A DNA stretch of 64,000 nucleotides from assembly GCF_030065675.1 (NCBI RefSeq), contig NZ_JASJDK010000009.1, forward strand, positions 1 through 64,000, written 5' to 3'. Below the pieces are notes generated by a model. It worked only from the letters and a program-made list of their open reading frames with translations. It did not search any database and was not told where the DNA came from. The stretch's first letter is position 1. Every line of letters begins with the position of its first letter. Shown in pieces: positions 1 to 64,000 of the stretch. The DNA comes from Mastigocoleus sp. MO_188.B34 (GTDB lineage Bacteria > Cyanobacteriota > Cyanobacteriia > Cyanobacteriales > Nostocaceae). Both the position numbers and the translations under genes were made by a program.

Positions 1-128
1 AAAAATGAGTTATTTGTATAAAATACCCCCGCGCCGCAAGCCAAAACTAGTGGAAATACAGGGTAACTTTGGGTAAGGCTGGGCAGTTTTGTCTATATTT
101 TATTGAACCCCATAAACTTATTAAAGTA

Positions 129-422
129 ATGGATAATCCCCCTGGTTCATTTTCATTAGATCCTTATAGGGATTATCGATTTTCTTCCACCAGGCTACAA
201 GAGGTACTCGATAACCTTCATAAAGCAATATATTATCGTCGTCAAATGCATCGTCAGGAAGTTCTTGAAAGTCTAAAGTTGAAGCAGTGGGAAGAGTGGG
301 CTTCAGGTGCATTACAATCTGCAGAGCGCAAAGACATACTTCTAGTCACACTTTTGAAGTTAGAAGATTTGTGTTCTTATGCACTAAGCAAAGGTAAAGA
401 TATATTAGTTTGTGGTGATTGA
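129..422 (+). CDS. Small hypothetical protein
   Basis: This 97-residue product is not recognised. It is hydrophilic and rich in Lys, Glu and Leu, with a probable helical middle (YYRRQMHRQEVLESLKLKQW) and no signal peptide, membrane segment or metal motif. The frame is open upstream to a TTG at 69, which would add 20 residues. The ATG at 129 is preferred because it gives a conventional start. It lies alone at the window edge and converges on the exopolysaccharide locus. Moderate confidence that it is a gene; no function can be given. Confidence 0.5.
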   Translation: MDNPPGSFSLDPYRDYRFSSTRLQEVLDNLHKAIYYRRQMHRQEVLESLKLKQWEEWASGALQSAERKDILLVTLLKLEDLCSYALSKGKDILVCGD

Positions 423-571
423 TCAAAGTTCAAATATCCAACCACTATAACTTTGAGTCCAAGCTCCTACTCTTAGATGAATAAAAAATGTGAAGATATC
501 AATTAAATATCTCCACAAAACATATATGATAATTAATCTAATTCAAATAATTTAATTCAAGCTAATTTAAA

Positions 572-1999
572 TTAATAAGCACCGGTTTTCTGGAGTACGA
601 CTCTCAAGGTCTGCAGCAAGATCCGGAAGTCAAATAATATTGACCAGTTTTCAATATATTTCATATCTAACTTTATTACATCCTCAAAGTTGTCGATATT
701 AGAACGTCCGGAAACCTGCCATAATCCAGTAATACCGGGGAGAACTTCTTGACGAATGAAATGCTTAGTTTGAAATTTCTCTACATCACGCATCGGTAAA
801 GGTCGAGGACCAATTAAACTCATTTCCCCAAGCAGAACATTAAATAATTGTGGTAGCTCATCTAAGCTGTAACGACGTAAGAACTTACCGATATTCGTTA
901 CCCTTGGGTCATCTTTCATTTTGAAGAAGACACCATCTTTCATCTCATTTTTTGTTTCCAACTCAGCTATTACTTTTTCTGCATTGGGAACCATGGTACG
1001 GAATTTCCAAATTAAAAACTGTTTCCCATGTAAACCAAGGCGTTTTTGACGGAAAAATATTGGTCCGGGAGAATCTAATTTGATTAGTAATGCAATGAGT
1101 AAGTATATGGGTGTGAATAGGATAATTAAGAACAGGGAGAAACAAAAATCAAATAACCGTTTGATCCAGAAATCAAGACCAGCAAGAAGTGGTGCTACTA
1201 TTGTTGGGAAAGGTAGTTCTCCGATTAAACTAAATCGAGATTGGGAGAAAGAAAGTTGATTTTCTGTTGGGAGAACATGTACGGTAATTCCCGTATTGTA
1301 GAAATACCAGTAAAGGAAAAAGCGATTTTTAATTGAATCCCAGGAAATTAATACTTCTTCTATATTGCGATCGCGTAGAAATTGAAAAGTATCCTCTCTA
1401 TTACGCAAGTCAAGACAGCTGGAGTCAGCAAAACCTTCGACTTTATAGCAGTTATCTTTTTCAATGATCTCGATTAATTCGTCTTTTTGTTGAGCATCTG
1501 CAATGACAAAAATTGAATGACGAATAATACCTTTGTGACGTAGAAAATTGGTTGATAAATCAAATAATAATCTAAAAGTACAAATACCAGTGATAGACGT
1601 TAACCAATATAGTAAGTAGGTAGAAGGGGGTATATGATTTGTTGGTTCGTCAAGCAAATTAATAAAGAATAACAGTATGGATGATACGGAAACTGCTTTG
1701 ATGATACCTGCATAATCGCGACGGTGTACTCCAGCTCGATATACACCAGTAGTTGCAAGAATCGTAAATTGAACTCCTAAACTTACTAACAGAAATGATA
1801 AATTATTTGTCCAGTTCGACTGTGAGGAAAAAGGATAATTTACACCGAAATACCAAGCTGCACTGAGAGATAAGATGTCAATAAAAATTAGTATGGCTAT
1901 ACGTAACAACCGGATAAACAATCCTCGCTGTATGGTTGCACTTTTAGCCGAACGCAAGTCTGGTTTAAAATTATTTATTACTCGACTGCTGTTAAGCAT
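572..1999 (-). CDS. Polyprenyl glycosylphosphotransferase (initiating sugar-1-P transferase)
   Basis: This integral membrane enzyme is predicted to start polysaccharide assembly by moving a hexose-1-phosphate from a UDP-sugar to undecaprenyl phosphate at the inner face of the plasma membrane. The 475 residues follow the WbaP/WcaJ plan: several N-terminal membrane helices (about 28-150), a soluble middle domain (about 160-265), one more hydrophobic segment near 285, and the bacterial sugar transferase domain at the C terminus. Diagnostic motifs are WKFRTM near residue 331, [26 protein letters not shown] and [13 protein letters not shown]. The start is the ATG at 1999. It is the last gene of the minus-strand EPS locus, 79 nt after the WecG-like gene. 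The sugar specificity cannot be read from sequence. Confidence 0.93.
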
Positions 2000-2078
2000 G
2001 ATACAAGCTCTCCTAATTTGTTAATATAAAACAAATCTGTATGAAATTTTGCGATTCAACTGCAGTATTTGAGTTTTT

Positions 2079-2840
2079 TCAATGAGAAAAACCCATAATT
2101 TCTTGGACAAATAATTTACCAATAAACCAAGGTTGAACTAAGTAACGTTTCCATAATCTTTTAGGCTCGCTCAATAAACGGTAAGACCACTCCAAACCGA
2201 TTTTTCCCATCCATCTCGGTGGAGTTGGAACTGCACCTGCAACATAATCTATACAAGCACCGCTCGGTAAGATAATATTGGTATTTAATTGTTCTAAATT
2301 ATCTAGTATCCAATGTTCTTGACGTGGCATACTCATTCCTACCATTAAAACATGAGGTTGGAAAGCATTAATTGCTGCGATAGTCTGTTGGTTTTCTGGA
2401 CTATCTTTACGTACGTCAATATAACCATGAGCGCAGGTAATTTCTAGACCGGGGTATTTTTGGCGGAGGATATCTGCTCCTTTTTGTGCAACTCCTGGTT
2501 TAGAGCCTAAATAAAATATTCGCCAACCTTTATTTGCAGATTCTTCCATTAAATCCCATACCCAGTCAGCATAGGTTACCCTATGTTTCCGCTCGAGGGA
2601 ATGACCCAATATCTTACCAATAAATACCAGAGGCATACCATCTATATGGGTATAATCAGCCTGAGCGTAAAATTCACGCATCTTTTGGTCGTGGTGGTAA
2701 ATATAGAGGCTATGCAAATTATGATTGGCGATTATCCATTTTTGTTGCTTTTGAATGGACTCTGCAATTAATCCATTCAGTTGAGGGATGTCTAATGCAT
2801 CCATTGCAACGCCAAGAAATTTTGAAGGTGAACGCTTCAT
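2079..2840 (-). CDS. WecG/TagA/CpsF-family glycosyltransferase
   Basis: A 253-residue enzyme of the GT26 family, which adds the second sugar (N-acetyl-mannosaminuronate, ManNAc or glucose in characterised members) to a lipid-linked first sugar. Family signatures are visible: ANHNLHSLYIY, a conserved HIDGMPLVF in the middle, the RVTYADWVWDL segment, FYLGSKPGVAQ, HGYIDV, and VLMVGMSMPRQEHWI, followed by ACIDYVAGAVPTPPRWM. Length is normal for the family. It sits between the GT4 gene and the initiating transferase, which fits an early step of repeat-unit assembly. The exact donor is unknown. Confidence 0.9.
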   Translation of the reverse strand: MKRSPSKFLGVAMDALDIPQLNGLIAESIQKQQKWIIANHNLHSLYIYHHDQKMREFYAQADYTHIDGMPLVFIGKILGHSLERKHRVTYADWVWDLMEESANKGWRIFYLGSKPGVAQKGADILRQKYPGLEITCAHGYIDVRKDSPENQQTIAAINAFQPHVLMVGMSMPRQEHWILDNLEQLNTNIILPSGACIDYVAGAVPTPPRWMGKIGLEWSYRLLSEPKRLWKRYLVQPWFIGKLFVQEIMGFSH

Positions 2841-2908
2841 ATAAAGTCTCAGGATATAAGATTTAAGATTTAAGTATTAGCTTTGACAATCGATTAGTAA
2901 AAATTTAT

Positions 2909-4123
2909 CTAGATAGACTTAAACTTAGTTAATGGCGAGGGTTTTTCGAGAATTTTCTCCATCCTTTCAACTAGAATCTCAATTCTAGAAGTCCAGCTAT
3001 GATGATTTATGATTTCTGTCCGAGCTAAATATCCCATTTGTGGAAGCTTTTCTCGTTGCTGAAAAGCTAACAATAATTTACTTTTTAAATCAGCCTTGTC
3101 TTCGGGTTGAAACAAAAAGCCTATTTGACCATCCTCAATTAAACGTTTTGCATCTTCAAAAGCGGATGCAATAACTGGTTTAGCCATTGACATATACTCA
3201 TAGAGTTTCATTGGAGAAAGATACATCTGACCCATTTGTAGTTGGACTTGTCCTGAATAACCAATATCAAACCCAGAAATATATTGGGGTACTTCTTCTC
3301 GAGAAACTCGACCAATAAAAGCTACATTTTCTGAAATACCCAGGTCTTGAGCTTGTTTTTCCCAAGTAGACTTCATTGCACCATCACCTACTACAACCAG
3401 TGATATATCTATACCTGTATTCCGTAATTCAGCAATAACTTCTAGTAGTAAATTTAATCCAGACCAAGCATATAAACTACCAACAAAACCGATAGTAAAA
3501 CCTGAAAATATACGATAAGGTTTATATAATTTGGGATTAAGAAAATCAGTATCTACTCCATTATTTACTAAAACAATTTTTTCAGTTGCAATTCCGTAAT
3601 CATGTACTAAAATTTCTTTCAGAGTTTCGCTTACACATGCTAAAACATCACATTGTTTATAGGCTTGAATTTCCATCCATTTAGCAATACCATCTAGTAC
3701 TAATGCCTTTCGTTCTGCTTTCGCTTCATAAAAAAGTAAAGCTTCTACTTGTAAAATCCAAGGTATTCCTTGACGTTTAAATATCCAACCCAAACACTGT
3801 AAAGTGGCAGCATATTCATATACAAAATCAACTTTATTTCTTAATTCTCGCCAACTTTTCCAAGAATTAATAATACTGAGTCCCAAACGAACTAAATCTA
3901 CAGCTAAAGTGCGAAAAAATCCCTTACTGATGACTTCACCAGAGCCTTTTGCAGACCAATTTTGTGGTACCCGATCGCCAACAATAAATTTTTCAACTTT
4001 CCAATTAAGTGTTTCAAAACCCTTAATAATTCCCAAAACACGGGAGCGAGGTCCTGACATCTCAGCATCAGGATGTGTGGAAATTCGAGGTGCTGCAGCT
4101 AAAAAACCAATTCTTGGCGACAT
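2909..4123 (-). CDS. Glycosyltransferase family 4 protein
   Basis: A 404-residue GT-B fold glycosyltransferase. The C-terminal half carries the GT4 signature: GFVGSLYAWSGLNLLLEV, a VVVGDGAMK segment, VAFIGRVSREEVPQYI, and the acidic SPMKLYEYMSMAKPVIAS motif that binds the nucleotide sugar. The N-terminal half has the acceptor-domain pattern with VDFVYEYAATLQCLG. The ATG at 4123 is preceded on the minus strand by AAGGAG. It belongs to the EPS locus, 68 nt upstream of the WecG-like gene. The donor and acceptor sugars are not predictable. Confidence 0.9.
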   Translation of the reverse strand: MSPRIGFLAAAPRISTHPDAEMSGPRSRVLGIIKGFETLNWKVEKFIVGDRVPQNWSAKGSGEVISKGFFRTLAVDLVRLGLSIINSWKSWRELRNKVDFVYEYAATLQCLGWIFKRQGIPWILQVEALLFYEAKAERKALVLDGIAKWMEIQAYKQCDVLACVSETLKEILVHDYGIATEKIVLVNNGVDTDFLNPKLYKPYRIFSGFTIGFVGSLYAWSGLNLLLEVIAELRNTGIDISLVVVGDGAMKSTWEKQAQDLGISENVAFIGRVSREEVPQYISGFDIGYSGQVQLQMGQMYLSPMKLYEYMSMAKPVIASAFEDAKRLIEDGQIGFLFQPEDKADLKSKLLLAFQQREKLPQMGYLARTEIINHHSWTSRIEILVERMEKILEKPSPLTKFKSI

Positions 4124-4139
4124 TTTTACTCCTTATCTA

Positions 4140-4382
4140 CTAATTGGTAATTGCTAATTGGTAATTGCTAATTGATGTTTGATAATACAGCGTTAATCAT
4201 ATTCTTTTGTTCTTGGTAATTTTTCAAATTGTAAAATCAACTAATTAGATGTAATTGTTTACCTTTTTATTACCCATTACCTATTACCCATTACCTATTA
4301 CCCATTACCCATTACCTATTACCCATTACCTATTACCTATTACCCATTACCCATTACCCCATTACCCATTACTCATTACTCT
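4140..4382. repeat. Two short tandem arrays (14-bp and 7-bp) between EPS genes
   Basis: Positions 4140-4173 contain about two and a half copies of TAATTGGTAATTGC. From 4269 to about 4380 there are some 16 copies of the heptamer ATTACCC/ATTACCT, with one phase slip near 4360. On the minus strand this is the GGTAATG/AGTAATG heptamer. The stop codon of the GT2 gene (TTA at 4369-4371 on the plus strand) lies inside the array. The intervening part is AT-rich and holds no gene. Confidence 0.9.
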
Positions 4383-5250
4383 CTACAAATGTAGGAGATA
4401 CAGCCAAATTTTTATAACCAATTACAGCGCGTAAATAAGGAAGAATCCAATAAATAAACCAGAATAAGCCAGAGTGACGACGACAAAATACTGTCCAAGG
4501 TTTGATTGGAAAAGCTTTAATATGAGTTGCTTTTTTTAAACGTTCTAATACACTTAATTTTGTATCTACCCAACTGTTACGAATTGAGTTTTTACTACAG
4601 CTACCAATGTAACCAGGTGCTACCCATATGGAACAACCATTTTTTCGCGATCGCAAACCGTAATCAATATCTCCCATACTATGAATAAAAGCTGAATCAA
4701 TATTTCCAACTTTTTCCACCACAGTACGAGGAATTAGTACACAGTTCCCAAAAAAGGTATCGCACTGTTGAATAACTTCCGTATAACCTAAAAAGTTATA
4801 TTTATTTGAGTACCATTTCTGGGATTTAACCGAACCACCATAGGATGCTTTTGCTGTGGATATATCTCTGGTAGTACCAACCACTATAGAGTCTTTATGG
4901 TTTTGTTCTACTAGTTGTTGATATACACCGAACAAGCGCTCAATAGCATCTACTTCTAAGATTGTGTCATCATTCAACCAAAGATAATAGTCATAATCTT
5001 TTTGGATTGCTCGTGCAAATGCAAGTCTCATTCCTCCAACCCAAAATAGATTCCCATCACCTTGAAGAATATTGACTTCGGGATATTCTGAATTTACTGC
5101 ATCTGCGGTACCATCTGAACTACCATCATCTGTTAAGTAAACGTCAAAATCTGAATAATTTGTTTGCTGATATAATGCATGCAAACATGAGAGAGTTGTA
5201 CTCCGCCTATTGAAACAGGTCATTATGACCGCTAGTTGTGCTTTTCTCAT
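4369..5250 (-). CDS. Glycosyltransferase family 2 protein
   Basis: A GT-A fold glycosyltransferase of 293 residues when started at the ATG at 5250; a TTG at 5295 would add 15 residues with no family support. The N terminus has the GT2 nucleotide-binding pattern (AVIMTCFNRRSTTLSCL, then YLTDDGSSDGTADAV), and the DXD-like element is WLNDDTILEVDAI. The later HSMGDIDYGLR motif is the usual acceptor-loop aspartates of rhamnosyl/galactofuranosyl-type GT2 enzymes. The last residues and stop codon are encoded by a heptamer repeat, so the C-terminal tail (VESNE) may be repeat-derived. It is an EPS locus member with a 16-bp repeat array in its 5' leader. Confidence 0.9.
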   Translation of the reverse strand: MRKAQLAVIMTCFNRRSTTLSCLHALYQQTNYSDFDVYLTDDGSSDGTADAVNSEYPEVNILQGDGNLFWVGGMRLAFARAIQKDYDYYLWLNDDTILEVDAIERLFGVYQQLVEQNHKDSIVVGTTRDISTAKASYGGSVKSQKWYSNKYNFLGYTEVIQQCDTFFGNCVLIPRTVVEKVGNIDSAFIHSMGDIDYGLRSRKNGCSIWVAPGYIGSCSKNSIRNSWVDTKLSVLERLKKATHIKAFPIKPWTVFCRRHSGLFWFIYWILPYLRAVIGYKNLAVSPTFVESNE

Positions 5251-5295
5251 AGGTTTTCTGATATGAAGTAAAGTAGGACTATTTATATATTTCAA

Positions 5296-5343
5296 TTTCT
5301 AAATATCTCAGTTTCTAAATATTTCAGTTTCTAAATATTTCAG
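5296..5343. repeat. 16-bp tandem repeat, three copies
   Basis: Three adjacent copies of TTTCTAAATATYTCAG (one C/T difference) at 5296, 5312 and 5328. They lie in the spacer between the genes ending at 5370 and starting at 5250 and are therefore in the leader of the downstream GT2 gene on the minus strand. Confidence 0.95.
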
Positions 5344-5369
5344 AAATTATCTGAGAGTCTGTCTGATTT

Positions 5370-6350
5370 TTAGAGAGAAAATCTGGCGCTAAAATCTTCG
5401 GGAGTCAATTTATGTAATTCTTCTTGTTTCACATAACGAGATTGAATCCCTTGAGGTGGAGAAAAGTATTTTTCCATCAAAGTTTTTGGATCGTGGAGAT
5501 CGCCACTTTCTTGTTCAATTAGTTGAGCAATATAGGTACAATAATGTAGTCTCAAATCGTTAATTTTTTTGAGCATTTGCGCGCGAATTTTTTCTGGTTC
5601 TGGTGATAATTCCATCCAAGTCTCCACCGCTCTTCTTACAGCTTCGGCTTCTGGAGGTACAATAATTGAATTTTCAGGAGTGAAGAATTCATCTCTTCCA
5701 CCTTTACTGGGAGTACTAACTACAGGAATTCCGCAAAGCAAATATTCGCTAGAAGCTAAATTAGCTCCTTCTAATGCAGACAGAATCAAACCGACATAAG
5801 CTTGGTTATATTTTTTTGCTAACTCAGGACGTGGAATAAACTTTGTATTGAAGTCAGCATGTTTTAATTCTGGACAGTAAGCATGTAGATCACCTCCATA
5901 AGATACAACCATCAACTTTTCAATATTTCTTGCTAACCAAAGGCGCTTTGATGAATTAAGCTGTGCAGTATAAATTGCATCATATACTTTAGGCTGTTCA
6001 ATAATTTTATACAAATGCTCGTTAATATAAAAATTTTGATTGAAGTGCGCTCCACGAACTCGAAAGTGTTTGCGCATTTGTTCTTCATCTGCTGCATTAA
6101 CCATTAAATGATGGGTTCTACCTTCAATGCTATGCAAAATCGATTTGATTTTACGTAAAAACATTTGCTTAGGAGCAGCACACCAATAAGGAGTATGCTC
6201 TAAAACATGCTTGGGACAAAACCATTTAGGTAGAGGCTTGTATGTAAATTTTTTATCCTGATAAACAACTCCACCAAAGAAAGGATAACTTCCAAGAAAG
6301 GAAATAATTAAAGGTTTAGTACTAAAAATATAGTAACCGTGAAATAACAT
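5370..6350 (-). CDS. Putative GT-B glycosyltransferase
   Basis: A 326-residue protein in the EPS locus. The C-terminal third carries the GT4-like donor-binding pattern VGLILSALEGANLASSEYLLCGIPVVSTPSKGGRDEFF, where the conserved acidic residue of the E-x7-E motif appears as ALEGANLASSE. The N-terminal half is much shorter than in standard GT4 enzymes and has only weak family character. The ATG at 6350 is the only reasonable start. It may be a short GT4 relative with a reduced acceptor domain. Function as a transferase is inferred from the motif and from the neighbours. Confidence 0.72.
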   Translation of the reverse strand: MLFHGYYIFSTKPLIISFLGSYPFFGGVVYQDKKFTYKPLPKWFCPKHVLEHTPYWCAAPKQMFLRKIKSILHSIEGRTHHLMVNAADEEQMRKHFRVRGAHFNQNFYINEHLYKIIEQPKVYDAIYTAQLNSSKRLWLARNIEKLMVVSYGGDLHAYCPELKHADFNTKFIPRPELAKKYNQAYVGLILSALEGANLASSEYLLCGIPVVSTPSKGGRDEFFTPENSIIVPPEAEAVRRAVETWMELSPEPEKIRAQMLKKINDLRLHYCTYIAQLIEQESGDLHDPKTLMEKYFSPPQGIQSRYVKQEELHKLTPEDFSARFSL

Positions 6351-6558
6351 ATAGAGATTTTCCTTCTATTAACTAATGATTGATGAAAATATAGATTCTA
6401 TGACTTTTCAACTAAAGTTTTTGCTCTATATGACTAAACCAAATACATTTGTATGAGGCTAAGCACAAATAAAAAATATAACTTGTAGCTTTCCCCGTTT
6501 AACAATTTACTCAGCTTATTGTGTAATTTTTGATTTCTATAAATTGGTATTGCTTACT

Positions 6559-7578
6559 TTAGAGGTTTGCAACTTTTTCAATCCAATTACTCACACTTAT
6601 ATTTAAGTTAAACACTCTCAATTTTTGTTCTATTTTCCGGACAGTTAACATATGTCTGTGTAGTACAGAGGTACGTGCCATCTGATAGGAATTTACTTTT
6701 TCACATAACCACTTATATTTATCTGAATTGAGATTGAAACCCTTCAATCTTTTAATCTGTTTGTTCCAATCGCGATAATAAAATAAGTTAAAATAGTGTA
6801 TTGAAGTTAAATCATCCCACTTTTTCAAGCGCCATTGTTTAGACAAGCGATTATGTAAGGGTAATGGGTAACTATAACGATCAGAAAAATGAGATACTTT
6901 CTCTTCTAAGGCGCATAAAGTGATAGATAAAACTGATTGTTCGACAAAATAAATACCCTGGGGAGGAGTAATATCTAAATGCATTACTTTCTCAAAGTTT
7001 TCTTTCCAGGATTTAAATATACCTGCATTCTTTCTAACAGCAACTAAACCTGAGTTCCAATAAGCTCTGATTTTTTTATTTCCTATTGGGGTACTGACAA
7101 ATACTTCCTGTTTCACCCCTAAGACTTCATAAAGTTTTTTCCAGTACCATTCATGGGGGTCTTCACTACCTGTAGAACCGATACCTTGACCGTATTCAGG
7201 GCGCATCCGCACGTTACAATCTACTGGTAATAAAAATTCTGTGGGTTCTGCAAAAAAGCATTTATCACTATCAAGAAAAACGAGAATTTCTGCATCTATA
7301 TTCTCTTCTGCATAAGCACAAGTCAAAGGCTTATTTGCTAAATAATATTCATGAAATTCTTGATTGATTGGTATTTGCTGATGGATAACCCCTAATTCTG
7401 TAAATGCTTTTTGGGTTTCTATCGCGATCGGTTTTCCACTTCTGGGATGAAAACTATATATGGGAGTATCTTTTAAATTACCGCAAAATTTGCGAATACT
7501 CTCTGCAAGCATTAATGATTGGGCTTCTAAACGACCCGGTTCTGTGCAGATGATAAAAGCTAATGGAACTGTTGACAT
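6559..7578 (-). CDS. Putative GT-A-like glycosyltransferase of unknown specificity
   Basis: The start chosen is the ATG at 7578, preceded by AGGAG on the minus strand; the ATG at 7617 adds 13 unconserved-looking residues. The 339-residue protein begins with a nucleotide-binding-like strand (PLAFIICTEPGRLEAQSLML) and has a candidate metal-binding DXD element at ILVFLDSDKCFF, followed by an RMRPEYGQG stretch and YWNSGLVAVRK, which resemble the donor and acceptor segments of GT8/GT-A sugar transferases. I do not recognise the exact family. Context inside the EPS locus supports a role in repeat-unit assembly. Confidence 0.65.
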   Translation of the reverse strand: MSTVPLAFIICTEPGRLEAQSLMLAESIRKFCGNLKDTPIYSFHPRSGKPIAIETQKAFTELGVIHQQIPINQEFHEYYLANKPLTCAYAEENIDAEILVFLDSDKCFFAEPTEFLLPVDCNVRMRPEYGQGIGSTGSEDPHEWYWKKLYEVLGVKQEVFVSTPIGNKKIRAYWNSGLVAVRKNAGIFKSWKENFEKVMHLDITPPQGIYFVEQSVLSITLCALEEKVSHFSDRYSYPLPLHNRLSKQWRLKKWDDLTSIHYFNLFYYRDWNKQIKRLKGFNLNSDKYKWLCEKVNSYQMARTSVLHRHMLTVRKIEQKLRVFNLNISVSNWIEKVANL

Positions 7579-7725
7579 ATTTACTTTACTCCTAATTAAT
7601 TTTGATGTAAATTGCATCTAAACGATTTAATTAAAACTTTAAAAATTACTCTGTTTTTACATTCATAAACTTTAAATAAATAGAAAGTATTAACGTATGG
7701 TTTTTTTGTTTATTTTGTTTTTTCA

Positions 7726-9006
7726 CTACGAACTAAGCTGAGGTTTATCTCCTCCATTAACTAGCTCTTTAAATAAACTCGAATAACGCCTTGCTTGTAG
7801 TTCTAAATTAAACTCTTGTTTTGCTCGTTCGCGAGCATATAAAGATAATTTTTCATATCTTTGAGGATTTTCTAAAACCCAAATAATTCCCCTAACTAAA
7901 TCATCAATATCATAGGGTTTAGCTAAATAACCACATTCCTGATGCTGCACAATATCTTTTAAACCAGTCGCATTAAATGCAATAACTGGAGTTCCACAAG
8001 CTAGTGACTCAGAAGCAGTCTGTCCAAAAGACTCTTGCAAAGATGGAACCAGCATGACATCCGCAGCAGGATAAATACTAGCTAAAGAGGTATCATCATA
8101 AAAATGTCCTAAATAGTGAGTTTTAAATCCTAAATCAGGTGGGTTTTCTGGCTCAGATGCACCAAAAATGACTAATTCTGTATTATCTTTCCATTCAGTT
8201 CGACTCAATTTTTGCAGTGCTGGTTGTAATAGATGAAAGCCTTTATTGCGATCGCTAGTTGCTTGTAAAGCTCCAAACAAAATTAATTTCTTATCTTGAG
8301 GTAACCTAAATATTTCCCTTACTAATTTTTGATTTAGAGGTCGATATTTGTGAGTATTCAATCCATGGGGAATTACTTCGACTCTTGAATTTTTGAATAG
8401 TGAGCTAGATTTGGCGCATTCACCGATCCAATTACTCGGAGCAATCAAAGTTAGGTTTGTTGAGTTAAATTTACTCCAAGCTCTAGCTTTACGCTTATAC
8501 ACCCAACGAGATAAATCCCAATCACTACTACTATTAAGTTGAGGACAAGAACCACAAGATTGGGTATAGCGTTGACAATCTCGAGCAACGTGACATCCTC
8601 CAGTAAAAACCCACATATCATGGAGGGTCCATACTAAAGGTTGTTTTAGTTTTGCAATGGATTCAATTTGCATAAAAGCCCCACTAATCCAATGCAAATT
8701 GATAATATCCGGATTGATTTTATTTACCTGTGGTACGACCCGATCTGGTAACCATTGACTAAAAAATGTACTATTGCTTCTCTGGGGATAAAGTTTTAGG
8801 GGTAGAGTCTCAAATGTGAGTTTTGTTTTAGCTACACCTTGAAAAAGCCTAATTTTTGGTGCAATAACTGTTTGATCGCTACTTGATTTTTCTTGCACCA
8901 ACATTTGTGAGTTGAGTCCAGCATCTCGTAGACCTTTATGTAAGCGGTATGCTGCACGAGCCGCACCACCATTGGTATCATGGGTACTCAAATGTAAAAC
9001 TTTCAT
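7726..9006 (-). CDS. Glycosyltransferase family 4 protein
   Basis: A 426-residue GT-B glycosyltransferase. The N terminus has the GT4 acceptor pattern KVLHLSTHDTNGGAARAAYRL with the Gly-rich loop. The middle has LVWTLHDMWVFTGGCHVARDC, a cysteine-rich insert seen in a subgroup of cyanobacterial and proteobacterial GT4 enzymes (CHVARDCQRY..SCGSCPQL, possibly metal binding). The donor domain has LILFGALQATSDRNKGFHLL and the E-x7-E motif VPSLQESFGQTASESLACGTPVIAF. Member of the minus-strand EPS locus. The sugar specificity is not known. Confidence 0.93.
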   Translation of the reverse strand: MKVLHLSTHDTNGGAARAAYRLHKGLRDAGLNSQMLVQEKSSSDQTVIAPKIRLFQGVAKTKLTFETLPLKLYPQRSNSTFFSQWLPDRVVPQVNKINPDIINLHWISGAFMQIESIAKLKQPLVWTLHDMWVFTGGCHVARDCQRYTQSCGSCPQLNSSSDWDLSRWVYKRKARAWSKFNSTNLTLIAPSNWIGECAKSSSLFKNSRVEVIPHGLNTHKYRPLNQKLVREIFRLPQDKKLILFGALQATSDRNKGFHLLQPALQKLSRTEWKDNTELVIFGASEPENPPDLGFKTHYLGHFYDDTSLASIYPAADVMLVPSLQESFGQTASESLACGTPVIAFNATGLKDIVQHQECGYLAKPYDIDDLVRGIIWVLENPQRYEKLSLYARERAKQEFNLELQARRYSSLFKELVNGGDKPQLSS

Positions 9007-9087
9007 TGAACAGTTATCATTTATCGGTTATCAGTTAATTCGCAATACTTACAGTACGCTTACGCTAGACCGCGCACGCTTTGCTAA

Positions 9088-9126
9088 CAGTTTATGGCTA
9101 ACGCCACGCCCTTACGGGCTACAGTT
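9088..9126. repeat. Dispersed G+C-rich extragenic repeat, copy 1
   Basis: This 39-bp stretch occurs again in inverted orientation at 33886-33924 with one mismatch. It lies in a longer G+C-rich patch (about 9050-9140) between the polymerase and GT4 genes of the EPS locus. The patch also carries AACGCCACGCC and GCTTACGCTAGACCGCG segments of the kind scattered in other spacers of this window. No coding potential is apparent. Confidence 0.85.
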
Positions 9127-9191
9127 ATCAGTGAACAGGGGATATGTATTATTCACTTGCAAATATATTTTTTAGTAAGAAATTATCTATT

Positions 9192-10442
9192 TTAGGTTGG
9201 TGTAATATCTAGACTAGATGACACTCTATTTTTTAATCTGTGATACTCCATAGTTAAAGATAGAGATGTTGTTAAATACATCAACCAATTCCAACTAGGA
9301 ACCAACAATCTAGCCTCAGAAATATTCAAGATAATAATAATTACCAACATTTGCATTGGCCAATAATCTTCCGGTTTTTTGGCTACAAATACAACCCGAT
9401 TGAGTGCCATAATAAAAAACCGAACAAAACCAGTAGCAAAAATTAAGAAACCACCAATTCCTAAATCAAGTATTATCTCTAAAAATCCATTATGAGAATT
9501 ACTCGCCCATTCATGGGTCAATCGAATATTAGAAGCAGATGGACTATTCCAAAAACCAGCATATCCGTAGCCATACCAAGGTCTTTCGAGAATTTTATTT
9601 AATACAGGTTCCCATAAGTCAGTGCGTCCGCTAAAAGTAAGATCCTTACCTGATGCACCAACTATATTTTCTGCATTACCTAGAATCAAAATGGAAGCGC
9701 TAATTAATAATATTAAAACAAAACTAATCGTAATTATTTGTAATTTATAGTTATTATTTTTGCTAAGTTTATATAAAGGTAAAAGAAATATCATTGTTAC
9801 AACAATCATTAAAGAAGTTGTAGATCGTGAAAGAATAATTAGACAAATAGACAATCCAACAATTGCTAATCTTAGCCAGCGATATTGAGATTCGCTGAGA
9901 GCTAAATGCAAAGAAATTCCCGCACACCAAGCCATCATATATCCTAGTTCATTTTTGTGACCAAAAATTCCACTCCACATCCCGGCTAATTCTGGTGTGA
10001 CATGAATCCCTCCAAAACTTGGAATTAAAGGGAATATTATCGATAAAACTGCTGTTATCCCCAATGCAAAAGCGCTGAATCTCATTTGTTCTTGGAGGGT
10101 ATAACGCATTGCTAAATAAATAGCCAGCAAATATATTCGAATTAGACCTCGAACATAAGTTAAACTCGACGCCATATCTGCTGACCACAAAACAGAAAAT
10201 AAAATTACTATTAACAGGAAAAATTGAAATATATTTTTACTACCAACATATGCAAAACCCTTCCAGTAATAGATAATTAAAATCAATAAGATTAAATATG
10301 AAATCATATTTAATAATTGATCTACAAATGCACCTCCAAGAGGAGATGGTGAAATTTCTATTGCAGGTTTGATCGCGAGAGCACCAACAGAAATTAGTAT
10401 TAGTAGGAGTGTGGCTGGTTTTTCTAGTTGCTGAAATTTCAC
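9192..10442 (-). CDS. Wzy/O-antigen ligase-like membrane protein
   Basis: A 416-residue polytopic membrane protein with about ten to twelve hydrophobic helices. The large periplasmic loop follows the O-antigen ligase/Wzy_C pattern: SGRTDLWEPVLNKILERPWYGYGYAGFWN and then ASNSHNGFLEIILDLGIGGF, where the conserved Arg, Gly and His of the family are visible. In a Wzx/Wzy pathway this protein joins lipid-linked repeat units outside the plasma membrane. The start is a GTG at 10442. Position between glycosyltransferase and flippase genes supports a polymerase rather than a lipid A ligase, but sequence alone does not separate the two. Confidence 0.88.
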   Translation of the reverse strand: MKFQQLEKPATLLLILISVGALAIKPAIEISPSPLGGAFVDQLLNMISYLILLILIIYYWKGFAYVGSKNIFQFFLLIVILFSVLWSADMASSLTYVRGLIRIYLLAIYLAMRYTLQEQMRFSAFALGITAVLSIIFPLIPSFGGIHVTPELAGMWSGIFGHKNELGYMMAWCAGISLHLALSESQYRWLRLAIVGLSICLIILSRSTTSLMIVVTMIFLLPLYKLSKNNNYKLQIITISFVLILLISASILILGNAENIVGASGKDLTFSGRTDLWEPVLNKILERPWYGYGYAGFWNSPSASNIRLTHEWASNSHNGFLEIILDLGIGGFLIFATGFVRFFIMALNRVVFVAKKPEDYWPMQMLVIIIILNISEARLLVPSWNWLMYLTTSLSLTMEYHRLKNRVSSSLDITPT

Positions 10443-10480
10443 TTATTCACCTATCATCAATTAACTTGGATAAATGATTC

Positions 10481-11422
10481 TCAACAGTTAATTATTTTTT
10501 TATCCTGAAGTATTTTCTTCAACTTTTGTTTGAACATATCTAATCTAGTCACACCATATACTGTCTTTTGGATAAACTTATCAGCGGGTAAATTCCGGAT
10601 AATAAAAGGTGGATGTCTTAAAGGAAATTCTATTGCTTCTGTGGGAAGATTAATAAATGAAACTTCCTGGTTAAAATTAAAATTAGTTGCATCTGTACCA
10701 AGACCAACATTTTGAACTAAATTTACATTGGGAATAATATTTAATCCACCTTGCATCCAACAAGCAAATGTCCATTGATAATCCCAAGTTATACCCGTAG
10801 GATTTTCATAAATTGAATCAAAAATACTTTCCCAATAGCTAACTGCTTGGGAATCGTTTAAAATACTATCTAAAACATTAGATTTTTTGACTTCTTGCCA
10901 TAATTTAATATGTAGGTCGTAATTATTCCAAGCACGTCTCCAACTAGCCCATCCCCAACAATGACTGTAGGATGAAAAGTAATAACTATAATCGGTGCGT
11001 TTGTGTCCTAGTTGAGCATTTTGAGCCGCGATAGAAGTAATTCTAGAGTCATATCGATATTTTTCTAGTAATTCTTCACAAAACTGGAAAAATGTAATGT
11101 GAGGAATACAATCATCTTCTAAAATGATTGTTTCTTCTACATTATTGAATACCCAATCTAAACCACTGGAAACTCTGCGAGCGCAACCTAAATTAACTTC
11201 AGAGTAGTTCTTTACTACCTCACAATCCCAATCTACTTGGTCAATAATTGCTCTGGTCGCAGCACATTTTTCTGCTTCTCCTTCGCGATCGCTACGTGGA
11301 CCATCAGCAATTACAAATAGTTTTTTAGGTTGAATTTGACGAATTCTTTCAAAAACTTTAGCGGTGGTATGGGGACGCTTAAAAATAATAAAGGTAAGTG
11401 GTGTTTCTAATTGTTTAGCCAT
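10481..11422 (-). CDS. Glycosyltransferase, GT2-like nucleotide-diphospho-sugar transferase
   Basis: A 313-residue protein with a GT-A type N terminus (LTFIIFKRPHTTAKVFERI, then LFVIADGPRSDREGEAEKC) and a conserved metal-binding segment TIILEDDCIPHITFFQF. The SHCWGWASWRRAWNNYD signature is typical of a family of bacterial sugar transferases related to GT2. The ATG at 11422 is used. It is co-oriented with the polymerase gene (38 nt gap) and the flippase gene, so it probably adds one sugar of the exopolysaccharide repeat unit. Confidence 0.85.
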   Translation of the reverse strand: MAKQLETPLTFIIFKRPHTTAKVFERIRQIQPKKLFVIADGPRSDREGEAEKCAATRAIIDQVDWDCEVVKNYSEVNLGCARRVSSGLDWVFNNVEETIILEDDCIPHITFFQFCEELLEKYRYDSRITSIAAQNAQLGHKRTDYSYYFSSYSHCWGWASWRRAWNNYDLHIKLWQEVKKSNVLDSILNDSQAVSYWESIFDSIYENPTGITWDYQWTFACWMQGGLNIIPNVNLVQNVGLGTDATNFNFNQEVSFINLPTEAIEFPLRHPPFIIRNLPADKFIQKTVYGVTRLDMFKQKLKKILQDKKIINC

Positions 11423-11536
11423 AATTATTTTTCTCTATTTTGCGAAATATATTTCTCTTATATAATGTCGGTTAGTTTGAGTTTTCTTGATTTTAATCTT
11501 ATTGGTTATTATGTATCCATAAACTTAAGCACAAAT

Positions 11537-11580
11537 ATAAATATAAAGATAAATGTAAAGATAAATGTAAATATAAATAA
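11537..11580. repeat. 12-bp tandem repeat, about 3.7 copies
   Basis: Units ATAAATATAAAG, ATAAATGTAAAG, ATAAATGTAAAT and a partial fourth copy. They occupy the 210-nt spacer between the flippase gene and the downstream glycosyltransferase gene. The period is a multiple of three, but no credible reading frame uses it. Confidence 0.9.
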
Positions 11581-11632
11581 TATTGTTCAAAGCCTAAAAT
11601 ATAAGAGATTATTATCAATTTTCATTTGATAA

Positions 11633-12958
11633 TTAATTAGGCGAAAAAGGTAAAAAAGACTGAATTTGAATTTTGAATAATTTGTGCGTTCTTCGATCCA
11701 CTGCATTACTGAAGAAAGCAGCTACAGCTTGAGATGCAATAGTCGCGATCGCCGCTCCGACTCCCCCATATCCAGGAATTAGTAAAAAATTCAGGATGAC
11801 ATTAAGAATTGCTCCAAATAAGGTTTTACCAAGGGAAACATGGTTTAATTTTTCTGCAACAAACCAAGGTGATGTTGCAACACCCATAAATACAAATAGA
11901 GAAGCCCAAATGTGAACTGCTAATATTGGTCCAGCATTTATATATCCACTCCCAAACATAATCCCAACGACATATTTAGAGAGAAATGTCATGGGAATAG
12001 AAATTATTAGAGAGATATATGTCAATAAGCGTAATAATTGTCCAATCCGCTTATAGTAATGATATTCAGATTTCTCTTTCGCTGCATATATACTAGGAGC
12101 CACAGAGGATACTATTGTGGTGGGAATAAAATACCACAGTTCAGAAATACGCACAGCAGCAGAATAAATCCCAACTTCAGCATCACCCTTCATTTGACCC
12201 AACATAATCTGGTCAATTTTCATAAAGATCAGAATCGCAAACCCGGAAAATATCAGAGGAAAACTCTCTCGGAGCAAACTTTTTGCTGTGGATAAATTCC
12301 ACCTCCAATTCCATAATCTGGAGAATCCTCTGATGTGATAGATAAACATTAAAGCGATCGCACCGATAACAATCTCTCCGAGGGTTACCCAAGCAAACGC
12401 TATTAATGATGCTTTGCTTAAAATGAGTATCACCTTGATCAAAATACTCAGTAGATAAGCAATATTTTTCGCAATTACACTATATTTTGATTGAACTTGT
12501 GATTGAAACCATAAGTCAATCGTATCAGCAGATCGGAAAATTCCAGTTATGGCTAATATTGTCACTAGCCATATTGTCAGTATTTTATTGCTTTCCAGGA
12601 AGAAGATAGTCCCCACCACTAATAAAACAGAAACAATTCCACCGATTAGCTTTAAACCAAAAGTGGTTCCTAAAATTTCTTCCTTATTGGATGATTCTCG
12701 CACCAGATGACGTATGACAACATCATCCAAACCCAAGGTGAAAATTGGTGTGAATAAACTAACAAAAGCTAACCCATAATTTAAAAGACCATATTGTTTG
12801 GTTCCTAAATAACGCGCTACCCACACTCCAACAAACAAACCCGCACCCATGCGCAGTATGCGATCGGCAAATAACCATCCTGTATTACTGAGAATTGCGC
12901 GGAATTTAGAATGGGATTTAAGTTGGGATAGATTGGGAACTTTCACTATTCTAAGCAT
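11633..12958 (-). CDS. Oligosaccharide flippase, Wzx-type (MOP superfamily)
   Basis: A 441-residue protein with about 12-14 membrane helices and the polysaccharide-biosynthesis flippase pattern. The N-terminal region NTGWLFADRILRMGAGLFVGVWVARYLGTKQYGLLNYG is diagnostic, and FMKIDQIMLGQMKGDAEVGIYSAA corresponds to the conserved helix 7 segment of Wzx proteins. It is predicted to turn lipid-linked repeat units across the plasma membrane. It lies 45 nt after the GT2 gene and belongs to the same minus-strand operon. The substrate is unknown. Confidence 0.94.
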   Translation of the reverse strand: MLRIVKVPNLSQLKSHSKFRAILSNTGWLFADRILRMGAGLFVGVWVARYLGTKQYGLLNYGLAFVSLFTPIFTLGLDDVVIRHLVRESSNKEEILGTTFGLKLIGGIVSVLLVVGTIFFLESNKILTIWLVTILAITGIFRSADTIDLWFQSQVQSKYSVIAKNIAYLLSILIKVILILSKASLIAFAWVTLGEIVIGAIALMFIYHIRGFSRLWNWRWNLSTAKSLLRESFPLIFSGFAILIFMKIDQIMLGQMKGDAEVGIYSAAVRISELWYFIPTTIVSSVAPSIYAAKEKSEYHYYKRIGQLLRLLTYISLIISIPMTFLSKYVVGIMFGSGYINAGPILAVHIWASLFVFMGVATSPWFVAEKLNHVSLGKTLFGAILNVILNFLLIPGYGGVGAAIATIASQAVAAFFSNAVDRRTHKLFKIQIQSFLPFSPN

Positions 12959-13003
12959 TAATAAATTAAGGTGATTGCTGATTTTTATATTATTTTGTGA
13001 GAA

Positions 13004-13948
13004 TTATTTTAAATATTGAGACTTTAATTTTCCAGTTTTTAATACCTCAAAAAAATATATAAATAATAAAATAATGCCTTTAATTTTCCAATAAATATTT
13101 TTTTCTAATAAAAATATGATTTTCAAATATAAACTAAAGTCTTTAACTTTAGGATAAGGTATTGTTTTCAATTCATTGAGGCACGAATACGCTAAAAATA
13201 GTGGTAATGTTAAACTATTTTTGTGCATTAAATAGTTAAAAATTGCCGAGCGTTTTAATAATCTTTTATATTCAAAACTAATATTTATACCTGAAGATTT
13301 ATTATGAAAATTATTACTCTTATGGATCCTATACATTACCAGTGGTTCAGATGTATAAAACTTCTTAGCCCCTACCACAGAAGCACCCCACACAAGACAA
13401 TCATCAGCCCTAACGCGCCAGTCATCTGTATATGGAATAGGTAAAATTTTATTGGCGATTTCTCTACGCATTGATAATGTTGAAGTAATCGAACCGATCC
13501 ATTCTCCCGAACATAGAGTTTTAAGTACTGAATAACCTAAATCTCGATCCAATTCATCCTCTAAAAATATCCCTTCTTCCACTCCAAATTTCTGATAAGC
13601 ACAAAATAGAAAATCACACTCCCCATTGCGTTGATAAAAATTTAAAGCATGTTCTAAATATTTAGGGTAATATATATCATCTGCATCAAGAAAAAATATT
13701 AAATCTCCAGTAGCAGAAATAAAACCTTCATTAAATGAAGATAATTGTCCCTGGTTTTTATCTTTTAAAATATATTTAATATTATCTTCTTGAGCAAATT
13801 TAGTAATTACTTCTGCAGAATTATCTGTAGATGCATCATCAACAATAATAATTTCGTCAAATTTAATGGTTTGGTTTAAAGCACTATTAATAGCCTCTGG
13901 CAGAAAATATGCATAATTATAGTTATTAATTAAACAAGTTGTTTTCAT
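13004..13948 (-). CDS. Glycosyltransferase family 2 protein
   Basis: A 314-residue GT2 enzyme. The N terminus shows TTCLINNYNYAYFLPEAINSAL, the nucleotide-binding EIIIVDDASTDNSAEVI motif and the metal-binding LIFFLDADDIYYPKYLE. The C-terminal part contains hydrophobic stretches (about residues 280-305) that may attach it to the membrane. Its start overlaps the 3' end of the Wzc-like gene by 23 nt, which suggests translational coupling. It is the second gene of the EPS operon. Confidence 0.93.
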   Translation of the reverse strand: MKTTCLINNYNYAYFLPEAINSALNQTIKFDEIIIVDDASTDNSAEVITKFAQEDNIKYILKDKNQGQLSSFNEGFISATGDLIFFLDADDIYYPKYLEHALNFYQRNGECDFLFCAYQKFGVEEGIFLEDELDRDLGYSVLKTLCSGEWIGSITSTLSMRREIANKILPIPYTDDWRVRADDCLVWGASVVGAKKFYTSEPLVMYRIHKSNNFHNKSSGINISFEYKRLLKRSAIFNYLMHKNSLTLPLFLAYSCLNELKTIPYPKVKDFSLYLKIIFLLEKNIYWKIKGIILLFIYFFEVLKTGKLKSQYLK

Positions 13949-16193
13949 CTTTTTTTTGTTGTGAATTAATATCTTCGTTTTTGTGAATAACTTTGAATAT
14001 AGTTTGTTTTATTACTGAGGCTTCATTTAATGTTGTAGCTGAATCAATAGCTTCTTTGGTGTAATACAAATTGCTATTTGGTTCGTTCTTCAAATTAACC
14101 CCGTTGATAACTATCCCTAAAACTTTTTGGTTAGACTGAGTTAAATAGTCCTTAGCTGCTTTTGCACTATCTAAATCAACCACACCAGGACGTACAACTA
14201 GCAAGATACCATCTGTTAAATCGCTCAATATTGCTGCATCTGCAGTTCCTACCACTGCTGGAGTATCAAAAATAACGAAATCATATTTTTGAGTAAAATT
14301 GCTCAATAACGTCGCCATTCTTTCAGAATCAAGTAATGCAATAGGATTAGGAGGTAAGACTCCAGAAGAAAGCACATCTAAGTTGGGTATTACCTCTGTG
14401 ACTGCAGCATTAAGATCGACGCGATCGACGATAACGTTACTTAGACCAATCGCATTAGTCAATCCCCAGGTATGATGCTGAATCGGATGACGCATATCTG
14501 CATCTACGAGTAGTACGCGGCGTCCCAAACTAGATATTGTTACTGCTAAATTTGCTGCAACTTCCGATTTTCCTTCTTTGCTCACAGAACTTGTAACGAC
14601 AATACTTTTTAGTTGACTGTCAGAACACAAAAACTTTAAGTTCGCTTGCAATATTTGATAAGCATTTCCAACGGGAAATTGGGGAATATCTTTACCAATA
14701 ATTCGGGGTACAGACCTATTAACTCCAGCGATCAAAGAGTTATGTTTATGATTTTTACCCGATGCAGGAATAACTCCAAGGAGAGTATATTTAAATACTT
14801 CTTTTGCTTCTTTAACAGTCTTAACCGAGCGATCTATAAGATCCAAACCAAATGCAGCAATTAGACCTAGGAATATACCCGCAGTAGTTCCACCAATAAT
14901 AAATAGGACTTTTCTTGGTCCTTGGGGTGCATCGGGTATTAAAGCACGGGAAATTATCCTTGCGTTGGGAATTTTTTGATTTTCTGCAACTTTAATTTCT
15001 TGCTCTTTGGTTAGGAGGGTTTCGTATGTTGATTGTGCTGCTTTTAGTTCTCTTTCTAGTTGACGCTGCTTTTGCTCCAACTGTGGTAAGTAATTAGCTC
15101 TTCGCTTATAGCTATATAATTTATTCCTGAGTTTAATAATTTGTTGCTCGAAACCAACACGTTCCGCTTCCACGCGGGTAATTTCAGCAATTAAACCCTG
15201 TCGTATTTCTCCAATTTGTAAATCTCCTGCTTGAAATTGTCCGTCAGTACCCGCAACTTCAGCGGTTCTTTGTTGGAGAAGATTGTTGAGAGCTTCTAAT
15301 CTTTTTTCCTGTGCTACAACACTGGGATGTCCTGCTTTAAAACGAGTTTGCTCTAGTGCTAACTGACTCTCTGCTTCTTGAATTTGAGCAAGTATTTTTT
15401 GTACTCCTGCTGTCTGACTCAAATCTGCAGATATAACTGCTTGTTGTGGTTCAACTTTTGCTCGATCACTTAAAATAGCCAAACGTGCGGTAACATGAGC
15501 TAGTTGAGCTTGAACTTGAGATATTCGTTCTTCTAACTTAGTAATTGTTTCTACTGCTGCTTGAGCTTGTTCCCGTATAGCAATAATTCGATTTGTTTCT
15601 TTAAAACGTCTTAGATTTAGTTCTGCTTTTTTAACCGATGATTCTGCTTTCGGTAGTTGTTCGGAAAGAAATTCACCTGCTGTTTTGGCTTCAGCTTGAT
15701 TTGCTGCAATGTTTTGTTTGATATATTTATCAATAACTGTATTGACTACTTTGGCTGCTTTTTCAGGATCTGGATTGCTATAGGAAATTAATAAAATGTC
15801 ACTACCTTTAATTCCTTCTACATTCAATCCTGCAGCTAAAGCATGAATTGGTACAAGTTTTCCTTCCTTATCCCTGAAATCGAGCGCACGAATAGCTTCT
15901 TGAAGTACGGGATTTGATGTTACTATCCTAGCTTGGGTATCCAAAGGATTATGGTTTTGAGTTAAAACTTCCAAGCGTCCTAACTCTTCTGATAATCCTG
16001 TCAAGGAAGAGGTTCGATTACTTTTAATCATTACGCTTCCCTCCGCTCTATAGCTAGGTTTGAGGGAGAACGCATACAATGAAGCTCCAGTTACCGTCAG
16101 CGCGATAGCGCCCAAAGCAGGTAACCAACGACGTTTGATAACTTGTAAATATTTTTGAATATCTATTTCTTCAATATTACTTATAGTTTCCAT
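13926..16193 (-). CDS. Wzc-like polysaccharide chain-length regulator and tyrosine autokinase
   Basis: A 755-residue protein started at the ATG at 16193; an in-frame start at 16256 would add 21 residues before the conserved METISNIEEIDIQKYLQVIKR. Domains in order: Wzz-type membrane domain with a first helix near 25-45, a long coiled-coil periplasmic region (about 160-410), a second helix near 425-450, and a cytoplasmic BY-kinase. The kinase has Walker A SSVSKEGKSEVA near 535, Walker A' VLLVDADMRHP near 560 and Walker B FVIFDTPAV near 637. The usual C-terminal tyrosine cluster is sparse; only NLYYTKEA is obvious. It likely controls polymer length and export. It is the first gene of the EPS operon. 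Confidence 0.93.
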   Translation of the reverse strand: METISNIEEIDIQKYLQVIKRRWLPALGAIALTVTGASLYAFSLKPSYRAEGSVMIKSNRTSSLTGLSEELGRLEVLTQNHNPLDTQARIVTSNPVLQEAIRALDFRDKEGKLVPIHALAAGLNVEGIKGSDILLISYSNPDPEKAAKVVNTVIDKYIKQNIAANQAEAKTAGEFLSEQLPKAESSVKKAELNLRRFKETNRIIAIREQAQAAVETITKLEERISQVQAQLAHVTARLAILSDRAKVEPQQAVISADLSQTAGVQKILAQIQEAESQLALEQTRFKAGHPSVVAQEKRLEALNNLLQQRTAEVAGTDGQFQAGDLQIGEIRQGLIAEITRVEAERVGFEQQIIKLRNKLYSYKRRANYLPQLEQKQRQLERELKAAQSTYETLLTKEQEIKVAENQKIPNARIISRALIPDAPQGPRKVLFIIGGTTAGIFLGLIAAFGLDLIDRSVKTVKEAKEVFKYTLLGVIPASGKNHKHNSLIAGVNRSVPRIIGKDIPQFPVGNAYQILQANLKFLCSDSQLKSIVVTSSVSKEGKSEVAANLAVTISSLGRRVLLVDADMRHPIQHHTWGLTNAIGLSNVIVDRVDLNAAVTEVIPNLDVLSSGVLPPNPIALLDSERMATLLSNFTQKYDFVIFDTPAVVGTADAAILSDLTDGILLVVRPGVVDLDSAKAAKDYLTQSNQKVLGIVINGVNLKNEPNSNLYYTKEAIDSATTLNEASVIKQTIFKVIHKNEDINSQQKKDENNLFN

Positions 16194-17118
16194 ATTCGTA
16201 GTTATAAGAATATATAACGTTGAGAATTTATATAATTGACAGCATAGATTCAGCAAATTTAGATAGACAACACGATTAAAACATGTCTATTTAAATTAGA
16301 ATCTATGATTAAGAGACTATAAATAGTTCAGATAAGATTAGAATTTAGTAAAGCAAATGTACTAAAAGTAATCTATCTGAATCTAAAATAATTAATTTAA
16401 AAGCTTTAATACATTAGTTTAGATGCTCAAATTAACTGACGAATATTTAAATTAAAGTTCCCGGAATTGGATGTAAATATTGAAGATATAGATGCTGTGA
16501 TTAATTAATATTAAACAATTCCGAGCTTAACAGATTAATGTATGAATTAAATATACATAAAACTGTAATTAAATCGCTAGAGATTTTTGGCTCAGAATTT
16601 AAAAAACAAGCCATCACCAGAAAAAAAGTAAGTATTATTGGCTAATTAATAAATCAAATATAAGCAATTGATACATAATCTCCTAATTAATTTACAGCTT
16701 ATAAGCCAGATTATAAGCTTAATTCATACTTCATGTGATTAGTAAAATAAAATATAGTGTCAAGTAAACAGGGCAACAAATTATATGATTTTTCTAGAAA
16801 ATAAAATTATGGATATACCAATAAATGTAATTCTAGAAAGAAATTTAGGTATCAAATAACTAAAATCAAAATACTTCTGAATGACACCTCAATTACTTAG
16901 TTCCTAAAATTAGGATGATAGGGAACAGCATATAACAGTCAAAAGTGTAAATCAACTTAAACAAGACACTTTACACGAAATTCATTTATGTTTACAACTA
17001 GCTTTATGTTGTCACAAATAATACAATCATATGATGACAAAATATTTTCTAAACTTCTTAATAAACTTCAGACTGTTGAGATAATTTTCCCTATATTCTT
17101 AATTTATTTAACCTATAA
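16194..17118. other. AT-rich spacer upstream of the EPS operon
   Basis: About 0.9 kb of very AT-rich sequence between the Wzc-like gene start and a methyltransferase remnant. No convincing reading frame, RNA gene or repeat was seen. It must contain the promoter of the minus-strand EPS operon, but no box can be assigned with confidence. Confidence 0.5.
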
Positions 17119-17343
17119 AAATTTGTCGAGCACGGACTAAGTAACGAACGTGAAATTCAAGTATGGCAAAATCGATTAAATTCATTACAAAAAGTTATTG
17201 CTGATGGTTGTCATCTTAATCGTAATATTCGACAAATTATTGAACAACAATTTAAAGAGGTAAGTTTAGAGGAATTTTACGCTGATAATACGCCTAAGCT
17301 TTTAGGTTATTTGTACAAAGGAATTGCGACTAAAACAAGTTGA
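17119..17343 (+). pseudogene. C-terminal remnant of a SAM-dependent methyltransferase
   Basis: The plus frame reads KFVEHGLSNEREIQVWQN, then a segment ending in LQKVIADGCHLNRNIRQII and finally TPKLLGYLYKGIATKTS before a TGA at 17341. The FVEHGLS, DGCHLNRN and GYLYKGIA elements are the C-terminal hallmarks of a UbiE-like class I methyltransferase family common in cyanobacteria, which I know as a family of about 200 residues. An in-frame TAA stands immediately upstream (17116-17118), there is no start codon, and the SAM-binding N-terminal two thirds is absent. This is a 5'-truncated gene with a still-readable end, so the loss may be recent. Confidence 0.75.
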
Positions 17344-17450
17344 AATAGTATCTAGTAATGCTTTGCAGAAGTCAAAAGTTAAAATTTAAAAATTAAATGA
17401 ATAGCTGCGCTTACATTTTAATTAATTAGTGTGAAATTATAATTAGTCAG

Positions 17451-17900
17451 ATGCGGAATAAGAGTTCAAATAAAGTTAAGGGTAAAAATACCAAAAAACG
17501 ACATAGGTTTTTCCTCAACCCTTACTCAGATTGTGGATTCACCAAATGTCCTAAATGTGAGACAAAAACTAAAGTTCGTAAATTCCCCTTGGTTATTCAC
17601 GTCGAACCACAACAGCTATTTTTGTTAAATAAAAAGTGTAAGTATTGTCCGAGTTGCGATCTAATAATTGTCAAAAAGCAAGAACTTGAATCATTAATGA
17701 CCACTGGAATGATTCAATCGAATCCTGAAGTAATCGGTAATGACTATTTAGTAATGGGAACAGTTGATAGAAAAGATTGGATAGAAGGTACTAAAAATTC
17801 ACTTCCTCCTTCAGAGATAATAAAGTGTATGTATCTTTTCAGAGATATATGGGATTTTGAAGTGATTCCAGCGGGGTGGTATCCTGCTGAAGATAAATAA
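17451..17900 (+). CDS. Hypothetical zinc-ribbon-like protein
   Basis: A 149-residue protein with a basic N-terminal tail (MRNKSSNKVKGKNTKKRHR) and two cysteine pairs: FTKCPKCETKTKV and KKCKYCPSCDLII. The spacing suggests a single zinc ribbon formed by CPKC with CKYCPSC. The rest (GNDYLVMGTVDRKDWIEG, IWDFEVIPAGWYP) looks conserved but I cannot place it in a named family. It starts at the ATG at 17451, about 110 nt after the methyltransferase remnant. Nucleic-acid binding is possible from the zinc ribbon, but this is inference only. Confidence 0.65.
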   Translation: MRNKSSNKVKGKNTKKRHRFFLNPYSDCGFTKCPKCETKTKVRKFPLVIHVEPQQLFLLNKKCKYCPSCDLIIVKKQELESLMTTGMIQSNPEVIGNDYLVMGTVDRKDWIEGTKNSLPPSEIIKCMYLFRDIWDFEVIPAGWYPAEDK

Positions 17901-18576
17901 CGTCTAACGACAAATCATTGACGAAACCTTGCAAACAATAAATCAACTTCTTTTATCCGTAGCGCGATCGCCATGAGAATAAAAACAATGGAGATACAGC
18001 AGGTGTGTTAATTGCGTGTAAAATCCCAGCTATAGATTGTGCAACCCCCCCAGGAGTTAATTGATTTAATCTCTATCTTCAGGAATAAAGTGATTGCTGA
18101 TATAAATACTATTATTAGCGATACAGAGTGAATAAGTTGATATTATGAAAGATGGTAAATTTAACAATTGGTTGGGAGAATAGTTATTTTAAAATAAAAA
18201 TCATTTAAAATAAAAATCATTTAAGAGGATGTTTAAAAAGTAATATTCTTTACTAATATATTTTGGAAATTCCTAAATATAACTTGGAAAGGGGTACTTA
18301 TACTGCCTTTTGAAGGGGTGTCTGGGGAACTCAATCATAGCTAATTGTAATAAATAATACTTTACGGATGTCCTCTAAGGAAATGTTTGAAAAATAGTTT
18401 GAAAAATCAAAAAGCTACAGTAAATTTCACGGAAAAGTAAATATCATTCCCATATTCGGGAAACTCCAAATTAGATACCTTATCAGGCAATACATTTAAA
18501 TAATAAAAGTGAGTGCCTGTCCTTGTATAAATATGAATAAAGTCAATCAAAGGCCAAAAAAACAAGTGCTATTTCT
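17901..18576. other. Spacer with no assigned gene
   Basis: About 0.68 kb of AT-rich sequence. A short open stretch at about 17980-18060 (reading AGVLIACKIPAIDCATPPGVN) looks protein-like but has no start, no recognised homologue and stops after some 28 codons. An imperfect direct repeat of ATTTAAAATAAAAATC lies near 18187-18220. Nothing else was assigned. Confidence 0.4.
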
Positions 18577-19962
18577 ATGAACCTTGATTGTCTACTTGAG
18601 ATTGTTGACAGTAAACTAATTGAAAACCAATATCGCCCCCTTAACCCCACAGAAATTCTTATCATGCGGGGTATTTGGAAGTATCGGACTTATGGTCAAA
18701 TGGCTATAGAAGCAGGTTATAGTACCGGCTACTTTACTAATGTTGCCGCACCTGAGTTATTTGGGCGACTATCTAAAGTGATAGGTCAGCGCGTGACGAA
18801 AAAAAATTGTCGAATGCTGTTGGAATCTTATGTTATTGCTCAAGGTGCTTCGGAGACTCCACCTGTGAGGCAAAATTTGCCAGAATCAAAATCTAAAGTT
18901 AAACAATCTGAAGTTAAACAAAAAGATAACTCTCCTCGCTATCCTAGTGGTTCAGTTCCCCTTGACTCAGAATTTTATATCGAACGATCACCCCTGGAGG
19001 AGCAGGTTTATCAAGAAATTAGCAAGCCAGGAGCCTTAATTAGGATTAAAGCTCCTCGAGAAATGGGTAAAACTTCTCTATTGCTGAGAATTATCGATCA
19101 TGCAAATCTTCTGGGTTACCGTACTATTAGCTTGAATCTAGAGCAAGTAGAATGGGGTACTTTAAGTAATTTGAATCAATTTTTGCGTTGGTTATGCGCT
19201 AACAGCGCTCGTTTGCTTCAGCTTCAACCCAACTTAGACGATTATTGGGATGAAGATTTAGGAAGTAAAATAAGTTCTACTCTGTACTTCCAAGACTATC
19301 TACTAGAGTCTACTGATACTCCCCTAGTATTAGCACTGGATGAAGTTAACCAAATTTTTGAACATCCCCAAGTAGCTAAAGATTTTTTACCTTTATTACG
19401 TTCTTGGTATGAGGAAGCAAAAAGGTTACCGATTTGGCAAAAACTGCGTTTGCTTGTAGTTCACTCAACAGAAATTTATGTTCCTCTCGATCTGAATCAG
19501 TCTCCTTTCAATGTGGGTCTTCCTATTCAGCTAGATAGTTTCAGTGAGGAGAAAGTGCAAAATTTAGCCCAACGCTATGAACTTAAATGGAAAGATGGTG
19601 AAGAAATTAAACAACTAATGGCAATGATTGGAGGTCATCCGGCGTTGGTACACCTGGCACTTTATCACCTGAGTTTAGGTAATATAAGTTTATCCCAACT
19701 GTTAGAAAATATTGCCAATAGTAGTGGAATTTATCATAATCATTTGCAGCGTCATTGGGCAGCATTGGAAAAACAGCCTGAATTAGCACAAGCTTTGGAT
19801 ACCATTCTCAATACTAATGAACCTGTTCTTTTAGATCCTATACTCAGTCATAAATTAAGTAGTATGGGGCTAATTAAAAAATCAGGAGATAAGGTAGTGG
19901 CTGGGTGTGAATTGTATCGGCAGTATTTCTTGTCAGTTTTCAATAACAAAGGAGTGAAATAG
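18577..19962 (+). CDS. HTH (vMAP-type) plus AAA-like (AAA_35) NTPase
   Basis: A 461-residue protein with two modules. Residues 1-95 match the N-terminal HTH domain described for vWA-MoxR-associated proteins (LIMRGIWKYRTYGQMAIEAGYSTGYFTNVAAPELFGRLSKVIG). A charged linker follows (about 100-125). Residues 130-440 form an AAA-like domain of the AAA_35 type: SEFYIERSPLEEQVYQEI, a Walker A variant APREMGKTSLLLRII, Walker B LVLALDEVNQIF, and a C-terminal winged-helix-like end. Proteins of this type are STAND-related switch NTPases common in filamentous cyanobacteria and thought to act in signalling or conflict systems. The effector is not evident. The second AAA_35 domain in the window is in the kinase protein 4 kb downstream. 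Confidence 0.82.
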   Translation: MNLDCLLEIVDSKLIENQYRPLNPTEILIMRGIWKYRTYGQMAIEAGYSTGYFTNVAAPELFGRLSKVIGQRVTKKNCRMLLESYVIAQGASETPPVRQNLPESKSKVKQSEVKQKDNSPRYPSGSVPLDSEFYIERSPLEEQVYQEISKPGALIRIKAPREMGKTSLLLRIIDHANLLGYRTISLNLEQVEWGTLSNLNQFLRWLCANSARLLQLQPNLDDYWDEDLGSKISSTLYFQDYLLESTDTPLVLALDEVNQIFEHPQVAKDFLPLLRSWYEEAKRLPIWQKLRLLVVHSTEIYVPLDLNQSPFNVGLPIQLDSFSEEKVQNLAQRYELKWKDGEEIKQLMAMIGGHPALVHLALYHLSLGNISLSQLLENIANSSGIYHNHLQRHWAALEKQPELAQALDTILNTNEPVLLDPILSHKLSSMGLIKKSGDKVVAGCELYRQYFLSVFNNKGVK

Positions 19963-20027
19963 TTAAGATTAACCATATCAGTAATACTTAATTTTAAATT
20001 CTTATTTGAAATCTTTTTAATTAATTT

Positions 20028-20150
20028 AGGACTTACGCAACTGGCATATTTTTCCCGTAGGGTGTGTGACGCTGTGAAAATATCTGAACGTAAGAATCAG
20101 ACTTATAGCGTCACGTACCAACCACCAATTGTGACACTTGCGTAAATCCT
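20028..20150. mobile_element. MITE-like element with 13-bp terminal inverted repeats
   Basis: A 123-bp element bounded by AGGACTTACGCAA and TTGCGTAAATCCT, which pair at 12 of 13 positions. It has no coding capacity. The AGGACTTACGCA terminus is familiar from many small non-autonomous elements in cyanobacterial genomes. Imperfect TAATT motifs flank both ends and could be a target duplication. It lies in the 605-bp spacer before the carotenoid-oxygenase-like gene. Confidence 0.72.
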
Positions 20151-20567
20151 GTAATTAAGAAAAATTACAATCAGACAAGATTATACTTAAATAAGTTGAA
20201 TGTCATTATACTGCCATAATTTTAGTGTGATAATTTAGTGTGATAATTTTCTATCAATAAAATTCGTATTAGTAAGATTAATAACTTCATAGCTTCCTAT
20301 TTAGAATTTATTGTCAGTTTTTCAGCATTTTTCACTAAAAAATAAATATTTTTTATCGCTACTGGCTCTTCATAACTACTAGTTCTTCATCACCACTAAT
20401 TTTTATAACCACTAAAATTTTGTCACTACTAAAAAAAATAGAGCTATAACTGCATAAGTTAATTCTACGTATACCTATTGATAAAAAAAGTAAGCCTGGG
20501 AAAACTTAGCAAGTAGAACCAATTTTTTACAGCTACGTAAGTTCTATAAATTTTAGGAGTAATTTTT

Positions 20568-22331
20568 ATGTCACTTGATATCAATAAGTTACGAGGTTCT
20601 AGCAAATTAGCCAATTTATCTCAAGATGTAGAAATTTCAGAAGGAACGTGGCCAGAAAATTTATCTGGTCATGTTTTTATTATTGCTCCTTTTCATCGCA
20701 AAAGTGACACACACTTATTTACTGGTGAAGGTGTAATTATTAGGTGGAATCTTAAATCTGAAGATGGGAAAATCAAGGTTAACAGCAAAAAATTAAAAAC
20801 TTGGGATAGTTTATGGTACGCATCGCTGTTACCAATTAGTAAACTTTTTCCAAAAACATTTTTCCCTGCGCGAACTGGTCTTTGGGGGATTTCAGAGATT
20901 GCTAATACCGCCATTGTCAATATGGATGGAAGGCTAATTCTCACAGCAGATGCAGGACGTTACTGGGAAGCAGACCCAAATACTCTTGAGACTCTTACCC
21001 CAATTGGACGCTTCGATGAACATATCGTTTCTGTTCCCATGTCATTTTTCCCGATGGTGGCTAATACTGCTCACCCTTTTTATGATGAGGAAGCTAAAGA
21101 ACTTATCACCTGCGAACTAAGGACTACACCTCGTCAAGAAAACTTTATTGCTGATATGACCAGTGCTCCTTATATTACTCGTTGGGATGGTGAAGGGACT
21201 TTAAAACACTGGGAATTAGAGGGAACAGTTCTCGATGGTAGTCCCCATACAGCCATAGTGACAGAGAAATTAATTATGATTCCAGATATGCCCTTCCAAA
21301 CGGGTGTAGCAATGTTATTAGGGCTAAAAATTCCACCTCGCAAAGCTTATCCAAAAACACAAATGTATATAGTTAAGCGGAAGGACTTGGAAGCAAATAA
21401 GGGAACTGTTCCATCCCGCTTAGTAACCTTTGGCGGTGATAGTTATCACTTCGTATGTAACTACCGTCATATTGATCAAAAAATTCATTTTGTTGCGGTG
21501 CAGCAAGGAACGATCAGCTTAACCGAAGCAATAGAACCAGATGATGTTAAGCATTTTAGCGGTGAAAGTTATTGCAAAAAATACTATGGTGTGCCTTGGA
21601 TGTTTGCTTTCGACCCTGGGGTCTTACGTAAGGTAGTCATCAACGAAGATGCTCAATTGCTTAGCGAGGAAGCATTCATCCATCCAGGTTGGTATACAAC
21701 TGTTCTCTACACAGCAGATCCGCGAGAACTGAAGGAAGAAAATGGTTACTCTGCCATTTACCAAGTTTATGGAGGATTTCAGCGGGATTTAGTCTGTCGC
21801 CGTCAATATATGAGTTTCCGAGACCATGGAACTCGAGTTTTTACAGATGAGCAACTTCCTCAACATGATCTTCCTTGTGTTTTAGCTAAATTACCTACAG
21901 ATCTAAATTGGAAAGAACTTACCGAGAAACTCGAGATAGAACAACAAGCAAATCCTGATACCCATTTATCTGAGTTGGGTAGAGAACTACTTGATTTTTA
22001 TGTTTGTCCCGAAGGATATCTTTTAGATAGTATTCAATTCATTCCCCAAGAAAAAGGGTACCTGTTTATCAGTGTTGTAACTCCGACAGGTTCGGAAATT
22101 TGGCTGTTTGCTGCCGATTGTCTAAAGCAAGGACCAATAGCTAAAATTAATTTATCGAATAAAATTGACTTTGGTTTTACCTTACATTCAGAATATTTTG
22201 ATCATCTTTCTGAGCGAAAATCAACATATAAAGTTAATAGACTTGCTTCTGCTTTGGGTAGTTTAACCAAGGTTCCTTATGAATTTTTCCTCAATCCACG
22301 TAGTGATATTGTTAACAGAAAGGTAAGGTAG
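20568..22331 (+). CDS. Carotenoid oxygenase (RPE65/CCD) family protein
   Basis: A 587-residue protein related to iron-dependent carotenoid cleavage oxygenases. The N terminus has the family pattern WPENLSGHVFIIAPF...HLFTGEGVI, where the usual GDGM motif is GEGV. Four candidate iron-ligand histidines occur at family spacing: H169 in NTAHPF, H227 in GSPHTAIV, H294 in DSYHFVCNYR and H540 in FTLHSEYF. The start ATG at 20568 follows AGGAG by 7 nt. It is longer than typical cyanobacterial members (about 480-500 residues), with most extra length between H294 and H540. It stands alone between AAA-like and kinase genes. Substrate unknown; it could also be a divergent non-carotenoid member. Confidence 0.82.
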   Translation: MSLDINKLRGSSKLANLSQDVEISEGTWPENLSGHVFIIAPFHRKSDTHLFTGEGVIIRWNLKSEDGKIKVNSKKLKTWDSLWYASLLPISKLFPKTFFPARTGLWGISEIANTAIVNMDGRLILTADAGRYWEADPNTLETLTPIGRFDEHIVSVPMSFFPMVANTAHPFYDEEAKELITCELRTTPRQENFIADMTSAPYITRWDGEGTLKHWELEGTVLDGSPHTAIVTEKLIMIPDMPFQTGVAMLLGLKIPPRKAYPKTQMYIVKRKDLEANKGTVPSRLVTFGGDSYHFVCNYRHIDQKIHFVAVQQGTISLTEAIEPDDVKHFSGESYCKKYYGVPWMFAFDPGVLRKVVINEDAQLLSEEAFIHPGWYTTVLYTADPRELKEENGYSAIYQVYGGFQRDLVCRRQYMSFRDHGTRVFTDEQLPQHDLPCVLAKLPTDLNWKELTEKLEIEQQANPDTHLSELGRELLDFYVCPEGYLLDSIQFIPQEKGYLFISVVTPTGSEIWLFAADCLKQGPIAKINLSNKIDFGFTLHSEYFDHLSERKSTYKVNRLASALGSLTKVPYEFFLNPRSDIVNRKVR

Positions 22332-22570
22332 AGGATTTCCAAGTAAAAAATATATAGCTTGTCAGGGTGCATGTCGATGCGCCCCTATGAGCAACAAATA
22401 GCACTATGTTTACATTTTTTGAAAAAAGCTATTTTATTTTTGTATATCTTATTAATATGAAACTTACTAGCACAATTTTTATTTTCTGAATTTAAACTGC
22501 TCGATATGGGCAGTATTATTTTTTGTGAGATATTTTTGTTGTGAGATATTTACAGCGTATTGCAGGTTTA

Positions 22571-22671
22571 TGAGGTACACCAAAATAAATCCCTATAAAT
22601 CCCTCTCCCTCTTTCCCTCTCCCATAATTGGGAGAGGGATGTCCGTCAGGATAGGGTGAGGGCGTACCTCA
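22571..22671. mobile_element. MITE-like palindromic element
   Basis: A 101-bp element bounded by TGAGGTACACC and GGCGTACCTCA, inverted repeats matching at 10 of 11 positions. Inside, CCCTCTCCCATAATTGGGAG and the following AGGG form a strong hairpin. It has no coding capacity. It sits 65 bp upstream of the giant kinase gene and could affect its transcription, but that is speculation. Confidence 0.65.
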
Positions 22672-22735
22672 TTTACTTGCAAAGTGCTGTATCTGAAATA
22701 AACTTTCATCAGCTTAAAATTTTAATTGGCTTATC

Positions 22736-25700
22736 ATGGTGACTCTGGCTGGCTACCAAATTCTGACCCAAATCTACGAAAGCTTTAACTCACAAGTATA
22801 TCAAGCGATTCGCTCCTCAGATAATCGTTCTGTAATCCTTAAGGTACTCAAACAAGAATATCCCACAGCGCAAGAACTTACCCGTTACAAACAAGAATAT
22901 AAAACTATCCGTAGCCTTAACTTTGATGGAGCGATAGAAGCTTACGGTTTAGAACCTTATCAAAAAACATTAATCCTTATTTTAGAAGATTTTGGAGCAA
23001 TATCTCTAAGAAAATGGATTGAGGAAAAACCTTTATTGTTAGAAGATTTTTTCCCACTTGCTATTCAGATAGTTGAAAATTTGGGTAAAATTCATGGGGC
23101 TAAGATTATTCACAAAGATATCAATCCTGCCAATATTATCTTAAACACCACAACCAGACAAATCAAAATCATTGATTTTGGTATCGCTACTATCCTTAAG
23201 CAGGAAAATCCCAGCCTGAAAAGTCCCAACGTTCTTGAAGGAACTTTGGCTTATATCTCCCCAGAACAAACAGGACGGATGAATCGTAGTTTAGATTACC
23301 GTACTGATTTCTATTCCCTTGGAGTTACATTTTACGAACTACTTACTGGATTATTACCTTTTGATGTTAGTGATCCCTTGGAATTAGTTCACTGTCATCT
23401 CGCAAAACAACCCGTATCACCTCATCAAGTTAATTCCGATATTCCTCTGGTTCTATCTCGGATGGTGATGAAATTAATTTCAAAAACAGCCGAGGAACGA
23501 TATCGCAGCACCTATGGGATTAAAGCTGACTTAGAAGAATGCTGGAGACAGTTAGAAACTACGGGACAAATAGAAGATTTTGCGATCGCAACTCAAGATT
23601 TGGCAGATAAATTCCAAATTCCTCAAAAACTATACGGTAGAGAGGAAGAAGTTGCCACATTACTTGAAGCATTTGAAAGAGTTTCAGGGGCAAAATCAAA
23701 CTTATCCCAGACGGAAATTATGTTAGTGAACGGATATTCTGGTACGGGAAAAACAACACTCGTTCAGGAAATCCACAAGTCAATTGCCGAAAAACGAGGA
23801 TATTTTATATCTGGAAAGTTTGATCAGTTTCAGCGTAATACGCCCTACTCTGGAATTGTTAATGCTGTTACTAGTTTAGTAAAGCAACTATTGGGTGAAA
23901 GTAAAATAAGACTGAATCTATGGCGTCAAAAGCTTTTAAATGCATTGGGAGTAAATGGTCAGGTAATTATTGATGTTATTCCCGAAGTAGAATTAATTAT
24001 TGGTAAGCAACAAACATTACCAGAATTAGGAGCAACCGAGACGCAAAATCGCTTCAATTTAGTATTTAAAAATTTTATTCGCGTCTTTTGTTCTTCAGAA
24101 CATCCTTTAGTTCTATTTCTTGATGATTTGCAGTGGGCTGATTCTGCAAGTATGAATTTAATAGAATCAATTATTCTAGATGTAGATATTAAATATTTAT
24201 TCTCGATTTGGTCTTATCGAGATAATGAAATTAGCCCCACCCATATTTTGAGTATTATTCTGGAAAATTTACGTAGAGAAGGGGCAATAATTAACCAAAT
24301 TATTTTAAAATCTTTAAAACTTAAGCATGTTAATCAGTTAATTACAGACACACTCAATAATACGGAAAAAGAAGTAAATCCACTAGCAAAATTAGTTTGG
24401 CAAAAAACCAATGGCAATCCTTTTTTTGTGAGTGAATTTCTCAAAACTATATACTCAGATAATTTACTAGTATTTACCCATTCTCATAATGAGAATAGTC
24501 GAGGTAAAAAATCCCAGGGGTATTGGCAATGGGATCTGAAAAAGATTAAAAGGATTGCAAGCACAGATAATCTCCTAAAATTTACGATCGGTAAAATGCA
24601 GAAATTGCCTAGGTCTACTCAATATATTTTGAGTTTGGCTGCTTGTATTGGTGCAGAATTCGATCTAAATACTATTTCAATTATCAGTGAAAAACCAGCT
24701 ACTGAAATTTTTCACTATTTAACTCCAGCGATTGATACGGGTTTAATCATTACTTTATCGGAATTAAATGAACAGCTATTAATCCAAGATTATAAATTTG
24801 GACACGATCGCATCCAGCAAGCTGCTTATACTCTAATAGAACCGACAGAGAAACCACTCACTCATTTAAAAATCGGTCGTTTACTTTGGCAAAACACTCA
24901 ACCGGATGAGTTATCAGAGAAAATATTTAAAATTGTCGATCATCTTAATTTGGGTTGTGAATTAATTACTGATAAAGCAGAACAAGATGAAATTGCTAAA
25001 TTAAATTTATTAGCCGCAGAAAAGGCAAAAGTAGCTAATGCTTATGAAGCAGCATTAAAATACTTGAAAACAGGTCAAAAACTCTTAGCAGAAGATAGTT
25101 GGGAGACTAACTATAAACTCACATTAAATCTATATTCAGAGATAGTAGAAGTTGCTTATTTAAGTGGCAATTTTGAAGAAATGGAAAATTTTTCTTCACT
25201 AGTACTGCAAAAATCTCAAACTTTACTGGATAAAGTCCAAGTTTATGAAGTTAAGATAGATGCTTATCATTCGCAAAATAAAGAGTTAGAATCTATTCAA
25301 ATCGCCCTTCCAGTTCTACAAAGATTAGATTGTATTTTTCCTGAATCACCTCAATTATTAGATATTCAACAGGAACTAGAAAAAACTCAAAGCCATTTAG
25401 CAGTTAAGCAAATAGAGGATCTAATTAATTTACCTCCAATGACCGATCCAGAAAAATTAGCGGCTATAAAGATAACAAGCTCTATATTTTCTTCTGTCTT
25501 TATTGCTGCTCCTGAAATGTTACCGCTATTGGTATCTAAACAGGTTAATTTGTCTGTCCAATATGGGAATACTTCCCTATCTGCTTTTGCTTATGTTAAT
25601 TATGGACTAATTTTATGTGGTTTGTTAGAGGAATTTGAGCAAGGGTATCAATTTGGATGTCTGGCTGTGAACCTTGCTGATAAATTTCATGCCAAAGAAC

Positions 25701-28700
25701 TTATTCCTAGAATAACTGCAGTATTTATAACATCAATTAGTATCTGGAAAAAACCTCTCAAAAACTCATTAGTATCGCTTCAATCTGGTTATCAGATTGG
25801 TTTGGACGTAGGAGATTTATATTATGGAACTACCTGCGCTTATCTTTATTTGTTTCATTCAGCTTTTGTTGGTAAAGAGCTAGGTGAGTTATCATCAGAA
25901 GTCGCAGCCTACGAGTTAGCTTTCAGTAAACTCAAACAAAAAAATACCCTTAACTATCTAAAAATATACGGTCAAGGTGTTTTAAATTTAATGGGTCGCT
26001 CAGATGATCCCTGCTATTTAATTGGGGAAATTTACCATGAAAGTATTATGGTACCGCTTCATCTAAAGGCAAACGATCGCTATGCACTTGCGGCTTTATA
26101 TGTTAATAAATTACACCTGTGTTATCTGTTTGGAGAATATCACCAGGCTGTTGAGAATGCCATAAATGCTCAACAATATTTAGATGGAGCAACTTCAACT
26201 TTATTAATTCCCCTGTTCCATTTTTATGATTCTCTAGCTCACCTTGCTATTTATAGTTCTGTTTCTAATTCTCAAGATTTTGATTCTCAAAATTCTGACT
26301 CTCAAGATTCTAATTCTCAAGGTTTTAATTCTCAACAACAGCAAATTTTAGCAAGAGTTGCTGTAAATCAAGCAAAAATGCAGAAATGGGCGGATAATGC
26401 ACCAGCCAATTACCTGCACAAATTTTACTTAGTAGAAGCAGAAAAGCATCGAGTTCAAAACTCCTATGTTGACGCAATGGATTTCTATGACCGTGCAATC
26501 GCCGCAGCAGAGAAACATGAGTACATCAACGAAGAAGCTTTAGCTAACGAATTAGCAGCAAAATTCTATCTGGATTGGGGCAAAGAAAAAATTGCTAAAA
26601 CCTATTTCAATGAATCACACTACCTTTATTCTTTATGGGGAGCTACAGCAAAAGTTAGGGACTTAGAAACTAAATATCCCCACTTGTTAGTAAAATCCTC
26701 TGCTTCTATTTCCATCGCAGATATACTAACAACAATGACCAAAACCACCAGTGGAACTCGTTCGGGAGAAATCTTAGATTTTGCTACCATCATGAAAGCA
26801 TCCCAAGCTATTTCTAGTGAAATTGTTTTGGATAAGCTATTGGCGACCTTGATGAAAATTCTCATCGAAAATGCTGGGGCGCAATTTGGTTACCTAATAT
26901 TAGAAACGGAAGGAAAACTCTTCATTGAAGCTTCTGGTTCTATTGATGAGGATGATATTACTGTCTTAAAGTCAATTTCTATTAATAATTATTTACCCAT
27001 ATCAGTTATTAATTATGTTGCTCGTACGCGAGAAACAGTTCTCAAAAATGATGCCGTTAATCATGGCAATTTTACTAACGATCCTTATATTAAATTTCAT
27101 AAAACAAAATCTCTGTTATGTACCCCATTGCTCGACCAAGGAAAGCTGAGGGGAATTGTCTATTTGGAAAATAATTTGACTGTAGGAGCTTTTACCCAAG
27201 ATCGGTTGAAAATTCTTCAGCTTTTATCTAGTCAAGCTGCGATCGCTATTACCAATGCGAAACTCTACACGGAGGTACAGGAAAATCAAAACCGACTCAA
27301 TCAGTTTCTAGAAGCAATGCCAGTGGGTGTATCTGTTTGTGATTCCACGGGTAAGATTTACTATTCCAATGAGATATCCGACAAGTTAGCACAACAAAGT
27401 AATACTTCTTCAAAAATCAATATTAAGGAATTACCCGAAGCCTACCAAGTATATAAATCGGGAACCAAAGAGTTATACCCCGCACAGCAATTGCCAATTG
27501 CGCGAGCACTTTCTGGCGAGACTGTTAACAAAGAAGATTTAGAACTTCATTTGCCACAGAAAATTATACCCCTGGAAGTTTCCGCCAAACCAGTTTTTGA
27601 TGAAAAGGGCAATATTGTTTATGCTATAGCTGCTTTTACTGACATTACAGAACGAAAACAAGCAGAAGCCCAGCGGATTGAGTTTACTCGCGAACTGGAA
27701 CTCAAGAATGCTGCTCTGCAGCAAACAAAAGATGAGTTAGCTGAGTCTAATCGCACTTTGGAACAAAAAGTCTCAGAACGTACCCAAGAATTATCACAAC
27801 TTCTAGAAGTTCTTAAAGCAACCCAAGCCGAACTATTGTTTGAAAACGAGTTACTCAGAAACGCCGAACAACCTTCAAACTTTGATTATCAGGTGGGGGG
27901 AAGTTTACCTATGGATGCTCCAACTTACGTAGTACGTGCTGCAGACCGTTATTTATATAAAGCATTAAAACGTGGGGATTTTTGTTATATTCTCAATCCC
28001 CGACAGATGGGTAAATCAAGCTTGATGGTGCGAATGATGCATCAACTCCAGCACGAGGGTTTTAAATGTGGGGCGATTGACTTAACTCGTATTGGTTGTG
28101 AAAATATTACCCCCGAACAATGGTACAAAGGATTCGCCGTAGAACTGTGGCGAAGTTTTGGTTTGCTCAAAAAGGTAAAAATCAAAAACTGGTGGAATGA
28201 ACGAAATGATGTTTCTCCGGTTCAGCGATTAAGTCAATTTATTGAAGAAGTTTTACTGACCGAAGTCACTCAAGAAGATGATGTTTCACCAAAAAAAATA
28301 GTTATTCTTATCGATGAAATCGACTGTGTCTTAGGACTGAATTTTCCCGTTAATGACTTTTTTGCTTTTATTAGATCCTGCTATAATCAGCGTAGTATAA
28401 ATCAGAAATATAAATGCTTAACATTTGCTTTTTTTGGGGTTGCTACCCCCAGCGACTTAATGAGCGATATTCAAACTACTCCATTTAATATTGGTCAGGC
28501 GATTCAACTGGAAGGATTTAGAGAACATGAAGCCCAACCCCTATTACAAGGGTTAGCGGAAAAAGTGAGTAATCCTCAAACAGTTCTCAAAGAGATATTA
28601 TCTTGGACGAGCGGTCAACCTTTTTTAACGCAAAAAATTTGTAAACTCATCCGCAGTGCTTCATCATCTATTCCTACTAATAAAGAAGCAGAATGGATTG

Positions 28701-28960
28701 AAAATCTGGTACGGACAAATGTCATAGATAACTGGGAATCACAAGATGAACCAGAGCATCTGAGAACTATTCGCGACCGACTGCTTAAAAGCAAACAATC
28801 GCAGCATTTGCAAGAAATCTACCGAAAAATTCTGGACAAGGGAGAGATTGCTGCGGTTGATAGTTCAGAGGAAAGGGAATTACTTTTATCGGGTTTGGTT
28901 GTTAAACAAAAAGGAACCTTAAAAGTTCAAAATAGAATTTATAGATCGATTTTTGTTTAA
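22736..28960 (+). CDS. Giant Ser/Thr kinase - AAA - TPR - GAF - PAS - AAA_35 signalling protein
   Basis: A 2074-residue multidomain protein. (1) About 1-270: Hanks-type Ser/Thr kinase with catalytic loop HKDINPANI (H126) and DFG at 147. (2) About 300-560: AAA_16 NTPase with Walker [10 protein letters not shown] near 333 and Walker [13 protein letters not shown]. (3) About 600-1330: helical TPR-like region, interrupted at 1178-1200 by an NSQ/DSQ insert made of 15-bp DNA repeats. (4) About 1343-1515: GAF domain. (5) About 1520-1640: PAS domain followed by a coiled coil. (6) About 1715-2074: AAA_35 domain with [14 protein letters not shown] near 1755 and [13 protein letters not shown] near 1855. 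Domains 1-5 are those of the HstK-type trifunctional kinases of cyanobacteria, but no HisKA or HATPase is present; the AAA_35 domain takes that place. No membrane segments are evident. Confidence 0.9.
26267..26335 (+). repeat. 15-bp in-frame tandem repeat inside the kinase gene
   Basis: Four full copies and a partial fifth of a 15-bp unit (AATTCTCAAGATTTT, GATTCTCAAAATTCT and variants). They encode [20 protein letters not shown] and NSQ inside the TPR region. The unit is a multiple of three and leaves the frame intact. Confidence 0.95.
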
Positions 28961-30362
28961 ACTGATTTTTGCTTGATTATAATAAGATATTAGGGAAGTT
29001 AAGGAAGGTAGATTAAATAAAGTACAAAAGTAGGGTGCTGTTAGCATCGCGTAACGCACCATTACAAATTTCAGAGTTGCAGTTTATTAAATTCTCATTC
29101 CTAAGATTCTGGATTATAGGGAACAGTAAACGGGGAATCACAGAAATATATTTGATTAATTATGGCGGTTTTTGGGTTCAATTGTTATATTTGTGGAGTT
29201 TAAATCATTTTTCGCTACAAGACCCCAAATCTAAAGTGATATTGTTGCATATGGGCAAATGATCCTTGCAAATACCCATAAGCAATAGTAGGTGAAGGTT
29301 TGAAGAGATTATATTTTGGGAAAATGTTTGGGTATGGGTATGGAGACCAAAAAAAACTCATACATACCTCATAATAAAACTCATATCTTTGTGGTAAATA
29401 TCTTATGAAATTTATATGAGTTTTATGAGTTCAAAATCTAAGAACAATCAATTATCGTAGTAAAAGAATTAAATTTAATTACCAAGCTTGTATACATAAA
29501 AGTTAATTTCAAAAAAGTTAACTTCAAATTGGTACTTACAAATATTTTATTCTAACTAGTTTTATGTAAATAAGTTTGCTAAATCACAGGAAACTGTGTT
29601 TGTTTTGAAATTATAGGGTCGAGCATAAAACTCACATCTTTTGAGAAAGGAGTGCAAAATATTTTATGCAAAAGTATCGAAAGGAAAGTTTTAATTTAAG
29701 GTTGCAGTAAGTGCTGAAAATCCAGAGAAATGGAAACCATCACTTAGTAAATACACAAAAATGTACTTGAAATACCATAAATTACAGTTGATTTCCTTAA
29801 GTAGAAATCCTTATTTTACTAATTAAATCAGTGGAGAACTGAAAAGATTTGATATTTAAAATTTGATATTTAAATTTATGTAATACTTTAAGTTTTCTCC
29901 GTGTGATTTAGCTGTTGTGTGGAAAATATATACAATTAAATAGCATGTACATTTTGTGTCATTCATTAAATTACAGAGCAGGGAAAGATAAATATGAGAC
30001 TATAAATTTGTTTAAGTTTATACTATATAATTTAATGCCATCTAAATCTAAGAATTTAAGTCTGAGAATTAAGACTGAGAATTAGAATTATCGTGCTCCA
30101 GCAGTTCATAGATAAGCTTTCAAAGGTATCCAAATTCCTAAACAATATTTTATAGCCCAGCATATACATACATAAGAATTTACCGATAAATAGTATTTAT
30201 TATTACTAAGGTGACCTCAGCTATTAAACTGACAGTTGCCAGTATGAAATAAAACCCAATTACATAGTAAGAAATAGGGAGGCTTGCTCTTATACCAATC
30301 AAAACTAAATTTATTGCCCATCAAATGCTATCAATCAACACCAAGTAAGAGCGGAATTAGCA
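28961..30362. other. 1.4-kb spacer without a gene
   Basis: This AT-rich stretch contains a dispersed-repeat fragment at about 29031-29062 (TAGGGTGCTG and GCGTAACGCACC) and an 11-bp inverted repeat AAAACTCATAT / ATATGAGTTTT at 29376-29386 and 29414-29424, with related AACTCATA and TTATGAGTT motifs nearby. No convincing reading frame or RNA gene was recognised. The last 100 bp presumably hold the promoter of the CHAT-CHASE2 gene. Confidence 0.5.
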
Positions 30363-32858
30363 ATGACTAAGTTAGTTGTTATTAATCTGGGGGAAGGTAG
30401 CTTAAATCAAGGATTTCCAAGAGTTACAGTTCAGCTTTGGGAAACTAATAATTCTCGCCCAACACAATTCTATGGCGGTTTACCCTCAGCGCCAGAAATT
30501 TACGAATTATATAAACGCTTTAAATCAATATATAGCGCACTTTATCAGTCTCTAAGAAAACGTACCCCCTTAACATTAGTCAAAAAGCCCAAAATTGAAA
30601 CCAGTACTGAATTCGCAAATAATATTAAACTGGATGTCGAGGCTAATACTTTATCAAATTCTGAGGCTATAGAATCAGGAGATCTAGAATCAGAAGATCT
30701 AGAATCAGAAAATCTAGAATCAGAAGATTTGGAAATAGACACAGAAGGTTTAACAAACGTTAGTGAATCAGATTTTAATGAAGTTTGTGAGTGGTTATGC
30801 GAACACATTAACATCTGGCTAAACTCCACTTCATTTCGCCCGATAGATCGAAATTTAAGATCGCGATTATCTTTAGATGAAGATTTTCAGGTCATTATTG
30901 AAAGTAATGACTACACCATAAGACGACTTCCTTGGCATTTATGGGATTTCTTTGAGGATTATCAAAAAGCAGAAGTGGGTTTAAGCAAACTTAATTACGA
31001 GCAAGTTCAAAAAAATTCCCAAAAAAATATCAAAAAGGTAAGAATATTAGCTATTTTAGGTAATAGTCAAGGAATTGATGTTCAACAAGACCGAATTTTG
31101 TTGGAGCAATTACCTGATGCATCAATGAAGTTTCTGGTAGAACCTTCACGTCGAGAATTAGATAAATGGCTCTGGGATAAACAGGGCTGGGATATTTTAT
31201 TTTTTGCTGGACATAGTCACAGTCAAGAAGATACAGGAAAAATACATATTAACCGGAAAAACTGTTTAACAGTTGCTGAATTAAAAAATGCTCTCAAATA
31301 TGCGATCGCTCGGGGCTTGAAACTGGCTATTTTTAACTCGTGTGATGGTTTGGGTTTAGCGAAAGAATTAGGCGATCTAAATATTCCCCAGACTATTGTC
31401 ATGCGGGAAAATGTACCAGATCTTATCGCTCATGAGTTTTTGAAAAATTTTTTGACATCATTTGCAGCAGGGGAGTCACTACATTTAGCAGTGCGTTATG
31501 CACGCTTACAGTTGCAAGGTTTAGAGGATAATTTTCCTGGAGCTTCTTGGTTACCAGTAATTTGCCAAAATCCAGCGGAAATAACGCCCACTTGGGAAGA
31601 ATTACGCGGTCGTAAAAAACGCGATATTTTCTCTAGGTTTAATCGGGTAAACCTACAAACAGCATTAACTATAAGTGTTATGGTAACTGCTTGTTTGACG
31701 GGAGTCCGAACTCTAGGATTGATGCAAAAATGGGAATTGTCAGCTTTTGACTCGATGACGCGGATCAAACCCGCAGAAGCTCCAGACAAACGCATTTTGG
31801 TTATTACACTCACGGAAGCGGATATTCAAGCTCAACGGGAAAGACAAAAATCTTCCCTGTCTGATCCAGTATTACAAGAACTATTGGAAAAATTAGAACT
31901 ACATCGACCAAAAGCAATTGGCTTGGATATTTATCGTGATTTTTCCGTAGACACTAAATATCCTAACTTAGCAAATCGTTTGAGAAAGAATGACAACTTC
32001 TTTGCAATTTGTAAAGCTAGTGGTCAAAACCAACATTCACCTGGTACTTCACCTCCTCCAGAAATTCCTGCACAACGTGTAGGCTTCAGTGATGTTGTTG
32101 AAGATAGTGATTTTGTTATTCGTCGTCAGTTGATTTCCCTTACTCCAGAACCTGATTCTTCTTGTAAAACTCAATATTCCTTCAGCCTACAATTGGCAAA
32201 AAAATATTTGGAAAGTCAAGGTATTAAGCTTCAATTTAACAACAAAGGTCATTTTCAATTTCGTGATGTTGTCTTTAAGCCTATTGATGTTCCCACGGGT
32301 GGTTACCAAAAATTTGATTCAGCAGGTCATCAAGTATTACTAAATTATCGCCTTTCACCAACGGTTGGGAAACAAATTACCCTTGCACAAGCATTAAACG
32401 GAGATTTCAATTCTGATTGGATTAAAAACAATATAGTCTTGATTGGAGTTGAGGCGGAAAGTGTTAGAGATACTTTTTTAACACCCCATGGAAAACTATC
32501 AGGGGTAATTATTCACGCTCACATGGTGAGTCAAATTCTTAGTGCTGTTTTGGATGGGCGTTCCTTATTGTGGGTTTGGTCTGGCTCGGGAGAGCTTATA
32601 TGGATTTGGTTTTGGTCTTTATTGGGAGGGGTGATCGCTTTATACAATGGTTCCCAATTACAACGATCTATTTTCATCGGTAATGCACTTTTAACTCAGT
32701 TTTTAGTTTGTTTTCTTTTGTTATTACAAGGTGGTTGGATACCAATTGTACCTTCAGTATTATCCTTTTTAATTACTACACTTTTTGTCAAAATATACAC
32801 TGACTTTTCCGTTCAAAAGAAAGCATTAGGCTCTGTCCAGCAACCTGTACGCTATTGA
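30363..32858 (+). CDS. CHAT-CHASE2 membrane protein (caspase-like protease fused to sensor)
   Basis: An 831-residue protein. The N-terminal 140 residues match the region found before CHAT in cyanobacterial CHASE2 proteins (LVVINLGEGSLNQGFPRVTVQ). About 210-420 is a CHAT domain with candidate catalytic His in ILFFAGHSHS (near 283) and Cys in LAIFNSCDGLG (near 327). About 450-720 is a CHASE2 extracytoplasmic sensor domain (LSAFDSMTRIKPAEAPDKRILVITLTE, KAIGLDIYRDF, NIVLIGVEAESVRDTFLTPHG). Three hydrophobic helices close the protein. A Leu-Glu-Ser acidic insert at about 104-123 is built from 15-bp DNA repeats. It probably senses a signal outside the membrane and controls a CHAT protease. It precedes the DUF928 gene on the same strand. 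Confidence 0.88.
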   Translation: MTKLVVINLGEGSLNQGFPRVTVQLWETNNSRPTQFYGGLPSAPEIYELYKRFKSIYSALYQSLRKRTPLTLVKKPKIETSTEFANNIKLDVEANTLSNSEAIESGDLESEDLESENLESEDLEIDTEGLTNVSESDFNEVCEWLCEHINIWLNSTSFRPIDRNLRSRLSLDEDFQVIIESNDYTIRRLPWHLWDFFEDYQKAEVGLSKLNYEQVQKNSQKNIKKVRILAILGNSQGIDVQQDRILLEQLPDASMKFLVEPSRRELDKWLWDKQGWDILFFAGHSHSQEDTGKIHINRKNCLTVAELKNALKYAIARGLKLAIFNSCDGLGLAKELGDLNIPQTIVMRENVPDLIAHEFLKNFLTSFAAGESLHLAVRYARLQLQGLEDNFPGASWLPVICQNPAEITPTWEELRGRKKRDIFSRFNRVNLQTALTISVMVTACLTGVRTLGLMQKWELSAFDSMTRIKPAEAPDKRILVITLTEADIQAQRERQKSSLSDPVLQELLEKLELHRPKAIGLDIYRDFSVDTKYPNLANRLRKNDNFFAICKASGQNQHSPGTSPPPEIPAQRVGFSDVVEDSDFVIRRQLISLTPEPDSSCKTQYSFSLQLAKKYLESQGIKLQFNNKGHFQFRDVVFKPIDVPTGGYQKFDSAGHQVLLNYRLSPTVGKQITLAQALNGDFNSDWIKNNIVLIGVEAESVRDTFLTPHGKLSGVIIHAHMVSQILSAVLDGRSLLWVWSGSGELIWIWFWSLLGGVIALYNGSQLQRSIFIGNALLTQFLVCFLLLLQGGWIPIVPSVLSFLITTLFVKIYTDFSVQKKALGSVQQPVRY
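30671..30730 (+). repeat. 15-bp in-frame tandem repeat inside the CHAT-CHASE2 gene
   Basis: Four copies of AGAATCAGAAGATCT with few changes, starting at 30671, 30686, 30701 and 30716. They encode the ESGDL/ESEDL/ESENL/ESEDL acidic stretch between the N-terminal region and the CHAT domain. The frame is kept. Confidence 0.95.
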
Positions 32859-32904
32859 TATAAAAATTAATTTGTAAGCATCGCAAGAAGTTCAGTTGAC
32901 CTTA

Positions 32905-33004
32905 TCTTTATTGCAATTAATTTTTGTTGCACTTTCTTTATTGCAATTAATTTATTGTATTTTCTTTATTGCAATTAATTTCTTGCATTTTCTTTTATTG
33001 CATT
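32905..33004. repeat. 28-30-bp tandem repeat upstream of the DUF928 gene
   Basis: Units begin with TCTTTATTGCAATTAATTT at 32905 (30 bp), 32935 (28 bp) and 32963 (28 bp), plus a partial copy from 32991. The array fills most of the 158-bp gap between the CHAT-CHASE2 gene and the DUF928 gene and lies directly upstream of the latter's start, where it could influence its expression. Confidence 0.93.
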
Positions 33005-33016
33005 GTGTAATCCCTA

Positions 33017-33859
33017 ATGACTAAGAATAAGCTTTCTTTTTTACAGATGCTGCTTCCTTGCTTGCTCGCTTTGACAATTATTAATGTTACGCGATCCCCA
33101 GCATATTCTAATCAGTCAGATAGCAGCAGAATCCGCTTTATTGAACCAACTTTAAATAAAAAACCAGCAAATAGAGGCGCACCAAAAGACCGGAAAGGAG
33201 CAGGAACTCGTAGTGAAGAATGTCCTGCAACTAAACCCGATTTTACTGCTTTAGTACCATTAATGCAGATTGGTGAAAAACCAGATCCCCAAAAAATTGC
33301 AGATCCATCGTCAAAATCGGGTTTGGGGTTAACAACCTTAGAATATCCAACCTTTTGGTTTTATGTTCCTCATACATCCGGTAAAATCAATTCTTTAAAG
33401 TTTGTGTTGTTGGATGAAGCCAAGAACCCTATGACAAAAGAGCCGATTCGGGTTGATATACCTCAAAAACCGGGAACGATTGGGATCAAGCTTTCTAAAA
33501 CAGCAAAACCTTTAGAAATCGGAAAGTACTATCACTGGTATTTTTTAGTAGATTGCAATCCGCGAAGTATTTCTGAGGATATGGCTATTGAGGGTTTTGT
33601 TAAAAGGATCCCTCTACAACCAAATTTAAAACAAGAATTGGAAGGTGCTACACCACAGCAAAAAGCAAAAATTTATGCTCGAGCAGGTATTTGGCAAGAT
33701 GCGATCGCAATATTAGCTAAACTTCGTCGTAATAAACCACAAAATACCTTATTTTTGAATGATTGGAAAGATTTATTGCAATCTGTTGACTTGGACGAGA
33801 TTGCTAATGAACCAATTCAAGATTGTTGTAGTAATGCGAAACACATTAGTAGTAAGTAA
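33017..33859 (+). CDS. Secreted DUF928 protein
   Basis: A 280-residue protein with an N-terminal signal sequence (FLQMLLPCLLALTIINVTRSPAYS). The DUF928 pattern is clear: RGAPKDRKGAGTRSEEC, FTALVPLMQIGEKP, GLTTLEYPTFWFYVPH and the late WYFLVDCNPRSISEDMAIEGFVKRI. The function of DUF928 is not established; in cyanobacteria such genes often sit beside CHASE2 and CHAT genes, as here. The stop codon TAA is immediately followed by an ATGAGTA-like heptamer. It converges on the TPR-CHAT gene. Confidence 0.88.
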   Translation: MTKNKLSFLQMLLPCLLALTIINVTRSPAYSNQSDSSRIRFIEPTLNKKPANRGAPKDRKGAGTRSEECPATKPDFTALVPLMQIGEKPDPQKIADPSSKSGLGLTTLEYPTFWFYVPHTSGKINSLKFVLLDEAKNPMTKEPIRVDIPQKPGTIGIKLSKTAKPLEIGKYYHWYFLVDCNPRSISEDMAIEGFVKRIPLQPNLKQELEGATPQQKAKIYARAGIWQDAIAILAKLRRNKPQNTLFLNDWKDLLQSVDLDEIANEPIQDCCSNAKHISSK

Positions 33860-33885
33860 TGAGTAAGAATTAAATGATAACAGTT

Positions 33886-33924
33886 AACTGTAGCCCGTAA
33901 CGGCGTGGCGTTAGCCATAAACTG
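33886..33924. repeat. Dispersed G+C-rich extragenic repeat, copy 2
   Basis: Inverted copy of 9088-9126 with a single mismatch over 39 bp. It occupies the 72-bp gap between the convergent DUF928 and TPR-CHAT genes. Confidence 0.85.
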
Positions 33925-33931
33925 ATAACCG

Positions 33932-36652
33932 TCAAAACCAATTTCCCACCAAAACATACGGAGCCCAATAAAATGGGTGTGGTTGGTGTTTTCGAAAAAC
34001 TAACCTTTGAGCTTCACTTAAAGCTTCCGCTTTGCTGATGTTTGGATTTTTGGCTAATTGCTCATAAAATTCTGCCATCAGCACAGAGGTAGATTCATCG
34101 TCAACTCGCCATAATGAAGCAACTGTACTACTTGCTCCCGAACGTACTGCGATTCCCGCTAACCCCAAAGCTGCTCGTTTATCTCCTGTTGCGGTTTCGC
34201 AAGCACTGAGGACTAGTAGTTCAATTGGATTAAGTTTGCGAAATCTTTTCCCTTGTAACTCTTCTCTACTTTGGAGTACTTCTTTTAATTCCTTAGCATT
34301 AATTCTCTCGTTCCAAGTAAGAATAAACGTGTCTTCTACTTGGGAACTGAATTTACCATGGGTTGCAAGATGAATAATGGGATAGGAAACAGAAGTAACC
34401 TGTTTTTCGATGTTTTCATTTGTAAATGAATCATTGAGAATTTTTATCGAGGGAATTTTAGATTGAATTTTTTCTAACTCTGTAGCGACGTGAGGTAAAG
34501 CACGAAAACCTCCACGGGGTTCTGTAATTCCACCGGTTAAAGCTCTAAGTTTTTTGTCTTCTTCGGAAGGTGTTACCAATTGCAACCCAGGAGCTAAAGC
34601 AAGGCTGTATTTTTCCATGAGATAATGTTTCCCATCGTACAACGCTGCCATGGGAATATTACGTAAGAAATCATCCAAAACAAATACTAAATTTTTAATT
34701 TTATGTTTTTCTAAGTCTTTTTCTATTGGTTTGATTAACCAGTTGTATACTTCTTGGGAAAGTTGTTCGCGATCGCTAAAGGTAAAGCGTTGTTGTACTT
34801 TTTGACGCAGTAGTTTTAGGGTATTTTCGACTTCGCTTTGTGGTTTTTTGGTTCTGTAATGGCGAAGTTCTTTGACACGAGATAATTTAACCACTGTTTC
34901 GATGTGATCGGGCAAAATAATTGGGTAGATAACTGCTGTGGGGATTTTTCCATCATCTACAATTTGGTCGATTCTTTTCGGTTGAGCGATGGAACAAGCA
35001 TCCCGGAAAAAGTTATCGATTTGAGCTAATTGTAACGCTTCAATGACGTCGCGGGCTTGCTTTAAATTTTTTGAAGGAACATTAGAAGGTTCTAAAAGTA
35101 AACTTACTAGCTGTCGATACAACGGTTCTACTTCATCTCTAAAGTCAAACTGAGTATCGGGATTGAGAGCTACTAAATCGCTGCGTAAGGATTGGAGGGA
35201 TTCTATGGCTAGGGTATAAGCTTTAATAGCTCCCTGTGCATCTCCTTGCTTCAAAAGTATCCTTCCTAATTGCCATTCCCACTGATATTTAATGTCTGAC
35301 GCATTGATATTCTGGGCTAAAAGAAGAGCTGATTTTGTATATTGACTGGCAATTTTCGATTGTTTGTTGTATTCATATACCCGAGCTAGATTCCCCAAAG
35401 CATAGGACTCAGAACGAGTATCTCCAAGCTCTTTGGCTTGTTTAATTGCTTTTGTTAGTAATCGAGCCACATTTTCCAGATTCTGATAATTTTTTTCCTG
35501 GCTGGGGTTTTCTTGTTGTGCAAAACATACTAGGCTTTGGGCAAAATTCACCTTTGCGTAAACTGCACTCCGACTAGGGCTTAAACTATCAATTTCTGTT
35601 TGCAGCGATCGTAATTCTTCTACTTTTGGTTGCTGCTGTAGTTCTAGTAAAGCCCTCAAATAATTTAATTTTGCCTGTACTTCGCCGATTTTTGAAGTTG
35701 ATTTACTGGCACTTTTTTGATAAAAATTAGCTGAATTTCGATAATGACCCAAGGCTTCAGATTTCTTCGTAATTCTGCCACAAGAGAAAGGTGAAGACTT
35801 ATTTCCATTCCCCGCATCTCTTAGCTGACTCCTTCTCCCAAACAAGAATTCTGTGTTACCTAAACTCAATAAAGTTGCGCTTTCTTCTTGGGGGGATCTT
35901 AATTTTTCCGCTACAACCAAACTCTGTTTTAATAATTCTGTGGACTCCTTTAAATGTCCATTTGCACGTTTAATATCACCCAAACTACGCAACCCTGCAA
36001 CTTTAATCCCAAGGTTTGGTTGTTTTCGTAAAGTTTGTTCTATTTCCTTGAATATTTTTTGCGATCGCTGGTAAAAACCTAAGCTTTGTAATGCCGTTAT
36101 TTCATTAATTTGGCTCCCAATTTTACCGGTTTCATCATTAACTTCACCATAGATTTTAGCGGCTTGATTCCAAGATTTAATTGCTTCTTCTGCTTTTCCC
36201 TGAGTTAATTGCAGATTTCCTTGGGTATTAAGAGTTAAGGCTAAAATCTTTTTTACGGGATCGGAATTAAGTTTTAAACCATTAAGCAAATTAAGGCTAT
36301 TTCTTACATTTTCAGTTGCTTGGGTTAAATTTCCCTGTTTTTGCTCGGTTAGGGAAAGATAGTTCAACGCCAAAACTTGATTTAAAATATCGCCTCGGGA
36401 TTGATAGATATTTGCTGCTTGCGTTAACAACTTTGCAGCGAGGGGAAATTTTCCTAACTGATAGAAATTTTTGCCCTTTTGCAGCAATCGATCTGGGTGT
36501 GTTGTTAATTCTAGTTGTTGTGTGAGTTTCGTATGTTTGGGGAAGGAAGTTATTTGGGAATTTGCCGGTATCATATCGATACCTAAACTAAAAAATAGTC
36601 CCAACAAAACTAAAAGGACAACTTTTAATCGAAAAGTCCAGGTTCTAACCAT
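33932..36652 (-). CDS. TPR-CHAT domain protein (caspase-like)
   Basis: A 906-residue protein with an N-terminal hydrophobic segment (VVLLVLLGLFFSLGIDMIPANS), likely a signal peptide or anchor, so the rest may be periplasmic. About 50-500 are TPR repeats. About 600-905 is a CHAT domain with the candidate catalytic His in PIIHLATHGKF and Cys in LLVLSACETATG, followed by the family motifs ALGLAGIAVRSGASSTVASLWRVDDEST and HPFYWAPYVLVGNW. Between two TPR units a segment of about 25 residues (RRSQLRDAGNG...FSCGRITKK) looks inserted and is unlike its surroundings. CHAT proteins with TPRs include HetF of heterocyst development; this one is not clearly HetF. It converges on the DUF928 gene. Confidence 0.9.
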   Translation of the reverse strand: MVRTWTFRLKVVLLVLLGLFFSLGIDMIPANSQITSFPKHTKLTQQLELTTHPDRLLQKGKNFYQLGKFPLAAKLLTQAANIYQSRGDILNQVLALNYLSLTEQKQGNLTQATENVRNSLNLLNGLKLNSDPVKKILALTLNTQGNLQLTQGKAEEAIKSWNQAAKIYGEVNDETGKIGSQINEITALQSLGFYQRSQKIFKEIEQTLRKQPNLGIKVAGLRSLGDIKRANGHLKESTELLKQSLVVAEKLRSPQEESATLLSLGNTEFLFGRRSQLRDAGNGNKSSPFSCGRITKKSEALGHYRNSANFYQKSASKSTSKIGEVQAKLNYLRALLELQQQPKVEELRSLQTEIDSLSPSRSAVYAKVNFAQSLVCFAQQENPSQEKNYQNLENVARLLTKAIKQAKELGDTRSESYALGNLARVYEYNKQSKIASQYTKSALLLAQNINASDIKYQWEWQLGRILLKQGDAQGAIKAYTLAIESLQSLRSDLVALNPDTQFDFRDEVEPLYRQLVSLLLEPSNVPSKNLKQARDVIEALQLAQIDNFFRDACSIAQPKRIDQIVDDGKIPTAVIYPIILPDHIETVVKLSRVKELRHYRTKKPQSEVENTLKLLRQKVQQRFTFSDREQLSQEVYNWLIKPIEKDLEKHKIKNLVFVLDDFLRNIPMAALYDGKHYLMEKYSLALAPGLQLVTPSEEDKKLRALTGGITEPRGGFRALPHVATELEKIQSKIPSIKILNDSFTNENIEKQVTSVSYPIIHLATHGKFSSQVEDTFILTWNERINAKELKEVLQSREELQGKRFRKLNPIELLVLSACETATGDKRAALGLAGIAVRSGASSTVASLWRVDDESTSVLMAEFYEQLAKNPNISKAEALSEAQRLVFRKHQPHPFYWAPYVLVGNWF

Positions 36653-36953
36653 GAATTGCTCAGCTGTTAATTAATCCCCATTTTTAAGGGATCTTGGGGG
36701 ACCTAATGGAAAATTTTATCTTTTAGCAAGTTCTGTGGACACGTAAAATTAAAAATTTGGGTTTATGCATCTTTTTTTTTTGAAAACCAAAATAATCGAG
36801 TTCTCTAAATTCACCTGGAGAAGACTTTGATTTATTTTCGTAAATAATGCAAGCAAAGCATATGATAATTCTTCTACCCGATTGCGATTTTGACTGACAA
36901 AATATAAAGTAACTAAGATTTACCTTTATATAAAAAGTAGAAGAATTAAAACT
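36653..36953. other. Spacer between divergent genes
   Basis: About 0.3 kb separating the start of the TPR-CHAT gene (minus) from that of the GT2-TPR gene (plus). It should hold both promoters. A poly-A/T run near 36771-36784 is the only notable feature. The minus-strand open frame here runs into the start of the GT2-TPR gene and was not accepted. Confidence 0.5.
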
Positions 36954-38150
36954 ATGACACTCAGCCTGTGCATGATTGTCAAAAACGAAGCACAAGCATT
37001 GCCCAGATGCTTAAAAAGCGTTAAAAATGTTGTTGATGAAATCATAGTGTTGGACACTGGTTCAACCGATAAGACGCCACAAATCGCTAAAAAATTAGGA
37101 GCCAAGATTTACCAATACGAATGGTGTAATGATTTTAGTGCGGCTCGAAATCAAGCTTTAAAATACGTTACCGGTGATTGGGTTTTAATTTTAGATGCAG
37201 ATGAAACCCTAAATCCAGAGGTTATCTCGCCTTTGCGCGAGGTTCTTAAAATGGAAGAATACTTACTAGTTAATCTTCTGCGTCAGGAAATAGGTGCAAA
37301 GCAATCTCCTTATTCTTTAGTTTCCCGTTTGTTTAGAAATCATCCAGGAATTCGTTTTGACCGTCCGTATCATGCTTTAGTAGACGATAGTATTACAGAG
37401 ATTATCGCTGCTGAGCCACAATGGCAAATTGGAAGACTACCAGGAGTTGCAATTTTCCATACAGGATATCAACAAACTGCGATCGCAAAACATAATAAAT
37501 ACGAACGAGCACAAACAGCAATGGAAGCATTTTTGGCTCAGCATCCAGATGAACCTTATGTTTGCAGCAAATTAGGTGCATTGTATGTCGAAATTGGAAA
37601 ACTACCTCAAGGAATAGAATTACTGCGTCGGGGACTATCTGCGAAAGATGCAGAAGATCAGGTTTTATATGAACTACATTATCATCTGGGAATTGCTTAC
37701 ACCAGAACTGATGATATTAATAAAGCAATTTCTCAATACAATTCAGCTATTAAATTACTCATAGATCCCATGCTCAAACTGGGAGCATATAATAATCTGG
37801 GTAACTTGCTCAAAGAAACTGGGAATTTAACCGGAGCCAAAGCGGCTTATGAAACAGCAGTAAAACTAGATCCCAATTTTGCTACCGGATATTTTAATTT
37901 AGGGACAACACTCAAAGCAATGGGTTCATTAGCAGAAGCAATTAAGGCTTATCGTCGAGCAATTTTGCTTCAACCCGACTACGCTCAAGCATATCAAAAC
38001 TTGGGGGTTCTACTTCTCAAATCCGGTTACATAAAAGATAGTAAAGTTGCTTTTAACAATGCCATAACCCTTTATAAACAGCAAGACCCCGAGCAAGCAA
38101 AGGAATTATTTGAAGGTTTAAAAGATATGGGTGTAGCAATTGAAAATTAA
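36954..38150 (+). CDS. Glycosyltransferase family 2 - TPR fusion protein
   Basis: A 398-residue protein. The first 180 residues are a GT2 domain: LSLCMIVKNEAQALPRCLKSV, DEIIVLDTGSTDKTPQI, DFSAARNQALKYVTGDWVLILDADETL (metal-binding DAD). The C-terminal half is tetratricopeptide repeats (NNLGNLLKETGNLTGAKAAYETAVKLDPNFATGYFNLG and following). Such GT2-TPR fusions are common in cyanobacteria and may glycosylate proteins or cell-surface glycans. It is monocistronic and not part of the EPS locus. Substrate unknown. Confidence 0.9.
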   Translation: MTLSLCMIVKNEAQALPRCLKSVKNVVDEIIVLDTGSTDKTPQIAKKLGAKIYQYEWCNDFSAARNQALKYVTGDWVLILDADETLNPEVISPLREVLKMEEYLLVNLLRQEIGAKQSPYSLVSRLFRNHPGIRFDRPYHALVDDSITEIIAAEPQWQIGRLPGVAIFHTGYQQTAIAKHNKYERAQTAMEAFLAQHPDEPYVCSKLGALYVEIGKLPQGIELLRRGLSAKDAEDQVLYELHYHLGIAYTRTDDINKAISQYNSAIKLLIDPMLKLGAYNNLGNLLKETGNLTGAKAAYETAVKLDPNFATGYFNLGTTLKAMGSLAEAIKAYRRAILLQPDYAQAYQNLGVLLLKSGYIKDSKVAFNNAITLYKQQDPEQAKELFEGLKDMGVAIEN

Positions 38151-38338
38151 ATAGATCCGTCTACATATCCTCATCCATAATATTACTGTGATTGGATGTG
38201 CTCAAAGTAATATTTTAATATATGCTTTAATTGCGTAAATACTGTTTTTGTATTACACAATCAAGCTGCGTACCAGATCACCCAGCCGTTATGGCTGGGT
38301 TGAGGGCTGAAAACGTCCCATATTTATCTTGTAAAAAA

Positions 38339-39082
38339 TTAACCTTCGGACATATTTGCCTCGACAACATTTGCTGCAAAACTTTGGTAAGCACTGCCAA
38401 TCTGCTTTGCCATTGAGCCAGGGAAAACATGAAAATCCCCATTCTCTAAGGCTTTGATGATACCTTCGGCAACTAATGTGGGAGGTTCTGCAATAGATGT
38501 CAGTCCTGCGGCATCACCCATATCCGTAGCAATGGGGCCGGGATGAACGCTCAGCACAATCGTGCCTTGCTCGCTCAATAGCTCCCGCAAGGCCTGGGTG
38601 ATGGAATAAGCTGCAGCTTTGGAAGCAGAGTAAGTGGCAAAGTTGGAGAATGTCTTCATTGAAACAACAGAGTTAAGTTGGGCAAATACTCCACCTCCGT
38701 TGGCTTTAAGCACTGGCGCGAACGCACTCGCCATGTGAATCAGACCATACACATTGATATTCATCTGGAATTCTAGGGATGCGATCGCATCACTTGCCAA
38801 AGGAGTACCACCTTTAAAGGCTCCCGCGTTGTTAACAACCACTTGCACATCAAAAGCAGTTTTAGCAGCAGCAGCAATAGATTGGGGGTCGCCTAAATCA
38901 ATCTGAATTGGAACTACCTTTTCGCCGTATTTTTCAACTAGTGGGGAAACACTTTCTGGTTTACGAACTGCGGCATACACTTTCTTCGCTCCACCTTCGA
39001 TAAAGGATTCAACCAGCACCTTGCCGATACCGCGATTTGCACCTGTAACCAAAATGATTTTGTTGCTGATGTCGTAGGCCAT
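38339..39082 (-). CDS. SDR family NAD(P)-dependent oxidoreductase
   Basis: A 247-residue classical short-chain dehydrogenase. Cofactor-binding motif [16 protein letters not shown], the structural VVNNAGAF, a catalytic Ser in [10 protein letters not shown], and the active-site YSASKAA with Tyr and Lys. An RBS (AAGGAG) precedes the ATG at 39082. The gene lies 82 nt after a TetR regulator on the same strand, so they probably form one unit. Codon choice and G+C content are clearly higher than in the surrounding genes, suggesting acquisition from another genome. The substrate cannot be predicted. Confidence 0.93.
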
Positions 39083-39164
39083 TTAAATTTCTCCTTATTT
39101 ATTTGCGATGAAAAAACTTTGAACGATTGGTTTAAGTTAGATCAAAAAAATTAAACAACAAAAA

Positions 39165-39755
39165 TTAGCTGTCCTCTAGAAGAGAGATTGTGGCTTCTAC
39201 CGCCCCTTCTAAGGTAGTGTGGTCATCCATCACGCGACCGAGCAACGCTATGCCCTGAGTCGTACAGAGCAACAAACGAGCCAGATTTCTCGGATTTGTC
39301 GCAGAACTCAATTCTCCTGCTGCTTGGGCGCGCCTTAGAGTTGCCGTGAAGGCATCTTCCACCTGTTTTAGATAGACCCGCATGACTTTAGCTATCGCCG
39401 GGTTGTCTGTATTGAAATCAGCAATGTTGGTGCCGAGCATACAGCCGCAACTGCCGGGTTGGCTATGCATCTCCTGCCATTCCATCAGCAATTGCTTCAG
39501 GTTTGTCAAAGGAGAACCATCGGCACAAAGGCGATCGCATATATCCCTCAGATTAGTGCGACCATAGTACTCCAACGCTTTGAGGAAAAGCGACTGCTTA
39601 TTACCAAAGGTGTCATACAAGCTTTTTTTACCAATCCCCATATTTTTGAGCAATTCAGAAAGGCTTGTGGCTTCATAGCCATATGCCCAAAACACCTCCA
39701 TCGCCTTACTTAAGGCTACTTCTGTGTCAAATTGCTTTTCGGGACCGCGAGTCAT
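39165..39755 (-). CDS. TetR/AcrR family transcriptional regulator
   Basis: A 196-residue regulator. The N-terminal HTH is typical: ALSKAMEVFWAYGYEATSLSELLKNMGIGKKSLYDTFGNKQSLFLKAL. The C-terminal ligand domain has GCMLGTNIADFNTDNPAIAKVM and LLLCTTQGIALLGRVM, as in the AcrR-like subgroup that governs small oxidoreductases. It probably represses itself and the downstream SDR gene, but no operator was identified. It shares the higher G+C content of the SDR gene. Confidence 0.92.
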   Translation of the reverse strand: MTRGPEKQFDTEVALSKAMEVFWAYGYEATSLSELLKNMGIGKKSLYDTFGNKQSLFLKALEYYGRTNLRDICDRLCADGSPLTNLKQLLMEWQEMHSQPGSCGCMLGTNIADFNTDNPAIAKVMRVYLKQVEDAFTATLRRAQAAGELSSATNPRNLARLLLCTTQGIALLGRVMDDHTTLEGAVEATISLLEDS

Positions 39756-39927
39756 TGAAAACCTGCTGTATGTTTAACCATGATGTAAAGTTAACACAAC
39801 TTAAACCGCTCGGTCAAGGTTTATTTAAAAGATATATTCGGTGTGCTCATCCATACTTCAATAATCAATAAAACTGAACAATGTACAAATGATGTGCCAA
39901 ATTAATGCTTTGACATTATTTGGCGTA

Positions 39928-40530
39928 TTATGCTGAACTACTACTTTCCCCTTTTATAAAAGCAGCACAAATCAAATGCGCTAAACGTAAAGCTTCTGGA
40001 ACTTTCCCACAGTCCGTTAATCGTTGCAATACTTCTGCAACTATCTGTGGATCTTCACCGCAAACCTGAAATACGAAAGGTGGATAACTATAAATCTCAC
40101 CTGCAAGCTTCAACAACTCAAGTCGTCTTTCTAGGTTTGGTAAGCGACTCATAGCATCTTTAACAGCATCCAAGTTGGGTTGACGACGCATTACAGCAAC
40201 GCAAGGAAGCTTTAGTTGTGCGTTTAATTGCGGTAAGTTCACCAAATTAAAGCCGCCAAACCCAATACCATCAATTAAAACAATATGTAATTGTGGTAAA
40301 AACTTGCTACCAACTAATAACTTACAAATAGTTTCAGTTGCATTCCAGCCATCTTGTTCTAGTTCTCCCCACACCATCCCTTCAATACGAGTTCCAGCAC
40401 AAACTATTCCTGCCAAATTAACATTTTTCCCACTACCACGAACGAAAGGTGCATCATCAAAACCGATCACTCGGATTGTACGATTAAGTTTTAGCAGCGA
40501 TTCAAGATTCAAAACCCATACCTCAAGCAA
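39928..40530 (-). CDS. DUF99 family protein (endonuclease dU/EndoV-related)
   Basis: A 200-residue protein of the DUF99 family. Family motifs: IRVIGFDDAPFVRGSGKNVNLAGIVCAGTRIEGMVWG, with Asp residues as in the RNase H-like nuclease fold, then HIVLIDGIGFGGFNLVNL and PCVAVMRRQPNLDAV. DUF99 is best known from archaea, where members are related to endonuclease V and act on deaminated DNA. No ATG is available; the longest frame starts at a TTG at 40530, and the conserved part starts near residue 17, so the true start is uncertain. It is flanked by a decayed frame upstream. Confidence 0.85.
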   Translation of the reverse strand: MLEVWVLNLESLLKLNRTIRVIGFDDAPFVRGSGKNVNLAGIVCAGTRIEGMVWGELEQDGWNATETICKLLVGSKFLPQLHIVLIDGIGFGGFNLVNLPQLNAQLKLPCVAVMRRQPNLDAVKDAMSRLPNLERRLELLKLAGEIYSYPPFVFQVCGEDPQIVAEVLQRLTDCGKVPEALRLAHLICAAFIKGESSSSA

Positions 40531-40540
40531 AATTTTTATT

Positions 40541-40788
40541 TTAAGAACAGATAGCCATACTGGAAAGCATGGGGACCCACAAGAGAAAATTTTAGAAATT
40601 GCTGCAGATGTGAAGCTACGAGATGAATATTCCTTGAAAGATGGAGATGGTATATGTGGAAGTTAAAGATGGTGAGGTTAAGCCTTATATGTAAGCGATC
40701 CCTCCTTCAGAAAAATATGTTGCTAAAAATGAAACGATTGGCAGCTTTTTAAGAGAAAATCTAAAAATTGAATTCGAGTATCACCCGT
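40541..40788 (+). pseudogene. Decayed reading frame (frameshift and stop)
   Basis: One frame reads TGKHGDPQEKILEIAADVKL then RDEYSLKDGDG and stops after 40666. A shifted frame continues with MVYVEVKDGEVKPYM, a TAA, and IPPSEKYVAKNETIGSFLREN up to the TAG before 40790. The two pieces join smoothly as one protein-like sequence, which suggests a gene fragment broken by a frameshift near 40650 and a stop near 40691. I cannot name the family with confidence. No start codon or promoter is evident. Confidence 0.4.
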
Positions 40789-40793
40789 AGTTT

Positions 40794-41558
40794 GTGAGAC
40801 TGATCGATTTTATGAAACGCCTATTTATTTTGCCTGCAACCATCTTATTGACGACAGTATTGGGAAGTTTCTTATCTACAACATTTGCTCAAATTTCAGA
40901 AAACCCACAACAAAATTCTCCAAATTCTACTGAGACTGAAACTCCAGTAGAACCTAAGCAAAAAGATTCTTCAACTCCCAATGAAACCGAAAACCCACTA
41001 GAACCGGAACAGCAAAATTCCCCAACCCTTAACGAAACTGAAGTTCCAGTAGAACCCAAACAACAAGATTCTTTAACTCCTAGTGAAACCCAAAACCTAG
41101 AAGAACCAGAACAACAAAATTCTCCGATAATAGACGAGACAGAAACTCCAGCAAGATCCGAACAAAAAACTTCCCCTACTGAGGATAAAAACAAAGAACC
41201 AGAAACGCCTGAAGCAAAAAAAGGTGCTTATGTCGGAATTCAGATGATTATTCTTACTCCCGAAATCGCCCAACAATTTAATAATGATCCAAGCACTAAC
41301 TTGAAAGTCGCGGAAACCAAAGGAATACTGATCGTCAAAGTTTTTCCCAATTCACCAGCAGAAACTGCAGGTTTACGTCGGGGAGACATAATTACAGAAG
41401 TTTCTGGAAAACCAACTACTGACGCAAAAGAAGTGATTGAAATTGTCAACAATAGCAATGTTGGTGAATCTTTACCCCTTACCGTAACTCGTGGGGATAA
41501 AACAAATTCTGTATCAGTTCGCTTAGGAGAAAAACCATCTGAGGAACCTGAAGATTAG
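40794..41558 (+). CDS. Secreted PDZ protein with Pro/Glu repeat linker
   Basis: A 254-residue protein; the ATG-initiated MKRLFILP at 40812 is an alternative start and gives a cleaner signal peptide (RLFILPATILLTTVLGSFLSTTFA). About residues 51-135 are five 17-residue repeats of the PVEPKQQDSLTPSETQN type. Residues 140-250 form a PDZ domain: GAYVGIQMIILTPEIAQQF, GILIVKVFPNSPAETAGLRRGDIITEVSGKP. This domain closely resembles the C-terminal PDZ of cyanobacterial HtrA/HhoA proteases, but no trypsin-like domain is present. It may be an adaptor or inhibitor in the periplasm, or the surviving end of a protease. No operon partner. Confidence 0.85.
   Translation: MRLIDFMKRLFILPATILLTTVLGSFLSTTFAQISENPQQNSPNSTETETPVEPKQKDSSTPNETENPLEPEQQNSPTLNETEVPVEPKQQDSLTPSETQNLEEPEQQNSPIIDETETPARSEQKTSPTEDKNKEPETPEAKKGAYVGIQMIILTPEIAQQFNNDPSTNLKVAETKGILIVKVFPNSPAETAGLRRGDIITEVSGKPTTDAKEVIEIVNNSNVGESLPLTVTRGDKTNSVSVRLGEKPSEEPED
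40944..41198 (+). repeat. 51-bp in-frame repeat, five copies
   Basis: Five degenerate 51-bp units encode the 17-residue Pro/Glu-rich repeats of the PDZ protein. The motifs EPKQ/EPEQQ and NETE/SETQ recur at constant spacing. Confidence 0.9.
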
Positions 41559-42115
41559 AGTCTGAAAACTAAAACCTAAAAATTTAGACCTTGACAGACA
41601 ATTAAACTGTAATAAATTTTAACCATTTGTAAGTCTCTGATTGTAGAGTTAGTTTGGTTGGGTTTAGTTCGCCCTGCAGTCCAAAATAAGATAAAGGGCA
41701 AAGAGAAAGGAAGTACTGTTCCCCTTTGCCTAATTGCTCTACGTTAGCGTTGCGTGACCACGAGGTCACAGTTATCTTTGCCTTGTTAAGAATTAATAGT
41801 CGCCAAAAAAAATAACATATGCATTTATGGTGCTACGAGCGAGCAAAAAATAAGCCTATTTAGAATGCCGTCTCTCCTGTTAGCGCCTAGCGTTAGAAGC
41901 ATCTACGATGTTAGTGACAGTGACGTAGTTATGGCTTTGCCGTGTTCTAAGCGTACCAGACCTTGGTTATAGGTATTGCGTGTTTTAACTTTTGAATTCC
42001 TCAAAATCAACTGTACTGAATTCTTAAATTGTTTTGATGTCCCCTTAAGGTATAAAATTAATATGAATAATCCGGAATCCCGACCGATAAACCGGAGATT
42101 AATAGGAGAATACTC
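41559..42115. other. Spacer before sbpA
   Basis: About 0.56 kb. It includes a possible stem at about 41691-41727 (AAAGGGCAAA with CCCCTTTGCC) and G+C-rich dispersed repeat fragments near 41740-41770 and 41880-41960. The AGGAG at about 42102 serves sbpA. No gene was accepted. Confidence 0.45.
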
Positions 42116-43174
42116 ATGGGGTTGTGGCGCTCTATCGTCCATCTCATTTTTAGGGGGAGATTTAGTAGATTTATATTCCTGATGTTTTTGGGGATCAATT
42201 TGAGCTTAGCTGTTACTTCATGCTCTATGTCCAATGCTCAGAATTCCGTTCCCGAAATAACTCTGGTGTCCTATGCAGTGACTAGACCTGCATACAAAAA
42301 AATTATTCCTCAATTTGTAGCCCAGTGGGAGCAACAGCACAATCAAAAAATCCGCTTCTATGAAAGTTATGCTCCTTCTGGTGCACAAACCCGTGCAGTA
42401 ATAGATGGTTTAGACGCAGATGTAGTTGAGTTAGCCCTAGCGCTAGATATGCAAAAAATAGAGAACGCAGGTTTAATTCAACCAGGTTGGGAAAATGAAG
42501 CTCCCAAGAATGGAATCGTCACGAAATCTGTTGCGGTACTAGTTACCCGCGAAGGAAATCCAAAGCAAATTCAGACATGGGAAGATTTAACAACAGATAA
42601 CCTGGATATCATTACGGCTAATCCCAAAACTTCTGGTGTTGCAAGGTGGAATTTTTTAGCATTGTGGGGTGTCCAAAAACAGATTGGAATGACAGATCCC
42701 CAAGCTTTAGAATTCACGAAAAAAGTTTATCAAAATGTACCAATAATGCCCAGGGATGCTCGGGAAGCAAGTGATGTATTTATCAATCAAAATCAAGGAG
42801 ATATCTTAATTAATTATGAAAATGAAATAATATTAGCCGGGTTAAGAGAGAAAAAACGTCCTTATATTGTCCCCGAGACTAACATTTCTATAGAAAATCC
42901 GGTTGCTGTTGTTGATAAAAATGTTGACAAACATGGTAACCGGGAAATAGCGGAAGCCTTCGTGAAATATCTCTTCACCCCCACAGCTCAAAGAGAATTT
43001 GCCAAAATTGGATTTCGACCTGTAAATTCCAACGTTGCTCAAGAGTTTGCAGATAGATATCCACCAGTCAAAAAATTATTTACGGTACAAGATTTAGGTG
43101 GTTGGGATAAAGTTCAAAGCCAATTTTTTGATAATGGAGCCGCTTTCGACAAAATCCAAGCAAGTATTAGGTGA
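42116..43174 (+). CDS. sbpA: Sulfate-binding protein of the sulfate ABC transporter
   Basis: A 352-residue periplasmic sulfate/thiosulfate-binding protein. The signal sequence ends in a lipobox-like AVTSC with C36, so it is probably a lipoprotein. Family motifs: ITLVSYAVTRPAYKKIIPQF, YAPSGAQTRAVIDGLDADVVELAL, TANPKTSGVARWNFLALWG, GDILINYENEI and FVKYLFTPTAQREFAKIGFRPVN. An AGGAG precedes the start by about 9 nt. It is followed by the permease genes cysT and cysW. Such systems are usually induced by sulfur limitation; no regulatory site was identified. Confidence 0.94.
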   Translation: MGLWRSIVHLIFRGRFSRFIFLMFLGINLSLAVTSCSMSNAQNSVPEITLVSYAVTRPAYKKIIPQFVAQWEQQHNQKIRFYESYAPSGAQTRAVIDGLDADVVELALALDMQKIENAGLIQPGWENEAPKNGIVTKSVAVLVTREGNPKQIQTWEDLTTDNLDIITANPKTSGVARWNFLALWGVQKQIGMTDPQALEFTKKVYQNVPIMPRDAREASDVFINQNQGDILINYENEIILAGLREKKRPYIVPETNISIENPVAVVDKNVDKHGNREIAEAFVKYLFTPTAQREFAKIGFRPVNSNVAQEFADRYPPVKKLFTVQDLGGWDKVQSQFFDNGAAFDKIQASIR

Positions 43175-43182
43175 TATTTGAG

Positions 43183-43260
43183 TCATGAGTAATGAGTAAT
43201 GAGTAAGAAGTAATGATTGACTGATACTGGTAACTGGTAACTGGTAACTGATAACTGATA
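43183..43260. repeat. Heptamer-type repeats between sbpA and cysT
   Basis: ATGAGTA units from about 43184, then GGTAACT units and ATAACTG units. The tract is followed by a G+C-rich inverted-repeat arm at 43278-43313. Similar units (CAGTTAACAGTTAC, 14 bp, three copies at 44172-44213) lie after cysT. Confidence 0.85.
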
Positions 43261-43277
43261 ACTGTAGCGTAGCCTGC

Positions 43278-43313
43278 GCGTTAGCGTAGCGGGACACGTA
43301 AGTGTACACAGCG
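43278..43313 (+). repeat. Inverted repeat arm flanking cysT (left)
   Basis: A 36-bp sequence whose reverse complement occurs at 44272-44307 with two mismatches; a 25-bp core (43289-43313) is an exact inverted match. The pair brackets the cysT gene. Confidence 0.95.
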
Positions 43314-43329
43314 CATTAACTGAGAACTG

Positions 43330-44169
43330 ATGAATCCTGCTATATCAAATAATCAAAATCAAAAAACTAAAATTCCTCGAATATCTTTACCTTGGGGAAT
43401 CACCATTGGCTATCTCACAATAATGCTTTTATTGCCGGTTGCGGCATTACTTTTGCAAGCAAGTAGAGTAAAACCAGCAGAATTTTGGCAAATTGCAACG
43501 AGTCCAATTGCTCTTTCTGCATATAACGTCACATTTCTCACCGCATTATTTGCAGCGACCATAAATGGAGTATTTGGAACTTTAGTTGCTTGGGTGCTAG
43601 TTCGTTATGACTTCCCTTTGAAAAAAATAATTGATGCAGGGATTGATTTACCATTTGCTTTACCAACAGCAGTTGCAGGTCTGACTTTAGCAAATGTCTA
43701 TAGCGAAAATGGTTGGATTGGTTCTTTACTAAAAAATGTAGGCGTCAAAGTTGCGTTTACGCGTTCCGGTGTACTCGTTGCAATGTTATTCATTTCTTTA
43801 CCCTTCATTATTCGAGCATTACAACCAGTATTACAAGAAATGGACACTGATATTGAAGAAGCTGCATGGAGTTTAGGAGCATCAAAATTTCAAACCTTCT
43901 GGCGAGTAATCTTACCTCCATTATTTCCTGCATTGCTTACAGGTATAGCCCTGGGATTTTCTCGTGCTGTTGGTGAATATGGTTCGATCGCAATTGTTTC
44001 ATCAAATATTCCTTTTAAAGACTTAATTGCATCTGTCCTGATTTTTCAAAAGTTGGAGCAGTATGATTACGCTGGTGCAACTGTCATTGGGACTGTTCTC
44101 TTAACAATTTCCCTATTTATTTTATTGCTAATTAACCTATTACAAGCATGGGGAAAAAGATATCAGTGA
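43330..44169 (+). CDS. cysT: Sulfate ABC transporter permease CysT
   Basis: A 279-residue inner-membrane permease with about six helices. The N terminus WGITIGYLTIMLLLPVAALLLQASRVKPAEFW is typical of CysT (CysU). The cytoplasmic EAA loop for docking the ATPase is seen as EEAAWSLGASKFQTFWRVILPPLFPALLTG. Starts at the ATG at 43330. It is bracketed by a 36-bp inverted repeat, and the long spacers to sbpA and cysW are filled with repeats, which is unusual for an operon of this type. Confidence 0.95.
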   Translation: MNPAISNNQNQKTKIPRISLPWGITIGYLTIMLLLPVAALLLQASRVKPAEFWQIATSPIALSAYNVTFLTALFAATINGVFGTLVAWVLVRYDFPLKKIIDAGIDLPFALPTAVAGLTLANVYSENGWIGSLLKNVGVKVAFTRSGVLVAMLFISLPFIIRALQPVLQEMDTDIEEAAWSLGASKFQTFWRVILPPLFPALLTGIALGFSRAVGEYGSIAIVSSNIPFKDLIASVLIFQKLEQYDYAGATVIGTVLLTISLFILLLINLLQAWGKRYQ

Positions 44170-44271
44170 AAAGTTGCCAGTTAACAGTTACCAGTTAACA
44201 GTTACTAGTTAACAGTGAACTGTTCATGGTTAACACCACGTCTTCAGAGACCAGTTTTTATTCCCATATGA

Positions 44272-44307
44272 CGCTGTGTACACTTACGTGTCCCGCTTTG
44301 CTAACGC
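44272..44307 (-). repeat. Inverted repeat arm flanking cysT (right)
   Basis: Reverse-complement partner of 43278-43313 (34 of 36 positions). It is part of a larger G+C-rich patch (about 44270-44390) with GCGGCGACGGCGGAGCC and GGATCCGCTAACGCC. Confidence 0.95.
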
Positions 44308-44418
44308 GTCACGCAATACCTAGAGCCTGCGGCGACGGCGGAGCCTCTAGCTGCGCTACCTGCGGATCCGCTAACGCCAGTCCCTAGTCGCCAATCCCTT
44401 ATTGCTCCCTTTTAGCCA

Positions 44419-45246
44419 ATGAAACAGTCGATAAACCAAAAATCAAATAGAACCAAATTAACTTTAATTTGTTCTGCCGTTATATATCTTTTATTGATTT
44501 TATTTATTCCAGCGATTAATGTTTTCTACCAAGCTTTTAAAGATGGCTTCGGAAATTTTATTAGCTATATAACCACTGACGAATTTACCCATGCGATTCA
44601 ATTAACCTTGTTGATTGCATTAATTGTGGTTCCCATCAATGCAATCTTCGGATTATGTGCCGCATGGGTGATTGCTCGACGCAAATTTCCCGGTCGCGCC
44701 TTAGTTATTAGTATTTTAGACGTTCCATTTTCTGTGTCACCTGTAGTTGCAGGCTTAATGATGGTTTTACTTTACGGGCGTAATGGGTGGCTTGGTTCAG
44801 TTTTAGAATCTATCAATTTCAAGGTCATCTTTGCTCTACCTGGCATGATTTTAGCAACAGCTTTCGTAACTATGCCTTTTGTTGCTCGTGAAGTGATTCC
44901 AGTTCTGGAAGAAATTGGTCCAGATCAAGAAGAAGCAGCTAGGACTTTGGGAGCTAGTCAGTGGCAAACTTTCTGGCGAGTTACTTTACCCAATATTCGT
45001 TGGGGTCTGCTTTATGGATTAATTTTGACTAATGCCCGAGCGATGGGAGAATTTGGGGCTGTTTCCGTAGTGTCGGGCAATATTATTCGTAAAACTCAAA
45101 CTTTACCTTTATTTGTAGAACAAGCTTATAAACAATATGAGACTCAAACAGCATTTGCTGCTGCTGTTTTGCTTGCTTGTCTAGGTTTTGTCAGTCTTGT
45201 TTTAAAAGAGATTGTTGAACGCAAAACTCATAACAAAACAAGTTGA
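44419..45246 (+). CDS. cysW: Sulfate ABC transporter permease CysW
   Basis: A 275-residue inner-membrane permease, paralogous to CysT. It has the CysW N terminus LILFIPAINVFYQAFKDG, YITTDEFTHAIQLTLLIAL, and the EAA loop EEAARTLGASQWQTFWRVTLPNIRWGLLYG, followed by GEFGAVSVVSGNI. No cysA gene for the ATPase follows it, although cysA is usually next in these operons. The ATPase must come from another locus if the transporter works. Confidence 0.95.
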   Translation: MKQSINQKSNRTKLTLICSAVIYLLLILFIPAINVFYQAFKDGFGNFISYITTDEFTHAIQLTLLIALIVVPINAIFGLCAAWVIARRKFPGRALVISILDVPFSVSPVVAGLMMVLLYGRNGWLGSVLESINFKVIFALPGMILATAFVTMPFVAREVIPVLEEIGPDQEEAARTLGASQWQTFWRVTLPNIRWGLLYGLILTNARAMGEFGAVSVVSGNIIRKTQTLPLFVEQAYKQYETQTAFAAAVLLACLGFVSLVLKEIVERKTHNKTS

Positions 45247-45403
45247 AACTGACAAGCCTCCATCGAATTAATTTGACGCTTTGTATAGACGTAAATTTTC
45301 CAGTAACAAGCGTTAATTAACCTCCAAAGAACAAAAATTTATATCATCGGGAACATTCCGAGTAGAAAAATTTCTGAAACAAATTTCTATATTTTTGAGT
45401 CTT

Positions 45404-45431
45404 GTAGAGACTTACCTTGGTATGTCTCTAC
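45404..45431. repeat. GTAGAGAC hairpin repeat, copy 1
   Basis: GTAGAGAC and GTCTCTAC form an 8-bp perfect inverted repeat around a 12-bp loop. Related copies occur at 55410-55437 and 60345-60373. It is a dispersed cyanobacterial-type palindrome rather than a proven terminator, since no T-run follows. Confidence 0.8.
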
Positions 45432-45879
45432 AGATTTTTGATGACGTACATATCTCTCAGAATTGAGACGTTCTAAACCCTTGGAGATATTTATCTAATA
45501 ACTGACAGTTCCAGAATTTATTTGTTCTGAAATCGCTTACAGCTTGTAAACTCTTAGGAGCCAAGGGAAAGCACCCCCTAACAACAAATTATATTTGCGA
45601 GCGAGAAGGGAACTTTCCTTTAGTTGCCAAAACCTAGGTAGGACTGAGATTAGCCCTAATTGTGGTGAGGATTTAAGAGAATATCAAACGTTGGCAACTC
45701 AAACTTGAAAACTCAAACTTGAAAGCTCAAACTTGAAAACCTAAATGGTAACCGTTAAAGAAGTTTTAAGTTTTAATAGCCTAAGGATACAAGGCAAGAT
45801 TTTAATTGAGTCTTTAGCTATTAAGTCATACTTTCTCTTTCGGCTAGCCCTGAAATCCCAAATTTCCATAATTCCAAAC

Positions 45880-45970
45880 TTGAAATTTAAAAATTTGAAA
45901 TTTAAAAATTTGAAACCTAAAAATTTGAAATTCAAAAGCTTGATGTCAAAAATTTGAAACCAAAAGTTTG
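45880..45970. repeat. 14-15-bp tandem array next to the response regulator gene
   Basis: Four 15-bp units of TTGAAATTTAAAAAT type at 45880-45939, then two 14-bp units and a remnant. The array ends five bases from the stop codon of the response-regulator gene on the minus strand. Confidence 0.92.
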
Positions 45971-45974
45971 TGGT

Positions 45975-46652
45975 TTATGCCATTTGGTTCTCAATTGCCC
46001 AGCGAGCTAACTCAGTACGGTTATGGAGATTAGTTTTGCCTAACATGTTGGAAACATGGCTTTCAACAGTACGTTGAGACACGTTTAGCTCTTCAGCAAT
46101 CTCGCGATTAGCTAAACCTCTAGCTACAAACTGCACCACTTTAAGTTCCGTTGGAGTAAGTTGCACATCGAAAGGAACTTGAATCCTGGAACCATTATCT
46201 CCGCCTTTAGCTTGGTGTTCTTTCCAACGGATAGTTTGCTTGAGTGAAGATTCTACTTGGGCTACTAATTCTTCCGGTTCGAATGGTTTGACCATGTAGA
46301 CATCTGCACCCTTGTTCAGACCCTTTACTCGGTCTGCACTTTGCCCCTTGGCTGAGAGGAAAAGGACAGGGATCCAAGCAGTGCGTTCGGTTTGCCGAAC
46401 TTGTTCGACAAAGGTATAACCATCCATTTCCGGCATCATTACATCGCAAATAATCATGTCTGGAATATCTTGCTCCAAGATATCCAGAGCTTCCCGACCA
46501 TTTTCGGCTGTAATGACTTCATAGCCCCGGAACTCTAAATAATCCTTCACCAGCAAGATGAGGTTAGGGTCATCATCAATCAATAGAAGTCTTTTGTGAT
46601 CTTTCATGCTGGGTTCTTTCATAGCAGTGGCACTTGTCGCGCTTCGGTCCAT
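45975..46652 (-). CDS. Rre1/Ycf29-like response regulator, LuxR-type
   Basis: A 225-residue two-component regulator: receiver domain with LLLIDDDPNLILLVKDYLEFRGYEV, the phospho-acceptor in MIICDVMMPEMDGY, and YMVKPFEPEELV, then a LuxR/NarL HTH (LTPTELKVVQFVARGLANREIAEELNVSQRTVESHVSNML). The overall sequence resembles the Rre1 protein of unicellular cyanobacteria and plastid Ycf29. Starts at 46652, 46622 and 46607 are all possible; the conserved part begins with MKDHKRLLL, so the shortest is plausible. Rre1 in other cyanobacteria controls heat and osmotic stress genes including groESL, which lie nearby here. Its own sensor kinase is not in the window. Confidence 0.85.
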   Translation of the reverse strand: MDRSATSATAMKEPSMKDHKRLLLIDDDPNLILLVKDYLEFRGYEVITAENGREALDILEQDIPDMIICDVMMPEMDGYTFVEQVRQTERTAWIPVLFLSAKGQSADRVKGLNKGADVYMVKPFEPEELVAQVESSLKQTIRWKEHQAKGGDNGSRIQVPFDVQLTPTELKVVQFVARGLANREIAEELNVSQRTVESHVSNMLGKTNLHNRTELARWAIENQMA

Positions 46653-47132
46653 CAAGGTCTTGTGTAGTTATCGTCTATGGTGGATTATTGAGATGTTGTT
46701 GTTTTTTCTTACATGACTCACCCTTGCTTGCACTAAATCTCCTTGAGTGTCAGCCACTCTTAATTAGACCCAGTGTGCAATGGCTTAAGTCTCGTAAGGA
46801 TACGTAGAGCAGTAGTATCTATAATGCGCTATTATATATCGCTTTGAAAGTGGCAGGCTAAAAAACACCGAATAAATAATAATCTTTCAGATTTATATCT
46901 AAATGTTCGCCCTATACGCTCTCAAATCTAAACATATGTCGCTTTTCTAATTTCTACCGCTTCTCATACCCTATAAATGTTAAGCTTCCATAAGTTGCTT
47001 TTTCCTTTATAAGATTTTTTGCGGTTGAGATGAGCTTACAGCCGATTCTTTTTACCCTTAATTACCTATATTAATAGTTATTGGATTTTGGGTTCTATTA
47101 CTTTTGGATTAGCTTTGCACTTAAATCATTTT
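46653..47132. other. Spacer upstream of the response regulator gene
   Basis: About 0.48 kb, AT-rich, containing the promoter of the response-regulator gene on the minus strand. No repeat, RNA or gene was recognised. Confidence 0.4.
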
Positions 47133-47447
47133 TCATAAACCTTCAAAGTAAGTTATTCGGCTCGATCCCCATAAATAAACTTGCAACCACTTGGATTTAG
47201 ATACTCCCATGCAGTAAAAACGAGTATATTGATGTTGACCATACCTTAATCGACCGACCTGTTTTTTTAAGTTTCCCCAAAATTCAAGGTCAATTCGTTT
47301 TAAACAAATTTTTCGATTTGTCTGCTCAGTACAGATAAAAATTTGAGACTGACTTTTTGTGAGCCGCGAACTTTCTACACAAATATTCGGGATTTTATAT
47401 CCCTTTTGTTGGATTGTTTTCGGTATTCGAACATTTAAGTTAATCAC
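47133..47447 (-). CDS. Diverged (2Fe-2S) ferredoxin-like protein, possibly decaying
   Basis: A 104-residue frame. The segment QIFICTEQTNRKICLKR then FWGNLKKQVGRL resembles the start of thioredoxin-fold (2Fe-2S) ferredoxins, whose usual pattern is FICT(D/N)Q-x-KCC. The later YTRFYCMGVSKSKWLQVY resembles NCLRVC-x-GP-x-LVVYP of that family, but the fourth cysteine is replaced by Ser and the conserved GP is lost. The protein stops about 20 residues early. This looks like a gene that has lost cluster binding, or a chance resemblance; a normal copy elsewhere in the genome would make decay more likely. Confidence 0.38.
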   Translation of the reverse strand: MINLNVRIPKTIQQKGYKIPNICVESSRLTKSQSQIFICTEQTNRKICLKRIDLEFWGNLKKQVGRLRYGQHQYTRFYCMGVSKSKWLQVYLWGSSRITYFEGL

Positions 47448-47606
47448 TTTATTATTACCCGTAAAGGCAGATCTATGTTTACTGTTCTATAACAATTTTT
47501 TCGCTTTGCAAATATTGCCTAGGTAAAACTATCCCAAAGACACTAAAAAAAACAAAAATAATATTTTTATTAAGTATTTTTACTTACGATGACTAACACT
47601 TTTCAA

Positions 47607-47622
47607 GTTCGGGAACCCGTAC
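47607..47622 (+). promoter_or_regulatory. K-box element upstream of groESL
   Basis: GTTCGGGAACCCGTAC matches the published cyanobacterial K-box consensus GTTCGG-NNAN-CCNNAC exactly. K-boxes upstream of groE genes are linked to HrcA-independent light and heat response. It lies 100 nt before the groES start and 40 nt before the CIRCE. Confidence 0.75.
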
Positions 47623-47661
47623 TAAGTTAATTGTTGCCATCACAGGCTTTCCTTCGGTAAA

Positions 47662-47688
47662 TTAGCACTCAGGAGTCGAGAGTGCTAA
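47662..47688 (+). promoter_or_regulatory. CIRCE operator (HrcA binding site)
   Basis: A perfect CIRCE: TTAGCACTC, 9-bp spacer, GAGTGCTAA. It ends 18 bp before the groES start, so HrcA binding would repress groESL transcription. The hrcA gene is not in the window. Confidence 0.97.
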
Positions 47689-47706
47689 CAAGGCGAGTAA
47701 ATTTGT

Positions 47707-48018
47707 ATGGCAGCAGTATCTCTAAGTGTTTCTACAGTTAAACCATTAGGCGATCGCGTATTTGTAAAAGTGAGCGCCTCGGAAGAAAAAACCGCTGGTG
47801 GTTTGTATTTGCCTGATACAGCAAAAGAAAAGCCCCAAGTTGGTGAAGTAATTTCTGTTGGTGACGGTAAGCTTAAAGATGATGGTAGCCGCATGGCTAT
47901 GGATGTAAAAGTTGGAGATAAGGTTCTTTACTCCAAATATGCTGGTACCGACATTAAGTTGGGTACAGATGAATATGTATTACTTTCAGAGAAAGATATT
48001 CTGGCGGTAGTTTCGTAG
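47707..48018 (+). CDS. groES: Co-chaperonin GroES
   Basis: A 103-residue GroES. Conserved features: [11 protein letters not shown] at the N terminus, the mobile loop [19 protein letters not shown] that binds Gro[13 protein letters not shown], and the C-terminal [34 protein letters not shown]. It forms the heptameric lid of the folding chamber in the cytoplasm. It is the first gene of groESL, under CIRCE and K-box control. Confidence 0.98.
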
Positions 48019-48155
48019 TTTTCTAAATTCATGGATTAAGAGTTAGAGGCGAAGATCGCTCAAAAGACGATCAGTCAAAAACTCTTAATTCACACCTCAT
48101 CAAATATTTTGACAGTTAATTAAAAACCCAGAGCTTACTAACTTCTTCCACTACT

Positions 48156-49790
48156 ATGGCTAAGCGAATTATTTACAACGAGAATGCGCGCCGTGCCTTG
48201 GAAAAAGGTATGGATATTTTAACTGAGGCTGTAGCGGTTACTCTTGGTCCCAAGGGTCGCAACGTAGTTTTAGAGAAAAAATTTGGTGCACCACAAATTA
48301 TTAATGATGGTGTCACAATTGCGAAAGAAATTGAGTTAGAAGATCACGTAGAAAACACCGGCGTTTCTTTGATCCGTCAGGCTGCTTCTAAAACTAATGA
48401 TGCTGCAGGTGATGGAACAACCACAGCTACTGTTTTGGCTCATGCGATGGTTAAAGAAGGCATGCGCAATGTTGCAGCTGGTGCGAACGCGATTCAACTT
48501 AAGCGTGGAATTGACAAAGCAGCAGCTTTCTTGGTTGATAAAATCAAAGAAAATGCTCGCTCAGTAGAAGATTCTAAAGCTATTGCTCAAGTAGGATCGA
48601 TCTCTGCTGGTAACGACGAAGAAGTCGGTCAGATGATATCCCAAGCAATGGATAAAGTTGGTAAGGAAGGTGTGATTTCCTTGGAAGAAGGGAAGTCCAT
48701 GTCTACCGAACTAGAGATTACTGAAGGGATGCGCTTTGACAAAGGCTACATCTCTCCTTACTTCGCTACTGATACTGAGCGGATGGAAGCAGTTTTTGAC
48801 GAACCTCAAATCCTGCTGACCGACAAGAAAATTGCTCTCGTACAAGATTTGGTTCCAGTTCTGGAGCAGGTTGCTCGCGCTGGTAAGCCTTTAGTAATTA
48901 TTGCTGAAGATATTGAAAAAGAAGCTTTAGCAACTTTGGTTGTTAACCGTCTACGTGGTGTACTCAACGTTGCAGCGATCAAAGCTCCTGGTTTTGGTGA
49001 CAGACGCAAAGCGATGTTGGAAGATATCGCAATTTTAACCGGTGGTCAAGTAATTACAGAAGATGCTGGTTTAAAATTAGAAAATACCAAGATTGATATG
49101 CTTGGTAAAGCTCGCCGCATCACTATTACCAAAGACAACACTACAATTGTTGCTGAAGGTAACGAGCAAGGAGTTAAAGCTCGCTGCGAACAAATTCGTC
49201 GTCAAATGGATGAAACCGAATCTTCCTATGACAAAGAGAAGCTTCAAGAGCGTTTAGCAAAACTTTCTGGTGGCGTAGCTGTAGTTAAAGTTGGTGCAGC
49301 TACTGAAACTGAAATGAAAGATAAGAAATTGCGTCTTGAAGATGCGATTAACGCAACTAAAGCTGCAGTAGAGGAAGGTATAGTTCCTGGTGGTGGTACA
49401 ACCTTGGCTCACCTATCTCCTCAATTAGAAGAATGGGCGAATAGTAACCTCACAGGTGAAGAGTTAATTGGTGCATTGATTGTAGCTCGTGCTTTATCTG
49501 CTCCTTTAATGCGAATTGCTGAAAATGCAGGTCAAAACGGTGCAGTAATTTCCGAACGCTTGAAAGAGAAGCCTTTTGCTACCGGCTACAATGCTGCAAA
49601 TGGTGAATTTGTTGATATGTTTGATGCTGGTATTGTCGATCCCGCGAAAGTAACCCGCTCTGCTTTGCAAAATGCTTCATCTATCGCTGGTATGGTCTTA
49701 ACAACCGAATGTATCGTTGTTGATAAGCCCGAACCAAAAGAAGCTGGTGCTGGTGCTGGTGCTGGAATGGGTGGCGACTTCGACTACTAA
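48156..49790 (+). CDS. groEL: Chaperonin GroEL (GroEL1)
   Basis: A 544-residue 60-kDa chaperonin. It shows the ATP-binding signature [14 protein letters not shown], the [16 protein letters not shown] motif, and the cyanobacterial GroEL1 C terminus ending GMGGDFDY instead of a long GGM tail. Linkage to groES identifies it as the GroEL1 type rather than the monocistronic GroEL2. The gap from groES is 137 nt. A rho-independent terminator follows. Regulation is expected through HrcA/CIRCE and the K-box upstream of groES. Confidence 0.98.
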
Positions 49791-49828
49791 TATTTCTTCG
49801 CCCGATTATTCTAAATAAAAAAGCAAGC

Positions 49829-49863
49829 AAAAAAGCTGTCTCTTGGAAGGAGGCGGCTTTTTT
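49829..49863 (+). terminator. Rho-independent terminator of groESL
   Basis: AAAAAAGCTGTCTC and GAGGCGGCTTTTTT pair over 14 positions, with G-U wobbles, around a 7-nt loop, and the T-run follows the G+C part. It lies 38 nt after the groEL stop codon. Confidence 0.85.
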
Positions 49864-49982
49864 GTTTTGAGGATTGGGGATTGGTGACCTGATAATATCT
49901 TTCTTTAGATGGTTGGTTTGTTGATATGTATTTGGAGAACATACTAAGCGTGCTTCTACCAACTCAGATTTATTGACATTAA

Positions 49983-50126
49983 ATGTCTCAATTCACTGAT
50001 ACGCAAGCCCAAAATGACTTGCCGCTTCCGTTTCTATTAACGCAAATGGTAACGGGTTATTGGGTTTCCCGTGGTGTCGGCGTTAAACCTTACGGTATTG
50101 CGCTTACGCCTTTAGGCGCGTCTTAG
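49983..50126 (+). pseudogene. N-terminal remnant of an O-methyltransferase
   Basis: An ATG-started frame of 47 codons reads MSQFTDTQAQNDLPLPFLLT, QMVTGYWVSR, then runs into a G+C-rich extragenic repeat and stops at 50124-50126. The LLxQMxTGYWVS pattern is the dimerisation N terminus of hydroxyneurosporene/acetylserotonin-type O-methyltransferases, normally continuing QAIYVAAKLGIADLL; here the match breaks right after VSR. The rest of the gene (about 290 residues in the family) is gone. This is a gene truncated by, or at, a repeat element. Confidence 0.65.
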
Positions 50127-50191
50127 CCTAAGCGCGTGTCCCTAGGACAAACGGGATTTAGCAATCTTTTAACCTTACCATGTAGTGCTAT

Positions 50192-51076
50192 ATGACTCAT
50201 AGCGAAGCTCTATACAACCTCAATCCTTTAAATCGTTTCACTGATAAAGTTGAAAACTATGCCAAATATCGTCCTACTTATCCAGAAGAATTAATTGATA
50301 AGATTCTTGAAGGCTTAGCATCACCATCTCAAATTATTGCAGCAGACATTGGTGCAGGTACGGGAATTGCTGCACGTCAGTTAGCTGAACGTGGTGTAAG
50401 AGTAATTGCAATAGAACCGAATGCGGCGATGAGGGATGTAGGTAAAAATGCAATATCTCTAAATATAGAATCTAAAAGTACAGAATCTGAAAGTACGAGA
50501 TCTAAAAGTACAGGATCTACACACATAGATCAGACATGCCCTGTATCTGCAAAATCAACATCATATTTTAATGTTGAATGGAAAGACGGAACAGCAGAAA
50601 TAACAAATTTACCTGATGCATCTGTCGACCTCATAACTTCTTTTCAAGCTTTTCATTGGTTTAAACCCAAACCAACTTTATTGGAGTTCAGCCGAATTCT
50701 TAAATCATCTGGAAGATTAGTGCTAGTTTTTAACGATTTAAATCGGGACGATAACTTTACGAAGGAATATCACAAACTAATTTTGACTACAGCAAATAAC
50801 CGTCTTGCTACAGATTTTAATGCTAAAGTTCAACCCCTGCGAGAAAATCCAAAGTGGTGCTACCTTCAAAATCATATATTTGCATATCAACAAGAATTAG
50901 ATTTAGCGAAATTAATCGGTTTAGCAAAAAGCGTATCATTTATCTCTTCAGAAGAAACAATACAAAAACAATTAGTTGCTGATTTAGAAGATTTGTATCG
51001 AAGTTTTACTAACGAAGATGGGTTTGTAAATTTACAATATCGTGCCAGCCTACATATCGCCGAGCTGACTCCTTAA
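50192..51076 (+). CDS. Class I SAM-dependent methyltransferase (copy 1, with repeat insert)
   Basis: A 294-residue methyltransferase. N-terminal DKVENYAKYRPTYPEELIDKIL is the usual start of this UbiE/BioC-like group, followed by SAM-binding IIAADIGAGTGIAARQLAERGVRVIAIEPN, the DGTAEITNLPDASVDLITSFQAFHWF motif and LLEFSRILKSSGRLVLVFND. Between the GxG region and WKDGTAE an insert of about 40 residues, partly 15-bp repeats (ESKST/ESEST/RSKST), is absent from the paralogue 41 bp downstream. The two genes are a tandem duplication. Substrate unknown. Confidence 0.88.
   Translation: MTHSEALYNLNPLNRFTDKVENYAKYRPTYPEELIDKILEGLASPSQIIAADIGAGTGIAARQLAERGVRVIAIEPNAAMRDVGKNAISLNIESKSTESESTRSKSTGSTHIDQTCPVSAKSTSYFNVEWKDGTAEITNLPDASVDLITSFQAFHWFKPKPTLLEFSRILKSSGRLVLVFNDLNRDDNFTKEYHKLILTTANNRLATDFNAKVQPLRENPKWCYLQNHIFAYQQELDLAKLIGLAKSVSFISSEETIQKQLVADLEDLYRSFTNEDGFVNLQYRASLHIAELTP
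50467..50520 (+). repeat. 15-bp in-frame tandem repeat inside methyltransferase copy 1
   Basis: Units AGAATCTAAAAGTAC at 50467, AGAATCTGAAAGTAC at 50482, GAGATCTAAAAGTAC at 50497 and a partial copy at 50512. They encode ESKST, ESEST, RSKST, GST. The paralogue copy 2 lacks this stretch. Confidence 0.95.
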
Positions 51077-51116
51077 ACTTAAATTAACCTATTTGTAGAT
51101 ATTTTCAATTAAAACT

Positions 51117-51896
51117 ATGGATAAAACACCTTTACATGCTCTTAATCCCTTGGGTCGATTCTCCGACCGAGTCGAAGACTATGTAAAATATCGTCCAAAT
51201 TATCCCGAACCAGCAATCGATTTAATTCTCGAAGGTTTAGCCTTACCATCTCAGCTAGTTGCAGCAGATATTGGTGCAGGTACAGGTATTTCTACACGTC
51301 AGTTGGCTGAACGTGGGCTAAAGGTAATTGCAATAGAACCCAACACTGCGATGAGAAATGCAGCTATGGACGGGACACCAGAACATAACATCGAATGGAG
51401 AGATGGAACAGCAGAAGAAACAAATTTACTTGATGCATCTGTAGATTTAGTTACTTGTTTTCAGGCTTTTCATTGGTTTGACCCAGAACCAACCCTGCTG
51501 GAGTTCAGACGGATTCTCAAAGAGTCAGGAAGGTTCGCAGTAGTATGGAATAACCGCGACCGCAACGATAGATTTACAGCCGAATATAGTCAAATTATTC
51601 GAAGATCATCGAAAAATCATCCTGCAGAGTCCCGAATGAAAAAGCTTGAACCCTTGCTAGTAAATCCCTATTTTGTCAACTTTAAGGAATATACTTTTAC
51701 TCATAAACAAGATTTAGATTTGGATGGACTGATTGGACGGGCTATGAGTAGTTCTTATCTTCCCCGTGAAGGTAAAGAACGTGAGGAACTTGTTTCTGAT
51801 TTACAAGATTTATTTCAAAATTTTTCTCAACAAAAAAATTATGTTAGTCTAGTTTATTCAACCAGCGTACATATTGCTGAGGTTGTTAAAAATTAA
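51117..51896 (+). CDS. Class I SAM-dependent methyltransferase (copy 2)
   Basis: A 259-residue paralogue of the preceding gene, with SDRVEDYVKYRPNYPEPAIDLILEGL, VAADIGAGTGISTRQLAERGLKVIAIEPN, RDGTAEETNLLDASVDLVTCFQAFHWFDPEPTLLEFRRIL and RFAVVWNNRDRND. This copy keeps the WNNRDRND motif of the family, while copy 1 has changed it to FNDLNRDD. It likely represents the ancestral form. No partner genes indicate a substrate. Confidence 0.92.
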   Translation: MDKTPLHALNPLGRFSDRVEDYVKYRPNYPEPAIDLILEGLALPSQLVAADIGAGTGISTRQLAERGLKVIAIEPNTAMRNAAMDGTPEHNIEWRDGTAEETNLLDASVDLVTCFQAFHWFDPEPTLLEFRRILKESGRFAVVWNNRDRNDRFTAEYSQIIRRSSKNHPAESRMKKLEPLLVNPYFVNFKEYTFTHKQDLDLDGLIGRAMSSSYLPREGKEREELVSDLQDLFQNFSQQKNYVSLVYSTSVHIAEVVKN

Positions 51897-52209
51897 CAGT
51901 TAATATATTGACAGCTAGCTAAATATTGGTATTTTGCTTTGATATAAGGCTAATTGCCAAATATATTAACTTGAAGAAATTACAGCTTCTTACTCAGGAA
52001 TTTATGATATATTATACTCTCAACACTTAAAGATTGAATAAACAAATCCTACAAAACTAGTCATTATCTTACATCTCTATATCTATTTCACTATTAATAA
52101 AAAGTTGCAGGAAGTAGATTATTTGTAAACTAGATTTTGTAGAAACTAGATTAGTTTACTCTTTTTTTAGATTAGCTTAACCTTTTATTAAATAAAACTT
52201 ATTTTACCA
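51897..52209. other. AT-rich spacer
   Basis: About 0.31 kb between the methyltransferase pair and the cyclic-nucleotide-binding gene. It is AT-rich with no repeat or gene seen; presumably it carries the promoter of the downstream unit. Confidence 0.4.
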
Positions 52210-52596
52210 GTGTCAGAACCAGTCAAAACAGTTGAAATTTTTCAAAAATCATCTTCTCCCCTTACTTATGTCGCCGGTCAGACGATATTTCAGGAAGGAG
52301 AAACTGGGAGTGTGATGTACGGCATTATTGAAGGTGAGGTCGATCTGATAGTTGATGGAAAAGTTGTAGAAACAATTACAACAGGCGATGTTTTTGGGGA
52401 AGGAGCTTTAGTTCAACCAAAACACGACCGAGCATCAACAGCGATCGCTAAAACTGATTGCATAATCGCATCTCTCGACCGAGAACGTTTTCTTTTTGCA
52501 ATTGAAAATACTCCTATGTTTGCAATAGATGTCCTGAGAAGTTATTCTAACCGCGCTCGACGGTTGAAGCGTATGGTTGCTTTCTATCTCCAGTAG
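52210..52596 (+). CDS. Cyclic nucleotide-binding domain protein
   Basis: A 128-residue single-domain protein of the CAP_ED type: FQEGETGSVMYGIIEGEVDLIVDGKVVETITTGDVFGEGALVQPKHDRASTAIAKTDCIIASLDRERF. The phosphate-binding cassette normally has GE and an Arg; here FGEGALVQPKHDRASTA retains the Glu and an Arg. There is no HTH domain, so it is not a Crp-type regulator by itself. The GTG at 52210 starts the frame. It is 48 bp ahead of ureD and could be co-transcribed. Confidence 0.88.
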   Translation: MSEPVKTVEIFQKSSSPLTYVAGQTIFQEGETGSVMYGIIEGEVDLIVDGKVVETITTGDVFGEGALVQPKHDRASTAIAKTDCIIASLDRERFLFAIENTPMFAIDVLRSYSNRARRLKRMVAFYLQ

Positions 52597-52644
52597 GTTT
52601 AAATTTATATAATTAAATTTATATTTACTTGATCCACATGATTT

Positions 52645-53574
52645 GTGATTCAGCCTTCAGATCTTAACCCTGAAGTACTCAACTCTGAAGTACTTAATCC
52701 TAAAATAATCAATCCTAAAGAACCATGCTCGGAAAACTGGCATGGGATGCTCAACTTAACTTATGCTCCTCGTCAGGGAAAAACAGTTATTGTTGAACAA
52801 AAAAATCAAGCACCATTAAAGGTACAGCGTCCATTATATCCAGAAGCGCAAACTCATGCAGAAGGACAAAAGATTTGTCACAGCATAATTTTGCATACTG
52901 CTGGTGGTGTGGTTGGTGGCGATCGCCTATCGTGTAATTTTGACTTACAACCCAATTCTCAAGCATTAATTACAACAGCCGCAGCAAGTAAAATTTATCG
53001 CAGCAATGGAATCCAAGCAAGACAAAAGATTGAGATAAATATTGATGAAAGAGCTTGTTTGGAATGGTTACCCCAAGAAACAATAGTTTTTAATGCTGCG
53101 GACTATCATCAAGACCTACGAGTAAACTTAGCAAGTAATGCTAGTTTTTTAGGTTGGGAAATTAACCGATTTGGACGTACCGCTAGGGGAGAAAAATTTG
53201 TCCAGGGAAATTGGCGATCGCACACAGAAATTTACCAAGAAGGTACACCCCTGTGGATAGATAGACAATGGTTACCGGGTAGTGAAGAAATTTTCCATAG
53301 TCCCAACGGTTTAGCAGGACAAGCAGTTATTGGAAGTTTGATATTTGTTGGTAATACCATTTCTAAAGACATAGTCGAACAAGTACGATCGCTTTGGAAG
53401 TCCAATCCCCAGTCCCCAACCTCAGGTGTTACTCGTTTAAATAATGGATTTTTATGTAGATATCGGGGTAATTCTACTGCAGAAGTGCGAAACTGGTTTA
53501 TTAGTGTCTGGTTATTATTACGGACATCTTTTTTAAATCGTGGTAGTTCTGTTCCTCGGGTTTGGTTGCTTTAA
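52645..53574 (+). CDS. ureD: Urease accessory protein UreD
   Basis: A 309-residue UreD, which with UreF and UreG delivers nickel to the urease apoenzyme. Family motifs: WHGMLNLTYAPRQGKT, APLKVQRPLYPEAQ, CHSIILHTAGGVVGGDRLS, ALITTAAASKIYRSNG, CLEWLPQETIVFN and the C-terminal LCRYRGNSTAEVRNWF. The start is a GTG at 52645. The first 25 residues (LNPEVLNSEVLNPKIINPKE) derive from a 15-bp DNA repeat and are not part of the normal UreD fold; the family usually starts close to the WHG motif. Confidence 0.95.
   Translation: MIQPSDLNPEVLNSEVLNPKIINPKEPCSENWHGMLNLTYAPRQGKTVIVEQKNQAPLKVQRPLYPEAQTHAEGQKICHSIILHTAGGVVGGDRLSCNFDLQPNSQALITTAAASKIYRSNGIQARQKIEINIDERACLEWLPQETIVFNAADYHQDLRVNLASNASFLGWEINRFGRTARGEKFVQGNWRSHTEIYQEGTPLWIDRQWLPGSEEIFHSPNGLAGQAVIGSLIFVGNTISKDIVEQVRSLWKSNPQSPTSGVTRLNNGFLCRYRGNSTAEVRNWFISVWLLLRTSFLNRGSSVPRVWLL
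52660..52719 (+). repeat. 15-bp in-frame tandem repeat at the start of ureD
   Basis: Four 15-bp units (CTTAACCCTGAAGTA, CTCAACTCTGAAGTA, CTTAATCCTAAAATA, ATCAATCCTAAAGAA) encode an N-terminal extension of UreD (LNPEV, LNSEV, LNPKI, INPKE). The frame is kept. Confidence 0.95.
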
Positions 53575-53636
53575 AGCGATCGCACAAATGCAAAGGGTGC
53601 AGAAAAGATTGATTAACGGTTTTAGACACAAAGAAA

Positions 53637-53939
53637 ATGCAATTAACACCGCAGGAAAAAGATAAGCTGTTGATTTTTACCGCTGCTTTATTAGCAGAAA
53701 GGCGTAAACAACGGGGTGTAAAGTTAAATCATCCTGAAGCGATCGCTTTTATTTCTGCTGCAATTTTAGAAGGTGCGAGGGATGGACGCACGGTATCAGA
53801 TTTAATGAGTTATGGAACTACTTTGTTAACTCGGGATGATGTTATGGAAGGTATTCCAGAAATGATCAATGAAGTGCAGGTGGAAGCTACTTTTCCTGAT
53901 GGAACGAAGTTAGTTACGGTGCATAATCCGATTCGGTAA
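53637..53939 (+). CDS. ureA: Urease subunit gamma
   Basis: A 100-residue urease gamma subunit: [55 protein letters not shown], and the C-terminal [24 protein letters not shown]. It forms the urease enzyme with UreB and UreC. Its TAA stop codon is the junction with a 27-unit heptamer array. It lies 62 bp after ureD. Confidence 0.98.
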
Positions 53940-54127
53940 TGAGTGATGAGTGATGAGTAATGAGTAATGAGTAATGAGTAATGAGTAATGAGTGATGAGT
54001 AATGAGTAATGAGTAATGAGTAATGAGTAATGAGTGATGAGTAATGAGTGATGAGTGATGAGTAATGAGTAATGAGTAATGAGTAATGAGTAATGAGTAA
54101 TGAGTAATGAGTAATGAGTAATGAGTA
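53939..54127. repeat. Array of 27 heptamers ATGAGTA/ATGAGTG between ureA and ureB
   Basis: The tract is exactly 27 x 7 bp with no phase slip. Most units are ATGAGTA and a minority ATGAGTG. The first A is the last base of the ureA stop codon. Because 7 is not a multiple of 3, ATG, TGA and TAA codons recur in all three frames. The remainder up to ureB (54128-54180) is a degenerate pyrimidine-rich tract with TTTTGACTTT repeats. Confidence 0.97.
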
Positions 54128-54180
54128 AGGTTATTTCTTCTGATTTCTGACTTTTAACTTTTGACTTTTGACTTTTTTTT

Positions 54181-54492
54181 ATGGTTCCAGGTGAAATTAT
54201 TACCCCAGAAGGGGAAATCGAATTAAATGCAGGTCGTCAACCAGTAAGATTACTAGTTGCAAATACAGGCGATCGCCCGATTCAAGTTGGTTCCCATTTT
54301 CATTTTTATGAGGTCAACGCAGCTTTAAATTTCGACCGAGAACAAGGACGGGGAATGCGTCTTGATATTCCTGCTGGAACTGCTGTTCGGTTTGAACCGG
54401 GTGATGAGAAAGAAGTTACAGTTATTCCTTTAGCTGGCGATCGTCAAGTTTACGGTTTCAACGCCAGAATTAATGGACGATTAGATTCTTGA
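54181..54492 (+). CDS. ureB: Urease subunit beta
   Basis: A 103-residue urease beta subunit: [76 protein letters not shown]. Length and motifs are normal. ureC, the catalytic subunit gene that usually follows directly, is absent; dispersed repeats and an unrelated minus-strand gene follow instead. No Shine-Dalgarno-like sequence is clear; the start is preceded by a T-rich tract. Confidence 0.97.
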
Positions 54493-54527
54493 TTTTTGAT
54501 TTCTCCACAGCACGGTAGGTAGCAAAG

Positions 54528-54697
54528 TAGGGTGTGTTAGGCGCGCAAAAGAATATTTTTTAGGTTACTTTTACTATGTCGCGCCGTAACGCACCGTCAT
54601 GAAGATTAATATACAACAGTGTTTTAGACGGAAGATTAACGACACCAAAAGATTGTGGATGGTGCGTAACGCTTGCGCTAAAACACCCTACTTTTTT
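54528..54697. repeat. Dispersed TAGGGTG/CGTAACGCACC repeats after ureB
   Basis: Two copies of a palindromic cyanobacterial spacer repeat: TAGGGTGTGTTAGGCGCGC with CGCCGTAACGCACC at about 54528-54597, and GGTGCGTAACGCTTGCGC with AACACCCTAC at about 54660-54692. Related copies occur near 29031 and at 55872-55912. The sequences are non-coding; the small plus-strand frame across them was rejected. Confidence 0.75.
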
Positions 54698-54717
54698 CCA
54701 AAATTTTTTCAAAAAAA

Positions 54718-55320
54718 TTACGCATTACGGAACTCGTTTCTACGTTTGCTTGGTTCATCAATACCATTGAGTAACTGTTCAATATTCCTTTCTTCAGTAA
54801 GTCCTGGTGGGATGAAGTCCCTAATACCTTTTCTTTCTAAATTTAATAACCACTGGTAATCTACTGGGGAAGTTTCTGGACGGTCTAGCAAAGGTACTTT
54901 TTCCTGTGGAGTAATACCAGGAATAGTTGTATGAATATAGTCAAATTGAGAACGAATTGCACTCAAAAGATTGCGTCTGGTATTTTCTGGACCTTTAACA
55001 CGAATAATAATTTTCTTATCTTCTCTATCAGCTTTGACTAAAGCTTTATTCTTTTCATTTTCAATAATCACTCCGTTACGCCAATAAGTTTTTTGAGAAA
55101 TACAATGATTCATACCTTCAACTGCTTCCTCCCCAATTTTGTATTTACCATTACCCCACTGAGGATTAAATAATCGTTTTACTTGATCTAATGTTACCTT
55201 TGCTTCTTCTCTAATATTTTCATAAGTATATTTATTTATTCTTTTTGCTTCCTTGAGTTTCTTAACTCCCTCCACCGTGGCGAGATAACCACCTCGTCTT
55301 TTGTTGGTACCCATCAGCAA
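54718..55320 (-). CDS. HTH module fused to a Roco COR-domain fragment
   Basis: A 200-residue protein that joins two unrelated pieces. Residues 1-70 (GYLATVEGVKKLKEAKRIN, VTLDQVKRLFNPQWGNGKYKIGEEAVEGM) resemble the N-terminal HTH module of cyanobacterial STAND-type effector proteins. Residues 75-195 resemble the C-terminal part of the COR domain of Roco proteins: YWRNGVIIE, NKALVKADREDKKIIIRVKG, ENTRRNLLSAIRSQFDYIHTTIPG, EKVPLLDRPE, DYQWLLNLERKG and FIPPGLTEE. No LRR, Roc GTPase or nucleotide-binding motif is present. It could be an internally deleted STAND/Roco gene, or a functional small fusion. The frame is intact. Confidence 0.7.
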   Translation of the reverse strand: MLMGTNKRRGGYLATVEGVKKLKEAKRINKYTYENIREEAKVTLDQVKRLFNPQWGNGKYKIGEEAVEGMNHCISQKTYWRNGVIIENEKNKALVKADREDKKIIIRVKGPENTRRNLLSAIRSQFDYIHTTIPGITPQEKVPLLDRPETSPVDYQWLLNLERKGIRDFIPPGLTEERNIEQLLNGIDEPSKRRNEFRNA

Positions 55321-55409
55321 CTTGCAAGCTAGTTTTTTCTAATGTAGCGAAAGAGTGCGTTTAAGTGTGCGTGGTAGTGCGTGGAAGTATTTTAAATAGT
55401 TGTAATTCC

Positions 55410-55437
55410 GTAGAGACCTTGGATGCAACGTCTCTAC
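55410..55437. repeat. GTAGAGAC hairpin repeat, copy 2
   Basis: GTAGAGACCTTGGATGCAAC followed by GTCTCTAC: an 8-bp inverted repeat related to copies at 45404-45431 and 60345-60373. Confidence 0.82.
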
Positions 55438-55591
55438 AAAAGCTGATAATTTTAGGTTTTTAAAAGATTAGTACGATTTGATGATTATTAATGCTCGTAT
55501 TAAGTCGCTTTAAATCGCTTTTACTCGCTCTCACGCTTTAATACTCTACTTTGTGATTATTAGGGAGACAAGTAAACCAGCAAAGTGAAAC

Positions 55592-55801
55592 ATGTTAACA
55601 AAAGCTAAAACTGTTAAAAACTCCCGATCGCCCAAATCACCAAAAAAGCCTAAAATCAACCCGTACTTACTAAAGGCGATCGCTTTTATCTTTACGACTC
55701 TAATTGCTTGGTTGCTACCGGAAGCGCCAGTTGCGATCGCGCTAATAAAGCTACTATTCTTTATCCTAGAATATTTAAATCAAAAACGTAATTCTGAATA
55801 G
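55592..55801 (+). CDS. Small membrane protein, hypothetical
   Basis: A 69-residue protein with a basic, Lys/Pro/Ser-rich start (AKTVKNSRSPKSPKKPKINP) and one or two hydrophobic helices (LLKAIAFIFTTLIAWLLPEAPVAIALIKLLFFILEYL). No family recognised. An ATG at 55592 starts the frame, with AGCAAAGTG as the only nearby purine-rich sequence. A downstream intrinsic terminator at 55980-56006 supports that something is transcribed here. Moderate confidence. Confidence 0.5.
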   Translation: MLTKAKTVKNSRSPKSPKKPKINPYLLKAIAFIFTTLIAWLLPEAPVAIALIKLLFFILEYLNQKRNSE

Positions 55802-56442
55802 TAATTTATCTAAGTTTTTAGGAAATACTTAACCATAGCAAGGATAAGTTATTTCATACCATGAGTTAGCATGCGGTGCGTTACGGCTTGCACCTAACAC
55901 ACCCTACTCTGGTATTTTCTTATTTTTCTAGAAGGCTTGAATTAGAAAAATATAAATTCAACAAATAATTTTTATCTTTAGAGGCGCACTAAAATGCGTC
56001 TTTTTTGATTTTATATATTTTTTGATTGAAAATCTCTTAACTAAATTATCAATATTAATTCAAATAATTAGTCAATACTAAATACATAACAATTTACATT
56101 ATGAAATATGTGATGATTAATATCACTTCAAAGGTGATATTAGTTAACAGACATGATTTCATGATAATGCATCGGAAATATTCAAATGTTCAAAAAGCAC
56201 AGTATTTTATCTCCACATAAGTAATACTTATAGAATACTCAGAATTGAACAATTTCCAAGCGTTGTATAGACAAATAGAAATAACAAATAATAGAATAGA
56301 CATCCTTAGTGAAATAGCTACGGAAAAATTAAGGTTACAATGGAACCTTAGATGCACTGTTTGAGAGAAACAGTTTTTTACCAGGTTGTGTGGGGCAAGT
56401 TGAATAGCGCATGAAAAAATAGCAGAAGCGAGGCGAGATATT
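55802..56442. other. Spacer with palindromic repeat and terminator
   Basis: About 0.64 kb. It contains a TAACACACCCTAC/GGTGCGTTACG dispersed repeat near 55872-55912, an intrinsic terminator at 55980-56006 and otherwise AT-rich sequence. An in-frame stretch before the Uma2 start (HEKIAEARRDI) is open but starts after a stop at 56401. No gene assigned. Confidence 0.5.
55980..56006 (+). terminator. Rho-independent terminator-like hairpin
   Basis: AGAGGCGCA and TGCGTCTTT pair around a 6-nt loop, followed by a T-run (TTTTTT). It lies 179 nt after the small membrane protein gene and would end its transcript. Confidence 0.65.
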
Positions 56443-56988
56443 ATGCTATTCGTTGATAGTGGCATTAAATTTATACGTCAACAATTAGCTGCAGAATTAG
56501 CTGACTGGAATCATTATAAAAAGGCTGGGTACATCTTTGAGAATCAAACACAGTTCAAACTACCCAATGGTTCTCATATCTCTCCAGATTTATCTTGGGT
56601 AGTATTAGAGCAATGGGATGCATTATCTCATGAAGAAAAACAATCAGTTCCACCTGTATGTCCCGATTTTGTGATTGAAATTTTTGAAGGGGATACATCT
56701 CTGGAACAATTGAGACTTCAAATGCGCGAATATATCGAAAATGGAACCCGTCTCGGTTGGTTAATTAACCCCCAAAAATCATCAGTAGAAATTTATCGCG
56801 TTCGTGATGTTCAAGAACGTAATACTCAAAAGTGTGACATTCTTGAATATGACATTCGAGAAATTGTTGCTTTTGGTTTTAGAAAAGCTCCAACTCTTCT
56901 TGGCGAAAATGTTTTACCAGGATTTTCTGTAGATCTCCAAGATCTATTTAATATTCAACTCAATTATCAACTCCAACATGTTGCTTGA
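56443..56988 (+). CDS. Uma2 family endonuclease-like protein (DUF820)
   Basis: A 181-residue protein of the Uma2/DUF820 PD-(D/E)XK-like family, very common in filamentous cyanobacteria. Visible motifs: TQFKLPNGSHISPDLSWVVLEQWDAL, PPVCPDFVIEIFEGDTSLEQLRLQMREYIENGTRLGWLINPQKSSVEIYR and the C-terminal LLGENVLPGFSVDLQDLF. The candidate catalytic Asp and Glu are in SPDLSW and DFVIEI; the Lys seems to be replaced or displaced. The N-terminal 40-50 residues found in most family members are missing, so the gene may be 5'-truncated. A strong terminator follows. Confidence 0.85.
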   Translation: MLFVDSGIKFIRQQLAAELADWNHYKKAGYIFENQTQFKLPNGSHISPDLSWVVLEQWDALSHEEKQSVPPVCPDFVIEIFEGDTSLEQLRLQMREYIENGTRLGWLINPQKSSVEIYRVRDVQERNTQKCDILEYDIREIVAFGFRKAPTLLGENVLPGFSVDLQDLFNIQLNYQLQHVA

Positions 56989-57076
56989 ATCAATCATTTA
57001 AGTACCAAAGAAATTTGATAATTTTTCTTTTGATGGAGTGAGGAAAAGTAAACAACCAAATTGAAATAAACAGCAG

Positions 57077-57105
57077 AGACGCACCAGTGCTATTGGTGCG
57101 TCTTT
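57077..57105 (+). terminator. Rho-independent terminator of the Uma2 gene
   Basis: AGACGCACCA and TGGTGCGTCT form a perfect 10-bp stem with a 7-nt loop and a short T-run (TCTTT). It lies 88 nt after the Uma2 stop codon. Confidence 0.82.
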
Positions 57106-57129
57106 AAAAATATAGCGGTAGGCGCGAGC

Positions 57130-57296
57130 CAGAAGTCAGAAGTCAGAAGTCAGAACAGACCGCGCCTACGGCGAGCAGAAGTCAGAACAGACCGCACCTA
57201 CGGTGAGCAGAAGTCAGAAGAAGTAACCTATTACTTATTACCCATATTACTCATTACTTATTACTCATTACTCATTACTCATTACTTATTACTTAT
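57130..57296. repeat. AGAAGTC and heptamer repeats downstream of cupB
   Basis: AGAAGTC units at about 57131-57153, two copies of a 32-bp G+C-rich segment (GAACAGACCGCGCCTACGGC type; 57146 and 57178), then ATTACTC/ATTACTT heptamers from about 57225 to 57296. The cupB stop codon (plus-strand TTA at 57289-57291) is inside the heptamer array. Confidence 0.88.
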
Positions 57297-58419
57297 TAAC
57301 GTTGTGTAAACGAGAATTAATCAATCGATCCATCCATCCTTCAAGATAAGCTTGGTTTGCTTTCTGTTCTTCTGGATCTTGAGTATCAGGAGAATGGGGC
57401 ATTAATCCAACAACTGCAGCATTAGTAACGCAATACATTGATTTTTGGAAAGTTTCACAAATTTTTACCCGTAAATCATCTTCTCCCCGGAGGGTTTTCT
57501 GATAAAATTCGTGTAAATAATCTGGTAAATAGTGACGCATATCTTGCATCAGCAATGTGGGAGGAATCCCAGAACCACCAATAGGTAAAGGATCTGCATA
57601 CAACGCCCCATATTGGAAATTCCCTTGAACCGGAGGAATTTGACGCGCTTGAGCATTATAAGAGACAGTTCCAGGGAAAGGTGTTCCTCGAAAGAAAACA
57701 GCTTCTACATAAGGTACAGCCGTATCCATCAAGAAAGTTAATCCTACAGACTTGGGAATGATGTCATAGTCTTTATCTTTGATTGTGACGGTGTAAGTAA
57801 TTGGTTGAGCTGCTGCTGCTACCAAGCCGGCTTTAATGTGGTTTACAACCTCAAGAATTGATGTAATTTTACCTTCATCGTAGAGATCTGATAAATCTAT
57901 GAAGATATCAGACATCACCCGCCAAAATTGACCCAAACCACTGTAGTAACTATAAACCCGCAACTGTTCGATTAAAAACTGGGGAAATATTTTGTTAACA
58001 GCAAGAACGAAGGGATTATTTTTAAACTTTGCTGTAATGACAGCTTTTGCTCTTTGTTCAAATTCTGGCGAATCTAAATATTCATCTAAACCACCACCAC
58101 CATGCCATAACATTGCTTTCATGCAATACTCGGCATATTCATAATTTATCCGGTCATGCCACCAATGCTGAAATAACTTTTTGCTGTTGATATCTCCGTT
58201 AAAGTATTTAAAGAAAGGAAAAAATACTAAAAACTGATGTTGAGCGATATATATTAGATTATTTGAATAAGCATCTAATACAACGCCATAACTTTTCAAA
58301 ATTCCTACTACTTCTAAAAGATTAGTTTCACTATTAGGAAGTAAAGTTTCGTTATTTAATAAACGCTCTATATATTCCGATAAAGGATGTGGCGAAGATT
58401 TCTTTTTAGCGGTTAACAT
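57289..58419 (-). CDS. cupB: CO2 hydration protein CupB (ChpX)
   Basis: A 376-residue protein of the Cup (ChpX/ChpY) family, which turns CO2 into bicarbonate as part of the NDH-1MS complexes at the thylakoid. Family motifs: HPLSEYIERLLNNETLLPN, YEYAEYCMKAMLWHGGGGLDEYL, FWRVMSDIFIDLSDLYDEG, SVGLTFLMDTAVPYVEAVFFRGTPFPGTVSYNA and QDMRHYLPDYLHEFYQ. The length and the linkage to ndhF-ndhD next to ccmK point to CupB of the constitutive NDH-1MS' form rather than the longer CupA of the inducible one; no cupS gene follows. The stop codon is contributed by a heptamer repeat. Confidence 0.88.
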   Translation of the reverse strand: MLTAKKKSSPHPLSEYIERLLNNETLLPNSETNLLEVVGILKSYGVVLDAYSNNLIYIAQHQFLVFFPFFKYFNGDINSKKLFQHWWHDRINYEYAEYCMKAMLWHGGGGLDEYLDSPEFEQRAKAVITAKFKNNPFVLAVNKIFPQFLIEQLRVYSYYSGLGQFWRVMSDIFIDLSDLYDEGKITSILEVVNHIKAGLVAAAAQPITYTVTIKDKDYDIIPKSVGLTFLMDTAVPYVEAVFFRGTPFPGTVSYNAQARQIPPVQGNFQYGALYADPLPIGGSGIPPTLLMQDMRHYLPDYLHEFYQKTLRGEDDLRVKICETFQKSMYCVTNAAVVGLMPHSPDTQDPEEQKANQAYLEGWMDRLINSRLHNVNK

Positions 58420-58452
58420 TGTGAACTCTCCCTAGACAGGAATTGGTCGTTG

Positions 58453-58490
58453 GTAATTGGTAATGGGTAATTGGTAACTGGTAATGGGTT
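58453..58490. repeat. Heptamer repeat between cupB and ndhD4
   Basis: GGTAATT/GGTAATG/GGTAACT heptamers, about five units, lie in the 98-bp gap between ndhD4 and cupB. It belongs to the same family as the other 7-bp arrays in the window. Confidence 0.88.
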
Positions 58491-58517
58491 TTTAACTGTT
58501 AACTGACAACCAAATTC

Positions 58518-60020
58518 TCAATTTTGACCTTTTTCTTGGTACCAGGAAACAATAGCAATGGGATTTGGCGGATTTACCATTGCAGTTATTGTTGTTTCAC
58601 TCCAACGCGTCAACCAACTAGGTTGGATACCAAAAATTACAATTAAAATCGCTAAAATAATTGCTGGGTTGCGATCCGACCAATATACCCGTGGTAAATT
58701 AACAACTTGCTCTGATAAACGTCCAAAAAATGCACGGTTAGCAAGTATTAAGAAATAAACAGCAGTTAAACCAGTACCAAGCATACATAGCAGGGTTTGA
58801 ACTGGAAACACCACAAAACTGCTGCGAAAGATAATGAATTCTGAGATAAAACCGACCATTCCAGGAATACCTGCACTAGCCATTACCGCCAAAATCATTA
58901 AACTACCAATTAACGGTAAACCCCGCTCTGGGTTCAATAGTCCTCTAATTACATCTAAATCTCGACTACCTGCTTTCTTGTAGACGACACCAACCAACAA
59001 AAATAACAATGCAGAAATTAAACCATGGCTCACCATTTGCATCACCGCAGCCAAAATACTTAATGGTGTAGAAGCTGCTGCAGCTAACAGGATATAGCCC
59101 ATATGTCCAATGGAACTATAAGCTACCATTTTTTTCATATCTTTCTGAGCGATCGCACAGGAAGCACCAAATAAGACGCTAACTACCGCCCAAGTTGCAA
59201 GCCAAGGTGCAAGGTAATTCCAAGCATCAGGTAGCAAGTTCATCCCAAAGCGTAAAATTCCATAGGTTCCCAGCTTCAGTAGTACTCCTGCGAGCAATAC
59301 AGAAATCGGTGTGGAAGCCTCAACGTGAGCATCTGGTAACCAGGTATGAAAAGGGACGATGGGAATTTTTATCCCAAAACCAACCAAAATACCAGCCAAT
59401 AATACTAGCTGGGTTGTTAGGGGTAGGGCTGTGGTGTTTAACCCTTGCAAAGCAAAACTATTCGCACCACTAAGCCAAACTATACCCAAGAAACTTGCTA
59501 AAATTAAAATACCGGAAACTGCTGTATAAATTAAGAATTTAGTTGCAGCGTAACCCCGACGTTGACCGCCCCAAATAGCAATTAGCAAGTATAAGGGTAT
59601 GAGTTCTAATTCGTAGAACAGGAAAAATAGCAGTAAATCCTGCGCGAGAAAAGCCCCCGTTACGCCAACATTTAGCAGTAACAGCAAAATATAATAGAAT
59701 CTTGCCCTTGGAATTGAAATGTCGCTACTATAAATTGCAACGCAAGTTAATAGCCCATTCAAAACCAATAAAGGTAAGGACAGACCATCAATACCCAAGT
59801 GGTAGTTCAAACCTAGAGCATCTATCCAGGGCAAAAATTCGGCGAACTGTTGAGTGACATTGTTTACTTGAAAAAAATAAGCAATAACAATTGTCCAAAT
59901 AAAGGCGACGGTAGCAAAAACTAAAGCTAATGAGCGAAAAGCTTTGCTGTTAATTTTTCCTGGTAATAAACCAATAATCGCCGCACCTAAAAGCGGCACT
60001 ACAATCAAAGTACTAAGCAT
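58518..60020 (-). CDS. ndhD4: NADH dehydrogenase-like subunit NdhD4
   Basis: A 500-residue proton-pumping antiporter-type subunit of NDH-1 with about 14 membrane helices. Typical NdhD motifs: LNYHLGIDGLSLPLLVLNGLLT, LLLFFLFYELELIPLYLLIAIWGG (conserved Glu), VPFHTWLPDAHVEASTPISVLLAGVLLKLGTYGI, KKMVAYSSIGHMGYILL and IPGMVGFISEF. Operon position between ndhF4 and cupB assigns it to the CO2-uptake NDH-1MS' complex. Confidence 0.92.
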   Translation of the reverse strand: MLSTLIVVPLLGAAIIGLLPGKINSKAFRSLALVFATVAFIWTIVIAYFFQVNNVTQQFAEFLPWIDALGLNYHLGIDGLSLPLLVLNGLLTCVAIYSSDISIPRARFYYILLLLLNVGVTGAFLAQDLLLFFLFYELELIPLYLLIAIWGGQRRGYAATKFLIYTAVSGILILASFLGIVWLSGANSFALQGLNTTALPLTTQLVLLAGILVGFGIKIPIVPFHTWLPDAHVEASTPISVLLAGVLLKLGTYGILRFGMNLLPDAWNYLAPWLATWAVVSVLFGASCAIAQKDMKKMVAYSSIGHMGYILLAAAASTPLSILAAVMQMVSHGLISALLFLLVGVVYKKAGSRDLDVIRGLLNPERGLPLIGSLMILAVMASAGIPGMVGFISEFIIFRSSFVVFPVQTLLCMLGTGLTAVYFLILANRAFFGRLSEQVVNLPRVYWSDRNPAIILAILIVIFGIQPSWLTRWSETTITAMVNPPNPIAIVSWYQEKGQN

Positions 60021-60252
60021 AGTCTAGAAAAAAAATTATGGGTCATAGATTCAGGTACGTTAAGTAAATTAAGATGAACGGATATAGCTTTAAAGCTTGA
60101 TATACAGAGTTTGGAACTTGTATTTCTACATTCCTAATTCCAGGAATAAAACTGTTCGGAACTACCTTTTGAATTAAGCCTGATATGTGAAAAATTTATG
60201 CTTGAGAAGCTTATTTACTATCGATTTGTTCTGTAAATCTTGTTTTAGGGAT

Positions 60253-60294
60253 ATTAACCTGGAAATATTACTCTGGAAATATTACCCTGGGAAT
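60253..60294. repeat. 14-bp tandem repeat, three copies
   Basis: ATTAACCTGGAAAT, ATTACTCTGGAAAT and ATTACCCTGGGAAT follow each other without gaps in the ndhF4-ndhD4 spacer. Confidence 0.93.
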
Positions 60295-60344
60295 ATTTTT
60301 CCTTCGCAGATTTTCTGGAGCATTTTTCTGGGACATTGTGATAT

Positions 60345-60373
60345 GTAGAGACGCCGCATCGCAACGTCTCTAC
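60345..60373. repeat. GTAGAGAC hairpin repeat, copy 3
   Basis: GTAGAGACG and CGTCTCTAC form a 9-bp perfect inverted repeat with an 11-bp loop. Related copies at 45404-45431 and 55410-55437. Confidence 0.85.
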
Positions 60374-60474
60374 GAAAGAAAGATATTTTGTTGAAAATTC
60401 CCCTTCCCTATGTCTTCTATGAATTGTTTGATATTCATAAAACCTCAAACAAAATCAACTTTTTAATATCTTCT

Positions 60475-62331
60475 TTAAAACGGTAAGTTATCCAATAAAC
60501 CTAGAGACCAGCCCAAGAAAATTCCTAAAATGCTGATACCTACCAAAATCGTCAGCAAATATCCTTGCGAACGACCGGAAACACTATACCTTAAACTTTG
60601 TCCGCCGAATACAGTTACAATACCAACGAGATTGACGAATCCATCAACTAAATAGCGATCGCACCACGCAGATATGTTGGACAAAAAGCCCACAACAGAA
60701 ACAATGGTTATGCGATAGATTTTATCGATGTAAAAGTCATACCCCAATAAATCCTGGATCATTCGCCATGACATCAATCTCGATCTCGACCAAGCTTTGT
60801 GGAGATAAATCTTAGAACCAATAGCTACTCCTAAGAGGCTAGAAGCAAACAATGATGATGCTACATACCAATTAACGCTATCCAATGTAGGTAACAGATA
60901 CCATTGCTGCAGCATTACAGGAACTAACAAAGTTACTATCGTTAGAGATACCATTGGTAACGCCATCGGCCAATGAACTTCCGGTGCACGACGGGTTTTT
61001 GGCTGCGGTTCTCCCCAAAACACTAGTCGGAAAAATCTTGTCAAATTTAACGCCGTTAGACCATTTACTAACAACAAAACTCCAATCACCCAAGGAGTAA
61101 AGTAAACTAAGCCATCAGACCAAGACAGCATCGCCCAAAAGCTACCTAAGGGTAATAGAGTTATCATTCCCCCAGCACCTACTAGAAAAGCCGTTGTAGT
61201 TGCAGGCATTCTTGACCACAAACCACCCATTTCCGTTAAATCTTGACTTGAGGTGGTATAAATTACTGAACCCGCACTCATAAATAACAGTGCTTTAGCA
61301 ATCGCGTGGGTGAACAAAAACATCAGCGCAACGCCGCCTTGTTGCATCCCTACCGCCAAAAACACCAACCCCATATAAGCACTGGTAGAGTGGGATAAAG
61401 CCCGCTTAATATCTGTTTGAGCTACCGAGACCAAACTTGCACCAATTGCTGTCACTGTTCCAAGAACAACTAAGGTGCTAAGAGCTACTGGTGACAAGGC
61501 TAAGATTGGCTGCATTTTATACAACACAAAAGCACCGCCAGCTACTACTAAAGAATTCCGCAGTACAGAAGCAGGGTTGGGTCCTTCCATTGCTTCATCT
61601 AACCACAAATGCAAGGGAAATTGGGCGCACTTACCTGCAGGACCAGCAATTAAGGCTAAACCAAGCAAAGACGAGGTTAAAGGACTTAATTCGGCTGTCT
61701 GCGCCCACTCATACAGATCAGAAAAGTTTAAGCTACCTGCAAAAACGGAAAGGGTAACTACTCCCATCAGTAGTAACAAATCTCCGACCCGCTTTGTCCA
61801 AAAAGCATCTCTTGCCGCTGTTACCACCAAAGGTTGGGCATACCAAAAACCTACAATCAAATAAGTTGACAAGGTTAAAACTTCCAAAACAGCATAGGAG
61901 AAAAACAGGGAGTCGCTAATAGCTAAAGCACATAACGCCGCTTCAAAAAAACCCATCAAAGCAAAGAAACGTGCAACCGCCCAATCTTTTTCCATATACC
62001 CTAGGGCATAAAGTTGAGCGAGAAAACTTAAACCAGAAACTAATGCTACAGCCCCCATGCTGATGGGTGAGATATCCAAGGCAAAAGATAAATCTAAATC
62101 TACAGCCTTAAACCAGTGAACGATTAGAGTTTCCGGACCTCTGTTCGAGAAATCTTTAAATACAAAAAGACTATGAGCAAAGGTCAACAATGTGGTCAAC
62201 AAGTTAAAGTAAGCAGCCGGTCTTGGTCCAGTTCTGCGAACTATTCCGGTCGCCCAAGGCAATGTTAGAAGCGCCCCAACTAAGCCATAAATGGGCACAA
62301 ACCAAGACGTAACAAAGAGAAATTGATTCAT
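60475..62331 (-). CDS. ndhF4: NADH dehydrogenase-like subunit NdhF4
   Basis: A 618-residue NDH-1 subunit with about 15-16 membrane helices. The true start is the ATG at 62331 (MNQFLFVTSWFVPIYGLVGALL); an upstream in-frame start would add 18 residues without family support. Motifs: ALDISPISMGAVALVSGLSFLAQLYALGYM, SYAVLEVLTLSTYLIVGFWYAQP, LWLDEAMEGPNPASVLRNSLVVAGGAFVLYKM and DIKRALSHSTSAYMGLVFLAVG. This is the NdhF3/F4 type specific to CO2 uptake. It is the first gene of ndhF4-ndhD4-cupB and diverges from ccmK2. Confidence 0.92.
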   Translation of the reverse strand: MNQFLFVTSWFVPIYGLVGALLTLPWATGIVRRTGPRPAAYFNLLTTLLTFAHSLFVFKDFSNRGPETLIVHWFKAVDLDLSFALDISPISMGAVALVSGLSFLAQLYALGYMEKDWAVARFFALMGFFEAALCALAISDSLFFSYAVLEVLTLSTYLIVGFWYAQPLVVTAARDAFWTKRVGDLLLLMGVVTLSVFAGSLNFSDLYEWAQTAELSPLTSSLLGLALIAGPAGKCAQFPLHLWLDEAMEGPNPASVLRNSLVVAGGAFVLYKMQPILALSPVALSTLVVLGTVTAIGASLVSVAQTDIKRALSHSTSAYMGLVFLAVGMQQGGVALMFLFTHAIAKALLFMSAGSVIYTTSSQDLTEMGGLWSRMPATTTAFLVGAGGMITLLPLGSFWAMLSWSDGLVYFTPWVIGVLLLVNGLTALNLTRFFRLVFWGEPQPKTRRAPEVHWPMALPMVSLTIVTLLVPVMLQQWYLLPTLDSVNWYVASSLFASSLLGVAIGSKIYLHKAWSRSRLMSWRMIQDLLGYDFYIDKIYRITIVSVVGFLSNISAWCDRYLVDGFVNLVGIVTVFGGQSLRYSVSGRSQGYLLTILVGISILGIFLGWSLGLLDNLPF

Positions 62332-62975
62332 GTAGATTATCCTTGACGATTTACCCCTACAAGAATGAGTGCCCAATGGAATCATTGGACATCAAGTTAA
62401 TCTTGGGGCATTTTAGTTCCTCTTGATAGATGTTATTTTGCCATCTCATTTTATTCCCATAGATTTAAATATCTATGAAAAAGTACCTCCACAAACTCAC
62501 ACTTAACTTTTGATTTATTCAATTTTTTTTGGAGCTACGATGGCAATCTATCTTTCTGATAACCACAACTTATCTTTATAATTACTGTTAATTTTAACTA
62601 TCAATTTTATTGTTCCATTGTAAAGCTAAAGGAACAAGCTTCCCAAGATTTTTAAAACTTTGTGATTCCTTTGCGCGACATAGAAAATTCTTTGCGGTAA
62701 ATCAGTTACACCTAATGATATAAAGAAATTATAAAACACAAATGGTTGCTTTACGAATAAAGTCAACTTCTATTAAGCAAAAAGCCGTCATCAAGATATG
62801 TTAAGTTTTTTAAAACTATTTTATTATGAACTATTATAGTAATTTATATTGCCACGGGGACAAAGCTTTCATATGCTTAATTTGAGAACGCTTTATTGAG
62901 CACAAGGAAAAATACCCCCGGTCTAAATTTTCACCTTTGTTGTACCAGTTGATTTAAGTTAGTGGGAGTTTTGCG
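62332..62975. other. Shared regulatory spacer of ndhF4 and ccmK2
   Basis: About 0.64 kb between the divergent ndhF4 and ccmK2 genes. It should contain the promoters of both the CO2-uptake operon and the carboxysome operon. I found no clear binding site. A GTGGGAG shortly before the ccmK2 ATG is a weak ribosome binding site candidate. Confidence 0.5.
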
Positions 62976-63284
62976 ATGCCTATTGCAGTTGGAATGATTG
63001 AAACCAAAGGCTTTCCGGCGGTAGTGGAAGCTGCGGATGCGATGGTAAAAGCCGCTCGAGTGACCTTGGTAGGTTATGAAAAAATTGGTAGCGCTCGCGT
63101 GACAGTAATTGTCCGTGGAGACGTTTCTGAAGTCCAAGCTTCCGTAGCAGCAGGAATAGAAGCCGCAAGAAGAGTTAATGGTGGTGAAGTCGTATCCACC
63201 CACATCATTGCTCGTCCCCATGAGAATTTAGAATACGTGCTGCCAATTCGCTATACGGAAGCAGTAGAACAGTTTAGGACTTAG
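62976..63284 (+). CDS. ccmK2: Carboxysome shell protein CcmK2
   Basis: A 102-residue BMC-domain protein that forms hexamers tiling the facets of the beta-carboxysome shell. It has the CcmK sequence [87 protein letters not shown] and ends EQFRT, as CcmK2 does. One difference is Ala in the pore-region KIGSARV, where most CcmK1/2, including the second copy here, have KIGSGRV. It diverges from ndhF4. Confidence 0.93.
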
Positions 63285-63414
63285 CAATAAAAAGGATGAA
63301 GGGATTTGTAAATTTGCCAATTTGTATGACCCAAAGGTGAGAAAATATTACTGTATCGGGTTTTTCGTTGACATGTCATTAATCATCTTATTGGCTTCAA
63401 CATCCTTCCCTATA

Positions 63415-63780
63415 GAATCTAAAATTTCTCTCTAAAGTTGGAAATTTTGGGAATCTGGGATTTTAAAAGCTTGAGATTTGGGAAGTCTGAAATTTTAGAA
63501 ATCTAAGGTTGTAGGAATCTGAGGTTTGAGAAGTCTGAGATTTAAAAAATCTTATATTTAAGGAATTTTAGACTTTAGAAGGTTGATACTTGAGAAATTT
63601 TAGATTGTAGAAATTTGCAACTTTAAAAACCTTAGGTTGAAATTTGAAATTTGAGGAGTCCTGATGGGAATCCTAAATTTGAAAATTAGAAATCTTATAT
63701 TTTGTCAGGTTAAAACTTTAGAAGTTTGAAACCTTATAAGTTTTAAACCCCAGGAACCTTAGGTTTGAGAAGTTAAAAGA
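63415..63780. repeat. 16-bp degenerate tandem array between ccmK2 and ccmK1
   Basis: From about 63434 at least twelve 16-bp units of the type GGAATCTGAGATTTTA follow one another in phase (clear units at 63434, 63450, 63466 and 63482 onwards). The array degenerates after about 63640 but similar AAGTTTGAAACCTT motifs continue to 63780. It makes up most of the 591-bp gap between the two genes. No reading frame is carried. Confidence 0.88.
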
Positions 63781-63875
63781 TGTGGCTTTAATAGTCATCT
63801 TGCATTCAAAGCTTGTATGTTCAAAGCTCGTATTAGATTTTTGTTTTCATTAGCCTCTTATTAAGGAACAAGATA

Positions 63876-64000
63876 ATGTCAATTGCAGTGGGAATGGTAG
63901 AAACGCTTGGCTTTCCGGCAGTAGTGGAAGCTGCTGATGCGATGGTGAAAGCTGCTCGCGTTACCTTAGTAGGTTATGAAAAAATTGGTAGCGGTCGCGT
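63876..64000 (+). CDS. ccmK1: Carboxysome shell protein CcmK1 (5' part)
   Basis: The first 41 codons of a second ccmK gene, cut by the window end. The readable part is [20 protein letters not shown] and following, up to YEKIGSGRV. The MVETLGFP start is the CcmK1 type, and a ccmK2-ccmK1-ccmL-M-N order is usual in beta-cyanobacteria. ATTAAGGAAC precedes the ATG as a ribosome binding site. Confidence 0.9.

Follow-up and report, generated by a model that had tools for sequence, protein, structure and literature searches.

The open reading frame at positions 22736 to 28960 of the window (the whole 64,000-nucleotide stretch of Mastigocoleus sp. MO_188.B34 DNA that was analyzed) is real and unbroken. 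It encodes a protein of 2,074 amino acids in which a Ser/Thr kinase domain, an AAA_16 NTPase, a helical middle region, a GAF domain, a PAS domain, a coil, and an AAA_35 domain follow one another (Table 1). The kinase domain keeps its Lys36, HKD-N, and DFG motifs, and the sequence of the AAA_16 domain contains Walker [10 protein letters not shown] and the Walker B motif LVLFLDD. An earlier note on this DNA had proposed the order kinase, AAA_16, TPR, GAF, PAS. Pfam recovered all of it except the TPR. We refer to the middle merely as a helical region because no TPR family reached E 0.01 there.

The match to Pfam AAA_35 (PF14516) is near full-length (profile positions 4 to 329 of 331; 123 bits versus a gathering cut-off of 27), and both of its Walker motifs, [10 protein letters not shown] and ILIDEID, are intact. 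The claim that a complete AAA_35 domain with its own Walker A and Walker B follows the coil thus stands, as does the claim that histidine kinase domains are missing: neither HisKA nor HATPase families were found by Pfam at E <= 0.01 in the 2,074-residue protein, C terminus included. The possibility of a histidine kinase hidden at the C terminus was rejected on this result.

Upstream of the kinase gene is a separate gene for a second AAA_35 protein (18577-19962), which the earlier note had described as an HTH-AAA_35 protein with related outputs. The gene exists, but the description was incomplete in that the gene represents a distinct, co-evolving partner class, designated class A below. The HTH label holds only by resemblance. 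The N-terminal 120 residues of the protein itself matched no Pfam family and no PDB sequence, and a recognizable Cro/C1 HTH was matched by 2 of 13 related N termini. Between this gene and the kinase gene lies an oxygenase gene, a part of the operon that the earlier note had missed. Its product keeps four iron-ligand-type histidines (169, 227, 294, and 540) and is a putative carotenoid- or stilbene-cleaving-type enzyme. The closest named models in NCBIfam, those for lignostilbene dioxygenases, matched it far below their cut-off, and a PDB sequence search with the oxygenase gave no match. Only three RPE65 genes, this one among them, are present in the window's genome.

Table 1. Positions in the window of the genes, domains, and motifs discussed in the text
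Feature	Position	Strand	Basis
Class A partner: helical, HTH-like N-terminal domain and class A AAA_35 (residues 122-452)	18577..19962	+	Pfam, 493 bits
Divergent RPE65-family (carotenoid/stilbene) oxygenase, between class A and kinase genes	20568..22331	+	Pfam RPE65, 78 bits versus 27
Ser/Thr protein kinase domain, residues 18-254	22787..23497	+	Pfam Pkinase, 119 bits
AAA_16 NTPase domain, residues 298-483	23627..24184	+	Pfam AAA_16, 140 bits
GAF domain, residues 1365-1505	26828..27250	+	Pfam
PAS domain, residues 1525-1642	27308..27661	+	Pfam PAS_4
Linker, read as coiled coil, residues 1643-1715	27662..27880	+	Sequence
Class B AAA_35 / STAND NTPase, residues 1722-2073	27899..28954	+	Pfam, 123 bits
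Walker [11 protein letters not shown] of class B domain, starting at residue 1754	27995..28024	+	Sequence
Walker B ILIDEID of class B domain, residues 1857-1863 (DEID at 1860)	28304..28324	+	Sequence
CHAT-CHASE2 protein, downstream and outside the conserved core	30363..32858	+	Pfam

The AAA_35 matches in the window's genome split into two groups, class A at about 380 to 510 bits and class B, to which the C-terminal domain of the kinase protein belongs, at about 80 to 135 bits. A and B genes stand side by side in this genome and in five others. The two classes are homologous along their whole length (profile comparison, probability 99.5). All 39 class B sequences keep the GKSS motif and the Walker B D and E. 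The Walker A Lys is present in 49 of 49 class A sequences, in which the Walker B D is retained in 38 and the E in 34. Because the Walker B acids are partly lost in class A and strict in class B, the sequences hint that the two classes play unequal roles.

AlphaFold2 models of the class B domain and of the class A partner (pLDDT 88 for each) had their best structural matches among archaeal STAND-type ATPases, 2qen and 2fna, with Z scores of 20 to 21 over full-length alignments (21.2 and 20.1, respectively, for class B). Plant NLRs and CED-4 came next for both classes, at Z 15 to 18 over about 290 residues with the winged helix included (about 16 to 17 for class B). The matches in the structure search with the class A partner were filled by its NTPase core. 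As modeled, both A and B are full NBD-HD1-WHD STAND cores. PDB sequence searches with A and B returned RecA P-loop matches only.

The earlier note had raised two questions about the fusion, whether the architecture recurs with conserved Walker residues and whether it is instead confined to one assembly by a junction error. It recurs in cyanobacteria with the Walker residues strictly conserved, and an assembly or junction error was rejected because full-length homologues of the kinase protein occur in other genomes. Among the first 60 relatives listed, five other genomes had such homologues, in one case in pieces. Two 91%-identical copies, both full-length, belong to a genome of the same genus (G001), and 47 to 52% identical full-length proteins are found in genomes of the same family and order (G004, G039, and G024). 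When 84,980 species genomes were scanned with the class B domain, 80 loci were obtained, all of them cyanobacterial, and 25 of these are kinase-AAA_35 fusions. With plasmid records included there are 36 fusion loci, a total that counts the window and the two near-identical G001 copies, in at least 11 named or coded cyanobacterial families from several orders. In one orthologous A - RPE65 - kinase-B operon (L165:9169-15288, G133) the kinase frame is divided, with a 3-base gap, into a kinase-AAA_16 protein (1,084 amino acids) and a GAF-PAS-B protein (953 amino acids). The break may reflect a sequencing error, a pseudogene, or a real split.

The C-terminal histidine kinase is the defining feature of the HstK or cbSTKIII dual kinases of cyanobacteria, such as Alr2258 (PMC2176072). 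The window protein resembles them in having an N-terminal Ser/Thr kinase and at least one GAF domain (sometimes with PAS) in the same order, and it is about 43 to 55% identical to histidine kinase-type relatives over its front 1,500 to 1,690 residues. Unlike them, it has AAA_35B in place of HisKA/HATPase, and its operon also contains an enzyme gene and the gene of a STAND partner. The 20 closest non-AAA_35 relatives examined terminate in HisKA_3/HATPase, HisKA-HATPase-REC, HATPase, or guanylate cyclase domains, and many of them adjoin a REC gene. The same kinase-AAA_16-GAF front end thus bears a histidine kinase, a histidine kinase with REC, a cyclase, or AAA_35B, depending on the relative, and there were at least 10 changes of output state (fused, split, or histidine kinase) on a tree of 64 kinases. 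In this kinase lineage AAA_35B has taken the place of the histidine kinase, as the earlier note had surmised.

The linker is conserved together with PAS in PAS-coil-AAA_35 modules. The PAS domain and coil of the window protein are 54 to 60% identical to those of most REC-PAS-AAA_35 and hybrid histidine kinase-AAA_35 proteins, compared with about 43% for histidine kinase-type kinases, and judged by this similarity PAS-coil-AAA_35B looks like a single movable cassette. The same module appears in split operons of the form [RPE65 or amidohydrolase] - kinase-HK - REC - REC-PAS-AAA_35B (loci L071, L075, L076, and L095; L070, L072, L073, L087, and L161). The split form was found with both kinds of enzyme cassette, RPE65 and YcaO/TOMM-type. 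A complete split operon is carried by plasmid pNSMS101 of Nostoc sp. MS1 (L161), with genes for class A, a hypothetical protein, a YcaO/TOMM fusion, an amidohydrolase, kinase-HK, REC, and REC-PAS-AAA_35B, the last of which is missing from the PLSDB gene table.

Class B domains are joined to a variety of input domains. These include kinase-AAA_16-GAF-PAS, REC-PAS, dCache-HAMP, PAS-GAF, and cyclic nucleotide (cNMP)-binding domains and a hybrid histidine kinase (dCache-HAMP-HisKA-HATPase-REC-PAS), and B domains located N-terminally are joined to WD40, GUN4, CHASE2, or TPR. Several B proteins, namely REC-PAS-B, cNMP-B, and Cache-HAMP-B, have no kinase at all. The hybrid kinase, encoded on another contig of the window's genome (C182, L045:2142-6293), ends in PAS-coil-AAA_35B, and its B domain is 78% identical to that of the window. 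In the protein encoded at L079:6121-7944 the cyclic-nucleotide-binding domain is fused directly to AAA_35B, an architecture that suggests cNMP-gated STAND signaling.

Class A proteins bear TIR (7 of 49), GGDEF (5), CHAT (3), trypsin, cyclase, kinase, EAD1, or EAD4 domains, and others have short HTH-like N termini. At L043:7147-9312, for example, a class A AAA_35 protein of 721 amino acids carries trypsin-like peptidase and TIR-like domains in front, beside a class B protein of 985 amino acids with no other Pfam domain.

The two classes are encoded together far more often than expected. A class A gene was present in the examined flank of 14 of 25 kinase-B loci, versus 0.48 expected by chance, and of 25 of 31 N-terminal-B loci, versus 0.73 expected, with the expectation derived from an A-gene density of 1.5 per Mb estimated from the window's genome and five others. 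No class A gene was found in the examined flank of the other 11 kinase-B loci or of most REC-PAS-B loci, and the upstream flank examined at all these loci was short. Of the 9 B genes in the window's genome, 7 lie within about 8 kb of an A gene, and the remaining two are on short contigs. The sequence distances of A and B co-vary over 57 pairs (r = 0.71; 0 of 5,000 permutations as high). Pairs from the window's genome alone, for which species history is no explanation, also correlate (r = 0.75; 147 of 5,040 permutations as high). Fused B-cyclase-A and B-A proteins are also known (L057:4718-7432 and L083:16951-19221). The gene at 18577-19962 is likely the partner of the kinase-B protein. However, class A also occurs with B partners unrelated to kinases, and the partnership is therefore not very informative about the particular output of this system.

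The order A - RPE65 - kinase-B is common to the window, G001 (twice), G004, G039, and Microcystis. In all 14 examined loci that have an RPE65-family gene, it is on the same strand as the kinase gene and -4 to 451 bp upstream of it. The idea that the oxygenase always accompanies AAA_35 was rejected, because two close oxygenase relatives, in G073 and G059, lie away from any AAA_35. Other kinase-B operons have instead YcaO/SagD and TOMM leader-binding fusion proteins, amidohydrolase, radical SAM-SPASM, or SagB/ThcOx enzymes; a search for TOMM genes gave no SagD/YcaO match in the window's own genome. After the amidohydrolase in several kinase-AAA_35 operons there is a conserved gene for a protein of about 357 to 416 amino acids (L066:3809-4882, with homologues in L061, L062, L067, and L082) that has no Pfam or NCBIfam match.

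Of 44 kinases that have AAA_35B fused to them or encoded downstream, 34 have an enzyme cassette upstream, versus 0 of 20 controls (Fisher p = 1.5e-9, with relatedness ignored). The controls were 20 kinases of the histidine kinase or cyclase type, in none of which did the upstream stretch examined, about 3 kb, contain an enzyme cassette, A, or B. An independent-pairs test had 3 pairs only, none of them against the expected direction, and the association is not independent of phylogeny. Downstream of the kinase gene, positions 30363 to 36652 hold the CHAT-CHASE2 gene, a gene for a 280-amino-acid protein, and a convergent TPR-CHAT gene. Among the loci examined, only those of the same genus have the first two in this position, and the CHAT-CHASE2 gene is absent from the other kinase-B loci.

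Large Ser/Thr kinases have been noted in the TOMM clusters of proteobacteria (PMC2887384). The window protein is like the TOMM kinase/cyclase fusion in being a large kinase with an NTPase-like part, many relatives of which are in operons with YcaO/cyclodehydratase genes. It differs in scoring 120 bits against a cut-off of 705.75 for TIGR03903, in having no cyclase, and in having an RPE65-type oxygenase in its operon.

We think it probable that the window protein is a sensor with a STAND-type transmitter, the class B domain, that acts with its cognate class A protein, with an output that is probably transcription and is coupled to the oxygenase. The kinase, AAA_16, GAF, and PAS part would read the signal, which would then run through the post-PAS coil to the B domain and switch its nucleotide state; this domain would take over the role of phosphotransfer as transmitter. 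The B domain would work, presumably by direct contact, with the class A STAND protein encoded upstream, whose HTH-like domain might bind DNA and deliver the output. The B-to-A direction is proposed because class B bears the inputs and class A the outputs. The regulated or coupled activity would be that of the oxygenase, which would make or remove a cleaved carotenoid or stilbene-type metabolite. As in a two-component phosphorelay, the input and output proteins are separate, and some relatives use HK-REC-REC-PAS-AAA_35B at the same operon position; unlike in a phosphorelay, the fused form has no phosphotransfer step and its transmitter would be a P-loop NTPase. Like other STAND NTPases (2qen/2fna, CED-4, Apaf-1, and plant NLRs), the AAA_35 domains have the predicted NBD-HD1-WHD fold, Walker A and B, and a GxP motif (GQP/GHP). 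Unlike STAND NTPases that have sensor, switch, and effector on one polypeptide, these divide into two classes that depend on each other, the first associated with inputs and the second with outputs. It is also possible, at somewhat less than an even chance, that the pair is a general cyanobacterial STAND analogue of two-component signaling, in which a B transmitter on interchangeable sensors acts on a cognate A with interchangeable outputs, replaces the histidine kinase or sits below a phosphorelay, and controls small-molecule or modified-peptide enzymes in several lineages.

Several other explanations are less probable. The AAA_35 domain might act on its own as a second switch NTPase, with the pathway ending inside this protein and the upstream HTH-AAA_35 gene being merely a paralogue with a related output. 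The complete domain and intact Walker motifs would agree with this, as would the 11 of 25 kinase-B loci without an A gene in the stretch examined. However, A and B are distinct classes that are paired much more often than chance predicts, co-vary, and in some cases are fused, and the recognizable output domains are on A and not on B. We consider this explanation unlikely. The Ser/Thr kinase might alternatively be the real output, acting on the neighboring enzyme or on A, with the AAA_35 pair as an oligomerization scaffold. We consider this very unlikely, even though the kinase retains its Lys, HKD-N, and DFG residues, proteobacterial TOMM clusters combine the precursor with a large Ser/Thr kinase (PMC2887384), and the window kinase protein weakly matches TIGR03903 TOMM_kin_cyc. 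The same front end takes very different transmitters (histidine kinase, cyclase, or AAA_35) with the rest unchanged, and B domains exist without a kinase.

An NLR-like conflict or self-destruction sensor is, like the self-contained switch, unlikely. In such a system a cue from infection or damage would make the STAND pair oligomerize, and A would trigger an effector (TIR, protease, or CHAT). Both domains fold like NLR/CED-4/Apaf-1 cores, CHAT genes are found downstream within the window, and other A proteins bear TIR, trypsin, CHAT, and EAD domains, which have been placed in conflict systems (PMC7159879). Yet no toxic effector domain is present in the A protein of the window, and the conserved neighbors are metabolic enzymes rather than nucleases or proteases. 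PADLOC gave no match for the window's A, and the best 25 of the 35 matches of the kinase protein were generic kinase-type entries. The NTPase-centered vWA-MoxR ternary and EAD conflict systems described in cyanobacteria share an NTPase core and TIR, trypsin, EAD, and GUN4 domains with the AAA_35 proteins (PMC7159879). Their core differs from the B/A STAND pair, AAA_35 is not named in that report, and neither vWA nor MoxR was matched when six proteins of the window were scanned with Pfam.

A search of the open-access literature gave no account of the A/B pair or of the kinase-AAA_35 fusion. A kinase with a STAND end, a partner ATPase gene, and an oxygenase in one operon point to an undescribed kind of signaling system. 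Each of the six cyanobacterial genomes examined has many copies of AAA_35, which NCBI annotates merely as "AAA-like"; if the sensor-transmitter reading preferred here is true, the domain would be a general transmitter and receiver pair. ATPase switches of the NLR type are familiar from immunity and apoptosis, and such a system would join one of them to classical bacterial sensing (GAF, PAS, REC, and histidine kinase). For dozens of orphan sensors it would also suggest partners that can be tested, and it would hint at regulated carotenoid-oxygenase or RiPP-like products.
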